A DNA stretch of 64,000 bases, from contig JAHDVP010000003.1 in the NCBI GenBank assembly GCA_023384575.1, positions 1 through 64,000 of the forward strand, given 5' to 3'. The position numbers and the translations under genes are program-made. This stretch comes from Acidobacteriota bacterium (GTDB lineage: Bacteria; Acidobacteriota; Vicinamibacteria; Vicinamibacterales; JAFNAJ01). The notes beneath the pieces were generated by a model that was not told the DNA's origin, did not search any database, and saw only the letters and a program-made list of their open reading frames with translations. The stretch's first letter is position 1, and each line of letters opens with the position of its first letter. Below, piece by piece: positions 1 through 64,000 of the stretch.

Positions 1-40
1 AAGACGTCGTAGTCCGTCGTCACCGTCGCCTCGTCCGCCG

Positions 41-2917
41 TCACCGTCCGCACCCCTCGACGCTGCTCGGGGTGCCCTGAGCCACGTCGAAGGGCACCCG
101 CCCATGCGCGTCGTAGGTGTAGCTGGTCGTCGCCGCGTTCACCGGCCCCGTCACGCTCGCCAGCCGCCCGTCGCCGTCGTACGCATACGTCGTCGTCTCG
201 CCCCGGGCGTTGGTCACCGTGGCGACCTCGCCCGTCGCCGCATATGTGAGCGTCGTCGTCTGTCCCGCCGCGTCGGTCACCGTCTGCGGCTGGCCACTGA
301 GGGTGTAGTCGGCGTAGCTCGCGACGAGATCGTTCGCGCCCCCGGTCGTCTGCCGCACTTCCAGCAAATCACGACCATTGGCGGCGTAGGTGTACGTCGT
401 CGTCCGGCCAAGCGGGTCGGTCCGCGACGTCACGTGACCCGACGCGTTGTAGGTCGCCAGGGTCTCCTGCGTCGTGCCGTCGTCCAGCACCCGCGCCACC
501 ACCGACGGCTGCCGCGTCCAGCCGAGCGTCCGCGTCGTTTGCCCGGGATACCGGTACCAGACGCGCCCCGCCCCAGGCCGCTCGACGCTGTGGGGCACCG
601 GCACCGCCAACAGCGGCGCATACGGCCCACTCCCCCCCTTGACCAGCCACCGCGTCACGGCCGCCGTCGCCACCTCTCCCGGCCCGGCCGCCCACGCCCG
701 CGGATCCCAATAGAACGTCACGTACTGGTCGAGCTGCGCATTCGCCGCCGCGAAGCCGGCGGGCACCTCGGCCGCCGGCACGCTCGCCGGCACCGCCGGC
801 GTCGACCAGTGATACTCCAGCCGCTCCGTCGCCCCCAGCGGCCCCGTCGCTTCGATCCACGGGTGATTGACCGGATCACTGGCCTCGTGCCGGAACGTGG
901 TCGTCCCATACGGCGTCGTCAGCGTCCCGAGGAAATCCCCCTCCAGATACCCAAACGCCGACGTCAGCCCCCCCACGTCGGTGATCGCCGCCAGCTGCCC
1001 CGTCGGCGTGTAGGTCAACGTCGCCCGGCGCCCGAAGGGGTCGGTCACCCCCGTCAGCCGCCGCGGATCCTCCGGCGCGTCGTACGCCAGCACGCTCACC
1101 TGCCCGAGCGCGTCCGTGATCGCCACGATCCGATACGCGGCATCGTAGGTGAGCGTCGCCGCGTGGCCCCGCGCATCCCGCACCTCGGTGAGGAACACCC
1201 GCCGCTGGCCCACCGGCGCTGCGTCGGCCAGCGCATAGATGTCCACCCCGCCGTCCGGGTGCCGCCGCTCGTACCGGATCGGATCGGCCGACACCCGCAC
1301 GAGCTGCGCTCGACTCCGCCAGTGCGCGGGGTAGGCACCGCCCGCATCGGGTGGGCCCTCGAAGATTTCCTCCCCACCCCCGCGGAGGTACAGCGAGATG
1401 TGCTCGGGCACGTACTCGTTGCTGAAGCCAGGGTCGATCCAGAAGGGCACTTCCTTCGCGTAGCTGACCCAGTGCAGCGTCCACCGCGGCCCGACGTGCG
1501 TGTAGGCGAACAGCGCGGGCTGGAGCGTCTGCCGGGCGTCGTAGGTGAGCGTGAAGGGGATCGCCGGCCCGCGGGCCGGCACGTACCCGGCCGGCGTGTC
1601 GGTCAGGACGAGCCCGGCGCTCGACGCCTTGAAGGCATACGTGGCCACCCCGCACGAGGGGCCCCCGCAGGCCGGCGCAGTCGGGCCGGCCGGCGCGGGC
1701 CCGCCCGCGGCGCCTCCGCCCACACAGCACGTCCCCTGCGGCGGGTCACAGGGCTCATTGCGCTCCGGCGCCCCGGGCGGGCACGACTGCCCCACGACGG
1801 CCGCCGCCTCGGCCGCCGAGGGCGTGCGCCAGCCCGCCGGCACCGCCGCCGTCTCCACCAGCCCGTACCCCGTACTCTCCGCCTCGAGCGCCGCCGCCGC
1901 CCACCAGCGCGTGCCGCCGAAGGCCGGATCGTGCAGCTGATACGCCTCGCCCCGCCGATCGACGACCGCCACGTAATGCCCCAGGTTGAGGTGGACGATC
2001 GCGGGCACCGGCAGGGCCGCCCCCGGCGGGCGCACCACCATGGCCAGGTCCAGACCGGCCGCCTGAGCGAGCGCCTGTACCTCGGCCAGGCTGGCGCCCG
2101 TGCCGCCCCCCGGCCGGGGCGACGCGATCGCCGGCGGCTCGCCCCGCCGCCGCGCGCGCAGCACCGCCACGGCCTGCGCCCCGGACGGAATCACGTGGTC
2201 CGGCTGCGCGCGCAGCTGCGCCAGCACGAGCCGCGCCTGTTGCACCTTCGCGCCCCCGCTGCCGCCGAGCGGCGTGCCGGCAAGCGCCGCGAGGCGGGCC
2301 TCCAGCGCCGACGTCTGCCCGACGGTCGCCAGCGCGTCGAGCGCGTCCCCCAGCGCGAGGCCCGCCACCGCCCGCCCCGCCGGCGTCTCGACGTCCCGCG
2401 CGAGCGCCCACGCGTCGTCCCACGCCGCGAGGGCCCGCGACAGATAGCCTTGCGCCCAGAGGACCGCGGCGAGGTTCGCCTGCACCGAGGCCCGCCATGC
2501 CGAGCGGGGATGCGCGGCGAGGAACGCCTCGAACGGCGTCACGTCGTCGAGCCGCCCGGCCGCCCGATACGCGCGAAGGGCCGCGCCGAGCGCGCGGTTC
2601 TCGTCTGGGGTCGTCGCCCCCCCGACCGGCACGAACGGCTCGCCCAGCACCCGCGCCCGGAAGATCTCCTCGTCGGTCGGCGTCGGCGAGAAGACCGGCG
2701 TGGGGGCGGGCGGCGTGACCCGCGGCACCGTGCGATTCACGCGCCCGGGCGCCGCCGCAGGGTCCTGCACCGCCGCCCGCGGCCCACTCGCCATCGGGGC
2801 CGCGGTCAGGCCGACGAGGCCCGGCGCGGCGAGGACGACGACGGCGAGCCCACGCGCCAGACGACGGCGGACGCGCAAGGGCGAGAGGGCGGCGAGGCGT
2901 TTGAGGCTCCCACGCAT
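41..2917 (-). CDS. Secreted C39-like/RHS (YD-repeat) protein, disrupted near its left end
   Basis: Start is the ATG at 2917, preceded by a good AGGAAGG ribosome site, and gives 958 residues. The first 45 residues form a basic stretch and a hydrophobic signal-like segment. Residues about 85-240 are helical, possibly TPR-like. Residues 275-340 resemble the back half of a C39-type peptidase domain, with GHYVAVVD at 313-320 and HDPAFGG at 329-335. The place where the catalytic Cys should lie reads SGAQAV, so the domain looks inactive. From about residue 410 come RHS/YD repeats (RTDPLGRTTTYTY, TDAAGQTTTLTY). The frame ends at 41-43 only because of a 44-bp insertion. Without it the YD repeats continue past the window edge. 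RHS proteins usually end in a variable C-terminal, often toxic, domain, and that part is not visible. It lies 59 bp downstream of the RCC1 gene, probably co-transcribed. Confidence 0.85.
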   Translation of the reverse strand: MRGSLKRLAALSPLRVRRRLARGLAVVVLAAPGLVGLTAAPMASGPRAAVQDPAAAPGRVNRTVPRVTPPAPTPVFSPTPTDEEIFRARVLGEPFVPVGGATTPDENRALGAALRAYRAAGRLDDVTPFEAFLAAHPRSAWRASVQANLAAVLWAQGYLSRALAAWDDAWALARDVETPAGRAVAGLALGDALDALATVGQTSALEARLAALAGTPLGGSGGAKVQQARLVLAQLRAQPDHVIPSGAQAVAVLRARRRGEPPAIASPRPGGGTGASLAEVQALAQAAGLDLAMVVRPPGAALPVPAIVHLNLGHYVAVVDRRGEAYQLHDPAFGGTRWWAAAALEAESTGYGLVETAAVPAGWRTPSAAEAAAVVGQSCPPGAPERNEPCDPPQGTCCVGGGAAGGPAPAGPTAPACGGPSCGVATYAFKASSAGLVLTDTPAGYVPARGPAIPFTLTYDARQTLQPALFAYTHVGPRWTLHWVSYAKEVPFWIDPGFSNEYVPEHISLYLRGGGEEIFEGPPDAGGAYPAHWRSRAQLVRVSADPIRYERRHPDGGVDIYALADAAPVGQRRVFLTEVRDARGHAATLTYDAAYRIVAITDALGQVSVLAYDAPEDPRRLTGVTDPFGRRATLTYTPTGQLAAITDVGGLTSAFGYLEGDFLGTLTTPYGTTTFRHEASDPVNHPWIEATGPLGATERLEYHWSTPAVPASVPAAEVPAGFAAANAQLDQYVTFYWDPRAWAAGPGEVATAAVTRWLVKGGSGPYAPLLAVPVPHSVERPGAGRVWYRYPGQTTRTLGWTRQPSVVARVLDDGTTQETLATYNASGHVTSRTDPLGRTTTYTYAANGRDLLEVRQTTGGANDLVASYADYTLSGQPQTVTDAAGQTTTLTYAATGEVATVTNARGETTTYAYDGDGRLASVTGPVNAATTSYTYDAHGRVPFDVAQGTPSSVEGCGR
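51..99. repeat. 44-bp palindromic (REP-like) insertion with 5-bp direct repeats
   Basis: The extra 44 bp are at 51-94. The direct repeat CACCC occurs at 51-55 and again at 95-99. Read on the minus strand the unit begins CCCTTCGACGTGGCT and ends AGCAGCGTCGAGGGG. These ends are near inverted copies of each other, so the unit can fold into a hairpin. Removing 44 bp restores the RHS frame with a natural YD-repeat continuation (GRVRTVTADEATV). The length is not a multiple of three, so the insertion truncates the protein. Short palindromes of this type (TTCGAC...CTCAGGGC) are common in environmental bacterial genomes. That statement is from memory and was not searched. Confidence 0.75.
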
Positions 2918-2976
2918 GGATCGTGTCCTTCCTGGTTCAGGGGACCGGACCGGGACGCGGTGTCGGCCGGAGCCGC

Positions 2977-5900
2977 CTACGGGTCGGGCGGCAGCGGGCG
3001 CGCCGACGTCGGCGCCTCGAGCGTGATGACCGGCGGCGTCACGTCGCCGGGCGTGGGCGCGAGCGGCAGCCAGCGGGTCGGGTCGAGCGGGAACGCATCC
3101 TCGCCGTCGCCCACGCCATCGCCATCCGTATCGAAGAGGAACGGGTCGGTGCCCCAAAGCACTTCGACCACCGTCGGCACGCCATCGCCGTCGGGGTCCG
3201 GATGGGCCGCGTGGTCCCAGAGGGCCACGCGCTCGCCATCGAGGAGGCCGTCGCCGACCGAGTCGGCACGCGTCGGGTCCGTCCCGAGCAGGAGTTCCCG
3301 CCACGTCGGCAGCCCGTCGGCGTCCGGGTCGGCGGTGAGCCCCACGTTGGCCACCAGGCTGAAGTCGGGAAGGACCTCGGGCCGCAAGGCAGTAATCGTC
3401 GTGCCGAGGCCGAGCTGGCCGCTGAGATTCCGCCCCGTCGCCCACACGCGCCCGTCGGCGGCCACGACGAGCGAATGGTCGCTGCCGGCCACGTCGACGG
3501 CGCTCGCGACGTCGAGCATGCGCCTCGGGGTCGTGCAGGCACCGCCGCTGCAGGAGACGGCGCCGACGCCGAGCTGGCCGTACCCGGTACTGCCCCAGCC
3601 CCACACGCGCCCCGCGTCGGTCACCGCGAGCGTGTGCGCCCGCCCGGTGGCCAGCCGCGTCACGACGCCGAACGCCACGGTGGGGGCCGGCCACGGCGAC
3701 GCGGCGCCCGCCGGACGCCCAAGCTCGCCGTCGCCGTTGGCGCCCCAGCTCCACACCGCGCCGTCGGCCGTCGCGAGCACGGCCCACTCGCGCCCGGCCC
3801 GCACGGTCGTCGCCGGCGGCACGCCGACGACACGGATCGGCGCCAGGCGGCTGACCGTGCTGCCGTCGCCGAGCTGGCCCTGGTGGTTGCGGCCCCAGGT
3901 CCAGACGCTCCCCGCCGCGGCGCCATCGCGCACGAGCGCCGCCGAGAAGGCGTCGCCGCCCGCCACCTCACGGGCCCCGACGAGGCCCGCGACCAGCACC
4001 GGCGTGTAGCGGTCCACGGTCGTGCCATCGCCCAGTTGCCCGTGGCTGTTGCTGCCCCACGCCCACACGCGGCCATCGGCCGTCACGGCCAGCGAGTGCG
4101 CCGCCCCCGCCGCAACCGCGACGACGTTCGTCAGCCCGACCACGGGCGTCGGCACGCGCCGCTGGTAGATCGTCCCGTCGCCCAGGCGGCCGTAAGTGTT
4201 GCGCCCCCAGGCGCGGACGGTGCCGTCGGCGAGCAGCGCCAGCGAGTGCTCGTCGCCGGCCGCAATCGCCACCACGCCCGTCAGCACCGGGACCGGGCTC
4301 CACCGGTCGGTCGCGGTGTCGTCACCCACCTGGCCGTAGTAGTTGCTCCCGAACCCGTACACCGTGCCGTCGGCGGCCAGCGCGAGGCTGTGGAGTCGGC
4401 CCGCGGCCACGGCGCCCGTGATGAGGAAACTCGCGCGCCGCGGGGCGCTCGGTGCGAGGCCCGCCGCCCACGCCCGCACCGTCAGGACCAGCCCGCGGTC
4501 GACGAGGATCGTCCCGCCCGAGGCCACCGCCGGGTCCGTCTCGGTCGGCAGGGCGCCAGTCGTCGTGTAGCGCAGCGTCGCCCCGGGCGAGCCGGTCACC
4601 GTCACGGCCTGCGCCGTGGCGAAGCGGCCGCCGCCCGGCGACAGCGTCGGGGTGGCCGCCGTGTCGGGCGCGTCGAGCACGAACACGGCCGACGCCGGGG
4701 CGCTCGGGGTGAAGCCGCTCGCCGAGGCCACCGCCGTGACGGTCGTGCGTGCCGTGATGAGGAGCGGGACCCCGGCGTAGACCGGCGAGGTGGCGGTGGG
4801 CACCGTCCCGTCGAGCGTGTAGCGGACGGTCGCCCCCGGCGTGGACGTCGTCAGGGTCACGAGCGTGGGCCCGGTGAAGACGCCGCCGGCTGGCGAGATG
4901 ACCGGCGTCGCCACCGTCCCCTCGGCGATCCAGTAGCTGGCCGCCGCGCTCGCACTCGGCGTCCACCCGGGCTTGAAGGCCACGACTTTCAGCGTGAGGG
5001 CCCGGTCGACCGCGATCGGCCCGGTGTACGGGGGAGAGTCGGCCGTGGGCTCCGTGCCATCGAGCGTGGTGGTGAAGGTCGCCCCGGGTGTGGCCGTCGC
5101 CACCGTCACGAGCTGCGGCGCGGCGTAGGCGCCACTGGCGGGGAGGATCTCCGGGGTCACCACGCGCAGCTCGTAGGCGGCCGTCGCCACGAGGCTCGTC
5201 GGCGCCCCGGGTTTCCAGGCGCTCACGGACACCGTCGTGCTCACGTCGATGGCCAGGGCGCTGCCCGAAGCCACCACCGGGTCGGCCGGCGTCGGCACCG
5301 CCCCCGTGAGCGTGTAGTGCAGCGTGGCCTCCGGGTCGAGGCACGTGACGGTGACGGTCTGCGCGGCCAGGTACTGGCCGGCGGGCAGGCTCAGCTCCGG
5401 CGTCGCGAGGCGCCAGCTGAAGCCGGCCCCCGCGACGTTGACGGGCGAGAGGCGCGTCGTGGTCGTCCCGTCGCCCAGCCGGCCGGTCCCGTTGCTCCCC
5501 CACGTCCACACCGCGCCGTCCGCCGTCACCGCCACCACGTGCGACGAGCCCGCCGCGATCGCGGCGATCGGCGGCAGGCCCGGCACCAGCTGCGGCAGCC
5601 GCCGCGTCGTCGTCGTGCCATCGCCGAGCTGCCCGCTGCCGTTCGCCCCCCAGGCCCACACTGCCCCGCTCGCCGTCAGGGCGAGCGAGAACGACGACCC
5701 GGCCGCGACCGCGACGACGTCCGTCAGGCCCGCCACCGGCGCCGGAATCCGCCGGTCCGTCGACCCGCCGTCCCCGAGCTGCCCGTCCGCGTTCTCGCCC
5801 CAGGTGGAGACCACCCCCGCGTCGGTCAGCGCCAGCGCATGCCACCCCCCGGCGGCCATGGCCGTCACGCCCGACAGGGTCAGGACCACGCCGGGCGTCG

Positions 5901-8154
5901 ACCGACCGACCGTGGTGCCGTCGCCGAGCTGGCCCGTCGTGTTCGATCCCCAACTCCACAGCGTCCCGTCCGCTCGCCGCGCGAGGGAGTAGAGACTGCC
6001 CCCGGCGACGTGCGTCACCCCGTCGAGCCCCACGACCGGCGCCGCCACCGCACGCCCCGTCGTCGTGCCATCGCCGAGCTGCCCGGCGCTGTTCACGCCC
6101 CACGCCCACACGATCCCATCCGCCTCGACGGCCAGTCCGTGTGAGCTCCCGGCACTGACCTGCACCACGTCGGCGAGATTGAGCACCGCCACCGGGAGGG
6201 TTCGGCTGGTGGTCGTCCCATCGCCGAGCCGCCCGCCGCTGTTGGACCCCCAGGCGACCACCCCGCCATCGGCGCGCCGCGCCAACGTGTAGCTGTCGCC
6301 CGCCGAGAGCTGGCGCACGCCCGTCAGGCCCGCCACGGCCACCGCGAGGAGGCGATTCGTCAGCGTCCCCTCGCCGAGCTGCCCCTGCGTGTTGTTCCCC
6401 CACGTGAGCGCCGTGCCGTCGGCCCGGAGCGCCAGCGAGTGCGCGTGCCCCGCCGCGACGCCAACCGGCGTCGCGGGCCCCGACACCGCATAGGTGGCCG
6501 TGCGCGTGGCGCTAGGCGTCGCGCCCGCCTTCCACGCCTTCGCCGTCAGCGTGTAGTCGCCCACGAAGAGCCCCTGGGTCGGCCCGATCGCGGGATCGCT
6601 CGCCGTGGGCTCCTGCCCGTCGAGGCGATACCGTACCGTCGCGCCCGGCGTCGCCGTCGTCACCCCCACCGTCTGGCCCGGGTCGTAGGTGCCGCCCGGC
6701 GGCGTGACCTCGGGCGTCGCCACGACGATCGTGTACGTCGCCCCCACCACGCTGCTCGCCGCGTATTGCGGGTGGTAGACGCGCGCCTGCAGGGTCGTCG
6801 TCGCCTCGAGGACGAGCGGCGCCGTGTAGATCGGCGAGGCCGTCGTCGGCGTGGTCCCGTTGGTCGTGTAGCGAATCGTCGCACCAGGAATCGCCGTGAG
6901 CGTCACGACGGCGGCGCTCTCGTAGGTCCCCGTGCCGGGCTGCAGCTCGGGCGGCGGCGCGGGGCCGAAGTGCATCGTGTAGGTCGCCGTGCGCACCCCG
7001 CTCGGCGTCCAGCCGTCCCGGAAGGCCACCGCTTTGAGCGTCAGGCTCGTGTCGATCCACAGCGGCGCGTCGTAGAGCGTCGCCTGCGCATCCGGCGTCG
7101 ACCCGTCGAGCGTGTAGCGAAGGATCGCCTCCGCCGTGGTCGTCGCGAGCGACACCGTCTGCGGCGTCGTGTAGGTGCCGCCCCCGGGCGACACCGTCGG
7201 CGTCACCGCCTGCAGCGTGTACGCCGCCACCTGCTCGTGGCTCGGCGGCCAGCCCGCCTTCACCGCCCGCGCGCGCAACGTCGCACTCCGATCCACCGTC
7301 ACCGTGCCGCCGGAGGCGACGGAGGGGGACGCCGGCGTCGGCTCGGTGTCGTCGAGGGTGTAGTGGATCGTCGCCTCGGGCGTGAGCGTGCTCACCGTCA
7401 CCGTGCGCGGCGTGCTGTAGGTGCCGCTCGCCACGCTGAAGGTCGGCGTGGCAACCTTCCACGCGTAGCCCGGATCGCTGATCGCGCGGGGGACGCCGCG
7501 CGTCTGCGTCGTCCCGTCCCCGAGCTGACCGCTCGCGTTGCCGCCCCACACCCACACCACCCCATCCGCCGTCACGGCGAGGGCGAAATCGGCCCCCGCC
7601 GTCACCTGGGTCTGCGCGGGGAGGTCGGGCACGACGGTCGGCGTCTTGAGGCTCGTCGTCAGGCCGTTGCCCAGCTGGCTGCTCTGGTTGCGCCCCCACG
7701 CCCAGAGGACGCCGCTCGCCGTGAGCGCCGCCGAGTGCGCCTCGCCCGCGGCAATGGCGATGATCTGCGTCAGGCCGGGCACGGCGACCGGCGACGTCCG
7801 CTGCGTGGTCGTGCCGTCGCCAAGCTGGCCGTCGTTGTTGCGGCCCACCGCCCACACCGTGCCGTCCTGCTTCAGGAACACCGTGTGGAAGGCGCCGGCG
7901 GCCACCGCGACGACGTCCGCGATCGGCAGCGCCGTGGGCACGCGGCGCTGGGTCGTCGTGCCGTCGCCCAGCTGGCCGTAGCTATTGCTGCCCCACGCCC
8001 AGACCTGCCCGGCCGGCGTCACGAGCACCGTGTGGGCGCCGCCCGCCGCCACCGGGCCGGCCTCGCCCGTCGCGACGCTGGCCGCCACCAGCACGCTCGC
8101 CGCGATCCCCAGGCCACCGCCCCTCGTCCAGCGCCCGGTGGGTGCCGTCTGCAT
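2977..8154 (-). CDS. Giant secreted RCC1-propeller / chitobiase-C-terminal-repeat protein
   Basis: 1725 residues starting at the ATG at 8154, with an N-terminal signal-like hydrophobic segment. I count 18 RCC1 units (consensus WAWGSNxxGQLGDGTTTxR) in blocks of 4, 7 and 7. The blocks are separated by two groups of four beta-sandwich repeats of the CHB_HEX_C type (ATPxxSPxGGTYxxPQTV ... ATIRYTLDGxxPT ... LTLKAxAFKxGWTPS). The C-terminus has aspartate-rich thrombospondin-3-like calcium repeats (DTDGDGVGDGEDAFPLDP) and stops just after a DVTPPVITL segment, which often begins a HYR or Ig-like domain. Seven RCC1 units make one propeller, so two full propellers and a four-blade remnant are expected. 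The likely role is cell-surface or extracellular binding or adhesion; no catalytic residues are recognisable. It is followed at 59 bp by the RHS gene. Confidence 0.9.
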   Translation of the reverse strand: MQTAPTGRWTRGGGLGIAASVLVAASVATGEAGPVAAGGAHTVLVTPAGQVWAWGSNSYGQLGDGTTTQRRVPTALPIADVVAVAAGAFHTVFLKQDGTVWAVGRNNDGQLGDGTTTQRTSPVAVPGLTQIIAIAAGEAHSAALTASGVLWAWGRNQSSQLGNGLTTSLKTPTVVPDLPAQTQVTAGADFALAVTADGVVWVWGGNASGQLGDGTTQTRGVPRAISDPGYAWKVATPTFSVASGTYSTPRTVTVSTLTPEATIHYTLDDTEPTPASPSVASGGTVTVDRSATLRARAVKAGWPPSHEQVAAYTLQAVTPTVSPGGGTYTTPQTVSLATTTAEAILRYTLDGSTPDAQATLYDAPLWIDTSLTLKAVAFRDGWTPSGVRTATYTMHFGPAPPPELQPGTGTYESAAVVTLTAIPGATIRYTTNGTTPTTASPIYTAPLVLEATTTLQARVYHPQYAASSVVGATYTIVVATPEVTPPGGTYDPGQTVGVTTATPGATVRYRLDGQEPTASDPAIGPTQGLFVGDYTLTAKAWKAGATPSATRTATYAVSGPATPVGVAAGHAHSLALRADGTALTWGNNTQGQLGEGTLTNRLLAVAVAGLTGVRQLSAGDSYTLARRADGGVVAWGSNSGGRLGDGTTTSRTLPVAVLNLADVVQVSAGSSHGLAVEADGIVWAWGVNSAGQLGDGTTTGRAVAAPVVGLDGVTHVAGGSLYSLARRADGTLWSWGSNTTGQLGDGTTVGRSTPGVVLTLSGVTAMAAGGWHALALTDAGVVSTWGENADGQLGDGGSTDRRIPAPVAGLTDVVAVAAGSSFSLALTASGAVWAWGANGSGQLGDGTTTTRRLPQLVPGLPPIAAIAAGSSHVVAVTADGAVWTWGSNGTGRLGDGTTTTRLSPVNVAGAGFSWRLATPELSLPAGQYLAAQTVTVTCLDPEATLHYTLTGAVPTPADPVVASGSALAIDVSTTVSVSAWKPGAPTSLVATAAYELRVVTPEILPASGAYAAPQLVTVATATPGATFTTTLDGTEPTADSPPYTGPIAVDRALTLKVVAFKPGWTPSASAAASYWIAEGTVATPVISPAGGVFTGPTLVTLTTSTPGATVRYTLDGTVPTATSPVYAGVPLLITARTTVTAVASASGFTPSAPASAVFVLDAPDTAATPTLSPGGGRFATAQAVTVTGSPGATLRYTTTGALPTETDPAVASGGTILVDRGLVLTVRAWAAGLAPSAPRRASFLITGAVAAGRLHSLALAADGTVYGFGSNYYGQVGDDTATDRWSPVPVLTGVVAIAAGDEHSLALLADGTVRAWGRNTYGRLGDGTIYQRRVPTPVVGLTNVVAVAAGAAHSLAVTADGRVWAWGSNSHGQLGDGTTVDRYTPVLVAGLVGAREVAGGDAFSAALVRDGAAAGSVWTWGRNHQGQLGDGSTVSRLAPIRVVGVPPATTVRAGREWAVLATADGAVWSWGANGDGELGRPAGAASPWPAPTVAFGVVTRLATGRAHTLAVTDAGRVWGWGSTGYGQLGVGAVSCSGGACTTPRRMLDVASAVDVAGSDHSLVVAADGRVWATGRNLSGQLGLGTTITALRPEVLPDFSLVANVGLTADPDADGLPTWRELLLGTDPTRADSVGDGLLDGERVALWDHAAHPDPDGDGVPTVVEVLWGTDPFLFDTDGDGVGDGEDAFPLDPTRWLPLAPTPGDVTPPVITLEAPTSARPLPPDP

Positions 8155-8777
8155 GCGCCTTCCCCTCCGCGGGCGCGCACCTCGACGCGGACGTTTGTGT
8201 CATCACCGGCGACTTGAGAGATCCGTTCGGTGTCGACCTCACGTACTGTCTGGAGGTGGTCGAACGCATCCTCGAGGCGACCGCGCGCCAGTGTTCGCTC
8301 GGCGTGTACGCGACACTCGGCAACCACGATCTCATGCAGATGGTCGGTGCGCTCGAGAGTCTGGGAATGAGGGTCCTGCGCAACGAGGGCACCTTGGTCG
8401 GCGAGTACAACCGTCAGATATGGCTGGCTGGTGTTGATGACCCGCACGCGCACCGAACCCATGACGTCGACGCCGCGATCGCTGGCGCACCGCAAACGGC
8501 ACCGGTGGTTCTTCTCGCCCACAGCTCAGAGGCCGCCAACGAGGCCACCGCGTGTGGCGTCGACCTGTATCTGTGCGGACACACGCACGGGGGGCAGGTG
8601 TGCACGCCCTGGGGCTCGCCTCTCTGGCGCAATCTGCGTGGGGGGCCGGATGTCCCAGACGGGGCCTGGTCTCTGGCGGGCATGCAGGGTTACACATCGC
8701 GCGGCGTCGGGAGCTCGTTGCTGCCGCTCAGACTGTTCTGTCCGCCGGAGGTGGTGGTCCACGAGCTCACGGCCTGA
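8142..8777 (+). pseudogene. 5'-truncated metallophosphoesterase (YaeI/LpxG-like)
   Basis: The frame from a GTG at 8142 gives 211 residues. It carries the calcineurin-like ligands VITGDL, TLGNHDLM, LLAHSS and LCGHTHGG, then a C-terminus typical of the family (GYTSRGVGSSLLPLRL). The first metal-binding motif (DxH, normally 30-50 residues before GD) is missing. Homology seems to start at about 8170, exactly where the divergent RCC1 gene begins, and the two frames overlap by 13 bp. This suggests the 5' end was lost when the RCC1/RHS block arrived. Intact relatives are membrane-anchored phosphodiesterases or UDP-diacylglucosamine pyrophosphatases. Without the DxH pair activity is unlikely, so I call it a remnant, although it might still be translated. 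Confidence 0.6.
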
Positions 8778-8863
8778 CGAGGAGCGCTGACGATGACTGG
8801 TTCCCGCGTGTTCAAGACCCTGGCACTCGTGATCGCACGACGAGGGCCGTCTTTCCGACGAAC

Positions 8864-9652
8864 GTGACCGATGCCCGCCGGTTCTGGCGCCGCTTTCCGG
8901 CCGAACCGCATGAGGCAGGACCGACCGCCTTTCTCTTCTCGCTCTTGCAGGCTACAGCAACCACCGTGTTCGTCGACGTCGGCACCTACTTTGGCTGGTA
9001 TGCCACCTGGGCCGGACTCACGGTGCCCGCAGCTCACATCTATGCCTACGACCTGTGTCGTGACAATGTCGAGGCCACGAGACGCGTCCTGTCGACCAAT
9101 GGCGTCATTGCGTCTGGGGTCGCTCAGTTGGCGATCCTGGATCGTCGGGGCGTCGTCCGGTGTAGTGAGGGCAGACCGCGGATTCGCGCGACCGCCAGGG
9201 TCTTGCCCGAGCAGGCCTGCCGGCAGCACGGCGAGTTCACCGTTCGCTGCGCGCCCATGGACGACTTGTTGACGGACGTGCCTGACCGTGGGGTCGTGAA
9301 GATCGACGTCGAGGGAACAGAGGTGGCGGTTCTGCGCGGCATGGCGCGCTTGCTGTCTTGGTCGAGTCCGGTCGTCCTGCTGGAACTCCACCCGACGGCG
9401 GTGCGACGCTACGCCACGACCACCGAGGATGCCGTCGCCCTTCTTGACGGTCTGGGGTATGGGCTCTGGACGATCTCGGACTTCAGATCCCCAGGCCGCT
9501 GGCACAGTCGCCGCCGATTCCCGTCGGTCGCGGGCTTGGGGCGCGGAGCGATGGTCGTCGCGTCGAGGACTGCCTTCGATGCCATCGAACAGGCGCTGGA
9601 CGGAGCCAGGGGCACCACCTGGCGAGTCCGCAGGCGCATCGCCCCCGGATGA
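8864..9652 (+). CDS. FkbM-family SAM-dependent methyltransferase
   Basis: 262 residues if the GTG at 8864 is used. The Rossmann motif FVDVGTYFGWYA lies near residue 45, and the FkbM signature VKIDVEGTEVAVLRG is present, followed by LLELHP. FkbM enzymes O-methylate sugars, lipids or secondary metabolites. The start is uncertain. An ATG at 8793 with a strong GAGGAG site opens a 24-codon frame whose TGA (8865-8867) overlaps the GTG, giving GTGA. Either a short leader is coupled to the methyltransferase, or a single-base error or frameshift separates the true N-terminus from the rest. The gene follows the truncated phosphoesterase by 86 bp and converges on folE. Confidence 0.8.
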   Translation: MTDARRFWRRFPAEPHEAGPTAFLFSLLQATATTVFVDVGTYFGWYATWAGLTVPAAHIYAYDLCRDNVEATRRVLSTNGVIASGVAQLAILDRRGVVRCSEGRPRIRATARVLPEQACRQHGEFTVRCAPMDDLLTDVPDRGVVKIDVEGTEVAVLRGMARLLSWSSPVVLLELHPTAVRRYATTTEDAVALLDGLGYGLWTISDFRSPGRWHSRRRFPSVAGLGRGAMVVASRTAFDAIEQALDGARGTTWRVRRRIAPG

Positions 9653-9676
9653 CGTGGGAGGAAGTCCCTGTCCCGA

Positions 9677-10294
9677 TCACCCCTCGAGGCAGGAGTAGCC
9701 CGGGGCCACCGTCTCGCGAGAGGTGGGCACGGTGCTCCGGTGCTTGATGAGCTCCAGGAACTCGGCGCGGGTCCGCGCGTCTTCGCGAAAGACGCCGAGC
9801 ATGGCCGACGTCACCGCGAACGAATTCTGCTTCTCGACGCCACGCATCGACATGCACAGATGTGTCCCCTCCATCACGACGGCCACGCCGGCGGGGTCGA
9901 TCTTGTGCAGGATGACCTCGGCGATCTCGTTCGTCAGCCGCTCCTGCACCTGCAGGCGGCGGCTGAAGACGTCGACGAGCCGGGGGATCTTGCTGAGGCC
10001 GATGACCTTGCCCTGCGGGATGTAGGCGACGTGGCACTTGCCGAAGAAGGGCAGCAGGTGGTGCTCGCAAAGGCTGTAGAAGTCGATGTCCTTCACGATC
10101 ACCATCTCGCTATAATCGACCGTGAAGAGCGCGTTGTTCACGACGTCGTCGATGTCGGCCCGATACCCGCTGGTGAGGAACCGCATCGATTTCTCGACGC
10201 GTTTGGGCGTGTCGATCAGCCCTTCCCTGTCCGGATCCTCGCCCAGTTCCTGCAGCATCTGCCGGATGACGTCCTGCATCTTCGTATTGTACAT
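9677..10294 (-). CDS. folE: GTP cyclohydrolase I
   Basis: Converts GTP to 7,8-dihydroneopterin triphosphate, the first step of tetrahydrofolate synthesis and of related pterin pathways, in the cytosol. From the ATG at 10294 the protein is 205 residues, a normal length. Zinc ligands are visible as Cys76 and His79 in SLCEHHLLP and Cys147 in [10 protein letters not shown]. The substrate region [10 protein letters not shown] is intact. An upstream in-frame ATG at 10414 would add 40 low-complexity residues. I prefer 10294 because family similarity begins there, although neither start has a clear ribosome site. It converges with the FkbM gene and diverges from the TPR gene. Confidence 0.95.
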
Positions 10295-10334
10295 CACGGC
10301 TTTCGCGGGCCTCGGCGACGGCTGGACGAGGTCG

Positions 10335-11129
10335 ATGTCGCACCCGGCGGTGCCTCGTGAGGTCGCGTCTCGGTGGCCGGCGGCACGCGTGTCGGTGGGA
10401 ACGGCGGTCTCCATATCAGAGGTAGACGCGCCGGCCGTGCAGGCAGATCCCGCGCGTCCGGCAGCCGACGACCCGGATGCGCTGTACGCCGACCGGGCCG
10501 ATCTCACCAAGGCCCGGCGAGCCGTCGCCCTCTGGCGCGAGAGGCTCACCGCCGATCCGACCGACGTCGAGGCGGCCTGGAAGATCGCGAGGGCGGCCTA
10601 CTGGCTCGGTGGGCGCGGCACGCCGGCCGAGCGTCGGGCGATCCTGGAATCGGGCCTCGACGCCGCCCGGCGCGCCGTCGCGCTCGCTCCCGATCGGCCC
10701 GAGGGTCACTTCTGGCTCGCCGCCAACATGGGCGCCCTCGCCGAGTCGTTCGGCCTCCGGCAGGGCCTCAGGTACCGCCGGCCGATCAAGCAGGCCCTCG
10801 AGCGCGTGCTCGCCATCGACCCGGCGTTCCAGCGCGGCTCCGCGGATCGTGCGTTGGGCCGCTGGTACTTCAGGGTGCCCGGCCTCTTCGGCGGCAGCCG
10901 TGAGAAGTCGCTCCAACACCTGCGGCGATCGCTCGAGTACGACCCCACGAGCCACGCGAGCCTGTTCTTCCTGGCCGAAACCCTCGCGGCCATGAACCGG
11001 CCCCGCGAAGCCAGGCAGGCGCTCGAGACGCTGCTCGCGGCGCCACCCGACCCGGAGTGGGCGCCGGAAGACGCGGAGTTCAAGGCGAAGGCGCGGGCCC
11101 TGCTCGCGACGCTCCGCCCTCACGGGTGA
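10335..11129 (+). CDS. TPR protein, possibly of the TatT (TRAP accessory) type
   Basis: 264 residues from the ATG at 10335, which follows a GAGG at suitable spacing; GTG codons at 10389 and 10395 are alternatives. The body is helical repeats: [57 protein letters not shown]. The segment [20 protein letters not shown] resembles TatT-like tetratricopeptide proteins found beside TRAP transporters, but no transporter lies nearby. No lipobox or signal peptide is clear, so the location is unknown. It diverges from folE with about 40 bp between the chosen starts. Confidence 0.7.
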
Positions 11130-11196
11130 ACGGCCGGCGGCAGACGCTCCGCCTTCGATTCACCTCCGGCGCACCCTCGCATACCAGCCCGGGTCG

Positions 11197-12063
11197 TCAG
11201 CTCCGGCTGCCCCCCTCGTAGGTGTAGAACCCCCGGCCGGACTTCCGCCCCAGCCGTCCCGCGAGCACCATCCGTTTCAGGAGCGGAGGCGGCGCGTAAG
11301 CCGGCTCGCGAAACTCGTCAAACATGATGTTGGCGATGTAGTACGTGGTGTCGAGGCCCACGAAGTCGAGGAGCGTGAACGGCCCCATGGGGTGTCCGCA
11401 CCCGAGGTGCATGCCCTTGTCGATGTCCTCGACCGTGCCGAGACCGTGCTCGTACGCGCGAACGGCCTCGAGCAGGTAGGGTACGAGCAGACGGTTGACG
11501 ATGAAGCCAGGTCGGTCGGGCGCCTCGATCGTCTCCTTGCCGAGCGCCCGGCCGAATGCCAGCGCAGCCTCGTAGGTCGCCTCGCTCGTCGACAGGGCGC
11601 GAATCACCTCGACGAGCTTCATCACCGGCACCGGGTTGAAGAAGTGCAGGCCGACGAAGCGGTCGGGCCGACGGGTCGTGGCGGCCAGTTCCATGATGCA
11701 GAGCGACGAGGTGTTCGACGCGAGGAGGGTGTGCTCGGCGACGACCGCTTCGACCTCGGCGTACGCCTGACGCTTCAACTCGAGGCTCTCCACGATGGCC
11801 TCGACGACGATGTCGCATGGGGCGAGATCCGCGTAGCGCGTGGTCCCGGTCAACTTCGCCAGCGTCGCATCGCGGACCTCCGGCGCGACCTTGCCCTTCG
11901 ACACGCCCTGGTCGAGCGACTGGCGGACGCGGCCCAGGCCCCGGTCGACGAAGGCCTGCTCCACGTCGAGGACGATGGTGTCGAAGCCCGCCTGGGCTGC
12001 CGTCTGCGCGATGCCGGCGCCCATGAGGCCGCAGCCGAGGACGCCGACGTGGCTGATGGTCAT
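11197..12063 (-). CDS. 3-hydroxybutyryl-CoA dehydrogenase
   Basis: NAD(P)-dependent oxidation of 3-hydroxyacyl-CoA to 3-ketoacyl-CoA, for fatty-acid breakdown or short-chain acyl-CoA metabolism. 288 residues, the usual size for stand-alone Hbd/PaaH2-type enzymes. The Rossmann motif GVLGCGLMGAGIAQTAAQAG is near the N-terminus. SNTSSL and GLHFFNPVPVMKLVEVI carry the catalytic Ser and His, and DRPGFIVNRLLVPYLLEA starts the C-terminal helical domain. Of two ATGs at 12069 and 12063, the second lies 6 bases from GAGGAG and is chosen. It stands alone, 120 bp upstream of no obvious partner. Confidence 0.92.
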   Translation of the reverse strand: MTISHVGVLGCGLMGAGIAQTAAQAGFDTIVLDVEQAFVDRGLGRVRQSLDQGVSKGKVAPEVRDATLAKLTGTTRYADLAPCDIVVEAIVESLELKRQAYAEVEAVVAEHTLLASNTSSLCIMELAATTRRPDRFVGLHFFNPVPVMKLVEVIRALSTSEATYEAALAFGRALGKETIEAPDRPGFIVNRLLVPYLLEAVRAYEHGLGTVEDIDKGMHLGCGHPMGPFTLLDFVGLDTTYYIANIMFDEFREPAYAPPPLLKRMVLAGRLGRKSGRGFYTYEGGSRS

Positions 12064-12183
12064 GATCATCTCCTCACGGGGGCTGGCGACGGATCGCGTC
12101 GGACGGCCCGGCCGGGCACGGGCGGGTCCACCGGCCGCGGAACGGGCCGGCCGTCGAGGCGCGGGCGAGTGCCGGAGGGAATC

Positions 12184-12534
12184 TTAGCGGATCTGACGAA
12201 CGCGCGCCGCGCGCAGCCGGTCGAGGTACTCGTCGATCGCGCGGACCACGTGGTCGGACGGCTCGATGAACTCGACACCGGCGCGGTACACCACCTGGTC
12301 GTGCATGAACTCCGCGATGCGGCAGTGGACGATGCGGGCCTTCACGACCACCACCCGGTCGCCGAGGGCGAGCCGGAAGTCGTGGAGCGAGTCGAGCGCC
12401 AGCCTGACCGACACTTCGACCTGCGCGCCTCCTCTGGAGATCTCGACCACGGAGACGGGCTGGAGAATGGTCACTTCACCGGGGGCCTCCCCGGCGATGT
12501 CGAGGCGCTCCTCGTGTCGACGTTCCTCGGTCAT
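12184..12534 (-). CDS. PilZ-domain protein
   Basis: 116 residues consisting of a single PilZ barrel. The N-terminal RRHEERL matches the RxxxR c-di-GMP-binding motif and VEISRGGAQV the (D/N)xSxxG motif, with Glu in place of Asp/Asn at the first position. Binding is therefore likely but may be weaker. Single-domain PilZ proteins act as c-di-GMP receptors in motility, exopolysaccharide or envelope control. A diguanylate cyclase with an intact GGDEF site is at 45262-46389 in the same window. No operon partner is evident. Confidence 0.82.
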   Translation of the reverse strand: MTEERRHEERLDIAGEAPGEVTILQPVSVVEISRGGAQVEVSVRLALDSLHDFRLALGDRVVVVKARIVHCRIAEFMHDQVVYRAGVEFIEPSDHVVRAIDEYLDRLRAARVRQIR

Positions 12535-12726
12535 GGACGCTTCGCCTGCGGCGCCCCGGCCACTCCACCTCCCGAGCTGGAGACAGCGGGATCAGACCAG
12601 GGGCCGAACGACGCTGGTCGCCGGTGCGCGCACAGCGCTGAGGGGGTAATCGTCAACTCCGCGCGAAACCCGAGCGGATCCCGCGGTCGGGGCGCTGGCG
12701 GTAGTCGAGTGGTCCTGGCCCCGCGG

Positions 12727-13176
12727 CTACCGGGCACGGACGTGGTCGAGGTAGTCGCCAGATTCGATGAGGGGCGCACGGCCGAGTGGCGCGTTGTAGA
12801 AGTACACCCAGACGTCGACCACGCGTCCGTCGTCGAGCGTGGCGGGGACGCTCGCCCGGCGGTACAAGCTGTGATCCGGGTCGTCGGCCGAGTAGCCTTC
12901 GATGTGATCGAGCGCGGCGAGGACCGGCGCCGGGTCGGTCATCTCGTAGACCTCACCCCAGACTCGCCCCTCGTCGGCCGGAACGGCCGCCGGATAGATG
13001 CCCAGGTCGAAGAGCGCGCCGCGAATCCAGCCTCGGCCCACGGGGCGGAGCTTGTTCTCGATCCCCGCCCGACGCCGGCGATCGAAGCCGGTCATCAGGG
13101 TGCCGTAGAAGAACGCGAGCTCGGCCACGAGGCCCTCTCGAACCCGATTGAGTGGTTCAGTTGTTGGACTAGGCAT
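12727..13176 (-). CDS. Gamma-glutamylcyclotransferase (AIG2/YtfP-like) family protein
   Basis: 149 residues from the ATG at 13176; another ATG at 13188 is possible. AFFYGTLMTGFDRR matches the family's YGTLxxG substrate-binding loop, and the Glu in LDHIEGYSADDPD is in the position of the catalytic acid. The fold is a small mixed beta-barrel. Family members release 5-oxoproline from gamma-glutamyl amines or peptides, but many are uncharacterised, so the substrate is unknown. It lies 192 bp from the PilZ gene, with no overlap. Confidence 0.82.
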   Translation of the reverse strand: MPSPTTEPLNRVREGLVAELAFFYGTLMTGFDRRRRAGIENKLRPVGRGWIRGALFDLGIYPAAVPADEGRVWGEVYEMTDPAPVLAALDHIEGYSADDPDHSLYRRASVPATLDDGRVVDVWVYFYNAPLGRAPLIESGDYLDHVRAR

Positions 13177-13487
13177 CGGGCGGGCCATCGCGCGTCCGCG
13201 ACCCCGGGGGCTCCGACCGTCGTCGAACACGAGTGCCGGGCAGCGGCGTGTGGCCGGCACGCAGACGTACGCGCCGTGCCTCCGCGCCGCTCTCCCGCGG
13301 AACTCGCAAGGTATCGAGGTGAGTGTAGGAGCAACGCCGCAGCCAGTCAAGAACCTTGAACGGGCTTGGACGGGACCCGGGGCGGGAAAACGAACGGGTG
13401 ATTCGCGGGGGACGTCGCTCCGGGCGCAGGGACGCCTGGGGGGGGCCCGAACGACCGACGGCGCCCCCCGGGAACGATGGCACAACG
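13177..13487. other. 311-bp intergenic region, no gene seen
   Basis: No frame here has coding character. A G-run (about 13438-13445) and a C-run (about 13464-13469) could pair into an imperfect hairpin just beyond the stop of the gene at 13488, possibly ending that transcript. No promoter-like hexamer pair stands out. Confidence 0.4.
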
Positions 13488-14504
13488 TTACGGAGCCTTG
13501 TGCGCCCCCTTGCTCATCGCCGACAGCGCGTCGATCACTTCAGAGGGGATGGCAAACGACAGCTCGACCGTCCGGCCGCTGCCGCCGAGGGTCATCGTCT
13601 GGAGCATTCCCTGCAGCTCGGGCTGTGAGCCCGCCTGGAGGCGCGCGAGCGCCATGAACCCGTTGATCACGTCGCGCAGGTTCCGCGCAGCCTCTTCATC
13701 GTTCGCCTCCGCCCGGAAGGTGCCGGCCACGCCGCCGTTCACGCTGCCGCGGGCCGCGAACCACTTGATCGGCGGGATGCGTGAGGCCACGCCCTCGGGC
13801 AGGTTGGCCTGGGCGGCCAGGAGGTCGAACCGCCCTACGGCCCAGGCATTGGCGCCGCGCTCGACATCGGTGACGAGCGTCATCAACTCGCCGTTGTCGA
13901 GCACGCTCCGGCCGTCGGCCCGTGTGTCGATGGCGTGGCGAACGGCCGCCTCGTCACCGAACATCGCCAGGCCAGGTTCGACGAAGGTCAGGACCGGCAC
14001 ACGGGCGGCGCCACTGTGTTCCGTGGCTTCGGCCGCTTTGGTGATCCGGATCAGTCGCTTGCCCCGGTAGTCCTCGACGGTGGCGCCGTGCTCGCGCGCG
14101 AGCCCCTCGAGCCGGACTTCGTCGAACCGACCCCGGAAGGCGACAAAGCCCATCTCGCCCCGCCCCTGGTCGCCCGGCCGCGGCGTCATGGAGGCCACGA
14201 CGTAGTCGATGTCGGTTTCGAGGTCGATCCCGGTGTGCGACTTGAATTCCTCGCGCCCCTTCTCCTCGTCCGGGGGCATGACCTCCTGAAGCCGGCGGCG
14301 GAGCTCCGAGGTCATCACATCATGCACGTTGGCGTAGGCGACCACCGCGGCGTCGGCCGGTACGTAGGCCAGTTCGGCCGGACCGCTGGTCTGGCGGAAC
14401 ATCGTCGTGCCGAAGCCGGAGTAGTACGCGACGAGCCCGGTGCACAGCCCACCGACGAGCACGGCAGCCGAGGCAAACATGAAGTAACGGGTCTTCTGGG
14501 TCAT
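13488..14504 (-). CDS. Membrane-anchored protein of unknown function
   Basis: 338 residues from the ATG at 14504. One N-terminal membrane segment (YFMFASAAVLVGGLCTGLVAYY) would anchor a large exported domain. The text PADAAVVAYANVHDVMTSELRRRL and later repeats of the type LTFVEPGLAMFGDEAAVRHAID resemble Acidobacteria-type DUF3352-like proteins, but I do not recognise a catalytic motif. It is the last gene on the minus strand after the ABC exporter operon, separated from it by the inverted repeat at 14568-14686. Confidence 0.75.
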   Translation of the reverse strand: MTQKTRYFMFASAAVLVGGLCTGLVAYYSGFGTTMFRQTSGPAELAYVPADAAVVAYANVHDVMTSELRRRLQEVMPPDEEKGREEFKSHTGIDLETDIDYVVASMTPRPGDQGRGEMGFVAFRGRFDEVRLEGLAREHGATVEDYRGKRLIRITKAAEATEHSGAARVPVLTFVEPGLAMFGDEAAVRHAIDTRADGRSVLDNGELMTLVTDVERGANAWAVGRFDLLAAQANLPEGVASRIPPIKWFAARGSVNGGVAGTFRAEANDEEAARNLRDVINGFMALARLQAGSQPELQGMLQTMTLGGSGRTVELSFAIPSEVIDALSAMSKGAHKAP

Positions 14505-14567
14505 CGGAGTCGCGGCCTCTACCCGCAATATACTGCCGGGCCGGTCGGGAAGTTCCCGTGGCGTCCC

Positions 14568-14686
14568 GAAAAAGGGGACACTCACCTTTTTCCCGTGACG
14601 GATTTCCGACAGCCTGCATCTTCCCCTGTTCCTCTGCTGCAAGTGTCGAGATGCCGACGTCCGAAAAAGGTGAGTGTCCCCTTTTC
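14568..14686. repeat. REPIN-like pair of inverted short palindromes
   Basis: Left arm 14568-14592 and right arm 14663-14686 are inverted copies, identical except for one A in an A-run. Each arm is itself a hairpin, with ends GAAAAAGG and CCTTTTTC (one arm has CCTTTTC) around a GGACACTCA-type centre. 70 bp separate the arms. The right arm overlaps the last two bases of the permease stop codon. Two inverted REPs around a short spacer is the structure of a REPIN, a non-autonomous element moved by RAYT (IS200-like) transposases. No RAYT gene is in the window. The stem with its T-run could also terminate transcription. Confidence 0.75.
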
Positions 14687-15509
14687 ATTGTTCGAGGACG
14701 TACTCACGGCGCTCGACGACCCGGGTGGCCAGCGCGAGGAATCCCACCAGAATGAGGGCCAAGGCGCCCAGCGCGACCGGCAACGAGGGGACGTCGCGGA
14801 AGAGCGACTGCAGGAAGCTGATCGCCCCATCCTGCGGCATGGCATGGGGAACGAGCGCCTGGAGGTAGTACATGACGGTGAGCCGCTTCAGATACCCCGG
14901 CACGACCAGGATCACCGGCTCCCAGGCGAAAAGAAAAAGAAGACCGACGACGAGCGGCCGCTTGAACCACGCCCCCACCAGCGCGAACACCGCACCGTAG
15001 ACGGCCAGCCCCAGGGCGAGCAGCGCGAGGTCGGTGACGAGGTCGGGAAACGCTGCGGCGATGCGGCCGCCGCCGACGGGGATGATGAGCAGGAAGACCA
15101 GCATCACCGACGGCAGGACCACCATGACCGTGCATGCCAGGTACGCCAGGTACTTGCCGAGCATGACCGCCCCCCGGGGGATGGGCCGGGAGAACAGGTA
15201 GGTGATGGTGCGGTCCTCGACCTCGTCGGCCAGCAGGCCCGTGCCGTAGAACACGGCCAGGATCGGCACGGCGAAGCGCAGGTAGATACCCCAGATGATG
15301 CCGCCGAAGATGGCGGGACCCGTCACATGGCCCCCACCCATCTGGAGGTTGCCCGCGAGCCCGACGACGACCCTGACGGCGAGCGCGATGAGGACCGGCG
15401 CCCCGACAACGAGCGCCATGAAGATGCTCCGGCGCGACCAGAGCATCTGGCCGAGCGACAGGTCGAAGACCCGCACGGCCGAGGTGATGTACGACTGGGC
15501 GTGACGCAT
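14685..15509 (-). CDS. ABC-2 type transporter permease
   Basis: 274 residues from the ATG at 15509. Six hydrophobic segments are visible, for example SIFMALVVGAPVLIALAV, YGTGLLADEVEDRTITYLFSRP (the conserved ABC-2 loop) and VALGALALILVGFLALA. It is the membrane half for the ATPase at 15543-16469, the next gene upstream on the same strand with a 33-bp gap. The loop DEVEDRTITYLFSRPIPRG is typical of NosY/GldA-partner permeases. The substrate is unknown. The gene ends inside the right arm of the REPIN-like repeat. Confidence 0.88.
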   Translation of the reverse strand: MRHAQSYITSAVRVFDLSLGQMLWSRRSIFMALVVGAPVLIALAVRVVVGLAGNLQMGGGHVTGPAIFGGIIWGIYLRFAVPILAVFYGTGLLADEVEDRTITYLFSRPIPRGAVMLGKYLAYLACTVMVVLPSVMLVFLLIIPVGGGRIAAAFPDLVTDLALLALGLAVYGAVFALVGAWFKRPLVVGLLFLFAWEPVILVVPGYLKRLTVMYYLQALVPHAMPQDGAISFLQSLFRDVPSLPVALGALALILVGFLALATRVVERREYVLEQ

Positions 15510-15542
15510 GGTGATTCCCGCCGGCGGCCGGCCCGTCCGCAC

Positions 15543-16469
15543 TTACTTGACCAGGTACTGGAACACGGCCTGGAGGTTGTCGTCGGGCGAGGTCACCTCG
15601 TCGATCTGGCCAACCTCCCCTGAGGCGGCCAGCTCGGTGAGCCTCGCGTAGAACTGGTCGGGCCGGGCGGTCTCGACCACCACGGCCCCCGCCTCGAGCT
15701 TCAGGCTCAGCACGTCGTCGTACCGGAGGCAGTCCCGGGCGAAGGCGCGGGGGTCGGCCGCGCGGACGAAGACGGTGTGCGGGTGCTCGTCGATCAGTTC
15801 GCGGATCTGGTGGACGTTGCCCTCCGCGAGAATCCGCCCGTTGTTGATCAGCAGGATGTTCGAGGTCATCGCCTCGATCTCGTGCAGGATGTGGCTCGAC
15901 ACGATCAGGGACCGGCCCTCACGGGCCCACGCCCGCACCAGCCGGATGGTCTTCCGGCGCGCGATGGGGTCCATGCCCGAGAGCGGCTCGTCGAGTATGA
16001 GCAGCTTCGGATCGTGGACGATCGCCTGCGCGAGCTTGACGCGCTGGCGCATCCCCTTGCTGTAGGCGCCGATCTTCTTGTCCGCGGCGTCCAGCAGGTC
16101 GACCTGCTCGAGCGACCGGCGGGCCGCCTCGCCGGCCTCGCGCTCCGACAGACCGTTGAGCCGCACGAGGGCGGTCACCCACTCGAGGCCGGTCATCCGG
16201 TCGTAGAAGGCATCCTGCTCGGGGCAGAACCCGATCTCGAAGAAGAGCTGCGGATTCCGCCAGATCGGCTCGCCGAACACCCGGACGTCGCCCTTGCTCG
16301 GTTTGAGCTGCCCGGTCATCAGCTTCATGAAGGTCGACTTGCCGGCGCCGTTCGGCCCGAGCAGGCCCGTGATGCCCGGCGGCACGGAGACGGACACGTC
16401 GTTGAGGCCGATGACCTGGCCGTACCACTTCGACACGTGGTCGGCGGTGACGACCGGGGGGCCGCTCAC
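15543..16469 (-). CDS. ABC transporter ATP-binding protein (second of pair)
   Basis: 308 residues, starting with GTG at 16469. The start overlaps the upstream permease stop by GTGA and has a GGAGG site 8 bases before it. Walker A is GLLGPNGAGKST, the signature motif is YSKGMRQRVKLAQA, Walker B is LLILDEPLSGMDP and the H-loop is IVSSHI. The C-terminal ~80 residues form an accessory domain of the drug/antibiotic-exporter (CcmA/YhaQ) type. Translational coupling with the permease at 16466-17305 suggests all four genes 14685-18244 are one operon. Confidence 0.93.
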   Translation of the reverse strand: MSGPPVVTADHVSKWYGQVIGLNDVSVSVPPGITGLLGPNGAGKSTFMKLMTGQLKPSKGDVRVFGEPIWRNPQLFFEIGFCPEQDAFYDRMTGLEWVTALVRLNGLSEREAGEAARRSLEQVDLLDAADKKIGAYSKGMRQRVKLAQAIVHDPKLLILDEPLSGMDPIARRKTIRLVRAWAREGRSLIVSSHILHEIEAMTSNILLINNGRILAEGNVHQIRELIDEHPHTVFVRAADPRAFARDCLRYDDVLSLKLEAGAVVVETARPDQFYARLTELAASGEVGQIDEVTSPDDNLQAVFQYLVK

Positions 16470-17305
16470 GTCACCACCTCCACGCCGCGCACGCGGCGCT
16501 CGAGCACCGAGATCGAGACGACGATCAGCGCCAGCACGACGATGGCCGACACCATCACGGGCGTGTCGTAGCGGAGCTTCACGCGGAAGACGAGATCGCC
16601 GACCTGGGCGAGGTTCGCCGGCAGCGACACCCACGCCACGGTCGTGCTGCCCGTGATGCCGCGCAGCACCCCGAACATCGCGTCGGTGAAGAGCACGGCG
16701 CCGGTGTACAGCACAGCGACGAAGCGGCTGCTGTTCGAGAGCGACGACAGCGCCAGCATCGTGAACGACGCGACGGCGACCTGCACGATCGAGAAGAGCG
16801 TGATCGCCGGGAAGAGGAACAGGTTCTTCCGCACGAACTCGAAGCTGCCGGCGAAGGCCACCTGCGTCAGGAGCAGGAGGATGCCGGGCACGAAGGTGAC
16901 GAGCAGCAGGAAGACGACGAGAATGGCCATCTTCCCGCCGATGTACTCGGCGCGTGAGAGCGGCTTCGACAGGTAGATCTGCAGGGCGTTGGCCCGGCGG
17001 TCGTTGGCGATGAGCCCCGCCCCGACGTAGATCGTCATGAAGAAGACGAAGATGTTCTGGTTGTCGAAGAACTGGCGGAACGTGTCGGCGGTCGGGGCGA
17101 GCAGCGCGAGCTGCGGGAAGTTGGCCGAGAAGTAGATCTTCCCCGCCTCGACCAGGAAGGGCATCCAGGCGAACACGAGCAGCCCGAGGAAGATCCGCTT
17201 CCTGAGCAGCGAGGCGATGCCTGCGGCGGCGATGACGGTCCACGCGCCGCGAACGGGCTCGCGGGCGCCGCCGTACCGTCGATAGCTCTGGTCGTGAATC
17301 GGCAT
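16466..17305 (-). CDS. ABC-2 type transporter permease
   Basis: 279 residues from the ATG at 17305. Hydrophobic segments include IFLGLLVFAWMPFLVEAG, MAILVVFLLLVTFVPGILL and VSAIVVLALIVVSISVLE. The loop GAGLIANDRRANALQIYLSK matches the conserved ABC-2 permease region. A periplasmic stretch follows the first membrane helix. The ATPase gene 17315-18244 lies 9 bp upstream, and the stop overlaps the next ATPase start. Substrate unknown. Confidence 0.88.
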   Translation of the reverse strand: MPIHDQSYRRYGGAREPVRGAWTVIAAAGIASLLRKRIFLGLLVFAWMPFLVEAGKIYFSANFPQLALLAPTADTFRQFFDNQNIFVFFMTIYVGAGLIANDRRANALQIYLSKPLSRAEYIGGKMAILVVFLLLVTFVPGILLLLTQVAFAGSFEFVRKNLFLFPAITLFSIVQVAVASFTMLALSSLSNSSRFVAVLYTGAVLFTDAMFGVLRGITGSTTVAWVSLPANLAQVGDLVFRVKLRYDTPVMVSAIVVLALIVVSISVLERRVRGVEVVT

Positions 17306-17314
17306 GGGCGGGCC

Positions 17315-18244
17315 CTACTCCTCACCCACCGCGCGGGCGAACACGTCCTCGAGGGTCGGCACGCTCGGGCGCAGGTGGCGCACCTGGACGCCGTGCGCCG
17401 CGGCGAGCGCGAAGAGGTCGCGCGGCCCGAGGCCGTCGGGCACGAACGCCCGCATCACGTCCTCGTCGGTCGCGTGGCAGTCGATCCGCCGTTGCTTCAG
17501 CACCTCGATGAACGCGTGCGCATCGCCCTTCACGCGCAGCTCGAACACGCGGCCGCTCGGCCCCTTGAGGGCGTCGATGGGGCCCTGCGCCGCGATCGCC
17601 CCCTTGTCCATGACGACGACGTGGTCGCAGGTGTACTCGACGTCCGGCAGCAGGTGCGACGACAGGATCAGGTTCACCTGCTTCTTGTGCCCGAGATCGC
17701 GGATGAGCGCGAGCATCTCGTCGCGCCCCTTCGGGTCCATCCCATTGGTGGGCTCGTCGAGAAACAGCAGGTCGGGGTCGTGCACGAGGGCCTGGGCCAG
17801 CTTGATGCGCTGCTTCATGCCGGTCGAGTAGGTCTCGAGGTTCCGGTACCGCGCTTCGCCAAGCCCGACGTAGTACAGCACTTCGTGTGCCCGCTGCATG
17901 GCGTCGACGGCGGGCAGCCCGGCGAGCTGGCCGCAGTAGGCGACGAAGCTCACGGCGTTCATCCCGGGGATGTGCGCATCGCTCTCGGGCATGTAGCCGA
18001 TGCGCGCGCGGATCTCCTGCGGGGCCTTCGCGACGTCGAGGCCGAGCACCCGCATGTCGCCCCGCTCCGGTGCGATGAAGCCGAGCAGGGCCTTGAGCAG
18101 CGTGCTCTTGCCGGCGCCGTTCGGTCCGAGCAGGCCGACGGCTCCGGCGGCGAAGCTCGCCGACACCTCCCGCAGCGCCGGGTTCTTCCCGTAGACCACG
18201 GTGACCCGGTCGAGCGTCACGACGGGAGGCGCGATGTCGGTCAT
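17315..18244 (-). CDS. ABC transporter ATP-binding protein (first of pair)
   Basis: 309 residues from the ATG at 18244; an upstream in-frame ATG at 18295 would add 17 poorly conserved residues. Walker A is GLLGPNGAGKST, signature YSTGMKQRIKLAQA, Walker B LLFLDEPTNGMDP, H-loop ILSSHL. The C-terminal segment ends RPSVPTLEDVFARAVGE, common in exporter ATPases of the NatA/CcmA class. It is the first gene of the four-gene exporter operon. Two ATPases with two different permeases suggest either two related exporters or one heteromeric complex. Confidence 0.92.
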   Translation of the reverse strand: MTDIAPPVVTLDRVTVVYGKNPALREVSASFAAGAVGLLGPNGAGKSTLLKALLGFIAPERGDMRVLGLDVAKAPQEIRARIGYMPESDAHIPGMNAVSFVAYCGQLAGLPAVDAMQRAHEVLYYVGLGEARYRNLETYSTGMKQRIKLAQALVHDPDLLFLDEPTNGMDPKGRDEMLALIRDLGHKKQVNLILSSHLLPDVEYTCDHVVVMDKGAIAAQGPIDALKGPSGRVFELRVKGDAHAFIEVLKQRRIDCHATDEDVMRAFVPDGLGPRDLFALAAAHGVQVRHLRPSVPTLEDVFARAVGEE

Positions 18245-18367
18245 GGAGATCACGGAACGTCGGATGGCGTCTGTGAGCCTATACGGAAGCGGCACGTGAC
18301 GGGTTCAGCTGGCGAGACGGGCGGGCCGTGCCGGCCCGACGCCCCGGCGGGGGCGCGACCGGCGACA

Positions 18368-18937
18368 TCAGAGCGCCCCCCTCAGCCCGAGCGCGTCGGC
18401 CTGCTCGCGCATCGACTCGATGACGTTGGCGATGTGCACCTCGAGCGGCAGCCCCAGCCCCTCGGCACCCCTGACGAGGTCGTCGCGGCTCACGGCCCGG
18501 GCGAACGCCTTGTCCTTCATCCGCTTCTTCACGGACGACGCCTCGAGGTCGAGCACGCTCTTCGACGGCCTGACGAGGGCCGCCGCCGTGACGAAGCCCG
18601 CCATCTCGTCGCAGGCGAACAGCGCGTGCTCGAGGCGCGTCTCGCGCGGAACCCCCGTGTAGTCGGCGTGCGACAGGATCGCCTTCAACACGAACTCGGG
18701 GCACCCCAGCCCGCGCAGGATCTCCACGCCGCGATACGGGTGGTTCTCCTGATCGGGCCAGCGCTCGTAGTCGAAGTCGTGGATCAGGCCGACGAAGCTC
18801 CAGACGTCTTCGTCTTCGCCGAAGCGCCGGGCGTACCCCCGTACGGCGGCCTCGACGGCCAGCGCGTGCTTCCGCAGGCTGTCGCTCTTGGTGTGCTCGG
18901 TCAGCAGTTGCCAGGCGGTGTCGTGTGTCAGGTCCAT
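18368..18937 (-). CDS. HD-domain (HDIG) phosphohydrolase family protein
   Basis: 189 residues. Metal-ligand pattern of the HD superfamily: His24 in LRKHALAVEA, the His53-Asp54 pair in GLIHDFDYERWP, His90 in AILSHADYTG and Asp110 in FACDEMAG. Such stand-alone HD proteins hydrolyse nucleotides or other phosphomonoesters; the substrate here is unknown. The gene lies between the ABC operon and gltS, with 70 bp on the gltS side and 123 bp on the other. Confidence 0.82.
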   Translation of the reverse strand: MDLTHDTAWQLLTEHTKSDSLRKHALAVEAAVRGYARRFGEDEDVWSFVGLIHDFDYERWPDQENHPYRGVEILRGLGCPEFVLKAILSHADYTGVPRETRLEHALFACDEMAGFVTAAALVRPSKSVLDLEASSVKKRMKDKAFARAVSRDDLVRGAEGLGLPLEVHIANVIESMREQADALGLRGAL

Positions 18938-19007
18938 GTCGTCATCACGTCAGTGGCGCACCCGCCCGCCGCGGCCCGCAAGGCGGCGGCGCCGGACGCC
19001 AGGGCCA

Positions 19008-20243
19008 TCATCGCACCAGGTTGATGAACGCGGTGATGATCAGGGCGTTCGTGAAGTCGATGAAGAAGGCCCCGACCATCGGCACCACCAGGAACGCCCG
19101 CGGCGCGTGCCCGAAGCGCTCGACGATGGCCTCCATGTTGGCGACGGCGTTGGGGGTGGCCCCCAGGCCGAAGCCGCAGTGCCCGCCGGCCATGACGGCC
19201 GCGTCGTAGTCGCGCCCCATCACCCGGAACGTCACGAAGTAGGTGAACGCCGCCAGCATCGTCACCTGGCCCGCGAGGATGACGAGCATGGGAACGGCCA
19301 GCTCCAGCAGCTCCCAGAGCCGCAACGACATCAGCGCCATCGCCAGGAACAGCGACAGCGCGATCGTGCCCACGTCGTCGACCACGCGCTGGTTGATGCG
19401 CAGGACGCCAGTCAGGTCGGCCGTGTTGCGAATGGCGGCCGCCGCAATCATCGCGCCGATGTAGGCCGGCAGCGTGATGCGCCGGCCGAGCCACGCGCTG
19501 AGCAGCGAGCCCACCCACATCGCGACGAGCACGATCGTGATCGTCTTGAGGAGCGTGTACGCCGTGCCGGCTTCACCGACCGGCTCGGTGTCGATCTCGG
19601 CATCGAGCGAATCGGCGGCCGCAGACTTCAGGTCGGACGGCGGCAGCCCCGGCACCGCCGGCTTGAGCCCGCGGCGCTTCACGAGCGTCGTCGCGATGGG
19701 CCCGCCGATGAGCCCGCCGCTCACCAGACCGAAGGTGGCGGCCGCGAGCGCCAGCGTCTGCGCCCCCTGAAATCCGTAGAGCGTCTCGATCTCCCTGCCG
19801 AAGGCGGCGCCGGTACCGTGGCCGCCAGTCATCGAGATGGAGCCGGCGAGCAGCCCGAGCAGCGGCTCGATGCCCATGAGGGTCGCCAGGCCGAGGCCGA
19901 GGCCGTTCTGGAGCACGGCCACCGAGGAGGCGAGGATCCAGAAGACAATGACCTGCGGCCCCCCGACCTTGAGCAGGCCCAGGCTCGCGCCGAGGCCGAT
20001 CGTCGTGAAGAAGCCGATCATGAGCGGCGTCTGGAGGGTCGCGTCGAACTCGAACTCGAGGACGCCCGCCAGGCGGAGGGCGAGCGCCACGCCCGCGAAG
20101 ATGAACCCGCCCACGACCGGGGCCGGGATGTTGTAGCGGTCGAGGACGCCCACCCGCCGGCGGATGCCGTACCCGGCAAACAGCACCACCGAGGCGAGAG
20201 CGAGCGTCTGGACCATGTCCAGGTGCACGACGATCGGCGACAT
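19008..20243 (-). CDS. gltS: Sodium/glutamate symporter
   Basis: Na+-coupled glutamate uptake at the inner membrane. 411 residues, close to the 401 of the E. coli protein. The ATG at 20243 is chosen over 20267 because GGGAGG lies 5 bases before it. Glycine-rich reentrant-loop motifs occur twice, as expected for the inverted-repeat fold: ISMTGGHGTGAAFGRE in the first half and VMAGGHCGFGLGATPNAVAN in the second. About ten membrane segments. It follows the Nudix gene by 20 bp and may be the last gene of that transcript. Confidence 0.92.
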   Translation of the reverse strand: MSPIVVHLDMVQTLALASVVLFAGYGIRRRVGVLDRYNIPAPVVGGFIFAGVALALRLAGVLEFEFDATLQTPLMIGFFTTIGLGASLGLLKVGGPQVIVFWILASSVAVLQNGLGLGLATLMGIEPLLGLLAGSISMTGGHGTGAAFGREIETLYGFQGAQTLALAAATFGLVSGGLIGGPIATTLVKRRGLKPAVPGLPPSDLKSAAADSLDAEIDTEPVGEAGTAYTLLKTITIVLVAMWVGSLLSAWLGRRITLPAYIGAMIAAAAIRNTADLTGVLRINQRVVDDVGTIALSLFLAMALMSLRLWELLELAVPMLVILAGQVTMLAAFTYFVTFRVMGRDYDAAVMAGGHCGFGLGATPNAVANMEAIVERFGHAPRAFLVVPMVGAFFIDFTNALIITAFINLVR

Positions 20244-20263
20244 CGAGCCTCCCGAAGGAGGCA

Positions 20264-20758
20264 TCATAACAGGGTGAGCGCCTTGCGGATGACGCCGATG
20301 GTGCCCGCCGCGACGCCGTACGCGTCGAGCTGCTCGGGATCCACGAGCACGACCTCACCGGCGTCGTCTCCGGCGGCGAGCGTCCCGCCCACCAGGGTGC
20401 AGAGATAGTCGGCCAGCACGTAGTGGTAACGGACCGCGCCGCCGGCATCGCGGTAGATGCGGTCGACGACGTCGACGACCGGGCCGACATCGACGTCGAG
20501 CCCGGTCTCCTCCTTCACCTCGCGCGCCACGCCCGCAGCCAGGGCCTCGCCGAGCTCGAGCAACCCGCCGGGCAGGCTCCATCGGCCGGCGAGCGGCTCG
20601 CGGCGCCGCCTGACCAGCACGACGCGGCCATCGACCACCACGATGGCGCCGACGCCGACGAGGGGCCGCGACGGGTACTCGCGGCCGGGGGCCGAGGCGT
20701 CCCGGCCCGGCTCGCGGCTCGCCCTCCCGGGTCCCGGTCCCACCGCCGGTGGGCTCAT
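20264..20758 (-). CDS. Nudix hydrolase
   Basis: 164 residues; the start ATG at 20758 overlaps the yjbQ stop (ATGA). The Nudix box [20 protein letters not shown] continues with ETGLD, so all metal-binding Glu residues are present. The region after the box ([22 protein letters not shown]) resembles ADP-ribose or NADH pyrophosphatase-like members. About 30 low-complexity residues precede the domain. The exact nucleoside diphosphate substrate cannot be read from the sequence. Its position after nucleoside salvage and tsaD genes fits nucleotide housekeeping. Confidence 0.88.
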
Positions 20759-21168
20759 TCGCCCATCACCTTGACGACGACGCGCTTGCGGCGCTGGCCG
20801 TCGAACTCGGCGTAGAAGATCTGCTCCCACGGCCCGAGGTCGAGCTCGCCGCCCGTGACGGGCACGATCACCTGGTGGCCCATGATGGTGCGCTTGAGGT
20901 GCGCGTCGGCATTGTCCTCGCCGGTCTGGTGATGCCGGTACGGCAGGCCGGCCGGCGCCAGCTTCTCGAGCCAGACCTGGAAGTCGTGGATGAGCCCGTC
21001 TTCCCAGTCGTTGACGTAGACACCGGCGGTGATGTGCATGGCCGAGACGAGCACCATGCCTTCCTTGATGCCGCTCTTCTCGACGGCAGCGCGCACTTGG
21101 TCGGTGATGCGGACGAACTCCTGCCGCGACTTGGTGGTGAACCAGAGGTACTCGGTGTGGGTGGTCAT
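20755..21168 (-). CDS. YjbQ family (UPF0047) protein
   Basis: 137 residues from the ATG at 21168. Family motifs are complete: [40 protein letters not shown] and [20 protein letters not shown]. YjbQ proteins have weak thiamine-phosphate synthase activity in E. coli, and their true role is unsettled. The histidines in the three motifs form the putative metal site. It is coupled to the Nudix gene by ATGA and lies 99 bp downstream of tsaD. Confidence 0.92.
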
Positions 21169-21267
21169 CGGCGTGCCAGGGGCTGAGAAGGGTCCGCGCA
21201 ATCTGCGCGGCCGCGTCCAGTGTACTTGAGGATCGGTCGCGGGCCTCGACGGCAGGTCGCCTCGAGA

Positions 21268-22374
21268 TCAGCGCACACCGAGCGGGAGGCTCGCGTCGGC
21301 GTCGAGCGTCCAGTCGGCGCGCACGCCTCGATGGTAGGCCCGCAGGCCCGCGGCGGCGATCATCGCGGCGTTGTCGGTCGCAAGCGCGAGCGACGGCAGG
21401 CAGACGGGCAGGCCGCGCTCCACGCCGCGCGCGGCCATGTCGGCCCGCACGCGGCTGTTGGCCGACACGCCGCCCGCCACGCCAACGCTTCTTGCGCCGA
21501 ACCAGCGCGCGGCGTCGAAGGTGCGCTCGACGAGCGGCTCGACGATGGCGCGCTGGAACGAGGCACACAGGTCGGCCAGTTCCTGCGGCGCAAGGAGCGG
21601 GTCGCGGCCCGGCCGCTCGGCCTCGAGACGCCGCACGTGCCGCAGCACCGCCGTCTTGACGCCGCTGAAGCTGAAGTCCGTCCGGTACCTCAGCGTCTCG
21701 AACGCGCCGGGCAGGCCGGTCCTCGGCCCTGGCGACCGGTCGGCATGCTTCAGCCGCGCGACCGGAAACTCGATGGCGTGGTCGTTGCCGTCGCTCGCCA
21801 GGCGATCGACGATCGGCCCACCCGGGTACCCGAGCCCCAGCAGCTTCGCCACCTTGTCGTACGCCTCCCCCGCCGCATCGTCGCGCGTCCGGCCGATCAA
21901 CTCGTACTCGCCTTCGGCCGGCACGAGATAGAGGCTCGTGTGGCCACCCGAGACGACGAGCACGACGGCCGGGAGAGGCAGGGCGCCGTTCTGCAGGACG
22001 AGCGACTCGATGTGGCCGGCGAGGTGGTGCACGGGCACGAGCGGCAGGCCGCGCGCCGCCGCCGCCGCCTTGGCGAACGACACGCCCACGAGCAGCGAGC
22101 CCACCAGGCCCGGTCCCTGCGTGACGGCAATCGCGCCGAGCTCGTCCCAGCGCGTCGACGCTTCATCCAGCGCGCGCTCGACGACGCCGCAGATGTCGCG
22201 CAGGTGCTGGCGCGAAGCGAGCTCCGGCACGACGCCCCCCCACTCGCGGTGGATGTCGACCTGCGAGGCGACGACGCTGGAGCGCACGCGCCACGGCCTC
22301 GCCGCGTCGGCGGTCTCCTCGACCACCGCCGCCGCGGTCTCGTCGCACGAGCTCTCGATGCCGAGCATGCGCAT
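21268..22374 (-). CDS. tsaD: tRNA N6-adenosine threonylcarbamoyltransferase
   Basis: Transfers threonylcarbamoyl from TC-AMP to A37 of ANN-decoding tRNAs, as part of the TsaB-TsaD-TsaE complex. 368 residues with MRMLGIESSCDETAAAVV at the N-terminus, the iron-binding HHLAGHIES, VVSGGHTSLY and the nucleotide-binding GVAGGVSANSRVR. It starts at the ATG at 22374 (or 22368), 2 bases after the mtnA stop, so it is likely in the same transcript as the salvage genes. Other tsa genes are not in the window. Confidence 0.96.
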   Translation of the reverse strand: MRMLGIESSCDETAAAVVEETADAARPWRVRSSVVASQVDIHREWGGVVPELASRQHLRDICGVVERALDEASTRWDELGAIAVTQGPGLVGSLLVGVSFAKAAAAARGLPLVPVHHLAGHIESLVLQNGALPLPAVVLVVSGGHTSLYLVPAEGEYELIGRTRDDAAGEAYDKVAKLLGLGYPGGPIVDRLASDGNDHAIEFPVARLKHADRSPGPRTGLPGAFETLRYRTDFSFSGVKTAVLRHVRRLEAERPGRDPLLAPQELADLCASFQRAIVEPLVERTFDAARWFGARSVGVAGGVSANSRVRADMAARGVERGLPVCLPSLALATDNAAMIAAAGLRAYHRGVRADWTLDADASLPLGVR

Positions 22375-22376
22375 CG

Positions 22377-23432
<1,056 letters not shown>

Positions 23433-23488
23433 AGACGGGCGATCATACCGCAGCGGGCGGGCCGGGCATCCGGCGCCCGCCGGGCCGC

Positions 23489-23917
23489 TCACCGCCCCGG
23501 GCCGGGCGTTTCGAGGAAGCGGCCGTCGAAGGGGTGCGGCAGCAGGTCGCTCATCCGGTGCCGTGCCAGTTCCCCGCGCAGGTTCGCGAGCACGACCTCG
23601 AGGTCGTGACCGTACTCCCACAGGATCTGCCGGCAGGGTCCGCAGGGGGGCGTCGCGTCGCCGGTGTCGGCCACCACGGCGATGCGGCGGAACTCTCGAT
23701 GGCCGTCCGAGAGCGCCTTGAACATCGCGACGCGCTCGGCGCACAGCGTGAGCCCGTACGTCGCGTTCTCGATGTTGCACCCGGTGATCACCTGCCCGTC
23801 GGCCGTCTCGAGCGCCGCGCCCACCTTGAAGCCGGAGTACGGGGTGATGGCGGCTTCGCGTGCGCGGCGCGCTGCCTCGACGAGCCGCGCCGCGTCGCCG
23901 CCGGCCGGGCGGCTCAT
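23489..23917 (-). CDS. cdd: Cytidine deaminase
   Basis: Deaminates cytidine and deoxycytidine to (deoxy)uridine. 142 residues, the short tetrameric form. The zinc/catalytic motif CAERVAMF carries the proton-shuttling Glu, and [13 protein letters not shown] gives the other two Cys ligands. The N-terminal [15 protein letters not shown] is the substrate loop. The start ATG at 23917 overlaps the PNP stop (ATGA), so the two are translationally coupled. The C-terminal 20 residues ([14 protein letters not shown]) match related enzymes. Confidence 0.95.
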
Positions 23918-24753
23918 GCGGCCTCCCTCGCGATGACGCCCTCGAGCAGACCGATGAAGCTGGCCCTCACGCGACGCGCGGTCTCCATCACCTCGTCGTG
24001 CACGAGCGGGCGATCGAGCACGCCGGCCGCCATGTTGGTGATGCACGAGATCCCGAGCACCTCGAGGCCCATGTGGCGGGCGACGATGGTCTCGGGTGCC
24101 GTCGACATGCCGACGGCGTCGGCACCAATCGTCCGGAGGTAGCGGATCTCGGCCGGCGTCTCGTAGCTCGGCCCGTGCACGGCCGCATAGATGCCGTGCG
24201 CGAGCTCGATGCCGCGCGCCGCGGCCACGTCGTCGGCGAGCCGGCGCAGCCGCTTCGAGTAGGCCTCGGTCATGTCGGGAAACCGCGTGCCGAACCGGTC
24301 GTCGTTGGCCCCGACGAGCGGGTTCGTCCCCATCAGGTTGATGTGATCGTCGATCGCCATCAGCGTCCCCTCGCCGAAGGCCGTGTTGATGCCGCCGGCC
24401 GCGTTCGTCAGCACCAGAGTCCGGACGCCGAGCGTCGCGAGCACGCGCACGCCGAAGGTCACCGTCTCCATCGCGTGCCCTTCGTAGAAGTGGACGCGTC
24501 CCGCGAGGGCGAGCACGCTGTGCCCTGCCGACCGGCCGGACACCAGCCGCCCCGCGTGGCCGACGACGGCCGACGCCGGCCAGTGCGGGATGTCCTCGTA
24601 CCGCAGGAGGGTCGCCTCGCCCAGGCCGTCGGCGAAGTCACCCAGACCGGACCCGAGGACGACGGCCGTGCGCGGCGCCTCGCCGAGGCGCGCCCGGAGG
24701 AAGTCCGCCGCCTCGTGCACGCGATCGTGGAGGGTCGAGCTGCTCTGAGTCAT
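23914..24753 (-). CDS. Purine-nucleoside phosphorylase (trimeric, PNP-I type)
   Basis: Phosphorolysis of (deoxy)inosine and (deoxy)guanosine to base plus (deoxy)ribose-1-phosphate. 279 residues. Family motifs: [12 protein letters not shown] (phosphate loop), [43 protein letters not shown] and the base-binding [13 protein letters not shown]-like specificity for methylthio-nucleosides cannot be excluded, given mtnA two genes downstream. The length and the SYETPAE signature favour PNP. Start ATG at 24753. Confidence 0.93.
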
Positions 24754-24815
24754 CGGTCGGGGCTCCAGGGAGGGCTGGCCGCCAGCCGCCAGCCGGGCTG
24801 CACACCACGGCTCGA

Positions 24816-26171
24816 CTAAATCAGCATGGCGGCGATCGACGCGTTGATCAAGGTCGCCAGGAAGCCGCCGAGCAGCGCCCGCGACCCGAGCCGCGCGAGG
24901 TCGTGTCGCCGCTCCGGGGCGATGCCGCCGATGCCGCCGAGCAGGATGCCGATCGATCCGAAATTGGCGAACCCCGTGAGCGCGTACGTCGCCAGCACGT
25001 ACGATCGGGGCTCGATGTCCCGGTACTCCGTCGTGAGCTTGACGTACGAGACGAACTCGTTGGCGACGAGCTTGGTGCCGAGCAGGTCGGCGATGGCCGG
25101 CACGTCGGCGCTCGAAACGCCCATGAGGATCGCCACCGGCGCGAACACCCACGAGAACACGCGGGCGAGCGAGAGATCGTCGCGGATGAGCACGAGCACG
25201 GCGTCGACGAGCGCGATGAGCGCCAGGAACGCGATGAGCATCGCCGCCACGTTGATGGCGAGCTTCATCCCCTCGGACGCCCCGGAGGAGGCCGCATCGA
25301 TGACGTTCGAGTGGCCCTGCTCGACCTGCAGCTTCACCTCGCCGCGCGTGGCGGGCTCCCCCGTCTCGGGGAGCAGGATCTTGGAGAGATAGAGGCCGCA
25401 CGGCGCCGCCATCACCGACGTCGTCAGGATGGCCACCGGGTCGGCGCCGAGGCTGATGTAGACCGCCATCACGCCGCCCGAGACGGTCGCGAGCCCGCCC
25501 ACCATGAGCGCGAGCAGCTCCGACTGGGTCATCCGCCCGACGTACGGCTTGACGATCAGCGGCGCCTCGGTCTGCCCCATGAACACGTTGGCCGCCGCCG
25601 AGAGCGTCTCCGCGCCGCTCGTCTTCAGCAGGTGCATCATCGACTTCGCCATGATCTTGACGATGAACTGCAGCACGCCGAAGTAGTAGAGGATGGTGAA
25701 GAACGACGAGACGAAGATGATCGTCGGCAGCGCCGTGAAGGCGAAGACGAAGCCGCTCGGGAACACCTTCGACATGGCCTCGCCGTCGGCGAGCACGCCG
25801 AAGACGAACCCGGCGCCGGCGTTCGAGAACTCGAGGAACTGCCGCACGACGCCGGCGATGGCGCTGAAGATCTCGTAGCCCGGCCGCACGCCACCGACCT
25901 CGAACTTCAGGATGAAGAGGGCCAGGCCGAGCTGCAGCGCGAAGCCGTACCCGACCGTCCGCCAGTTCACCGCGCGCAGGTTGGCCGAGCAGGCGGCGAT
26001 GACGAGCAGGAAACACACGACGCCCACCGCGCCCTGCGCCCTCGGCCCGATCGTGCCCTGGAACAGGAACGCGAGCCCGACGAGCGCGGCGGCGCCAACG
26101 GCGGCCCCCACACGCAGGTGGCGGTCGCTTCCGCCCATCCGGGGCGCGGCTTTCGGCGATGCCTTCGACAT
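24816..26171 (-). CDS. NupC-family concentrative nucleoside transporter
   Basis: Cation-coupled nucleoside uptake at the inner membrane. 451 residues, slightly longer than E. coli NupC (400) because of the N-terminal segment and a hydrophilic loop (LLPETGEPATRGEVKLQVEQ). CNT motifs: VFMGQTEAPLIVKPYV, GGLATVSGGVMAVYISLGA, LLGTKLVANEFVSYVKL and ALTGFANFGSIGI. It begins 7 bp after the thymidine phosphorylase stop, on the same strand, so uptake and breakdown are made together. Confidence 0.95.
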   Translation of the reverse strand: MSKASPKAAPRMGGSDRHLRVGAAVGAAALVGLAFLFQGTIGPRAQGAVGVVCFLLVIAACSANLRAVNWRTVGYGFALQLGLALFILKFEVGGVRPGYEIFSAIAGVVRQFLEFSNAGAGFVFGVLADGEAMSKVFPSGFVFAFTALPTIIFVSSFFTILYYFGVLQFIVKIMAKSMMHLLKTSGAETLSAAANVFMGQTEAPLIVKPYVGRMTQSELLALMVGGLATVSGGVMAVYISLGADPVAILTTSVMAAPCGLYLSKILLPETGEPATRGEVKLQVEQGHSNVIDAASSGASEGMKLAINVAAMLIAFLALIALVDAVLVLIRDDLSLARVFSWVFAPVAILMGVSSADVPAIADLLGTKLVANEFVSYVKLTTEYRDIEPRSYVLATYALTGFANFGSIGILLGGIGGIAPERRHDLARLGSRALLGGFLATLINASIAAMLI

Positions 26172-26178
26172 GGTCGGC

Positions 26179-27513
26179 TCACTCCTCGGTCGCGGCCGCC
26201 ACCCGGGCGGCGTCGAGTCGGTCGAGAATCAGCGGGCGCGACGCCGCCGCCTCGTCGGCGACGTCGACGGCCCCGGTCGCCAGCGGCCACGCCACGTCGC
26301 GCCGCGCGCGATCGTTGAAGTGCAGTTCGAGCACCGGGTCGGCCCCGGCGACCGGGTCGCCCGGGCGCTTGAGCAGCACGACCCCGGCGGCCGGGTCGAC
26401 CGCGTCACCCGCGCGCTCGCGCCCCGCACCGAGCGCGACACTGGCCAGGCCGATCCGCACCGCGTCGATCGCCTGCACGACCCCGGATCGGCTGCCGACG
26501 ACGAGCTCGCGGTGCGCGGCGGCCGGCAGCCGGCGCGGCTGCTCGACCACGCGGGGGTCGCCCCCCTGGGCCTCGACCATCCGCCCGAACACCTCGAGAC
26601 CGCGCCCGCTCGTCCGCGCGGCACGCGCTCCTGCCAGCGCGCCGGCCTCGTCATCGGCAAGACCCGCCACGACCAGCATCCGCGCGGCCAGATGGTCGCA
26701 CAACTCGACGACATCGTCCGGGCCGCCGCCGCGCAGCACCTCGATGGCCTCGGCCACCTCGAGGGCGTTGCCCACCGCGCGGCCGAGCGGCACGTCCATC
26801 GCCGACACGAGTGCCTCGACGGCGAGGCCCGACCGCAGGCCGTGCGACACGAGGGCGGCGGCAAGCCGCCTGGCGCCTCGCTCGTCGGCCATGAACGCAC
26901 CCCGGCCCGTCTTGACGTCGAGCACCAGACCGCGCGTCCCCTCGGCGATCTTCTTGCTGAGGATCGAGGCGACGATCAGCGGCACGCTGTCGACGGTCGC
27001 CGTCACGTCGCGCAGCGCGTACAGCACCCGGTCGGCGGGCACGATCGACGCCGTCTGGCCGACGATGGCGCAGCCCACCGCCTGCACGACGCGCCGGAAG
27101 GCGGCGAGATCGAGGTCCGTCCGCAGCCCCGGGATCGCCTCGAGCTTGTCGAGCGTGCCCCCCGTGTGCCCGAGCCCCCGCCCCGACATCATTGGGACCA
27201 CGCCGCCACACGCGGCGACGACCGGCGCGACGACCAGCGAGGTCTTGTCACCGACGCCGCCGGTGCTGTGTTTGTCGACGGCACGCGGCGCGCACGGGCC
27301 GAGGTCGACGCGCTCGCCGCTGGCCACCATCGCCTCGGTGAGCCAGGCGGTCTCCTCGTCGGTCATCCCGCGCCAGACGACGGCCATGAGGAACGCCGAC
27401 GCCTGGTAGTCGGCCACCGATCCGTCGACGACCCCGGAGACGAAGCTCGCGATCTCGTCGCGCTGGAGCGCGATGCCGTCGCGTTTCTTCCGGATGGTGT
27501 CGACCGCGCGCAT
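26179..27513 (-). CDS. deoA: Thymidine (pyrimidine-nucleoside) phosphorylase
   Basis: Phosphorolysis of thymidine or uridine to base plus (deoxy)ribose-1-phosphate. 444 residues from the ATG at 27513, the usual size. The family signature runs through VDKHSTGGVGDKTSLVVAP and MSGRGLGHTGGTLDKLEAIPG. The substrate loop has DSVPLIVASILSKKIAEGT, and VLDVKTGRGAFM is conserved. Whether it is the thymidine-specific (DeoA) or pyrimidine (Pdp) enzyme is not decided by sequence reading. First gene of the salvage operon; a TATACT box lies 12 bp upstream of the start. Confidence 0.93.
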   Translation of the reverse strand: MRAVDTIRKKRDGIALQRDEIASFVSGVVDGSVADYQASAFLMAVVWRGMTDEETAWLTEAMVASGERVDLGPCAPRAVDKHSTGGVGDKTSLVVAPVVAACGGVVPMMSGRGLGHTGGTLDKLEAIPGLRTDLDLAAFRRVVQAVGCAIVGQTASIVPADRVLYALRDVTATVDSVPLIVASILSKKIAEGTRGLVLDVKTGRGAFMADERGARRLAAALVSHGLRSGLAVEALVSAMDVPLGRAVGNALEVAEAIEVLRGGGPDDVVELCDHLAARMLVVAGLADDEAGALAGARAARTSGRGLEVFGRMVEAQGGDPRVVEQPRRLPAAAHRELVVGSRSGVVQAIDAVRIGLASVALGAGRERAGDAVDPAAGVVLLKRPGDPVAGADPVLELHFNDRARRDVAWPLATGAVDVADEAAASRPLILDRLDAARVAAATEE

Positions 27514-27525
27514 GAAACCCCGTGA

Positions 27526-27531
27526 GTATAG
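27526..27531 (-). promoter_or_regulatory. Possible -10 box for the salvage operon
   Basis: TATACT on the minus strand, 12 bases from the deoA ATG. The region 17 bp upstream (GGGGAC) is a poor -35, so transcription would start within a few bases of the start codon. Evidence is the hexamer only. Confidence 0.3.
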
Positions 27532-27564
27532 AGGATTCGCGGGGTCCCGTCCCCTCCCCGGGCG

Positions 27565-27570
27565 TATACT
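27565..27570 (+). promoter_or_regulatory. Possible -10 box for the amidohydrolase gene
   Basis: TATACT on the plus strand, 24 bases before the ATG at 27595, in the 81-bp divergent gap with deoA. The -35 region is GC-rich and unconvincing. Confidence 0.3.
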
Positions 27571-27594
27571 GGGCCGCAACCGAGAGAGGTGTCG

Positions 27595-29268
27595 ATGCCG
27601 AGAGCCGCCGTGCCCGTCGCTGTCCTGCTGCTCGCCACCGCGTGCGGGGGCCGCCCCCCGGCCGATCCCCCGGCCGATCTCGTCCTCCACAACGCCCACA
27701 TCTACACGGTCGACGCCGCGCGCCCCCGCGCCGAAGCGGTGGCCATCCGCGACGGGCGATTCGTGTTCGTCGGCGACAACGCGGGGGCCCTCGCGCTGCG
27801 GGGCGCCGATACCCGCGTGATCGATGCCGGAGGCCTGACGGTCGTCCCGGGACTGCACGACGCGCACGCGCACTTCGTCGGCCTCGGTGAGAGCCTGCAG
27901 TCGATCGACCTGCGGGGCACGCGCAGCTACGACGAGGTGGTCGCGAAGGTCAGGGAGCGCGTGGCTTCCGCCAGGCCTGGCGAGTGGATCGTGGGCCGCA
28001 GCTGGGATCAGAACCTGTGGCCGGTCAAGGAATGGCCCACGTACGAGGCCCTGGACGCGGCGGCGCCCGACAACCCGGTCTACCTGACCCGCGTCGACGG
28101 CCACGCCGCGCTCGCCAGCGGGCGTGCCCTCACCCTCGCGGGGGTCACGCGGTCGACGGCCGACCCGGCCGGCGGCCGCATCATCCGGAACCGCGCCGGC
28201 GATCCCACCGGGGTGCTGATCGACCGGGCCATGGGGCTCGTCTCGTCGAAGATCCCCCCGCCCACCGTCGAGCAGGTCGAGGAGCGCATCCGCCTCGCCG
28301 ATCGGGAGACGCGCCGGCTGGGCCTGACGATGGTGCACGACGCGGGCACGACGACACAGGTCGTCGAGGCGTACAAGCGGCTGATCGACCGGGGCGAGCT
28401 CGACACGCGGCTCTACGTCATGCTGCGCATGCCGCTCGACCGGCTGCAGCCGCACTTCGACGCGGGCCCGCTCGTCGGCTACGGCGACCACCACCTCACG
28501 GTCCGGGCGATCAAGATCAGCGCCGACGGCGCGCTCGGGTCGCGCGGGGCCGCCATGATCGACCCGTACTCCGACGAGCCCGGCACGACGGGCCTGCTCA
28601 CGACGCCGCCCGACGAGGTCTACGCGCAGACGCTCGCCGCCTCGAAGGCCGGGTTCCAGACGTGCATCCACGCCATCGGCGACCGGGCGAACCGCCTCAC
28701 GCTCGACGTGTTCGAGCGCGTGCAGCGCGAGGTCCCTGGCGCCCGCGACCTGCGACTGCGCAACGAGCACGCGCAGATCCTGCACCCCGACGACATCCCG
28801 CGCTTCAAGGCCCTCGGGGTGATCGCGTCGATGCAGGCGACGCACGCGACGTCGGACATGCCGTGGGTGCCGGCCCGCATCGGCGAGGCCCGGGCAAACG
28901 CCGGCGCGTACGTCTGGCGCACGCTGCTCGACGACGGGGTGCGCCTGGCCAACGGCTCCGACTTCCCGGTCGAGCCGGCCGATCCGATGCTGGGCTTCTA
29001 CGCTTCGATCACACGGCAGGACGCGGGCGGCCAGCCGCCGGGCGGCTGGATGCCCGAGCAGCGCCTCACGCGCGAGGAAACGCTCGTCTCCTTCACGCTC
29101 GACGCCGCCTACGCGGCGCACGCCGAGCAGGACCTCGGCTCGATCGAGGTCGGCAAGCTCGGCGACTTCGTGATGCTCTCGAAGGACATCATGACGATCG
29201 AGCCGCCCGAGATCCTGACGACACGGGTCGTCCGGACGGTGATCGGCGGGAAGGTGGTCTTCGAGTAG
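27595..29268 (+). CDS. Amidohydrolase family protein (YtcJ-like), putative lipoprotein
   Basis: 557 residues from the ATG at 27595, preceded by GAGAGG; a GTG at 27589 is a weaker option. The N-terminus ends in a lipobox-like LLLATACGG, suggesting an exported, lipid-anchored enzyme. Metal-binding HxH is in VVPGLHDAHAHF. Later ligands are HAIGDRANRL, LRNEHAQIL and the Asp of ANGSDFPVEPADPM. YtcJ-type members act on amides or cyclic C-N bonds; the substrate is unknown. It diverges from the salvage operon and is followed 3 bp later by a small membrane protein. Confidence 0.92.
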   Translation: MPRAAVPVAVLLLATACGGRPPADPPADLVLHNAHIYTVDAARPRAEAVAIRDGRFVFVGDNAGALALRGADTRVIDAGGLTVVPGLHDAHAHFVGLGESLQSIDLRGTRSYDEVVAKVRERVASARPGEWIVGRSWDQNLWPVKEWPTYEALDAAAPDNPVYLTRVDGHAALASGRALTLAGVTRSTADPAGGRIIRNRAGDPTGVLIDRAMGLVSSKIPPPTVEQVEERIRLADRETRRLGLTMVHDAGTTTQVVEAYKRLIDRGELDTRLYVMLRMPLDRLQPHFDAGPLVGYGDHHLTVRAIKISADGALGSRGAAMIDPYSDEPGTTGLLTTPPDEVYAQTLAASKAGFQTCIHAIGDRANRLTLDVFERVQREVPGARDLRLRNEHAQILHPDDIPRFKALGVIASMQATHATSDMPWVPARIGEARANAGAYVWRTLLDDGVRLANGSDFPVEPADPMLGFYASITRQDAGGQPPGGWMPEQRLTREETLVSFTLDAAYAAHAEQDLGSIEVGKLGDFVMLSKDIMTIEPPEILTTRVVRTVIGGKVVFE

Positions 29269-29271
29269 CCG

Positions 29272-29727
29272 ATGGGCGTTGGTGCGCCGCTCGTCGTCGC
29301 CCTGGTCGCCCTCTCGACGGTGGGAACGCTCGCATGGCTCGCCGTGCGGGCGCTGGCGCAGCCGCCCGGAACGCCCGATCGGATCGTGGCCGAACTGCGG
29401 CTGTCGCAACTCGCCTCGCTCGTGCTCGCCTTCACGGCTGCCGGGTACCTCGGGCTCGCCGCCGCCCGGGCCGACGCGCCGGGCGCCGCCCTCGACGCGG
29501 CGCTCACGCTCGTCTTCCTCGGCGTGGCCGTGGTCGCGTCGCTGCGCGATCCGCACGAAGCCCTGACCTGGCTCGCCCTGGGCTTCCTCGTCCACGTCGG
29601 CGTCGATCTCCTGCACGGGCCCGAGCTGCTGCTCTCGGGGGTCGCGCCGCGCTGGTACGTCGTCGGCTGCGCGTTACACAACGGCATCGCGGGTGCGTTA
29701 TGCTACCTGCCTCTGCTGCGGCGCTGA
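29272..29727 (+). CDS. Small membrane protein of unknown function
   Basis: 151 residues with four hydrophobic segments (PLVVALVALSTVGTLAWLAV, LASLVLAFTAAGYLGLAA, LTLVFLGVAVVASL, WYVVGCALHNGIAGALCYLP). No family recognised. It starts 3 bp after the amidohydrolase stop, so it is probably co-translated; the phosphatase follows 56 bp later. Conserved-looking His and Asp residues (GFLVHVGVDLLHGPE) are the only polar features in the membrane part. Confidence 0.7.
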   Translation: MGVGAPLVVALVALSTVGTLAWLAVRALAQPPGTPDRIVAELRLSQLASLVLAFTAAGYLGLAAARADAPGAALDAALTLVFLGVAVVASLRDPHEALTWLALGFLVHVGVDLLHGPELLLSGVAPRWYVVGCALHNGIAGALCYLPLLRR

Positions 29728-29783
29728 ACACCGGGCACTGCGGCCGCGGCCCGTCCGTGCGGGCCGGTTCTGGAAGACCCTTC

Positions 29784-31460
29784 ATGCTCATCCCGCCTCG
29801 CCTCGTCGTCGGACTCGGACTCGTCGCCGTACTCGCGGCCGCGCCGCCGTCCGCCTCGGCCCAGACGGCCCCGCCGACGCTGCTCGTCCTGCTCAGCGTC
29901 GATCAGATGCGCGGCGACTACGTCGAGCGCTACGGTCACCAGTGGACGGGGGGCCTCAGGCGTCTGGTGGACGAGGGCGCGCGGTTTCCGCTCGCGTCGT
30001 TTCCCTACCAGAACACGGTGACGTGCGCGGGGCACGCCACCATGTCGACGGGCGTGTTCCCCGCGACGCACGGCATGGTGCTCAACGCGTGGTGGGATCG
30101 GGCCTCGGCCCAGCAGATCAGCTGCACCCACGATCCGGGGGTGACCAACATCGGCTACGGCGGGGCCGCCAAGGGGGGTGACAGCCCTCACCGCCTGCTC
30201 GCCGCCACCTTCGCCGACGAACTGCGCACGCAGCTCCCGGTCACGCCGCGCATCGTCTCGCTCTCGATGAAGGCGCGGTCGGCCATCGCAATGGCGGGCC
30301 GGCGGGCCGATGCGGTCGTGTGGTTCGCCGACGGCCGGTGGACCACCTCGTCCTACTACACGCGCGAGCCGGTCTCCTTCGTCGCCCGGTTCATCGAGGC
30401 CAACCCCGTCGAGCGCGACTACGGGTCGGCGTGGACCAAGCTGCTGCCCGAGGCGGCGTACCTGTTCGACGAGGCCCCTGTGGGCGAGCGTGGCACCCGC
30501 GCATGGGGGCCGACGTTCCCCCACGCGCTCGCGAGCCCGTCGGGCCAGGCCGACGCCGACTTCTACGCCTCGTGGTCCACGAGCCCGCAGGCCGACGCCT
30601 ATCTGGCCAGGCTCGGCATCGCCTCGGTCGAGGCCCTCGGGATGGGACGCGGCCCGGGCGTGGACTTCCTCGCCCTCAGCTTCTCGGTGCTCGACACGGT
30701 CGGACACGCATACGGCCCGCGCAGCCACGAGGTGCAGGACGTGCTGGCCCGGCTGGACCGCACGCTCGCCGGGTTCTTCGCCGACCTCGATCGCCTGGTG
30801 GGGCGCGATCGCTACGTTGTCGCCTTGACGGGCGATCACGGCGTCGCCCCGGTCCCCGAGCAGATGGAAGCTGCCGGCATGGACGCGGGTCGCGTGCCCG
30901 CCAAGGAGTACGCCGCCAGACTGCAGGCCGTGCTCGAACGGCACTTCGGCCCGGGAACGCACCTCGCGTCGCTCACCTACACCGACGTCTACTTCGCCGC
31001 GGGCATCTACGACCGGCTGCTGGCGGCTCCCCAGGCCATGCGCGAGGTGATCGCCGAGATCGAGGCCACTCCCGGTATCCACCGCGTCCTGCGCAGCGAC
31101 GACCTCGCGGTCGGCCGCCTGCCGGACGACCCGCTCGCGCGATCGGCGTCGCTCTCGTACCACCGCAACCGCAGCGGCGACCTGATCGTCATCCCCCGGC
31201 CCTTCTGGCTGAATTCGACGGCGGTGTCGACCCACGGCACGGGCTACGAGTACGACACCCGGGTGCCGGTCATCCTGATGGGCGCCCGCGTCGGGGCGGG
31301 GGTCTCGCTGGCCCCGGCCACGCCCGCCGACATCCCGCCCACGTTCGCGTACCTCGCCGGCATCACGATGGCCCGCACCGACGGCCGCGTGCTGACCGAC
31401 GCCCTGCTCGCGCCGGGTGCCCCGGGGGCCCTCCCGCAGAAGACCGCGTCGCCACAGTGA
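29784..31460 (+). CDS. PafA-like alkaline phosphatase / type I phosphodiesterase
   Basis: 558 residues from the ATG at 29784, with a GGAAG ribosome site and a signal peptide cut near ASAQTA, so periplasmic or secreted. Ligands of the alkaline-phosphatase superfamily are visible: LLSVDQMRGD, the Thr nucleophile in NTVTCAGHATMSTG, DTVGHAYGPRS, LTGDHGVAPVPE and STHGTGYEYDTRVP. This pattern and length match PafA-type phosphate-irrepressible phosphatases, which free phosphate from monoesters. Nucleotide pyrophosphatase activity is an alternative. Confidence 0.92.
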   Translation: MLIPPRLVVGLGLVAVLAAAPPSASAQTAPPTLLVLLSVDQMRGDYVERYGHQWTGGLRRLVDEGARFPLASFPYQNTVTCAGHATMSTGVFPATHGMVLNAWWDRASAQQISCTHDPGVTNIGYGGAAKGGDSPHRLLAATFADELRTQLPVTPRIVSLSMKARSAIAMAGRRADAVVWFADGRWTTSSYYTREPVSFVARFIEANPVERDYGSAWTKLLPEAAYLFDEAPVGERGTRAWGPTFPHALASPSGQADADFYASWSTSPQADAYLARLGIASVEALGMGRGPGVDFLALSFSVLDTVGHAYGPRSHEVQDVLARLDRTLAGFFADLDRLVGRDRYVVALTGDHGVAPVPEQMEAAGMDAGRVPAKEYAARLQAVLERHFGPGTHLASLTYTDVYFAAGIYDRLLAAPQAMREVIAEIEATPGIHRVLRSDDLAVGRLPDDPLARSASLSYHRNRSGDLIVIPRPFWLNSTAVSTHGTGYEYDTRVPVILMGARVGAGVSLAPATPADIPPTFAYLAGITMARTDGRVLTDALLAPGAPGALPQKTASPQ

Positions 31461-31667
31461 TCGGGGCAGGATCGCGCACCGGTCGACCCGGACGACCGGC
31501 GACACCACGTCTGACGGCGCGGTCGAGGCCGGACCGGGTCGGGCGCCGCCGTGGGCTTCGGCGGCGGCCTGGTTGGAAGCCGTCGCTTGACGCCCCGCCG
31601 GACGCCCTCGACAATTGAGAGCAGCCGAGCCTGCCCTGAGCGGCCCCCCTGGGGCCGTGGAGACCGT

Positions 31668-33224
31668 ATGCCGCGTTCAATTCGATCCGTCGCCTGGGGC
31701 ATCGCGCTCCCGGCCCTCCTGCTGGGAGCGTGGTTCGCCGGCCCCAGTGCGCAGTCGACGCCTGAGCGCGGCGTGCGCAGCATCGCGTCCGAGAGCGGCC
31801 TCCCCGGGATCGACCGCGGGTTGCGCGAGCACGAGCCCGTCCGCGAGCCCGGCGTCGGCGCCCGGGCCGAGCCGGGCGCCACGTCCGACGTCGATCTGCC
31901 GTACGTCCCGGGACAACTGATCGTGAAGTTCCGGGATGGCGGCTTCGCCACCGTGCGCTCGCAGGTGGCCGACGTCGTCGGGGCCGAGGACATGCGGCGG
32001 CCGACGTGGGCCAACTTCGAGGTGATCACGATCGACCCGGCGGCCGACGTGGAGGCGGTCGCTTCGTCGCTCGAGGCACGCGACGATGTCGAGTACGCCC
32101 AGCCGGCCTACAAGGTCTACCCGAGATTCCGCCCGAACGACCCGTTGTACGACCGCCAGTGGAACTTCCCTGCCATCGGCATGGAAGAGGCGTGGGCCAT
32201 CAACCAGGGCGCGACCTCGTCCATCGTCGTCGCGGTCATCGACTCGGGGCTGGCCTACCGCAACGTCGTGCTCGAGTACACGTTCCCGTCGTTCACGGAG
32301 GGCGGGCGCACCTACCCGGCGCTCGGTCGGCGTGCCGTGCCGTTTGCGGCGGCGCCCGAGCTGGGAGGACCGGATCGGTTCGTCGCCCCGCGCGACTTCA
32401 TCTGGGAGGACCAGACGCCGGTCGATCTCGACGGACACGGGACGCACGTCGCGGGCACGATCGGACAGTTGACGAACAACGGCGTCGGGGTCGCGGGCAT
32501 GGCGTTCAACGTCCGGCTGATGCCGATCAAGGTCCTCCGCGATCGGTGGGACCAGATTCTGAATGCGCCCAACTTCGCGACCGACGCGACGGTCGCGCGC
32601 GGCATCCGCTACGCGGCCGACAACGGGGCCCAGGTGATCAACATGAGCCTGGGCCGTGATGGGGCGCCGGCGCCGGTCGTCGCCGACGCCGTCCGGTATG
32701 CCGTGTCGCGCGGTGTGTTCGTGGCCATCTCCGGGGGCAACGACTTCGAGCGCGGCAACCCGGTCGAACAGATCGCGGCGATCGCGGCCGAAGTCGACGG
32801 GGCGATGTCGGTCGCCGCCGTCGGCCGCGACCTCTCACGCGCCTACTACTCGTCGACGGGCGCGTACGTCGAGATCGCCGCGCCGGGGGGGAACATACGG
32901 GCCGGCGGAAGCACGTCGGGCATCCTCCAGCAGACCCTGGATCTCGATCTCGCGCTGACGTACACGGGCCCCGTCGCGCAGTTCGGTCCCCCCAGGTTCG
33001 ACAGCTTCGCGTACTACTACTTCCAGGGCACGTCGATGGCGGCGCCTCACGTCGCGGGGCTCGCCGCGCTGCTCATGTCGCAGGGCATCACGAGCCCGGC
33101 GGCGATCGAGGCCGCGATCAAGCGGTTCGCCACCGACGTCGGCCCACCCGGACGCGACGACGAGTACGGGCACGGATTGATCAATCCTCGCGCCACACTG
33201 CGCGGACTGGGGCTCGTCAAGTGA
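31668..33224 (+). CDS. Secreted subtilisin-like (S8) serine protease
   Basis: 518 residues from the ATG at 31668 (GGAG 6 bases upstream). Signal peptide ending near SAQS. A fervidolysin-type propeptide (VPGQLIVKFRDGG ... DDVEYAQPAYKVYP) covers residues about 80-155. The catalytic triad is Asp in VAVIDSGLAYRN, His in DGHGTHVAGTIG and Ser in GTSMAAPHVAGLAALL. The oxyanion-hole Asn is in ISGGNDFERGNP. No C-terminal P or pre-peptidase domain. Its stop overlaps the start of the next gene (GTGA), tying it to a beta-barrel-like protein. Confidence 0.95.
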   Translation: MPRSIRSVAWGIALPALLLGAWFAGPSAQSTPERGVRSIASESGLPGIDRGLREHEPVREPGVGARAEPGATSDVDLPYVPGQLIVKFRDGGFATVRSQVADVVGAEDMRRPTWANFEVITIDPAADVEAVASSLEARDDVEYAQPAYKVYPRFRPNDPLYDRQWNFPAIGMEEAWAINQGATSSIVVAVIDSGLAYRNVVLEYTFPSFTEGGRTYPALGRRAVPFAAAPELGGPDRFVAPRDFIWEDQTPVDLDGHGTHVAGTIGQLTNNGVGVAGMAFNVRLMPIKVLRDRWDQILNAPNFATDATVARGIRYAADNGAQVINMSLGRDGAPAPVVADAVRYAVSRGVFVAISGGNDFERGNPVEQIAAIAAEVDGAMSVAAVGRDLSRAYYSSTGAYVEIAAPGGNIRAGGSTSGILQQTLDLDLALTYTGPVAQFGPPRFDSFAYYYFQGTSMAAPHVAGLAALLMSQGITSPAAIEAAIKRFATDVGPPGRDDEYGHGLINPRATLRGLGLVK

Positions 33225-34048
33225 GCGCGCGCGCGGCCTGGTGGGCCGCCCCGCTCGTTGCGAGCGTCATTCTGTCGCTCGGCACGCCGCTTCCCGTCCT
33301 GGGCGATGAGCCCCCGTCGAACACGGCGCGCCGTGGCTTGGGAGCCGGCGCCGGCCGCCACGCGGAGAGCCACGCCGACGACGCGGCCGCCGCGACTCAG
33401 CGCCCGGGCCAGCGGACGCCGCGCGTCGCGACGCGCGAGCCGGCGTGGTCGATCCACGGCCTTGGCTTTGTGGGCCTCACACGCTTCGCGGCGAAGCGCA
33501 CGTTCGAGGCCGTCCTCGGTGAGGCCGGTGGGCAGGTCGCCGGCGGCGGCGTCCGAGTCGCCCATCGGAGTGGGTTCTTCGGACAGGTCGACGGGTCGCG
33601 GTTCGTCGCCACGGGCGAGCGGGTCTTCGTGAGCGGCGGCCAGGTCTTCCCGCTGGGGATTCCGACGGAGGTCACGGTGACACCCGTCGACGTGACCGGC
33701 GGATACCGCTACGTCCGGCGTCCTCGGACGGCGCGGCCCGGCGTGACGGCCCGGCCCGCCAGGACCCAGCCGCTCGTGATCCCGTGGGTCGGCGCGGGGT
33801 TCGGTCAGGTGAGATACAAGGAGAGCGCGGACTTCGCCAAGGCGGGCGACGACACCGACGAAGCGTTCCGCAGCTATCACCTCGTCGGTGGCGTCGACGT
33901 GCCCATCTGGCGATGGCTGTCCGCAGGCGTCGATGCGGGGTACCGGTGGGTACCCGATGCGCTGGGGCAAGGTGGCGTCTCGAAGGAGTTCGGCGACAAG
34001 ACCCTCGGAGGGTCGACGATCCGCGTCCGCGTCCTCGTCGGGCGCTGA
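33221..34048 (+). CDS. Outer-membrane beta-barrel-like protein coupled to the protease
   Basis: 275 residues, GTG start overlapping the protease stop. Signal-like N-terminus (PLVASVILSLGTPLPVLGDE), then a disordered stretch and alternating beta strands such as GGGVRVAHRSGFFGQVDGSR, DVTGGYRYVRR and PWVGAGFGQVRYKES, ending in strand-like GSTIRVRVLVGR. This looks like an 8-strand barrel of the OmpA/OprF-N type, common in Acidobacteria, but no named family is certain. The 4-base overlap implies matched production with the S8 protease. Confidence 0.72.
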   Translation: MSARAAWWAAPLVASVILSLGTPLPVLGDEPPSNTARRGLGAGAGRHAESHADDAAAATQRPGQRTPRVATREPAWSIHGLGFVGLTRFAAKRTFEAVLGEAGGQVAGGGVRVAHRSGFFGQVDGSRFVATGERVFVSGGQVFPLGIPTEVTVTPVDVTGGYRYVRRPRTARPGVTARPARTQPLVIPWVGAGFGQVRYKESADFAKAGDDTDEAFRSYHLVGGVDVPIWRWLSAGVDAGYRWVPDALGQGGVSKEFGDKTLGGSTIRVRVLVGR

Positions 34049-34064
34049 GCGGGACCGGCCGGCG

Positions 34065-34385
34065 GTGTTCGCCGCGCGCGTGCTCTCGACGGTCCGGCGC
34101 ATTCCGCCGGGGCGCGTCGCGACGTACGGCGACGTGGCCGCCTGGGCGGGCCGGCCGCGGGCACATCGCGCCGTCGGCAACATCATGCGCTCGTGTGCCG
34201 ACCCGTCGGTGCCCTGTCACCGCGTGGTGGCCGCGGGTGGCCGCCTCGGCGGGTTCGGGGGCCACCCCCTCCTCAAACGTGCGCTGCTCGCGGCCGAAGG
34301 GGTGATCGTGCGCGGCGCGCGCCTCGTGAGTTTCGAGGCCCGGCGGTGGTCGCCCGCCTCGACCCGGAGCCGCCGGCGGCCCTGA
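34065..34385 (+). CDS. Methylated-DNA alkyltransferase-like protein (MGMT C-terminal domain)
   Basis: 106 residues from a GTG at 34065. It contains only the DNA-binding and active-site domain: IPPGRVATYGDVAAWAGRP (helix-turn-helix) and DPSVPCHRVVAAGGRLGGF. The Cys in PCHRV is the alkyl acceptor of true O6-methylguanine methyltransferases, whereas ATL proteins have Trp there. The size matches ATL proteins, yet repair activity is possible. The start is uncertain because no ribosome site is clear. It follows the barrel gene by 16 bp. Confidence 0.82.
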   Translation: MFAARVLSTVRRIPPGRVATYGDVAAWAGRPRAHRAVGNIMRSCADPSVPCHRVVAAGGRLGGFGGHPLLKRALLAAEGVIVRGARLVSFEARRWSPASTRSRRRP

Positions 34386-34493
34386 GCGCCGAACACCAGG
34401 CCTCCCGGCCTCGTATCCTCTCGGCGACACCCGGTGACCGGACGGGCAGACAGGCCTCGAGGGCAACGCCGGGGATGGGGGCTCTCGTCTAAC

Positions 34494-35075
34494 ATGAACG
34501 GAGACGCACCGAGGCACGACGCCGAGTTGGCGGCTCGGCTGGTCGGTGGCGACATGGCAGCCTTCGAGGAGCTGTATCGTCAGCACGCGCGGCGGCTGTA
34601 CAACCTCGCCTACCGCATGCTCGGCGACGCGGCCGATGCGGAAGACCTCCTGCAGGAGATGTTCCTGCAGGCGTTCCGCAAGCTGGGCAGCTTCAAGGGC
34701 GAGTCGTCGCTCGGCACCTGGCTCTATCGGCTCGGGATGAACCTGTGCCTCGATCGCGTGCGCAGCCGGGCGGCGAAGAACGGCCGGCAGACCGACTCGC
34801 TCGACGCCGACGACGCGCCGGTCGTGGCCGCGACGCCGGCACCGGCCGATCTGGTCGTGAACCGGGTCGACCTCGAGCGGGCGATCGCGACGTTGCCCGA
34901 CGGGTGCCGGGCGGCGTTCCTGTTGCACGACGTCGAGGGGTTCGACCACCGCGAGGTGGGCGAGATCCTCGGCATCTCGGAGGGCACGTCGAAGTCGCAG
35001 GTGCACAAGGCGCGGCTGCGGCTGCGCGGGTGGCTGCGTGGCCGGCCCGCGCTCGCGGCCACCGGGACCAGGTAA
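34494..35075 (+). CDS. ECF-type RNA polymerase sigma factor
   Basis: 193 residues from the ATG at 34494. Region 2 has FEELYRQHARRLYNLAYRML and DAEDLLQEMFLQAFRKLGSF; region 4 has LPDGCRAAFLLHDVEGFDHR and EVGEILGISEGTSKSQVHKA. This is RpoE/SigW-like. It directs RNA polymerase to stress promoters, usually held by the anti-sigma factor encoded next (7 bp apart). The third gene (DUF4097) is the probable target or partner. Confidence 0.93.
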   Translation: MNGDAPRHDAELAARLVGGDMAAFEELYRQHARRLYNLAYRMLGDAADAEDLLQEMFLQAFRKLGSFKGESSLGTWLYRLGMNLCLDRVRSRAAKNGRQTDSLDADDAPVVAATPAPADLVVNRVDLERAIATLPDGCRAAFLLHDVEGFDHREVGEILGISEGTSKSQVHKARLRLRGWLRGRPALAATGTR

Positions 35076-35082
35076 CCCCGTC

Positions 35083-35808
35083 ATGCGTTGTGACGAATTC
35101 ATCCCTCTTGCGAGCGACCTCGTCGAAGGATCGCTCACCGGCGCGAGTCGGGCGGAGGCCGAGGCGCACCTCTCGTCGTGTGCGGGTTGCCGGTCGCTGG
35201 TCGCCGACCTTTCTCGCATCGCGGACGTGGCCTCGACTCTCGAGCGGCGGACCTTGCCGCCCGGGAACTGGCCGGCGCTGGCTGCCCGCCTGGCGAAGGA
35301 GCCGACCTGGTCTGCGCGACCGGCGATGAGCGTCGGCCCCTCGTGGACCTGGCTGGCCGTCGCCGCAGCGCTGGTCGCGATCGTCGGCTCGTCGCTGTGG
35401 CTGGTTGCCAGGTCCTTCACGACGACCGCGCCACACGAGGCCGCGTCGGGCAACGGCCAGGCTCCCGACCTCGTCCAATCGATTGAGACCGAGCTCGCGC
35501 TGGCAGCCGAGCACTACGAGAAAGCCATTTCCGGCCTCGAGCAGGTTGCCAGCGCGGCCGACTCACCGCTCGACCCGGTCGTAATGGCGACGCTGCGCGA
35601 GAACCTCCGGGTCATCGACGATGCGATCGAGGAAAGTCGCGTGGCGCTGCGGAACGAACCCGACAGCCGGCTGGCGCAGGAGAGCCTGTTCGAGGCGTTC
35701 CGCCGAAAGATCGGGCTGCTGCAGGACACCATCGCCCTGATGAACGAGATGCGGAAGGGCGACGAAGCCGGGGCCGCCCGCATCGTCGAGGGCCTGACCA
35801 AGTCGTAG
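35083..35808 (+). CDS. Anti-sigma factor with zinc-finger (zf-HC2) domain
   Basis: 241 residues from the ATG at 35083. The N-terminal MRCDEF...AEAHLSSCAGCRSLVADL is the Cys/His zinc-binding anti-sigma domain. One membrane segment (WTWLAVAAALVAIVGSSLWLV) follows at about residue 90-110. A helical, Glu-rich periplasmic domain (EHYEKAISGLEQVA) fills the C-terminus. It would sequester the sigma factor encoded just upstream and release it on an envelope signal. Start is 7 bp after the sigma stop. Confidence 0.9.
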   Translation: MRCDEFIPLASDLVEGSLTGASRAEAEAHLSSCAGCRSLVADLSRIADVASTLERRTLPPGNWPALAARLAKEPTWSARPAMSVGPSWTWLAVAAALVAIVGSSLWLVARSFTTTAPHEAASGNGQAPDLVQSIETELALAAEHYEKAISGLEQVASAADSPLDPVVMATLRENLRVIDDAIEESRVALRNEPDSRLAQESLFEAFRRKIGLLQDTIALMNEMRKGDEAGAARIVEGLTKS

Positions 35809-35814
35809 GACATC

Positions 35815-36891
35815 ATGCAGATCTCTCACCTGTCACTTATCGCCGTGTTCATCGTCGGCTCCTACACCCCGGCGGCTGGTCAGCCGAGCCCGGCCGCCCC
35901 GGTGGCCGAACCCGCCGCGCGGGCAGCGACGGGCCCGGCCTGGGAGGCGCAGCAGACGGCACCCCGCCCGCCTCGCGCGCCAAGGCCGCCGCGCGCTCCG
36001 CGTCCCGAGGCATCGGGACCCGAGAAGGTCGAGACGTCCACACGGACCTTCACGGTCGGCACGGGGGCGACGCTCGTTCTGTCGAACATCGCCGGGGACA
36101 TCTCGATCGTCACCGGCGACGCCAGCACGATCCGGGTGGAAGCGACGAAGCGGGCGCGCGGCCGGACCGAAGCGGAAGCGGCGGCGCAGCTCGAGTCGAC
36201 GCGCGTGCAGTTCAGCGAGTTCGGCAACCGCGTGGAGGTCCGCACGGTCCACGACCGCACGCGGAACCGCGTGGCGGTCGACTACGCGGTGACCGTGCCT
36301 TCGGCAGCCGCCATCGAGGTGAAGTCGGTCAGCGGCAAGATCGTCGTCAGGGACGTTCAGGGCGACGTGCGCGCCGAGACGATCAGCGGCGACGTCGCGG
36401 CGTCGGGTCTGGCGCGCGAAGGGCAGCTCAAGTCGGTGTCCGGCGACGTGGAGGTCACGGAGAGCGCGATTGCCGGCGACCTCTCGGCGCACAGCGTGAG
36501 CGGCGACGTGCGCGCCAGCCGGGTGCAGGCCCGCGTGATCGCGGCCGCCACGGTCAGCGGCGATGTCGGCGTGCGCGACGCGGACTGCGAGCGCGCTATC
36601 GTGCACTCGGTGTCCGGCCGCGTCGAGTACGCGGGCGCCCTCCAGCCACGGGGACGCTACGAGCTGAAGTCGCACTCGGGCGACGTCCGCCTCGCGGTCG
36701 ACGGCAACGTCGGCTTCGAGATCGACGCCAACAGCTTCAGCGGGGCCATCCGCACCGACTGGCCGCTCGCGGTCCGGGGCACGGCGGCGAAGAGCGGCCG
36801 CCACAGGACGCTGCTCGGTGTCCACGGCGACGGGTCGGCCCAGGTCAGCGCCTCGACCTTCAGCGGGTCGATCGAAATCGTGAAGCGCTGA
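35815..36891 (+). CDS. DUF4097 beta-helix (adhesin-like) protein
   Basis: 358 residues, with a signal peptide, then a Pro/Arg/Ala-rich linker and a beta-solenoid in which short units of the type VSGDVRAS recur (IEVKSVSGKIVVRDVQGDVR, LKSVSGDVEVTESAIAGDL). This is the DUF4097 pattern. It starts 6 bp after the anti-sigma gene and completes a sigma/anti-sigma/envelope-protein operon. The function of the family is unknown; export and envelope sensing are plausible. Confidence 0.88.
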   Translation: MQISHLSLIAVFIVGSYTPAAGQPSPAAPVAEPAARAATGPAWEAQQTAPRPPRAPRPPRAPRPEASGPEKVETSTRTFTVGTGATLVLSNIAGDISIVTGDASTIRVEATKRARGRTEAEAAAQLESTRVQFSEFGNRVEVRTVHDRTRNRVAVDYAVTVPSAAAIEVKSVSGKIVVRDVQGDVRAETISGDVAASGLAREGQLKSVSGDVEVTESAIAGDLSAHSVSGDVRASRVQARVIAAATVSGDVGVRDADCERAIVHSVSGRVEYAGALQPRGRYELKSHSGDVRLAVDGNVGFEIDANSFSGAIRTDWPLAVRGTAAKSGRHRTLLGVHGDGSAQVSASTFSGSIEIVKR

Positions 36892-36990
36892 GGGCTCGCC
36901 GCTTCCGTCCTCCCGCCCCCGGACCCCGCCCTTGCGGCCGTCGTTCCGGTCCCGCTGATGCCCGCGGATGCCGGCGACGGCCGACATGGC

Positions 36991-36996
36991 TATAAT
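36991..36996 (+). promoter_or_regulatory. -10 box TATAAT upstream of the gene at 37032
   Basis: Perfect TATAAT hexamer 35 bp upstream of the ATG. The -35 region (ATGCCG) is poor. A strong AGGAGGAGA ribosome site lies just before the start codon. Confidence 0.45.
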
Positions 36997-37031
36997 GAGG
37001 GTCGGGTCTCGAAGACTCCCAGGAGGAGACG

Positions 37032-37496
37032 ATGAAGCGAGTGTTGCTGATGAGCGTGCTGGCATCCGGCATGGCGTTTGGTGGTGCCGTCGTTGGGCCT
37101 GCCGCGATCGAAGCCCGCCAGACGCCCGCGGCGAGCTCGGTGCCCGCTGGCCAGACGTCGCTTGGTTCCGTGCGCATCGGGCGGGCCGTGATGGCCAACG
37201 GTCAGCGGCTGCCCGCCGGCACCTACCAGGTCCGCCTGACGGGCGAGACGGCGGGACCGCCCGCCAAGGGCCAGACGCCCGAACTGCAGCGCTGGGTCGA
37301 GTTCGTCCAGGGTGGGCAGGTGCGCGGGCGCGAGGTCGTCAGCGTCGTGCCGCAGGCCGAAATCAAGGACGTGGCCAAAGGCGCCGCACCCGCGGCCGGG
37401 TCGGCTCGCGTCGAGATGCTCAAGGGCGACGACTACCTGCGCGTCTGGATTCACCGCGGCGGCAATCACTACCTGATCCACCTGCCACCGGCGTAA
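37032..37496 (+). CDS. Small secreted protein of unknown function
   Basis: 154 residues. The signal peptide MKRVLLMSVLASGMAFGGAV is cleaved near ARQTPA, and a compact beta-rich domain follows (RIGRAVMANGQRLPAGTYQVRLTG). The strong AGGAGG site and the TATAAT box suggest high expression. Acidobacteria carry many such small exported proteins. No enzymatic motif seen. It ends before a strong hairpin. Confidence 0.8.
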   Translation: MKRVLLMSVLASGMAFGGAVVGPAAIEARQTPAASSVPAGQTSLGSVRIGRAVMANGQRLPAGTYQVRLTGETAGPPAKGQTPELQRWVEFVQGGQVRGREVVSVVPQAEIKDVAKGAAPAAGSARVEMLKGDDYLRVWIHRGGNHYLIHLPPA

Positions 37497-37529
37497 CCGA
37501 TCGCGCGGCTGCGTCGTCACGTCCGCTGT

Positions 37530-37553
37530 CGAGCGGGGCGAGAGCCCCGCTCG
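37530..37553. terminator. Hairpin terminator between convergent genes
   Basis: Perfect 10-bp stem (CGAGCGGGGC / GCCCCGCTCG) closed by the tetraloop GAGA, a GNRA loop. It lies 34 bp after the stop at 37496 and 87 bp after the rng stop on the other strand, so it can serve both. No U-run follows, which is usual in high-GC genomes. Confidence 0.65.
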
Positions 37554-37639
37554 AACCTGCTCGGAACGCCCAGCTCAGCGGCCACGAGCGGCTGGCTGTC
37601 GGCGCCCTTCCAGTTTCAGCCCGCCTCCCGCGCGACGGG

Positions 37640-39295
37640 TCACATCGTCATCAGGTCGAACTGCTCGTGGTGCAGCTGCGGGTCCGGACGGAGGGCGAGC
37701 TTGCGTCCGATCACGCTCTCGGCATCGCGCAGCACCGCCCGCTCCTCGTCCTGGAGGGCCTTGGCGATGTCGGGGTGCACCCGGAGCACGACGCCGTGCC
37801 CGTTGAGATCGGGCCCGAGCTTCTTCACCTCGGCGAGGATCTCGTAGCAGATCGTCGGCGTCGCCTTGATGGTGCCGGTGCCCGAGCAATACGGGCACTG
37901 CTCGGTCAGCATGCGCTCGAGGCTCTGCTTGACGCGCTTGCGTGTCACGATGATGAGGCCGAAGTCGGACACCTGGATGGCCTTCGACGGTGAGCGGTCC
38001 TTGCGCAGTTCCTGCTCGATGGTCTGGTAGACCTTCTGGCGGTTCTTCTTCTCCTCCATGTCGATCAGGTCGAGCACGATGATGCCGCCGAGGTCGCGCA
38101 GCCGGATCTGCCGGACGATCTCCCTGACGGCCTCGAGGTTGGTCTTGACGATCGTGTCCTCGAGCCGCCCTGCGGACTTCTTGCCCACGTACCGGCCGGT
38201 GTTGACGTCGATGGCGACGAGCGCCTCGGTCTGGTTGACGACGATGTAGCCGCCGGACTTGAGCCAGACCTTCGAGCGCAGGGCCTTGTCGATCTCGCTC
38301 TGGACTCCGTACTCGTCGAAGATGGGGAACTTCTTCGTGTAGAGCTTCACCCGCGGCGCCATCGTCGGCATGATGCGCTCGACGAGCTGCAGGGCCTTCC
38401 GGTGCTCGCGGGCGTTGTCGATGCGGATGACCTGGAAGTCCTCGGTCAGCAGGTCGCGCAGCAGCTTGGCCACGAGACTCTGCTCGCGGTAGACGACGGC
38501 AGGCGCGCGCACGCTCTCCGACTTGCGCCGAACCTCCGTCCACACCTCGTGGAAGTAGGTGAGGTCGCCGATGATGTCGGCGTCGGGCCGGCCGGCGGCG
38601 GCGGTCCGGATGATCAACCCGCCGGAGAAGCCGTGCGTCTCGCGGAACTGCCGGACGATCCCCCGCAGGCGCGCGCGTTCGTCACGGGAGTCGATCTTCC
38701 GCGACACGCCGAGGTGGTCGACGGTGGGCATGAACACGAGGAAGCGGCCCGGAATGGTGACGTGCGACGTCAGCCGCGCGCCCTTGGTCCCGAGGGGCTC
38801 CTTGACCACCTGGACGACGATCTCCTGCCCCTCCTTGAGCAGGTCCTCGATCCTCGGCCCGTTGACGACGTCGTCGCGCCGCCGGCGAGACCCGCGGCCA
38901 CCGTTCTGGACGGCCGCCGGCCCGGTGCCGCCAGTCGCGTCGGCGGCGGCTGCCGTGTCGGCCTCGCCGGCCGGGAGCGCCGCGCCATCGCTTTCGCCGG
39001 CCTCCGCCGCGCCACCCGCCGCGGCGTCGTCGTCGTCGCCCGCCTCGAGCTGCTCGAACTGCTCCTCCGTGTTGACGACGTCGCTGACGTAGAGGAACCC
39101 GTCACGCTCGAGGCCGATGTCCACGAAGGCCGACTGCATGCCCGGCAGGACCTTCGACACGCGCCCCTTGTAGACGTTGCCCACCACGCCGCGCGAACGC
39201 TCGCGCTCGATGAACAGCTCCGCGACCTGGTCGTCCTCCAGGATCGCGACCATCGTCTCGTGCTCGTTCGACGAGACGATCATCTCCTTGGCCAT
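37640..39295 (-). CDS. rng: Ribonuclease G/E family protein
   Basis: Endoribonuclease for 5S/16S rRNA maturation and mRNA turnover. 551 residues. S1 fold residues are split by an Ala/Asp/Gly-rich insert of about 50 residues (84-135, e.g. DDDDAAAGGAAEAGES). Catalytic Asp residues are in ALVAIDVNTGRYVGKK and GGIIVLDLIDMEEKKNR, and the Zn-link Cys pair in EQCPYCSGTGTIKA. The insert is longer than in E. coli RNase G. The gene follows rodA by 262 bp, and the rodA-rng order is common in rod-shape clusters. Confidence 0.94.
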   Translation of the reverse strand: MAKEMIVSSNEHETMVAILEDDQVAELFIERERSRGVVGNVYKGRVSKVLPGMQSAFVDIGLERDGFLYVSDVVNTEEQFEQLEAGDDDDAAAGGAAEAGESDGAALPAGEADTAAAADATGGTGPAAVQNGGRGSRRRRDDVVNGPRIEDLLKEGQEIVVQVVKEPLGTKGARLTSHVTIPGRFLVFMPTVDHLGVSRKIDSRDERARLRGIVRQFRETHGFSGGLIIRTAAAGRPDADIIGDLTYFHEVWTEVRRKSESVRAPAVVYREQSLVAKLLRDLLTEDFQVIRIDNAREHRKALQLVERIMPTMAPRVKLYTKKFPIFDEYGVQSEIDKALRSKVWLKSGGYIVVNQTEALVAIDVNTGRYVGKKSAGRLEDTIVKTNLEAVREIVRQIRLRDLGGIIVLDLIDMEEKKNRQKVYQTIEQELRKDRSPSKAIQVSDFGLIIVTRKRVKQSLERMLTEQCPYCSGTGTIKATPTICYEILAEVKKLGPDLNGHGVVLRVHPDIAKALQDEERAVLRDAESVIGRKLALRPDPQLHHEQFDLMTM

Positions 39296-39557
39296 GACCG
39301 ATACCCCACTTGGACGCCTGGCCGAACGCCCGCCGAACCGCCGGGTACGCGGGGCCGAGGCCGCTCGCCACCAGGCAGCACGCCATCCACGCGACCATCG
39401 AGATCAACAGCGGGTGCGTGATGGACTCCACGGGAACTCCTGCCGGCACATGCGCCGAAACTGCGGACGCCCGCCCCGCCGGACCACGCCCGGCTTCGCG
39501 ACGCCGCCAATTCGTCCTTCCCGAACTCGAAACCGACGACACACAACCGCGCAAACG

Positions 39558-40658
39558 TCAATTCGTGAACCGCCGCATCCTCACGTTGAGAACGAGGCCG
39601 AACACGGCCATCGTGGCGATGATCGAGGAGCCGCCGTAGCTCATGAGCGGCAGCGTGAGCCCCTTGACCGGCGCCAGCCCGGCGGACATGGTGATGTTGT
39701 AGACGACCTGGAACGAGAACCCGGACACGAGCCCCACGACCAGGTACGCCCCCAGGCGATCCCTGGCCAGGCGGGCCGCCTCCAGGGATCGCAGGATGAC
39801 GAACAGGTAGAGCCCGAGCGTCACGACGACGCCCAGGAAACCCAGCTCCTCGGCCAGCACTGAGTAGATGAAGTCGTTGTGGGCCACGGGCAGGAACTTG
39901 AACTGGCCCTGTGTGCCCTGCATGTAGCCCTTGCCGGTGAGCCCACCCGAGCCCACCGTGATCCGCGCCTGGATTTGCTGGTACCCGGCGCCCCGCGGGT
40001 CCTGCTCCGGATCGAGGAACGTCTCGATGCGCGACTTCTGGTAGTCCTTGAGCACGGCGAACCAGGCGATCGGCGCCGCGATGACGGCCAGGAGCGCGAG
40101 CACGGCGAGGACCTTCGGGCGCATCCCGGCGGCGTACGCGGTGCCGACGAAGATCGGCACCAGGGTCACGGCCGTCCCCAGGTCGGGCTGCCGCGCGATC
40201 AGCACCGCGAGGGTGGCCAGGAACGCCGCGCCGAGGGCAAGGTCGCGCCACTGCCCGGCACCGCGGCGGTTCTCGGCGAAGTAGGTCGCCACGACGAGCG
40301 CCAGCGCGATCCGCGCGAACTCCGAGGGCTGGAGGTTCACCGGCCCGAGGGGGATCCACCGCCGGGCGCCGCCCGCGACGAAGCCGAACAGGAGGACGTA
40401 GACGAGCAGCAGCACGCTGCCGCCGAAGATCACGAGCGAGTACTCCGACAGCAGACGGTAGTCGACCGACAGGCAGACGAGCAACGCCACGAGGCCGAGA
40501 CCGACCGCCCAGGTCTGCTTGTAGAACTCCGTGCCGACGCGCTCGCGAATCGGATCGTACGTGCTGCTGTAGATCATCGCGAGCCCGATGGCCGTCAGCG
40601 CCAGCACCGACACGACGAGCAGCCAGTCGACGTGGAAGTAGAGTCGCCGCTCGAACAT
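39558..40658 (-). CDS. rodA: Rod-shape peptidoglycan glycosyltransferase (SEDS)
   Basis: 366 residues, ten membrane helices (e.g. WLLVVSVLALTAIGLAMIYS). SEDS signatures VAHNDFIYSVLAEELGFLG and ALALVVATYFAENR are present; the Asp in HNDF matches the catalytic region. RodA polymerises lipid II with PBP2 during elongation. It begins 3 bp after the mrdA stop and is clearly co-transcribed with it. Confidence 0.96.
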   Translation of the reverse strand: MFERRLYFHVDWLLVVSVLALTAIGLAMIYSSTYDPIRERVGTEFYKQTWAVGLGLVALLVCLSVDYRLLSEYSLVIFGGSVLLLVYVLLFGFVAGGARRWIPLGPVNLQPSEFARIALALVVATYFAENRRGAGQWRDLALGAAFLATLAVLIARQPDLGTAVTLVPIFVGTAYAAGMRPKVLAVLALLAVIAAPIAWFAVLKDYQKSRIETFLDPEQDPRGAGYQQIQARITVGSGGLTGKGYMQGTQGQFKFLPVAHNDFIYSVLAEELGFLGVVVTLGLYLFVILRSLEAARLARDRLGAYLVVGLVSGFSFQVVYNITMSAGLAPVKGLTLPLMSYGGSSIIATMAVFGLVLNVRMRRFTN

Positions 40659-40661
40659 GGC

Positions 40662-42557
40662 CTAGTCTCCACCCCCGCCAACCGCTCCCCCCGCCGGCGG
40701 GGCCGAGGCGACGACGGCCGGCGGCGCCGGCGGTGTCAGTTGCGGCAGGGGCCGGCCCTCCTTCTTCGCGTAGAACGTCTCGATGACGTGCCGCGCGATG
40801 GGAGCGGCCAGGTACCCGTGATCGGAGTGCTCGGCGAAGACCACGCCCGCGATCTCAGGTTCGTCGTGCGGCGCGAAGAACACGAACCAGCCGTGGTCGC
40901 GGAGGTCGCGTTCGGTACGGCCGGCCGCCGACTGCCGCCCCTGGATCGAAATGACCTGCGCCGTGCCGGTCTTCCCGGCGACGTCGCGGCCGGGGACGCG
41001 CGCGCGGCCGCCGGTGCCGGCCCCGTTGACCGCGAGCCACAATCCCTCGTGGAGCGCGCGCACGTGCTCGGGCGCCATGTCGTGCACCTCGGCCGGAGGC
41101 GGCGAAGGCACCGGCGTCCAGCCGTCGCCGTCGTCGATCGCCCTGACGAGGTGCGGGACGTGTCGCGTGCCGCCGTTGGCGATCGTGGCCATCATGACGG
41201 CGAGCGAGATCGGGGTGACCGACACCTGCCCCTGGCCGATGGCGACCGAGATCGTCTCGCCTGGATACCACCGCTCACCCGTGCGCTGGCGCTTCCACGC
41301 GGTCGACGGCATGATGCCCTCGATCTCGTGGGGCAGGTCGACACCGGTGCGCACGCCGAGGCCGAACGCCGTCGCCCACTTGTGCAGGCGGTCGATGCCG
41401 ACGAGGTTGCCGAGCGTGTAGAAGTAGGTGTTGCACGACTTCTCGAGCGCCGTGCGCATGTCGACGAGCCCGTGGCCACGCGCGAGATGGCACTTGAAGA
41501 ACCGGCCGTAGAAGACGCCGCCGCCGGGACAGTTCACCTTGTAGTCGGGCGTCGCGACCCCTTCCTCGAGCGCGGCGGCGGCGACGACGATCTTGAAGGT
41601 CGATCCCGGCGAGTAGCGCCCCTGGATCGCGCGGTTCTGCAGCGGTCGCAGCCGGTCGGTGTTGAGTGCCGTCCAACTCGTGCGGTCGATGCCCGTCGCG
41701 AAGCGGTTCGGGTCGTACGCCGGGAGGCTCACGAGCGACAGAACCTCGCCGTTGCGCGGATCGAGCACGACGGCCGCGCCGTTGTACCCCAGTGTCTTGA
41801 ATCCCTCTTCGGCCGCCCGCTGGAGGTCGGCGTCGATGGTCAGCTCGACGCGCCGCCCCTCGCGAGGCGGGACTTCCCCCAGCACCTCGATCTCGCGGCC
41901 GACGCTGTTGACGACGACCCGGCGCGCGCCGTCCTCGCCGAGCAGCCACTGGTTGTAGGTCTGCTCGATGCCGGACTGGCCCACGATCGTGCCCGACGAC
42001 ACGCCCTCGAACTCGACTCGCGTGAGCTGCTGGTCGCTGACCTCGCCGACGTAGCCGAACAGATGGGCGCCGAGGGCATCGTCGGGATACTGGCGCGTCG
42101 GCACCTGCTCGACGATCACGTCGGGCAGTTCGAACCGGCGGGCGAGCACGGCGGCCAACTGGGCCATCGACGCGTCGGTGACGAGGTTGATCGGACGGTA
42201 TCGCGGCTGGCGGGCGTGCCGCGCGATGGTCTCCCCGAGCGCCGCCTCGGGCACGCCGAGCGCGGGTGAGAGGACCGCGAGCGTCCGCGAGAGGTCGCGA
42301 CTGTGCTCGGGCACGAGCGAGATGGTGAACGCGTACCGGTTCTCGACGAGGACCCGCCCGTCGCGGTCGAACATCATGCCCCGCGGCGCGCGCAGCGGCA
42401 GCGTCCGCTGGTGGTTGTTCTCGGCCATCTCCAGGAACCTGGCGTGCTGCACGACCTGGAAATACCAGAAACACACGCCGAGCACGACGAACACGGCCGC
42501 CACGAGGTAGCTGAGGACACGAATGCGAAGCGGCAGGCTCCGGCGGTCGTCGATCAT
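40662..42557 (-). CDS. mrdA: Penicillin-binding protein 2
   Basis: 631 residues from the ATG at 42557. One N-terminal membrane segment (VLSYLVAAVFVVLGVCFWYF), then a dimerisation domain and the transpeptidase. SPGSTFK carries the active-site Ser (about residue 318), KSCNTYFY the SxN motif and GKTGTAQVI the KTG motif. It crosslinks peptidoglycan in partnership with RodA. The low-complexity Pro/Ala tail (LTPPAPPAVVASAPPAGG) is unusual but harmless. 258 bp separate it from mreD, with no gene seen there. Confidence 0.96.
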   Translation of the reverse strand: MIDDRRSLPLRIRVLSYLVAAVFVVLGVCFWYFQVVQHARFLEMAENNHQRTLPLRAPRGMMFDRDGRVLVENRYAFTISLVPEHSRDLSRTLAVLSPALGVPEAALGETIARHARQPRYRPINLVTDASMAQLAAVLARRFELPDVIVEQVPTRQYPDDALGAHLFGYVGEVSDQQLTRVEFEGVSSGTIVGQSGIEQTYNQWLLGEDGARRVVVNSVGREIEVLGEVPPREGRRVELTIDADLQRAAEEGFKTLGYNGAAVVLDPRNGEVLSLVSLPAYDPNRFATGIDRTSWTALNTDRLRPLQNRAIQGRYSPGSTFKIVVAAAALEEGVATPDYKVNCPGGGVFYGRFFKCHLARGHGLVDMRTALEKSCNTYFYTLGNLVGIDRLHKWATAFGLGVRTGVDLPHEIEGIMPSTAWKRQRTGERWYPGETISVAIGQGQVSVTPISLAVMMATIANGGTRHVPHLVRAIDDGDGWTPVPSPPPAEVHDMAPEHVRALHEGLWLAVNGAGTGGRARVPGRDVAGKTGTAQVISIQGRQSAAGRTERDLRDHGWFVFFAPHDEPEIAGVVFAEHSDHGYLAAPIARHVIETFYAKKEGRPLPQLTPPAPPAVVASAPPAGGAVGGGGD

Positions 42558-42815
42558 GGGTCGGTGCTCATCGCCTCCCACGCAGTCTGAGCGTGTACGA
42601 CACGATCTCACATTCGCGGCCGGCGCTGAAGTCCCGGCCAGCCGCCTTCCGGCAGGGCTGCGACCGGGGCCGCGGCCATTCCAGGAATCGGCCTCCTCCC
42701 GTCCGGGTTGACGCCGGCGCGACCGGGACCCGGCCGCCCGACCTCACCACCGACCGCCCCGGGGGGCCGCGTCACCCCGGCAGAACGACTCGGTGCCGCC
42801 CTCCCGGCTTGCGGA

Positions 42816-43334
42816 TCATCGGACGCGCCGGCCCAGATAGGCCCGGCGCGCACGGCGGCGGCTGATCATTTCCGGTCCGCGCTCGGCCAGGACGAACGCC
42901 GAGACCCCGATGACGCCGTTCATCGCCGCCTGCAGGAGCGCCTCGGTGTAGGGCCAGCCGATCCCCGGCGGGTCGATCAGCCAGTACAGCCCGAAGAAGA
43001 CCACGCCGTGCGCCAGCGACCCGACGAAGAACACCACGAACCGCGGCAGCGCGTTGGCGACGATGAACCGGGTGCCGAGCACGCCGACGACGAAGCCGAG
43101 CAGGCTCTTGGCGAAGCCGCCGACGCCGATCACCCCGCCCGAGAGCGCGTCCTGCGCCAGGCCGGCGGCCGATCCAATGAGCAGCCCCGCGGTCGGCCCC
43201 AGGAGGAGCGAGGTGTACACCACCAGGACCAGCACGAGGTCCACCGAGACGCGCGTGCCCGACAGCAGGTGCGCGAGCGTCGTCTGGAACGCGAGGGCGA
43301 CGACCAGCGCCGCCGCGATGCCGGCGATCCTCAC
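42816..43334 (-). CDS. mreD: Rod-shape determining protein MreD
   Basis: 172 residues, GTG start at 43334 overlapping the mreC stop (GTGA). Five or so membrane helices: IAGIAAALVVALAFQTTLAH, LVVYTSLLLGPTAGLLIGSA, FFVGSLAHGVVFFGLYWLID and VIGVSAFVLA. Position between mreC and mrdA fits MreD, an inner-membrane component of the elongasome. Poorly conserved family, so order and topology carry the identification. Confidence 0.9.
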   Translation of the reverse strand: MRIAGIAAALVVALAFQTTLAHLLSGTRVSVDLVLVLVVYTSLLLGPTAGLLIGSAAGLAQDALSGGVIGVGGFAKSLLGFVVGVLGTRFIVANALPRFVVFFVGSLAHGVVFFGLYWLIDPPGIGWPYTEALLQAAMNGVIGVSAFVLAERGPEMISRRRARRAYLGRRVR

Positions 43335-44176
43335 GGCGCCCCCTCGTCTGACGGCAGCCGCGGCGGCGGGTCGAGCACCACGAGCACCTCTTCGATCGAC
43401 GAGAAGTCGACGCTCGGCGCCACGTGGATCACCTTGTAGAGCCCCTGGCCGCGCGCCACGTCGATCACCTCGCCGATGACCAGCCCCTTCGGGTAGATGC
43501 CATCGACGCCCGACGTCACGACCACGTCGCCGACCACGACATCGGCGAGGTTCGAGACGAAGTCCATCCTCAGCCGCCCGTCGCCCTCCTCTCCGACCAC
43601 GACGCCGCCGGTGCGCGACCGCTCGACGAGGGCGCCGGCGCCGGCGTTGCGGTCGACGATCAACTGCACGCGCGCGGCGTGCGTCGAAGGCCTCCCGAGC
43701 ACCCGTCCGACCACGCCCTTCGGCGAGACGACCGCGAGGTCGGCGGTGACGCCGTCGGCCCGGCCGCGGTTGATGGCGATCGTCGAGAACCAGGCGGTGG
43801 CGTCGCCGGCGATGACCTCGGCGGCCAGCGTGCGCAGCGGCATCGCCCGCTGGAGCGCCAGGAGCCCTTCGAGCCGTTCCCCCCGCAGCGCCCGGACCCG
43901 CTGCTGCTGCAACTCGACCTCGAGCGCCATGACGCGCGCGCGCAGCTCGGTGTTCTCGGCCTCGACGCCGCGCAGCGCGACCCAGCGCCGCCAGCCGCCG
44001 GCCACGCCGTCGACCGCGCCCGCCACCACCCGCTGCACCTCGCCGAAGACGGCGAACACCGCCGACGCGAGCACCGTCTGGCCGCCGCGCGTGTCGACCT
44101 GCGCCGACACCAGGACGAGGTGCCCGATCAGCACGACGACGCACAGAAGACCCGTGCGGTGGCGGACGTCAGACAT
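43331..44176 (-). CDS. mreC: Rod-shape determining protein MreC
   Basis: 281 residues. N-terminal membrane segment (TGLLCVVVLIGHLVLVSAQ), a coiled coil (RGVEAENTELRARVMALEVE) and the periplasmic beta domain with VVSPKGVVGRV, VQLIVDRNAGAGALVERSRT and DVVVTSGVDGIYPKGLVIGE. MreC links MreB filaments to the peptidoglycan synthases. Starts 63 bp after mreB. Confidence 0.93.
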   Translation of the reverse strand: MSDVRHRTGLLCVVVLIGHLVLVSAQVDTRGGQTVLASAVFAVFGEVQRVVAGAVDGVAGGWRRWVALRGVEAENTELRARVMALEVELQQQRVRALRGERLEGLLALQRAMPLRTLAAEVIAGDATAWFSTIAINRGRADGVTADLAVVSPKGVVGRVLGRPSTHAARVQLIVDRNAGAGALVERSRTGGVVVGEEGDGRLRMDFVSNLADVVVGDVVVTSGVDGIYPKGLVIGEVIDVARGQGLYKVIHVAPSVDFSSIEEVLVVLDPPPRLPSDEGAP

Positions 44177-44239
44177 CGGTGCCCCCCGGCCGGCCGGCGG
44201 CTCGGAAGCCCCGGCCGGCGGGCCCCGCAGGCGGACGCA

Positions 44240-45261
<1,022 letters not shown>

Positions 45262-45265
<4 letters not shown>

Positions 45266-46389
45266 CGTCGTGCTCCTCGCCCCTCCGCACCGAGACGCAC
45301 GGGGCGTCCGCGGGTGCCGATGGCATGAATGCCATTCTTGCCGCGTTCCTTGATCCAGTACATGGCTTCGTCGGCCGCGCGCAAGAGCGCGTCCGCGCTC
45401 GCCGCTCCGCTCTTGAGCGTGGACACCCCAATCGAGACGGTCAGGCGTACCTGCAGCCCTTCGCTCTCGAGGAACGACGTGGTTGCGATGCGCTGCTGGA
45501 TCCGCGACGCCACCGCGCGCGCCCCCCGCGCGTCGGTCTCCGGCAGGACCACCGCGAACTCGTCACCCCCGTAGCGCGACACGACGTCGGTTTCGCGGGC
45601 CGACTGACGGAGCACCTGCGCGACTTCGACGAGCGCGAGGCTGCCGGCGAGGTGCCCGTAGGTGTCGTTGACCACCTTGAAGCCGTCGAGATCGATGAAC
45701 AGCAGGGACACCGGCAGCCGCGTGCGCGCCGTTCGTTTGGTCTCGCGGTGCAGGACCTGCTGGAGGTAACGCGAGTTGTAGAGCTGGGTGAGGTCGTCGG
45801 TCACCGAGAGCGCTTCGGCCCGCTGCACCCGCAGCGCGCTGTCGAGGGCGTGCGCCAGAGGGCCGAACCCGACGTCGAGCGCCCGCCGGGCACGCGCGCC
45901 GATCACCAGGCGCCCGGCGACCGGTCCGGGGTCGAACCCGACGAGCGCCGCCCGCAGTTGACCACGACACGCGAGCGGGAAGGCCAGCACCGCCAGTGCC
46001 GGCGCGTCGGGATGATCGCGGCGCACGTCGCCGCTCGTCCAGTCGCGGCCCGTCCGCACGACGCGCGCGGCCACCGCCTCGGCCACCGGGCGCCAGGCCG
46101 GCACGAGCCCGCGCGAGGCCGCCAGGTGCGGCTGGCCCACCCAGTCGTCGACCAGCACCGCCCACGACGCCATCGGCAGCCAGGCGGCGACGCGAGCCAC
46201 GATTTCCTCGGCCACCCGGCGCGGATCGAGCGATTCGTGCGCGGCGCCGACGAGGCTCCGGAAGGCCGCGACGCTCGAGAGCCGGGCCTCGAGGGTCTCG
46301 GGCAGCCGTGCAATCCGCGTCGGCAGGCTGGCGCGACGAACCGGGCGGGCAACGCCCGACGCCGCACGCACGACGGGCCGCTTGGCCAT
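45262..46389 (-). CDS. Diguanylate cyclase with N-terminal GAF-like domain
   Basis: 375 residues from the ATG at 46389. Residues about 40-200 look like a GAF sensor fold (RVAEEIVARVAAWLPMASWA). The C-terminal GGDEF domain is intact, with LLFIDLDGFKVVNDTYGHLA and RYGGDEFAVVLPE, and RETD just before it is the RxxD product-inhibition site. So it should make c-di-GMP from GTP under feedback control. No membrane helix. Its stop overlaps the mreB start. A PilZ receptor is encoded at 12184-12534. Confidence 0.93.
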
Positions 46390-46764
46390 GGCACGTCTGG
46401 AATCTGCCGGGTACGACACGATCGGAGCCCCTGTCGTCGAGCTGTTCCCCGGGGCTGCCCGAACGCGCCGGCAGGTCGACTCCCGTCCGGACACCCCGTC
46501 CGGCCCGCAGTCCACGCCGGCCGGCGGGGCCACCTGTTGCTTCACTTATCGGAGGCGCCGGGGGCTTCGATAGGCCCGGAACGGGCCGGACCACGGCCCG
46601 CATCGGCCTTGAGGCTCACTTCGACACCAGATCAACCTGAGAAAGATACCATAACGGTCACCGCCCCGAATGCGAAGAAAGTGCCAACGGCTTGCCGGCC
46701 GGCGGGCCATGCAATAGACTTGAGGTTTTGACCGTGACGCCGACAGGCGAAGGGACGCCCGACC
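46390..46764. other. 375-bp divergent intergenic region
   Basis: Separates the cyclase-mreB operon (minus) from the PpiD-like gene (plus). It is relatively AT-rich around 46630-46740 compared with its neighbours, as expected for promoters. No ORF of note and no clear terminator or riboswitch. Confidence 0.5.
46648..46676 (-). promoter_or_regulatory. Possible sigma70-type promoter for cyclase-mreB operon
   Basis: On the minus strand TTCGCA (46676-46671) and TATGGT (46653-46648) are 17 bp apart, 4 of 6 matches each. It lies about 260 bp before the cyclase start. Weak evidence. Confidence 0.3.
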
Positions 46765-48681
46765 ATGACGATGCTCGACCGGATGCGCCGACACAAGGGC
46801 TGGCTCAAGTGGAGCCTTGCGCTGGTGTGCTTGACGTTCGTGTTCTTCTACATCCCCGACTTCCTCGACTCGTCGGACACGTCGGCGCCGGGAGCCGCGC
46901 TCGCCACCGTCGATGGCCGGACGATCACCGCCACCGACTTCCAGCGCGTCTACAACGCCCAGTTGCAGGCCTATCGCAACGCCTACGGCGCGAACATGAA
47001 CGACCGGCTGCTGCGACAGCTCGGCATCGACCGGCAGATCCTGCAGCAGTTGGTCGACGAGCAGGCGGCCCTGGCCGAGGCAGCCCGCCTCGGCCTGACT
47101 GCGAGCGACGCCGAGGTCCGCGAGCGCATCCTGCGTATTCCCGCCTTCCAGGAGAACGGCCAGTTCGTCGGCGAGGAGCGCTACAAGCAGTTCCTCCGCT
47201 TCCAGAACCCGCCGATGACGCACACCGAGTTCGAGGAGAGCGTGCGCCAGAGCCTCGTGCTCGACAAGCTGCGCGCGGCCATCACCGACTGGATCACCGT
47301 GTCGGACGACGAGGTCGAGCGCGAGTACCGCTACCGCAACGAGAAGGTGAAGGTGCAGCTCGTCGCGTTCACGGCCGACCGGTTCCGCGACGGCGTCGAA
47401 GCGACCGACGCCGAGGTCGCCGCCCACTTCGAGGCCAACGCCGAAGCGTTCCGCATCGGCGAGCGGCGGAAGATCCGGTTCATCAGCGTCGACGCGCAGA
47501 CGCTCGGCGAGCGCGTCGCCGTCGCGCCCCAGGACGTCGAGCGGTTCTACAACATCAACATCGACCAGTACTCGTCGCCCGAGGAAGTCCGGGCCAGCCA
47601 CATCCTGTTCACGCTCGAGGGCAAGAACGAGGACGAGGTCCGGGCGAAGGCCGAAGCCGTGCTCGCCGAGGCCCGCGGCGGCGCCGACTTCGCAGCCCTC
47701 GCGCGCACCCACTCGGAGGATTCGGCGAGCCAGGAGCGTGGCGGCGACCTCGACTCCTTCGGGCGCGGCCGCATGGTTCCCGAGTTCGAGGAGGTCGCCT
47801 TCTCGCTCGAACCCGGCGCGGTGAGCGACCTCGTGCGCAGCCCGTTCGGCTTCCACATCATCAAGGTGTTCGACAAGAAGGAGGCCGTTCTGCGCCCGCT
47901 CGACGAGGTGCGCGATCAGATTGCCGAACAGCTGAAGGTCGAGCGCGCCCAGCAGCAGGCCGACGACATGGCGCTCAGGTTCTCGTCCGAGATTCGGCGT
48001 CCCGCCGATCTCGATCGAGCGGCCGCCGCCAACGGGCTCCAGGTTCAGGAGTCGGAGTTCTTCCTCCGCGACGAGCCGATTGCCGGCATCGGCTTCGCCC
48101 CCGAGGTCACCGCCGAGGCGTTCTCGCTCCCGGAAGGCGGCGTCAGCCAGCCGGTGCCGACGCCGCAGGGGTTCGCGGTCATCGCGCTGACGGCGCGCGA
48201 GGAGTCTCGGGTACCTGCGCTCGACGAGGTGAAGGATCGGGTGAGGGACGCCCTGCTTCGCGAGAAGGCCCTCGCGGCGGCTCGTGCGGCGGCAGCCGAA
48301 GCGGCGACCCGCCTCGTGACGGCGACCGACTTCGAGGCGGCCGCGAAGAGCGCCGGCCTCGAGCCGCGCTCGACCGATCTCGTCGCGCGCGGCACCGCGT
48401 GGCCCGACGTGGGCATCGACGCGGCCATCGACGCGGCGGTCTTCGAACTGGCCGCGGCCACGACGAGCGCGCCCATCCGCACGGCCACCGGCGCCGTCAT
48501 CGTCCGTGTCGTCGAGCGCGAGGACGTGACGCCCGAACAGGTGGCCGAGGGCGTCAAGACCCTGCGCGACGAGCTCGTGGGCGAACGTCGGAACCGCTTC
48601 TTCAGCAGCTACATGGTGAAGGCGAAGCAGCGGATGAAGATCGAGATCAACCGCGAGGTCCTGCAGCGGGTCACGGCCTGA
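46765..48681 (+). CDS. PpiD/SurA-like periplasmic peptidyl-prolyl isomerase
   Basis: 638 residues. One N-terminal anchor (WLKWSLALVCLTFVFFYIP), then the SurA-N type chaperone domain (ATVDGRTITATDFQRVYNAQ) and a parvulin domain at about residues 270-375 (VRASHILFTLEGK ... FAALARTHSEDSASQERGGD). A second, divergent parvulin-like part follows. PpiD-type proteins help fold exported proteins at the inner membrane. ATGs at 46765 and 46771 are both possible. It converges on the gene at 48671 with an 11-bp overlap. Confidence 0.92.
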   Translation: MTMLDRMRRHKGWLKWSLALVCLTFVFFYIPDFLDSSDTSAPGAALATVDGRTITATDFQRVYNAQLQAYRNAYGANMNDRLLRQLGIDRQILQQLVDEQAALAEAARLGLTASDAEVRERILRIPAFQENGQFVGEERYKQFLRFQNPPMTHTEFEESVRQSLVLDKLRAAITDWITVSDDEVEREYRYRNEKVKVQLVAFTADRFRDGVEATDAEVAAHFEANAEAFRIGERRKIRFISVDAQTLGERVAVAPQDVERFYNINIDQYSSPEEVRASHILFTLEGKNEDEVRAKAEAVLAEARGGADFAALARTHSEDSASQERGGDLDSFGRGRMVPEFEEVAFSLEPGAVSDLVRSPFGFHIIKVFDKKEAVLRPLDEVRDQIAEQLKVERAQQQADDMALRFSSEIRRPADLDRAAAANGLQVQESEFFLRDEPIAGIGFAPEVTAEAFSLPEGGVSQPVPTPQGFAVIALTAREESRVPALDEVKDRVRDALLREKALAAARAAAAEAATRLVTATDFEAAAKSAGLEPRSTDLVARGTAWPDVGIDAAIDAAVFELAAATTSAPIRTATGAVIVRVVEREDVTPEQVAEGVKTLRDELVGERRNRFFSSYMVKAKQRMKIEINREVLQRVTA

Positions 48682-49831
48682 CGGCCTGGTCCCCCGGCCG
48701 GAACGTCCTCGTCACCACCTGCCCGTCCGCCCCGAGGGGGACGGACGGGGCGCCTGCGACACTCACGTCGACGGCCCCCGCATCGCCCGCCCGCACGTCG
48801 ACCTCACGCGACGCGTCGAACATGAAGCGCTCGCCCGCGGGGATGAGACGTTCGAAGCGGCGCTCGCCGTCGACGGTCACCCGAAGCCAGACCTGACGGG
48901 TCGTCACCAGTTCCACCACGAACGGTGGGGGCGTGCGCTCGGCGGCCGTCGCTGCCGCGGCTCCCTCGGCTGGCAGGGGCACGGGTACCGGCGTCCCCGC
49001 GGTGGGGCTGCGGTCATTGCCCATCGCAGGCGCGGGGGCCGAGGTGACCGGCGGCCCCGGGGTCGGCTGACCCGCGGCCGCCGGAGGCGCGGGGGCCGAG
49101 GCCGGGGGGCGCGCGTCACCGACCGGCGCGCTTCGCCACCACCACCCCAGCAGCACGATGACCACCGTGGGAATCAGCAACGCGACAAGCACCGGGGCGA
49201 AGCGAAAGCCGCCCTCCGTGGACGACGGCGGCGCGGCGGCGCCATCCGGCTCTGGCGGGCGTTCGGGCTGGCGCGCAGGCTCGGACTCGGCCACCGCCGA
49301 GGTCGCGTCCGGCGACCCGAACATCAGGCTGCGCAAGTCGGTGGGCGACGCCGACGCGGGCGAGGCGGCGGGGTCGAGGTCCGCCAACCGGGGCGGGCCA
49401 ATCGAATCCGCCGCGAACGCCGTGTCGACGTACTTGTCGTCGAGCGCGTCGAGGGGCGCGGAAGCGGTGGTGGCCGGGCGCACGAGCGCGTGGAACTCCG
49501 CCACGGCCTGCTCCCGTCGTTCGCGCGCCCGGACGATCGACTCGCGCAGCCGCTCGAGCCGGTCGAGCGCATCACCGGGCCGGACGTCGGGGGTGATCGG
49601 TGTGGCCTGAGCGGAAGCGACAGGCGGCGCAGCGACGTTCCCAGCCTGCGTGGGTTCCGGCGGGCGCGGCTCCACGAGCGGCTCCGGCGGACCAGCGAGG
49701 TCGGCCTCACCCGGCGGATCGTCGGCGCCGTTCCCGGCCCGCGCGCGAAGCGCCGCGACTTCAGCGCGAAGGCGTGCGATCTCTTCGAGAGCGTCTTCGA
49801 GCGTGGTGATGGCGCGCGAGCCGTCGGACAT
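48671..49831 (-). CDS. Membrane protein with RodZ-like C-terminal (DUF4115-like) domain
   Basis: 386 residues. N-terminal coiled coil (LEDALEEIARLRAEVAALRA), long Pro/Ala-rich linkers, one membrane segment (FAPVLVALLIPTVVIVLLGW) and a C-terminal beta domain (LVTTRQVWLRVTVDGERRFE ... LIPAGERFMFDASREVDVRA) like that of RodZ. The cytoplasmic helix-turn-helix of RodZ is missing and a coiled coil takes its place. This may be a rod-complex accessory protein, an inference strengthened by the mre cluster 2 kb away. It follows sppA by 11 bp. Confidence 0.72.
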   Translation of the reverse strand: MSDGSRAITTLEDALEEIARLRAEVAALRARAGNGADDPPGEADLAGPPEPLVEPRPPEPTQAGNVAAPPVASAQATPITPDVRPGDALDRLERLRESIVRARERREQAVAEFHALVRPATTASAPLDALDDKYVDTAFAADSIGPPRLADLDPAASPASASPTDLRSLMFGSPDATSAVAESEPARQPERPPEPDGAAAPPSSTEGGFRFAPVLVALLIPTVVIVLLGWWWRSAPVGDARPPASAPAPPAAAGQPTPGPPVTSAPAPAMGNDRSPTAGTPVPVPLPAEGAAAATAAERTPPPFVVELVTTRQVWLRVTVDGERRFERLIPAGERFMFDASREVDVRAGDAGAVDVSVAGAPSVPLGADGQVVTRTFRPGDQAVRP

Positions 49832-49842
49832 CGTGGACTAAC

Positions 49843-51588
49843 TTACCAGACGAAGACGTACGGTGTCAGGGCCAGCGGTTCGCCTGGCTGGAAGAGGTCG
49901 AACGGCGCCGAAAACATCGCGAGCGCCCGCCGCTCGTCGGGCGTGAGCAGCAACGAGAGCAGCGCGCCCCGCGCCCCTCCGCTGCCGAACGGGTTGGCGA
50001 CGAGTTGGTACAACGTGCGTCGTGGCGGGTAGACGAGGAGTTCGATGGAGGCGTCGCGTGGAATCCTGGCGCGCTGCCTCGCGAGGGTCAGCGCGCGGTC
50101 GAGCCCGCCGAGCTCGTCGACGAGGCCGATGTCGCGGGCCTGCCGGCCCGTCCACACGCGTCCCTGCGCGATGGCGTCGACGGCCTCGGGGGTCGAGCGC
50201 CGGGCCTCCGCGACTTTTTCGATGAACTGGTCGTAGGTCGCCTGCAGCTGCTCCTCGACCTTCGCGCGCTCCGCCGGCCGGTAGCGCCGCGTGGGCGAGT
50301 GCATGCCGGCGTGCTGTCCCGTCTCGACGCCGTCGACGGTGACGCCGAGCTTGCCGAGGGTGCCATCGGTGACGACCTTGCCGCCGAGCACGCCAATCGA
50401 CCCGGTGAGGGTGCCCGGCTGCGCGACGATGGCGTGCGCGGGCATGGCCACGTAATAGCCGCCCGAGGCCGCCATGTCGGACATCGAGACGATGACCGGC
50501 TTCGTGCCGCGCGTCAGCATCAGCTCGCGCCAGACGACCTCCGACGCGATCGCCGATCCGCCCGGGCTGTCGACCCGCAGCACGACGGCGCGCACCCGTT
50601 CATCGGCGCGGGCCTTGCGGACGTACTCGACGAGCGTCTCCGATCCGGCAACCTGCGCCTCGGCCGAGTCGATCGTCCGCCCGGTCGTCAGCGTGCCGAC
50701 GACGTAGATGACCGCGATCCGCGAGGCGTCGCGCTGGCGAGGCTGGCGAACGCGCGCGTAGTCGTCGAGGTCGATCCACTTCGTGGTGTCGCCGTCGATT
50801 CCCGCGACATCGTCGAGCTGATCCTCGTAGGCCAGCCGGTCGACGAGGCCGGCCTCGAGGGCCTGCTCCGGGAGGAACGGGCCCCGGTCGACGAGCGCGC
50901 GAACGTCCTCGACCGGCAGGCCTCGACCCTCGGCGATGCCCTCGATGAGCTGATCGAAGGCGTCGCGATTGAGCGACTCGGCCATCTCGCGGTGCGCCGG
51001 AGTGAACCCACGCTCGGTGAAGGTGTTCGTCGCGGTCTTGTAGTCGCCGACGTGCGCGAGGTCGGGGTAGGCGCCGATGCGGTCGAACGTGCCGCGCAGG
51101 AACAGTTCGTACGAGGCGACGCCGGTCAGGTCGAGCGGACTGCCCGGCATGAGCACGATGCGGTCGCAGGCGGCGGCCAGGTAGTACTCGCGGTCGCCGC
51201 CGTATTCGAGGTAGGCCACGGCGGGTTTGCCCGACGTGCGGAACGCGGCGATGGCGTCGCGGACCTCCTGCGTCTTGCCCCAGAGGCGCGGTGCGCCGGT
51301 GGGCATGACGAGCAGGGCAACGATGCGCTCGTCGTCCCGCGCGCGGTTGATCGCCTCGACGATCGCCCGGACCGTGGGGCGCGACGGCAGCAGCGGGCCG
51401 AACACGCCGCCTGGCTCGACTTCGGCGAGGTCGCCGCGCACCCGCACGACGAGCGTCGAGCCCGGCTCGAGGGAGGGCGGACGCCCGGCCCAGGACGAGA
51501 CGAGGAGCACGAGTGCCGCGGATACGAGGACGGCAATCAGGAGGAGAACGGCGACGAGACCGACGCCGCGACGGAGCGCCACGACCAA
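49843..51588 (-). CDS. sppA: Signal peptide peptidase SppA, 67-kDa type
   Basis: 581 residues. One N-terminal membrane segment ([20 protein letters not shown]) and two ClpP-like halves, as in the E. coli long form. The Lys general base is in [14 protein letters not shown] in the first half and the Ser nucleophile in [16 protein letters not shown] in the second. It digests cleaved signal peptides in the membrane. The start is TTG at 51588 (a GTG at 51582 fits an AAGG site equally well). Upstream partner of the RodZ-like gene. Confidence 0.93.
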
Positions 51589-51680
51589 CCGCCTTCGGGA
51601 AAACCGGCTCAGGCTCCGGACATGGAAGGATCGGGCCTCACGCCCTCGTGAGGCCCGGTGCCTTCGAGTATACCAAGCGT

Positions 51681-51710
51681 TTGAAGGCGGCCGGGGACTT
51701 CCAGTATACT
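51681..51710 (+). promoter_or_regulatory. Promoter for tRNA-Leu (and possibly the trk genes)
   Basis: TTGAAG (51681-51686), 18-bp spacer, TATACT (51705-51710). It would start transcription about 60 bp before the tRNA. AGTATACT is palindromic, and another AGTATA at 51668-51673 reads TATACT on the minus strand, so it may also serve sppA. Confidence 0.5.
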
Positions 51711-51778
51711 TTGAAGTCTTGCCAGTCCCGGTCTGGCGCCGAGAGGGTGGTCTCGAGCGTTCGGCCGCGTCCCGACGT

Positions 51779-51864
51779 GCGGAAGTGGCGGAATGGCAGA
51801 CGCGCTAGCCTCAGGAGCTAGTGGGGGCAACCCCGTGGAGGTTCGAGTCCTCTCTTCCGCACCA
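51779..51864 (+). tRNA. tRNA-Leu (anticodon CAG)
   Basis: Acceptor stem GCGGAAG pairs with CTTCCGC. The anticodon stem CTAGC/GCTAG encloses the loop CTCAGGA, with CAG at 51812-51814. A long class II variable arm (GGGGGCAACCCC) and TTCGAGTCC T-loop are present, and CCA is encoded. It reads the CUG codon. Confidence 0.97.
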
Positions 51865-51926
51865 AGCGCCTCAGCAGGGTCGGGGCGTACACCCGCTGCA
51901 CTCGCCGGAAGGCGCAGTCCCGCGCC

Positions 51927-53267
51927 GTGACCATGGGGCGCCGACCGCCGGCCCAGCTCCTCACACTCAGCCTGGCAGCGCTCATCGCCGTCGGCACGGT
52001 GCTGCTCTGGTTGCCGGTCTCCGCATCGGGCGTCGGACTCAGCTTCATCGACGCGTTCTTCACGGCCACGTCCGCTGTCTGCGTCACCGGCCTCATCGTC
52101 GTCGACACACCCGGCGACCTCTCACTGTTCGGCCAGCTCGTCGTGCTCCTGCTGATTCAGGCCGGGGGACTCGGCTACATGGCCATCACCACCGTCGTCG
52201 CGGTCGCTCTGGGACGGCAGATCACGATTCGCGATCGCCTCACCCTGCAGGAAGCCCTGAACGTCCAGACGATGGACGGCCTCGTCCGCTTCACGCTCGC
52301 GGTCTTCAGGTTCACGCTCCTTTTCGAGTTGGTGGGCGCAGCGCTGCTGGCCTCCCGGTGGGCCGCCGAGTTCGGAGCCGGCCGCGCTGCCTATCTCGGA
52401 CTCTTCCATGCGGTATCAGCCTTCAACAACGCCGGCTTCTCCCTGTTCCCGGACAGTCTGATGAGCCAGCGTGGCGACTGGGTCGTGAACCTCATCGTGA
52501 TGGCGCTCATCCTCTCCGGCGGCGTCGGGTTCGTGGTCTTGACGGAAGTGACACGGTGGCGCCCCCGGAAGCGCCTGTCGCTGCACACGAAACTGGTGAT
52601 GACCGTGACCGCCCTTCTGGTGATCGGGGCGACGGTCGCCATCCTCGTGCTCGAGCGTCACAACCCCGCCACCCTGGCTGAACTCGAACCTGGAGAGGCA
52701 GTCCTGGCGGCCGTCTTTCAGGCCGTGACGCCCCGCACCGCGGGTTTCAACACCCTGAACACGGGTGCGCTGCTGACACCGACCCTGTTCCTGTTGATGG
52801 TCCTGATGTTCGTCGGCGCGGCGCCTGGAGGCACGGCCGGAGGTGTGAAGATCACGACGGTCAGCATTGCCGTCGCTGCGCTGTGGGCCACCATCCACGG
52901 CAGGGAGGAGGCGACCCTCTTCAGGCGGCGTCTCGCCCCCGCCCTCGTCGCCCGCGCCTTCTTCATCAGCCTGACCGCGCTCCTGGCGGTTGCCGTCATC
53001 ACCGGCCTCCTCCTCGCCGTCGAAGCCCGCGGTCTGCTGCCGACGCTGTTCGAGGCCACGTCGGCCTTCGGCACGGTCGGTCTGTCGATGGGAGAGGGAG
53101 ACGGCCCGGTGAGCCTGGCGGCGCACTTTTCGGCCGCTGGAAAGCTCCTCGTGATCGTGATGATGTTCGCGGGTCGCATCGGCCCGCTGACGCTGGCCGT
53201 GGCGATGGCGTATCGAGGACGCCCGCCGCGGGTTCGCTACCCGGAGGGGAAGGTGCTGGTCGGCTGA
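51927..53267 (+). CDS. Trk/Ktr potassium transporter membrane subunit
   Basis: 446 residues, in the KtrB size range. All four pore-loop glycines are seen: TATSAVCVTGLIVVD, AVSAFNNAGFSLFPD, QAVTPRTAGFNTLN and TSAFGTVGLSMG. Several membrane helices. It imports K+ with the regulatory subunit encoded 29 bp downstream. The start may be the GTG at 51927 or the ATG at 51933. It begins 62 bp after the tRNA. Confidence 0.94.
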   Translation: MTMGRRPPAQLLTLSLAALIAVGTVLLWLPVSASGVGLSFIDAFFTATSAVCVTGLIVVDTPGDLSLFGQLVVLLLIQAGGLGYMAITTVVAVALGRQITIRDRLTLQEALNVQTMDGLVRFTLAVFRFTLLFELVGAALLASRWAAEFGAGRAAYLGLFHAVSAFNNAGFSLFPDSLMSQRGDWVVNLIVMALILSGGVGFVVLTEVTRWRPRKRLSLHTKLVMTVTALLVIGATVAILVLERHNPATLAELEPGEAVLAAVFQAVTPRTAGFNTLNTGALLTPTLFLLMVLMFVGAAPGGTAGGVKITTVSIAVAALWATIHGREEATLFRRRLAPALVARAFFISLTALLAVAVITGLLLAVEARGLLPTLFEATSAFGTVGLSMGEGDGPVSLAAHFSAAGKLLVIVMMFAGRIGPLTLAVAMAYRGRPPRVRYPEGKVLVG

Positions 53268-53296
53268 CGGGCCGACCTGCCGGAGGCTGACCGACC

Positions 53297-53983
53297 ATGA
53301 AGACATCACGCCGGCAGTTCGCCGTCATTGGCCTCGGCCGATTCGGTTCGGCGATTGCCACCACGCTGGCGGAACTGGGCCACGACGTCATCGGCGTCGA
53401 CGCGCACGCCGACCGCGTACAACATCTGGCCGATGTCGTGACGCAGGCCATGGAGCTCGACGCCACAGACGAGAAGGCGCTGCGGGCGGCCGGGATTCAC
53501 GAGGTGGACGTGGCCGTTGTCTCGATTGGCGAGAACATCGAGTCGAGCCTGCTGGTCGTCATGCAGCTGCGCGAGCTCGGCGTGCCGACGATTGTGGCCA
53601 AGGCGGTCAGCCCCCTGCACGGCCGTATCCTGGAGAAGCTCGGCGTCTCACGGGTCATCTTCCCCGATCGCGAGATGGCCATTCGCGTGGCACACAGTCT
53701 TGTCCTCAGCAACGTCATCGACTACATCGAGGTGTCGCGCGAGTTCGGCATCATCGAGATCCCGGCCCCGGCCGCCTTCGTCGGCCGCACGCTGCGCCAG
53801 CTCGAGATCCGCCCGCGCTTCGGGTTGACCCTGATCGCGATCAAACGCCAGAAGACGCCTCAGGGACCGGTGACGACCACCATCGCCCCGGGCGCCGACG
53901 AGACGATTCAAGAGGGCGACGTACTCGCATTGCTCGGAGATACGGAGCGGCTGGGGCAGCTCGACCGACGGTTGAGAGAGTAG
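53297..53983 (+). CDS. Trk/Ktr potassium uptake regulatory subunit (TrkA/KtrA)
   Basis: 228 residues, with one RCK_N Rossmann domain (AVIGLGRFGSAIATTLAELGH ending in the acidic VDAHADRV) and one RCK_C domain (IEIPAPAAFVGRTLRQL ... ETIQEGDVLALLGD). It binds nucleotide and gates the membrane subunit. Single-domain length fits KtrA. Ends ahead of a double hairpin. Confidence 0.94.
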   Translation: MKTSRRQFAVIGLGRFGSAIATTLAELGHDVIGVDAHADRVQHLADVVTQAMELDATDEKALRAAGIHEVDVAVVSIGENIESSLLVVMQLRELGVPTIVAKAVSPLHGRILEKLGVSRVIFPDREMAIRVAHSLVLSNVIDYIEVSREFGIIEIPAPAAFVGRTLRQLEIRPRFGLTLIAIKRQKTPQGPVTTTIAPGADETIQEGDVLALLGDTERLGQLDRRLRE

Positions 53984-54015
53984 GACCGAGCGACCAGACG
54001 TGTGATAGAACAACG

Positions 54016-54054
54016 AGGAACGCGGGTTCCTGAGAGGACCGGGTCTCGGTCCTC
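54016..54054 (+). terminator. Tandem hairpins after the Trk operon
   Basis: Stem 1 AGGAAC/GTTCCT (54016-54031) and stem 2 GAGGACCG/CGGTCCTC (54034-54041 and 54047-54054), 33 bp after the ktrA-like stop. No T-run follows. Termination is inferred. Confidence 0.55.
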
Positions 54055-54146
54055 GCGGTGCGAAGAACAACAGCCGGGCGCGCTCTTACGTCGGACCGGC
54101 GAGCCGCTCCGACCATCGGCCCGGGCATCAGGCTCCGGAGGTCGCG

Positions 54147-54461
54147 ATGGCATGCCCCTTCCCCGATGAACGGATCACCGACACGGTGGTGCAGGCGGAG
54201 ATCGCCAAAGGGTGGTGGGCCGTCAGGTGCCCGCTCTGCGGCGGCCCTGCGGCCTCGTGCTCGGCCGCGTCGCACGACGCCCGGGGGTACATCTGTCCAG
54301 CCTGCCAGCGCTTCTCGGTGACCGGACCCTATCTGACGAACCTCCAGCGAGTCGGCGAGATCGAGCCCGACCGAGCCGCCCGGCTGAGGACCACCCTGAG
54401 CCAGAAAGCCGCGACGTCGTCGGCGCCGGTCGTCTTCTCGTTCGAGCCGGTCTGGCACTGA
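54147..54461 (+). CDS. Small zinc-ribbon-like protein
   Basis: 104 residues from the ATG at 54147 (GGAGG ribosome site 5 bases upstream). Two CxxC pairs, CPLCGG and CPACQRF, with a further Cys between, suggest a zinc ribbon. No wider family recognised. It is the first of the plus-strand accessory genes and lies 180 bp before the large SGNH protein gene. Confidence 0.7.
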   Translation: MACPFPDERITDTVVQAEIAKGWWAVRCPLCGGPAASCSAASHDARGYICPACQRFSVTGPYLTNLQRVGEIEPDRAARLRTTLSQKAATSSAPVVFSFEPVWH

Positions 54462-54531
54462 CGACCGGGCGCCGGATGCGCTGGACGATCTGCGACCACG
54501 TCCCGGCGAGCCACCCGCCGAGACCCGTTGC

Positions 54532-54565
54532 GGCCTCGCCACGCCTCGCGTAGAGTGGCGAGGCC
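54532..54565. other. Perfect 11-bp inverted repeat
   Basis: GGCCTCGCCAC (54532-54542) and GTGGCGAGGCC (54555-54565) are exact inverted copies with a 12-base loop. It lies 70 bp after one gene and 78 bp before the next. It could be a terminator or an operator. Confidence 0.55.
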
Positions 54566-54643
54566 ACACCACCCGGGTCCGGGGCGCCAACCGCCGGGCC
54601 GTTCGTCGAACCGTGCGGCATCGTCCCCCCGAAGGAGGCTGGC

Positions 54644-57169
54644 ATGAGGGCTCCGCATCGTCGCTGGCACGCCACCCTGTTGTTGTCGGCGCAGGCGCCG
54701 CACGAACGAACGAGGCGACGCCGGGCCTCGATCGTCCTCGTGGCCGCGCTACTCGTCGGAGCAGGCGCCGCGACGCGACCGGCGGCCGCGCAGCCCCAGC
54801 CGTCGCTCGGCTCGCTGAAGGTCGTGCTGCTCGGCGACTCCTACGCCGCCGGCAACGGAGCCCGGAACGACGACGGCGGCCGCAACTACTGGATGGAGGG
54901 ATGTTACCGAAGCCCCACCAACTGGGCCGAGCAGTACGTCCGCAGCCTCACTGCCGACCGGTTCGACGTCACGTTCGTCAATCGGGCCTGCAGCGGCGGC
55001 GTCGCCGCTGAAATCCTCAACCCGCGCAACATGGGTCGGGTGACGTCGTTCTCGCGCAGCCGGTGCGAGCCGACGTATCCCGACGAGGAGTACTACACGG
55101 ACGTCGAACGCGACCTGCTGTTCCGCTGGCACTGCACGCGCTGGCTGCGACCTCAGATCGAGGCCGTCGGCGAGGACACCGACCTCGTCCTCCTCAGCAT
55201 CGGGGGCAACGACGCGAGCTTCGCCACGATCGTCCAGCAGTGCTTCGTCGGCGGCTTCCGCGACCCCGGCGACTGTCGCGAGGCCGTGGAGAACGCCGAA
55301 GACCTGCTGCCCGACATCCGCGCGCGCATCGTCGACGTGTTGAACCACCTGCGGGCACGGATGCGACCCGACGCGAAGGTGGTGCTCGTCGGCTACCCCT
55401 ATCTCGAGATCGATCCCGATTACGAACTCGTCTGGGCACCGCTCGGGTTCGAACGCGATCGGTACGCTGCGGGGCGGGAGGTTCGGCGCCTGGGCGACCT
55501 GGGCGACGACATGCACCGAGGAGCCATCGCGGCCGCCAACGGCGCCGCGGGCGACGACTTCGCGCTGTTTGTCGAGGGAGTCAAGGAGCGGTTCAGTGGC
55601 CACGAGCCCAGCGCCAATGGCACCAATCCCGACCGTTGGCTGTACGAGGCGTACGAAACCCGCATCGCCGCGGAGTGGTACCACTACAACCCGCAGGGGC
55701 ATCGAGAGATAGCCCGCGAGCTGGCGACCCCGCTCGCCTCGACGGTCGAGACCCTGGCCCAGGCGTTCATCGGGTTGTCATCGGTCGACCTCGTGTTCGT
55801 CGTCGACACGACGGGGTCGATGTTCTTCGACATCGAGGCCGTGAAGCAGTTCTCGACCTCGCTCGTGAGCCTGATGGCCTCCCGGACGGCGAGTTATCGA
55901 TTCGCGCTGGTGACCTATCGCGATCACCCGAGTCACACCGGTGATCCGACCGACTATCCATCGCGCGTCGAGCTGGGGTTCACCAACGACGCGAGCGCCA
56001 TCGTCGACGCCATTGACGCGCTCGAAGTCGACGGAGGCGGCGATTTCCCCGAGTCGGTTTACTCAGGCCTCATGGCGGGAATCGGCCTGCCCTGGCGCCC
56101 GGGTGTGAAGAAGATCGTGCTGCAGTTGGGCGACGCGCCCCCGCACGATCCCGAGCCGGTGACGGGTCTGCGCGCGGTCGACGTCGTGACGGCCGCCATC
56201 AACGTCGACCCGGCCGAAGTGTACGTCGTCGACGTGTCGGGCTTCGGTGCCATCGGCAACCTCTCACTGGTGGTCGAGGGGACTGGTGGGCGTGTGTTCT
56301 CCGCCCGCACGCCAGGTGAGATCTCGGCGGCCATCGAAGGCGTGATCGAGGTCGTCCTGGCCAAGCCGTACGCCTGGCTGGGCGGACCGTACATCACGAC
56401 GATCGGTACACCGGTGGTGTTCGATGCGTCAGGATCGTACGACGCCGACGGTCACATCGTGCTCTACGAGTGGGATGTCAATGGCGACGGTGTGTACGAC
56501 ACGTCGAGTGCCGAACCCTGGTACCTCCACACGTTCACTGCGGACTTCGACGGCTTCGTGGCCGTCCGCGTCACCGACAACGACGGCCGCACGACCGTGG
56601 GCACGACCCGTGCCCACGCGTCGATCGACGGCGACGAGATTCCCGATGTCGACGACAACTGCCCGACCGAGCACAACCCCGGGCAGGAAGACTACGACCG
56701 CGACGGGATCGGCGATGCGTGCGATACGGATCCGGGTTGGCCCACCACCGAACGAGAAGGCGTGTTCGTCGAGTCGGGGGGCGTGGCGCTGTACCGGGCC
56801 CGCGAGGTCTTCCAGGAGGACGACCCGCTGACCCCACGGGTGCTCGTCGAGCGCCATGTCATCCGCGGCGGGCTCGGTGATGCCGATCCCGATGGTGACG
56901 GCTGGGCGGTGCTGGGTCGGACGGTCGGCAACGGCAAGGGCTGGCTCGAGGGCGGGTACATCGATGGAGAGGGGCGGCCTTGGGTCATCGTGGAACAGCG
57001 GCAGGGCCGGTTCCATCGGTGCTTTGCCACGACTCCGTCGCTGACGGCCGTCGGCGAGGCCAACAACCGGTTGATGTTCCCGATGCTCGATGCGACGGCG
57101 CACCCCGCATGCCGTCTGAATGGAAGAAGCGATGCCAGTCCTCCGGGCGGCCCCGTACCTCTCAGGTAA
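54644..57169 (+). CDS. Secreted SGNH hydrolase - VWA - PKD - TSP3 protein
   Basis: 841 residues from the ATG at 54644 with AAGGAGG 6 bases upstream. Signal segment ends near residue 50. SGNH lipase/esterase domain about 57-375: Ser66 in VLLGDSYAAGNG, GGNDAS at 187-192 and catalytic His353 in YNPQGHREIA. VWA domain about 381-560, with the MIDAS motif VVDTTGSM at 387-394 and GDAPPHDPEPV. PKD domain about 575-660 (GTPVVFDASGSYDADG). One thrombospondin-3-like calcium unit (DGDEIPDVDDNCPTEHNPGQ) near 660-690. A Cys-containing tail ends the protein. Probably an extracellular esterase with a ligand-binding arm. It overlaps the next gene. Confidence 0.93.
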   Translation: MRAPHRRWHATLLLSAQAPHERTRRRRASIVLVAALLVGAGAATRPAAAQPQPSLGSLKVVLLGDSYAAGNGARNDDGGRNYWMEGCYRSPTNWAEQYVRSLTADRFDVTFVNRACSGGVAAEILNPRNMGRVTSFSRSRCEPTYPDEEYYTDVERDLLFRWHCTRWLRPQIEAVGEDTDLVLLSIGGNDASFATIVQQCFVGGFRDPGDCREAVENAEDLLPDIRARIVDVLNHLRARMRPDAKVVLVGYPYLEIDPDYELVWAPLGFERDRYAAGREVRRLGDLGDDMHRGAIAAANGAAGDDFALFVEGVKERFSGHEPSANGTNPDRWLYEAYETRIAAEWYHYNPQGHREIARELATPLASTVETLAQAFIGLSSVDLVFVVDTTGSMFFDIEAVKQFSTSLVSLMASRTASYRFALVTYRDHPSHTGDPTDYPSRVELGFTNDASAIVDAIDALEVDGGGDFPESVYSGLMAGIGLPWRPGVKKIVLQLGDAPPHDPEPVTGLRAVDVVTAAINVDPAEVYVVDVSGFGAIGNLSLVVEGTGGRVFSARTPGEISAAIEGVIEVVLAKPYAWLGGPYITTIGTPVVFDASGSYDADGHIVLYEWDVNGDGVYDTSSAEPWYLHTFTADFDGFVAVRVTDNDGRTTVGTTRAHASIDGDEIPDVDDNCPTEHNPGQEDYDRDGIGDACDTDPGWPTTEREGVFVESGGVALYRAREVFQEDDPLTPRVLVERHVIRGGLGDADPDGDGWAVLGRTVGNGKGWLEGGYIDGEGRPWVIVEQRQGRFHRCFATTPSLTAVGEANNRLMFPMLDATAHPACRLNGRSDASPPGGPVPLR

Positions 57170-57572
57170 GGCCAGCCGTGGCTGGCTCCCACTCGCCATC
57201 GGGGTGGCGCTGCTCGCCGGCTGCGCCACGACCGATAGCGGTCCGCTGCGCCTGCTGAGCACCGACCCTCTGGCGCACCTCGCGCTCGAGGGCGGTGATC
57301 TGCTTCGGCGCAGCGAGCAGGACGCAGGGCGTGCACTCGGTAAGCCACGCCGCGCGCAGATCCTGCAGACGTTCGTTCCCAAGCCCGGGGTCTCCCTGTC
57401 CGAGCTCCAGTCCGAAGCCGAGGCCCGGGCCACGGCGGCCGGCTGGGTCCTGCAGCCGTCGGACGAGGGTGTTCGTGCGCACCGGCAACACGACGGACTG
57501 ACGGTGACCCTCGCCATCTACCCGCAGCACGCCGGCGAACCGCGGCTGGTCGTCGCGCTCATGCAGGAGTGA
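57132..57572 (+). CDS. Putative lipoprotein of unknown function
   Basis: 146 residues from the ATG at 57132 (GGAAG site upstream); an earlier ATG at 57120 is possible. The lipobox VALLAGC gives a lipid-anchored protein. The domain SLSELQSEAEARATAAGWVL and LTVTLAIYPQHAGEPRLVVA shows no known motif. It overlaps the SGNH gene by 38 bp and ends 15 bp before the DUF3365-like gene, so the three form one unit. Confidence 0.75.
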   Translation: MPVLRAAPYLSGKASRGWLPLAIGVALLAGCATTDSGPLRLLSTDPLAHLALEGGDLLRRSEQDAGRALGKPRRAQILQTFVPKPGVSLSELQSEAEARATAAGWVLQPSDEGVRAHRQHDGLTVTLAIYPQHAGEPRLVVALMQE

Positions 57573-57586
57573 GGGAAAGGCCCCCG

Positions 57587-58177
57587 ATGCGAACCGCCTT
57601 CATCGCGCTCTCGACCTCGTTGCTGGCCGCGGTGACACTGACGGCCCAGCCCTCTCAACGGCCTCGCGGCCAGGCCCCTGACGAGGTGCCCGACCTGCGA
57701 CCTGCGATTTCGCGCGCCGAAGAGGTCATGAACGCCCTGCAGGCGGCGCTGCTCGCGCGGCTCGCCGACGAGATGACGCGCGCGGGCCCGGCGGGCGCCG
57801 TCTCGGTGTGCCGCGACGAGGCGGCCGCCATCGCCACCCGGGTGGCGCGCGAGCAGTCGGTCGTCCTCGGGCGCACCAGCCACAAGCTGCGCAACCCGGC
57901 GAACACTCCCCCGGCATGGGCCGAAGCGCTCGTCAGCAGCAGCGCCGGTTCGAAGGCGGCCGGGCACGGCATCCGCGTCTTCGACCTCGGCGACCGCGTC
58001 GGCGTCGTCCGGCCTATCGGCCTCGCCGAGATGTGCGCATCGTGTCACGGCGCGCCCGGCCAGATTCCGGCGCCGGTGCGCGACATCGTGACCGCCGCCT
58101 ACCCGCAGGACGCCGCCGTGGGCTTCGCCCCGGGCGATCTGCGCGGCTGGATGTGGGCCGAGGTGCCGAAGCCGTAG
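57587..58177 (+). CDS. DUF3365-like secreted protein with one heme motif
   Basis: 196 residues from the ATG at 57587 (GGGAAAGG upstream). Signal peptide ending near LTAQPS. The text GAVSVCRDEAAAIATR, SHKLRNPANTPPAWAEA and VVRPIGLAEMCASCHG fits the DUF3365 (Tll0287-like) family. CASCH is a c-type heme-binding site, so a periplasmic heme protein is likely. Sensing of redox or small ligands is known for relatives, but the role here is not. It converges on the TPR protein gene. Confidence 0.82.
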   Translation: MRTAFIALSTSLLAAVTLTAQPSQRPRGQAPDEVPDLRPAISRAEEVMNALQAALLARLADEMTRAGPAGAVSVCRDEAAAIATRVAREQSVVLGRTSHKLRNPANTPPAWAEALVSSSAGSKAAGHGIRVFDLGDRVGVVRPIGLAEMCASCHGAPGQIPAPVRDIVTAAYPQDAAVGFAPGDLRGWMWAEVPKP

Positions 58178-58220
58178 GCGCCCACGGAAACACTGCCGCC
58201 CGCTCGCGCAAGGCGCGCGT

Positions 58221-60020
58221 CTATCGTGCGGCCTGCGGCTCCCATCGCAGCCGGTCCGACGTCGCGTGCACGGCGTCGTAGAACGGCAGGAAGAGAAACC
58301 CGCAGCCGAGCCTCGTGCAGGCCGCGTTGACCGGGGCCAGAAAGGGTCCGCCGGGGATCGCGGAGAGTCGATACGGGACACGACGGCCGACGAGCCGGTC
58401 TGCGGCAGCCCGCACCGACTCGTCGCCGCCCGCGAACCTGGCTTTCGTGATCGTGCCTTCGGCATCGAAGGCCACGGCGAAGTACGCCATCGACGAGGCG
58501 GCGGGGCCGTCCTCCACCACGACGGCGCGCGCTGCGGCCACGGCGTCCCAGCGGTCGCGAGCCAGTCGCTCGGCCTCGTCTGCCGACGCGAGCCGCGCGA
58601 TTCGCGCGTCGATGCTCGGCCACGACAAACGGTTCATCGCGAGGGCATCGCCGTAGGTTGCAAGGGCCCGGGTCGTGTCGCCCCTGGCCTCGTAGAACGT
58701 CCCGAGCTCTTCCCCGATGTTGGGATCGGCGGAGTACGCCCACGCCGCGGTCAGCCACGCCTCCGCTTCCTCGTCCCGCCCCTGGCTCGCGAGGACCCGC
58801 CCCATCGACGCCCATGCCCACGCCAGGTCGTGCAGCAGGACGACCTGTTCGCGCGACAGCGTGTCGACAGTGACCGCGGCGGCCGCCGACCGCGCGCGTG
58901 CGAGCGCCCGTCCAGCCCAGTCGGCGGCGAGGTCCAGTTCGACGCGACACCGGGCCAGCACGCGCGCGGCAAACCCGAGGGTGCGGACGCCCCCGTCGAT
59001 CTGGACCCCGCGCCGGAGGGCGGCCACGCCCTCGGCGTCGCGTTCGAGCGAGAGCAGCGAGTCGCCCAGGCCCATGAGGAGCGGAGCCTCCGCCTTCCCG
59101 ACCGCGATCGCCCGCTCGAACGCTTCCACCGCGCGGCCGTACTCCTGCTGCTGCCACAGAAGGCGCCCCATGAGCGCCGGCACCGAGCCGTCGATCGGGT
59201 TCACTTCGACGGCGAACACGTGGGCCTCGTCGGCCCGAACGGCGTCGACGAAAGCGAGGTAGTCGGCCGCTCGGGCGCCGGCCAGACGACGTGTACGCCA
59301 CTCGAGCACGCGTCGTGTCGTGAGGCGCCGGCCGTCGACCGTGTAAGACGAGGAGTAGGCCCCGAAGTCTCGTTCGATGCGGGTGCCCGCCGGAGGCTCC
59401 ACCGTGTAGCCCGGTGGCAGCGTGATCTCCGCCTCGATGACCGTCGCGAGGGGCGCGGAGATCTCAATCGACGGCACGTCGGGCCGGGCCTCGCCGCCAG
59501 TTGCCGGCAGGTCGAGCCGAGGCAACGCCGTCGCGAGCGTTGACCTGGGTTCGGCCCATGCCAGGAAACCAGACTGGAGGACCCGCGCGTCGAGCACGAT
59601 CGGGTCGCCGGGGCGGTCGACGTCGCCAAAGGCCGCTTCGATCACCTCGCCGCCTTCCGCCAGGGCGGCCGCGACGGTCCGCGCCACCTCCGCCCGCCGT
59701 GCCGCGGGCTCGAAGCGGATCGTGTCACGGAGCGCGACCGCCGCATCGCCCCGCAGGCGCTGGCTCACGCGGGCGATCAGGGTGCCGGTCTCGCTCACCA
59801 CGCCCTCAACCGTCACCACTCGCTCGGCCGCGGGCGACGCGGTCTGGGAGGTCGCCCGCAGCAACGACGAGACTGCGGCCGGCACGGCCGGGCGCCACGG
59901 CTCCTGGGCACCACCCGGGTACGGTGGCACCGCGACGACCAGAAGCACGGCGGCCCGACCGATCGTGGCCCAGGCCCTCCGCGCGCGAGCTGCTGACCGG
60001 AGGGGCCGTCGGGACGTCAA
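58221..60020 (-). CDS. Secreted TPR protein with beta-sandwich N-terminal region
   Basis: 599 residues. Signal-like N-terminus (AVLLVVAVPPYPGGAQEPW). Residues 70-255 are beta-rich (VTVEGVVSETGTLIARVSQR ... RIERDFGAYSSSYTVDGRRL) and resemble the second half of the DUF3857/transglutaminase-type proteins, but no transglutaminase triad is visible. TPR units follow (GRAVEAFERAIAVGKAEAPL). The C-terminus resembles the end of a TonB-like or energy-transducing domain (VAFDAEGTITKARFAGGDES). TTG start at 60020 overlaps the upstream stop (TTGA). Confidence 0.72.
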   Translation of the reverse strand: MTSRRPLRSAARARRAWATIGRAAVLLVVAVPPYPGGAQEPWRPAVPAAVSSLLRATSQTASPAAERVVTVEGVVSETGTLIARVSQRLRGDAAVALRDTIRFEPAARRAEVARTVAAALAEGGEVIEAAFGDVDRPGDPIVLDARVLQSGFLAWAEPRSTLATALPRLDLPATGGEARPDVPSIEISAPLATVIEAEITLPPGYTVEPPAGTRIERDFGAYSSSYTVDGRRLTTRRVLEWRTRRLAGARAADYLAFVDAVRADEAHVFAVEVNPIDGSVPALMGRLLWQQQEYGRAVEAFERAIAVGKAEAPLLMGLGDSLLSLERDAEGVAALRRGVQIDGGVRTLGFAARVLARCRVELDLAADWAGRALARARSAAAAVTVDTLSREQVVLLHDLAWAWASMGRVLASQGRDEEAEAWLTAAWAYSADPNIGEELGTFYEARGDTTRALATYGDALAMNRLSWPSIDARIARLASADEAERLARDRWDAVAAARAVVVEDGPAASSMAYFAVAFDAEGTITKARFAGGDESVRAAADRLVGRRVPYRLSAIPGGPFLAPVNAACTRLGCGFLFLPFYDAVHATSDRLRWEPQAAR

Positions 60021-60322
60021 GGCAACAGGGTCCAGGAGTACCTCACGATGCGTCCTGGCGGCGGATCGGACGACCGGCGTCCGGAGAGCTGAAACGACTG
60101 GCCGAAGCCCACCTCTCGGGGCCCGTCGATGACGGCGGTCGGCCTCGTCGCATCGCGCACGATCACCTCGTGCACGGCGGGTTCCGATTCGTTGCCGCTG
60201 TCGTCGACGACGACGAGCTGAAAGCGATGACGGCCGACGCGAAGCGGCGAGGCCTGCGTGACGGTGACCTCGATGTCGGGCACGTCAGCGACCACGGGCT
60301 GTCCGGGACGGAATTCCGGCAT
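60017..60322 (-). CDS. Small PKD/Ig-like protein coupled to the TPR gene
   Basis: 101 residues from the ATG at 60322. Two beta-strand modules, RVGRHRFQLVVVDDSGNESE and PTAVIDGPREVGFGQSFQLS, follow the PKD pattern, ending YSWTLLP. It lacks a signal peptide, which is odd for a PKD-like protein. Its stop overlaps the TTG of the TPR gene. It may be a small chaperone-like or scaffold protein; no name can be given. Confidence 0.7.
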   Translation of the reverse strand: MPEFRPGQPVVADVPDIEVTVTQASPLRVGRHRFQLVVVDDSGNESEPAVHEVIVRDATRPTAVIDGPREVGFGQSFQLSGRRSSDPPPGRIVRYSWTLLP

Positions 60323-60532
60323 GAGTGAGTCTCTCCTTCGACTGGGTGGTCGAGCACACCCATTCTACCGGCTGACGGACGCCGACTCGGGGCGGAAGCT
60401 CGATCGGGCCCTTCTGCCGACCGCCTTCGCCGCGTCATGCAGGCGCTCGGCCGGGAGGCGTGGGTCGCGACCTTCCGGGCCGCTGTCGAAGCGGTCTCCG
60501 GGGGCACGGTCGACCTGGGCAGACGCTCGGCG

Positions 60533-61183
60533 TCAGAGAACGCCGTGCTTCCTGAAGGCGTCGGTCGCGCTCATGCCGGCCTCGATGTCGCGCCGCACGA
60601 GGTTCTCCGCGCTCGCCTTCTCGAGCGCGCGCTCCACGACCTCGCGCTCACGGCCGCGCGGCACGACGACGACCCCGTCGAGGTCGCCAAAGACGATGTC
60701 ACCGGGTTCGACGCGGACGGCGCCGAGTTCGATCGGCACGCGGTAGTCGACAATCGACGTCCGGACCCTCGAGTCCTGGGCGAAGCGTCCCGTGCTGAAC
60801 ACGGGCCACTGCTGCTCGAGCACGCGCGGCGTATCGCGGTGCGGTCCATGCACCACGGCGCCGGCCCCACCACGCATCCGTGCCGTGGCCGTCAGAATCT
60901 CACCCCAGAGGGCGGAGTTCCGGCTTCCGCCGCACACCCACACCTCGCCCGGCGCGATCTGGTCGAGCGCTTCGGTGAGGCGGCCAAACGGCGTAGTCTG
61001 CTCGCCGTACACATCGCAGGCCAGCACCGGCATGGCGCGGCCGGCCACCTTCATCTCGGGCGTCAGTGGCTGGATCTCTCGTGGCAGGAACTGGTGATGG
61101 CAGCCGAGGGCATCGAGCACGTCGCCGACGACGGCGGTGTACAGGCGCGATGTCATCAACGCGAAGAGCACATCGTCGGTCAC
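60533..61183 (-). CDS. RraA / HMG-aldolase family protein
   Basis: 216 residues, GTG start at 61183 overlapping the kinase stop (GTGA). Family text: [40 protein letters not shown] and [20 protein letters not shown]. The family includes 4-hydroxy-4-methyl-2-oxoglutarate aldolases and the RNase E inhibitor RraA; the length and [10 protein letters not shown] favour the aldolase-like branch. An RNase E/G homologue is at 37640, but a link is speculative. Coupled to the kinase fusion. Confidence 0.88.
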
Positions 61184-64000
61184 GGCCGTTCCCCGGGCGT
61201 CGGCGGCCCTTGATACGTGTCGAGCCAATCGAGCACCGCCCGGAACATCCCGCGCGTGTCGCTTGGGGCGTGGCCCCCGTCGAGCACCACGAGACGCTTG
61301 TGCTGCGGCGATGTGCCGAGTAGGTCGAGCACGCGCTGCTGCGCGGCGGGGGGTGCCGAGAAGTCGTGGCGGCCATGGACGAGCAACACGGGCACCGTCA
61401 CGCGAGGCATGAAGTTGGCCGGCTGGATCTCGGGGGGAATATCGCCGTGGCGAAGCCCTCCCGCAATCAGAACGGCCGAGGCGATTCGCGGTTCGAGCGA
61501 GATGGGGATCGGCCCGAAGAACGCACCCATGCTGATGCTGTAGTACGTGAGCCCGTCGAGCGTGAGGTCCGAACGGGTCTCGAGATAATCCACGGAGCGG
61601 AAGAGATCCTTGGCCCACTGCACCTGGCGATCGCGGATGGCGCTCCAGCCAGGCGGATCCGGCCTCCGTCGCTCGAACGTGCCCTGATAGATGGGGTACA
61701 GCACCGCCCGGCCGCTCCGAACGATGTAATCGAAGCTCCCGTAGTCGAGGTGCCGGCTGGAGTCGACCCTGAGAGAGTAGGAGCTCGGAAAGAGCAGGAC
61801 GGTGTGGTACGGCGGCGCGGCGTGCTTCGGCAGGAACAGGTACGCCGGAACCCGCTCGCCCCCGTACGCGGCGTTGAAGCTCACCGTCTCCATGCGCCAG
61901 TGTTCCGACCGATCGTCGACGGCCTCGACGCGGGCGTCGAGCGGGGCCTTGTCGTACTCGTAGAAGCGCTGCAGCAGGTCCACCTGCGCCGACGGCAGCG
62001 GCACGATGCTCGCCGGGTCGTGATTCACCACGGTGATGGGACCCGCGGCGTCGGCATCCGGTCCGAGGTTCCTGACGAGCCGCACGCCAAACGACGGCTC
62101 ACGGTCCCACGGCGACCGTGCGTCGGACTCGTTGAACCGATACGCCGGCTCGTGCCACCCGCCCCCGAGGATGTACCTCAGGCCGCTGTCGCCGACCTCG
62201 TTGGCGCACCACTCTTTGACGTTGCCCGCCATGTCGAGCGCGCCCCACGGGCCCACGGCGTGACGCTCGCCGACCGGTCGTGCGCCCCGGCCGTCGAAGT
62301 TGCTGAGCCGCAGGATGTCGCCGAAGAGCTCGTCGACGCCCGCCGCCTTGTACCAGTGATACACCGTCGGCAGGCGCTTGCCGGCGAATGCGGCGAACGC
62401 GGCGGCTTCGAACCAGCTGAGGCCGCCGACGGGGTACGAGCCGTGGCCCTCCGGGAAGGTCCCGAGTTCCCAGGTCGCTGGTCCCGGCCTGCCCGTCGTG
62501 TCAAGGAAGCGCGCCATCGCCTCCTCGAACGGGACGTCTCGCCCGCCATCACGGAACGGGACCTTCCAGTAGTCGGGGTTGCGGTAACCGCCGGCATCCA
62601 CGAAGCGCTGAAACTCGGCGTTGGTCACTTCGCGCCGATCGATCCAGAAGTCTGGCAAGTGCGCAGGCGGCATGGCCAGGTAGCGATAGGCTCCCCCAGC
62701 CACGAACACCATCCCTGGCTCCGCCGACGCTTCGGAGACGAGCGCGATAGGCGAACGACCACCGAAGTTGTGACCGACTTCGAGTGTGACGTACCCGGGG
62801 TGACTGAGGCGCAGACGGTAGTACCCGAGCGGCAGCCGTTCCGTCACGGGCGAGGGCCCGAACGGCTCCCACGGGCCCTCGAGGTCGACGTAGTTCCTGA
62901 TCTCCACTGAGGCACCGCCCGGTTCGGTCTCGACGGTCACGGGGAACCAGGTCTGCCGCAGCCGCTCCACGTCCTCCGAGGCGTACCGCGCCGCCTCGCG
63001 GGCGAGGCGCAGCGCATCGAGCGACCGGTCGGTGACCTGCAAGCGTTCGATCTCCGGGATGGCGTCCTGTCGTGCCCACGCGGCCCGCCGCGACTGCACG
63101 AACTGCCAGGCGCCGAGCGCGGCGGCCGCGAGAAGCAGCAGCGTCAACGGCGCGAGGACGAGCGGCCGTCGCCAATTTGTGTCCGCCGGACGTGCCGATG
63201 CGGCGAGCACCCTCGTCAGGGCCGCCCTCAGAGCGCCGGCGTCCTGATAGCGCGAGGCCGGGTGCTTCGCGAGACAGCGCTCGACGATGGCCTCGAGCTC
63301 GGCGGGCACGTCGGCCCTCGCTTCGCGGATCGGGGGCGGTTGGTCGCGGAGGATGGCGGTGAGTAACCCCACATCGGAGTCGCCGGCAAACGCCCGCCGG
63401 CCAGCGAACATCTCGTAGAGCACGGCGCCGAACGAGAAGAGGTCGGACCGCGCATCGACCGGTCGCCCTTCCGCCTGCTCGGGCGACATGTAGGCCGCGG
63501 TGCCCAGGATCATGCCGGGCTGGGTCCCGAGCGCGGTCATCGTCGTGTCGGCCCCGCCCCGCTCGACGAGCTTGGCCAACCCGAAGTCGAGGACCTTGAC
63601 GCGACCGTCGGAGGTGACCATGAGGTTGGCCGGCTTGACGTCGCGGTGGACCATGCCGGCCGCGTGCGCCGCCTCGAGCGCCGAAGCCACCTGCACGGCG
63701 TAATCGAGCGCTCTCGACACGGGGAGCGGGCCCTTCGCGAGCTCGACATCGAGGGAGACCCCCTCGACGAGCTCCATCGCGACGAACGTCTCCCCCGCCT
63801 CCTCGCCAACGTCGTAGATCGTGACGATATGGGGATGGTTGAGGATCGAGGCCGACCGGGCCTCCTGGATGAAGCGGCGGTGCCGATCGGGGTCGCCAGT
63901 GGCTTCCGTAGACAGCGTCTTGATGGCGACCGCACGACCGAGTCGGGTGTCGGTGGCGCGGTAGACCACGCCCATGCCGCCGCGGCCGAGCTCTCCGTCG
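61180..64000 (-). CDS. Ser/Thr kinase - FGE-sulfatase - alpha/beta-hydrolase fusion, N-terminus outside window
   Basis: About 940 residues are visible; the start lies beyond 64000. From the Met at 63975: Lys19 in [16 protein letters not shown] at 110-119 and DFGLAK at 130-135, all active-kinase residues. The glycine loop GELGRGGMG runs to the window edge. One membrane segment ([20 protein letters not shown]) and a PEGA-like beta region follow. Next comes an FGE/SUMF1-type domain ([47 protein letters not shown]) and a C-terminal alpha/beta-hydrolase with [11 protein letters not shown] as nucleophile elbow, HGRHDFSAP and GGHAPSD. So a sensor kinase is joined to two outer enzyme domains. The elbow has Ser in place of the first Gly. 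Confidence 0.93.

Follow-up and report, generated by a model that had tools for sequence, protein, structure and literature searches.

A multi-propeller RCC1 protein encoded beside an RHS gene in Acidobacteriota: a candidate recognition partner in a two-gene, polymorphic-toxin-like system

What might a bacterial protein do with 18 blades of the RCC1 type interleaved with eight chitobiase-type sandwiches, and how does it relate to the RHS protein encoded next to it? These questions are raised by a locus at one end of the window, i.e. the whole 64,000-nucleotide stretch of Acidobacteriota DNA analysed here, whose base 1 is also base 1 of its contig. The multi-propeller protein, gene A, is translated from a single open reading frame of 1725 amino acids and has the following parts, where R stands for RCC1 blades and C for CHB_HEX_C_1 sandwiches:

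2977..8154, minus strand: gene A, multi-propeller protein, R4-C4-R7-C4-R7-TSP3-tail (open reading frame, translation, Pfam, relatives)
8056..8154, minus strand: signal-peptide-like N-terminus, residues 1-33 (basic start, then a hydrophobic run; read from the sequence)
7468..8052, minus strand: propeller 1, four RCC1 blades fitting blades 1-3 and 7 of relatives, with 4-6 absent (RCC1 hits, alignment with three relatives, AlphaFold open arc)
6502..7431, minus strand: first set of four CHB_HEX_C_1 sandwiches (PF13290 hits, relatives position by position)
5425..6486, minus strand: propeller 2, seven RCC1 blades, predicted complete ring (RCC1 hits, AlphaFold pLDDT 93-98, UVR8 Z 57)
4453..5385, minus strand: second set of four CHB_HEX_C_1 sandwiches (PF13290 hits; five units in relatives of families f6 and f16)
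3361..4437, minus strand: propeller 3, seven RCC1 blades (RCC1 hits, AlphaFold model)
3097..3342, minus strand: TSP3-like calcium repeats, residues 1604-1686 (MtsD-like match; conserved in relatives)
2980..3045, minus strand: conserved C-terminal peptide DVTPPVITLEAPTSARPLPPDP at the protein end (shared by 11 proteins, in which it holds the same place and ends almost identically)

A Pfam scan of this 1725-residue frame recovered 18 RCC1 stretches (7.3e-177), with all 18 units over the Pfam cut-off, and eight CHB_HEX_C_1 (PF13290) stretches (8.8e-100), each scoring 29.8-70.5 bits against a curated cut-off of 22 bits. Placed on the DNA, the unit borders are exactly R4-C4-R7-C4-R7, and a profile search of the whole genome returned no further RCC1 or CHB_HEX_C_1 matches outside gene A. 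Thus, the 18 blades and two sets of four chitobiase-type repeats counted in an earlier note, made from the sequence alone, agree with both searches, and the calcium repeats that it placed at the end of the protein are seen as TSP3-like units with DxDGDG repeats in the translation. A chance origin of the pattern is excluded by these E-values together with its conservation in other genera. A match to the NCBIfam model DUF499_antiphage, at 23 of 1200 bits, lies far under its cut-off and was ignored. The closing (velcro) blade of a propeller combines a lone strand at the start with a partial unit at the end; each RCC1 group of gene A opens with a lone strand of the form AAGxxHxL, and its final unit matches only the first 32-33 profile positions.

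The AlphaFold model of residues 556-1600 has a mean pLDDT of 82, with the blocks of propeller 2 at 93-98, and its propeller 2 matches UVR8 with a Z of 57 at 1.8 A over 354 residues; the match to BLIP-II (Z 29) is a likeness of fold alone. The modelling supports a closed seven-blade ring for propeller 2, and the two complete seven-blade propellers predicted earlier are upheld by this UVR8 match over ~355 residues and by the seven units of propeller 3. In the model of residues 28-572, the four blades of propeller 1 (pLDDT ~89-98) superpose on residues 118-355 of the UVR8 seven-blade ring, with 1.3 A over 210 residues, and propeller 1 is predicted to be an open arc of seven-blade curvature. A closed four-blade ring was considered and found unsupported, since the model keeps the seven-blade curvature, though the seven-blade alignment behind the model may bias it in this direction. 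The first sandwich after propeller 1 has a pLDDT below 50 and no confident placement, and the overall pTM of the gene A models is 0.45-0.47, with the relative arrangement of the parts not being fixed by them.

The four-blade group can be set in context by comparison with relatives, some of which belong to the same family, some to further families of the order and some to a different family of the class. Both G001 and G027 have R7-C4-R7-C4-R7; G058 and G065 have R7-C4-R7-C5-R7, with a frame break inside propeller 1 of the latter; G355:C37 has R7-C4-R7-C4-R7-C5-R6 by profile count; G212 has R7-C1-R7-C4-R7-C4-R7-C5-R7; and G055, divided between two contigs, has R7-C4-R7-C2 and C3-R7. As read from these sequences, the ancestral layout of gene A is one of seven-blade propellers separated by sandwich stacks, of which the relatives have three, four or five propellers. 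In the alignment, blades 1-3 of the window protein fit blades 1-3 of the relatives and its last blade fits blade 7, with the gap corresponding to blades 4-6; the loss of three blades from a seven-blade ring, as opposed to a design feature, is the supported explanation of propeller 1. Such losses in the first propeller seem to be recurrent because the G461 protein (R4-C8-R7) has a four-blade first group too. A regular 4-7-7 design is rejected by the seven-blade first groups of the relatives: the grouping given in the earlier note holds as a count for the window protein, but the 4 falls outside the regular pattern, and the first propeller is indeed partial, an open arc of four blades, though by loss and not by design. 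Likewise, its 'exactly four' sandwiches between groups are found in families f1 and f2, but f6 and f16 have a fifth unit in the last set. Nearly every sandwich of the window protein has its best match in G001 and G027 at the same position, and the sandwich sets are therefore old and not freshly amplified. Arrays of three, four or five rings, with one ring broken, offer a natural series for the study of blade gain and loss. Other RCC1 layouts were also encountered: a second G001 paralogue (L081, G001:C442) with R7-C4-R7-C3 and an Ig-like C-terminal region in place of TSP3, a 4002-codon open frame with four groups of ~14 RCC1 units (L086, G023:C21), a 9192-codon open frame with dozens of scattered RCC1 units in an Oscillospiraceae locus (L060), and a spirochaete locus (L061) in which a six-CHB frame and a seven-RCC1 frame overlap by a few bases.

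Immediately downstream of gene A lies an RHS gene, gene B, which runs into the contig start:

41..2917, minus strand: gene B, RHS protein, cut by the contig start (RHS/YD repeats; 39% identity over 971 columns to the gene after gene A in G027)
2927..2933, minus strand: ribosome-binding-site-like AGGAAGG before gene B (sequence)
1859..2200, minus strand: C39-peptidase-like domain in gene B with Ser at the catalytic Cys position, His and Asp kept (weak Pfam, alignment of 20 homologous copies)
52..95, no strand: REP-like palindrome inside gene B at the contig edge (sequence; 81% match to contig C57:1577-1636)

Its RHS/YD core is recognized by PF05593 (5.9e-26) and TIGR01643 (8.5e-26), and it starts 59 bases past the end of gene A. 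A single frame running through both genes by frameshift was rejected in view of the stop, the 59-base gap, the ribosome site and the new start, and is also contradicted by the relatives, whose stop occupies the same place. In the window, G027, G058, G065, G055, G212 and G355:C37, gene A immediately precedes an RHS gene on the same strand, and G001 has both genes on separate contigs. At least seven loci of the class thus keep the arrangement beside RHS genes, and the RHS gene becomes the key to the function of gene A. The pair occurs across families and in another order. The RHS N-terminal part of gene B is present in only 6 of the 162 genomes of the order and gives strong matches in 13 of the 396 genomes of the phylum. 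We regard gene A and the RHS gene as a conserved two-gene unit, a partnership that is well supported. Nine phylum genomes outside the class have an RHS relative but no gene A, so the RHS family does not need gene A. In G065, tandem GTGTCCGGCTTCAGCCGG-like units lie between gene A and gene B (L112:6335-6660).

Across the alignment of 20 copies, the Cys/His/Asp triad of peptidase C39 is incomplete in gene B, with Ser in place of Cys; the same Ser is found in G001, G055, G058, G065, G027 and G355:C37, and the Cys is kept in the 13 other copies, including G212, G355:C21 and all partner-less ones. It is likely that peptidase activity disappeared within the RCC1-partnered branch. The window gene B is cut before its core end, and the relatives supply what follows: in G027, G055, G065, G212 and both G355 loci the RHS cores end in DPxG and continue into unrelated tips. 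In the genome of the window itself, contig C57:2-5805 (L115) carries four RHS core-end copies in 5.8 kb, ~77-87% alike at the DNA level, with different tips and some out of frame. These are likely to be orphan tip cassettes, perhaps located downstream of gene B. A REP-like palindrome lies within RHS coding sequence at two places, window positions 52-95 and C57:1577-1636.

The broken first ring could have causes other than an evolutionary loss in a working protein. We consider it improbable that the missing blades reflect an assembly collapse of similar repeats in a true R7-C4-R7-C4-R7 gene: almost every other complete group of the gene pairs is seven-bladed and the assembly is fragmented into 112 contigs, but the aligned blades diverge well beyond the level at which reads collapse, the junction is in frame and G461 repeats the four-blade first group. 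That the window copy is decaying, with a propeller 1 that cannot close and an interrupted gene B making this pair nonfunctional in an otherwise functional family, is somewhat unlikely. It would account for the three missing blades, the open arc in the AlphaFold model, the palindrome at the point where gene B departs from its relatives and the frame break in the corresponding propeller of G065. However, gene A remains open across 1725 codons with all its remaining units conserved, and gene B stops just where the contig begins, which may be an artefact of the assembly.

The heads of these proteins vary and their tails are constant. The tail is formed by the last ~120 residues of gene A and comprises the TSP3 repeats and a terminal peptide of ~20 residues, whose consensus in an alignment of 11 proteins is DHTPPVITLxEPTxAxxIP; the end points of all 11 differ by a few residues at most, and the P, I, T, P and A positions are invariant. 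The protein at G355:C21 has a PKD head and no RCC1, and bears the same TSP3 tail and terminal peptide before an RHS gene of the same family. In every class member with both sides readable, a tail-bearing gene lies directly upstream of an RHS relative. Among the 396 phylum genomes, the full tail is restricted to six: that of the window (G000), G027, G212, G355 (twice), G461 and G501.

The partnered RHS proteins have an Ig-like insert towards the end of their core, and where Pfam sees it the Glucodextran_B match begins at position 19-29, the first 18-28 positions being absent. This insert is present in seven of seven family members with a tail-bearing partner and an intact end, counting G001 with its partner on another contig, and in none of the four without a partner; the loci are related by descent and these counts are not independent, so the co-occurrence is an association and not an independent test. 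Strong matches to the insert among the 396 phylum genomes are confined to G000 (contig C57), G027, G212, G355 (twice) and G501. The last of these has an RHS N-terminus of another kind (DUF6531), yet both the tail and the insert; G461 has a tail-bearing gene A but only disrupted RHS reading frames, which show no Ig insert. As a caution, TPPxIT strands are common starts of Ig-like domains. A full-length Ig-type domain (L085) opens with a strand, TAPVVVITSP, resembling the gene A tail. On their own, the tail peptides had no match in Pfam, so the strand assignment comes from a reading of the sequences.

We infer from these patterns that the tail may dock gene A onto the RHS protein. Since a complete domain of the insert's type opens with a strand like the tail, strand complementation would be the simplest physical link between tail and insert. 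The specific proposal, that the last strand of gene A completes the Ig-like insert of gene B, so that RCC1 or PKD heads are exchangeable and the lock constant, is a tentative one and, as we judge it, unlikely in this exact form. If true, it would provide a short peptide-domain pair open to direct test. It is possible, though doubtful, that the tail is just a relic, left over when one ancestral polypeptide was split within an Ig-like domain, and makes no present contact with gene B; the tail does read as an Ig-domain first strand and gene fusions exist, but the nearly identical end point of 11 proteins and their unvarying P, I, T, P and A positions speak against a relic, as does the different domain with which gene B opens.

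With middling confidence, we propose a two-gene, polymorphic-toxin-like system in which gene A provides target recognition or tethering and the RHS protein is the other half. The inference draws on the exchangeable tips after DPxG, on the reported toxin delivery by teneurin-like proteins, and on a polypeptide of G027 (L082, G027:C23:85498-91470) in which RCC1x7-CHBx2 is joined to matches for the teneurin TTR, FN-plug and YD-shell before running off the contig end. Gene A would be an exported, rod-like protein displayed at the surface, with the RCC1 propellers as binding rings for a glycan or surface protein, the CHB_HEX_C-type Ig-fold stacks as spacers and the TSP3 repeats as a calcium-stiffened stem. 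The RHS shell of gene B would carry the exchangeable C-terminal tip and be brought by gene A to the target surface for delivery of the toxin, the variable head binding the target and the constant tail linking to gene B, most simply by supplying the first strand that the Ig-like insert towards the core end lacks. The large surface binding machine for which the earlier note took the protein is thus a fair guess. An unlikely alternative makes gene A a stand-alone adhesin or matrix protein whose RHS neighbour is kept by regulation only. This would suit its own signal-like N-terminus and stop, the nine phylum genomes with RHS relatives but no gene A, and the ordinary nature of RCC1 and CHB domains as surface modules; it sits poorly with a pair kept across families and in another order, a swapped head with a constant tail beside the same RHS family, and the RCC1-CHB fusion to a teneurin-like RHS protein at G027:C23. 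The usual view is that an RHS protein is aimed either by its own N-terminal region or by a secretion needle. If the tethering role is true, a separate targeting rod with swappable heads, encoded beside the RHS gene, would add a further means of aiming.

Each part of this locus has known counterparts. The rhs genes undergo C-terminal displacement (PMC2935791) and RHS proteins are counted among the polymorphic toxins (PMC3482391); the DPxG ends with unrelated tips and the core-end copies of C57 fit both descriptions. Gene B shares with these toxins the RHS/YD core, and further common features are the DPxG end, exchangeable C-terminal tips and tip cassettes seen in its relatives and on C57; the C39-like domain at the N-terminus, the Ig insert and the propeller protein encoded separately just upstream set the family apart. 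Bacterial teneurin-like proteins, reported as platforms for the delivery of toxins with accompanying immunity genes (PMC13018210), are exported YD-shell proteins, and the RCC1-CHB fusion at G027:C23 carries matches to the TTR, FN-plug and YD-shell; in contrast, gene B and its relatives gave no hit to NHL, FN-plug or TTR with sequence profiles, and the head is on another gene. Gene A shares the blade sequence and seven-blade ring with RCC1-like domain proteins (UVR8, RCC1, the HERC RLDs and bacterial BLIP-II), but has several propellers in a probably exported chain, CHB spacers and a TSP3 stem, and lacks a Ran or beta-lactamase context, a bacterium giving no grounds to expect Ran. With secreted glycosidases it has in common the CHB_HEX_C_1/Fn3_assoc domains, eight units of which match Pfam over the cut-off, but it has no catalytic glycosidase domain and its units are stacked in fours or fives as spacers. 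A limited literature search found neither an RCC1-CHB_HEX_C_1 multi-propeller protein nor RCC1 linked to RHS. Each module is known, and we place their combination here as a variant of the RHS polymorphic-toxin-like systems.
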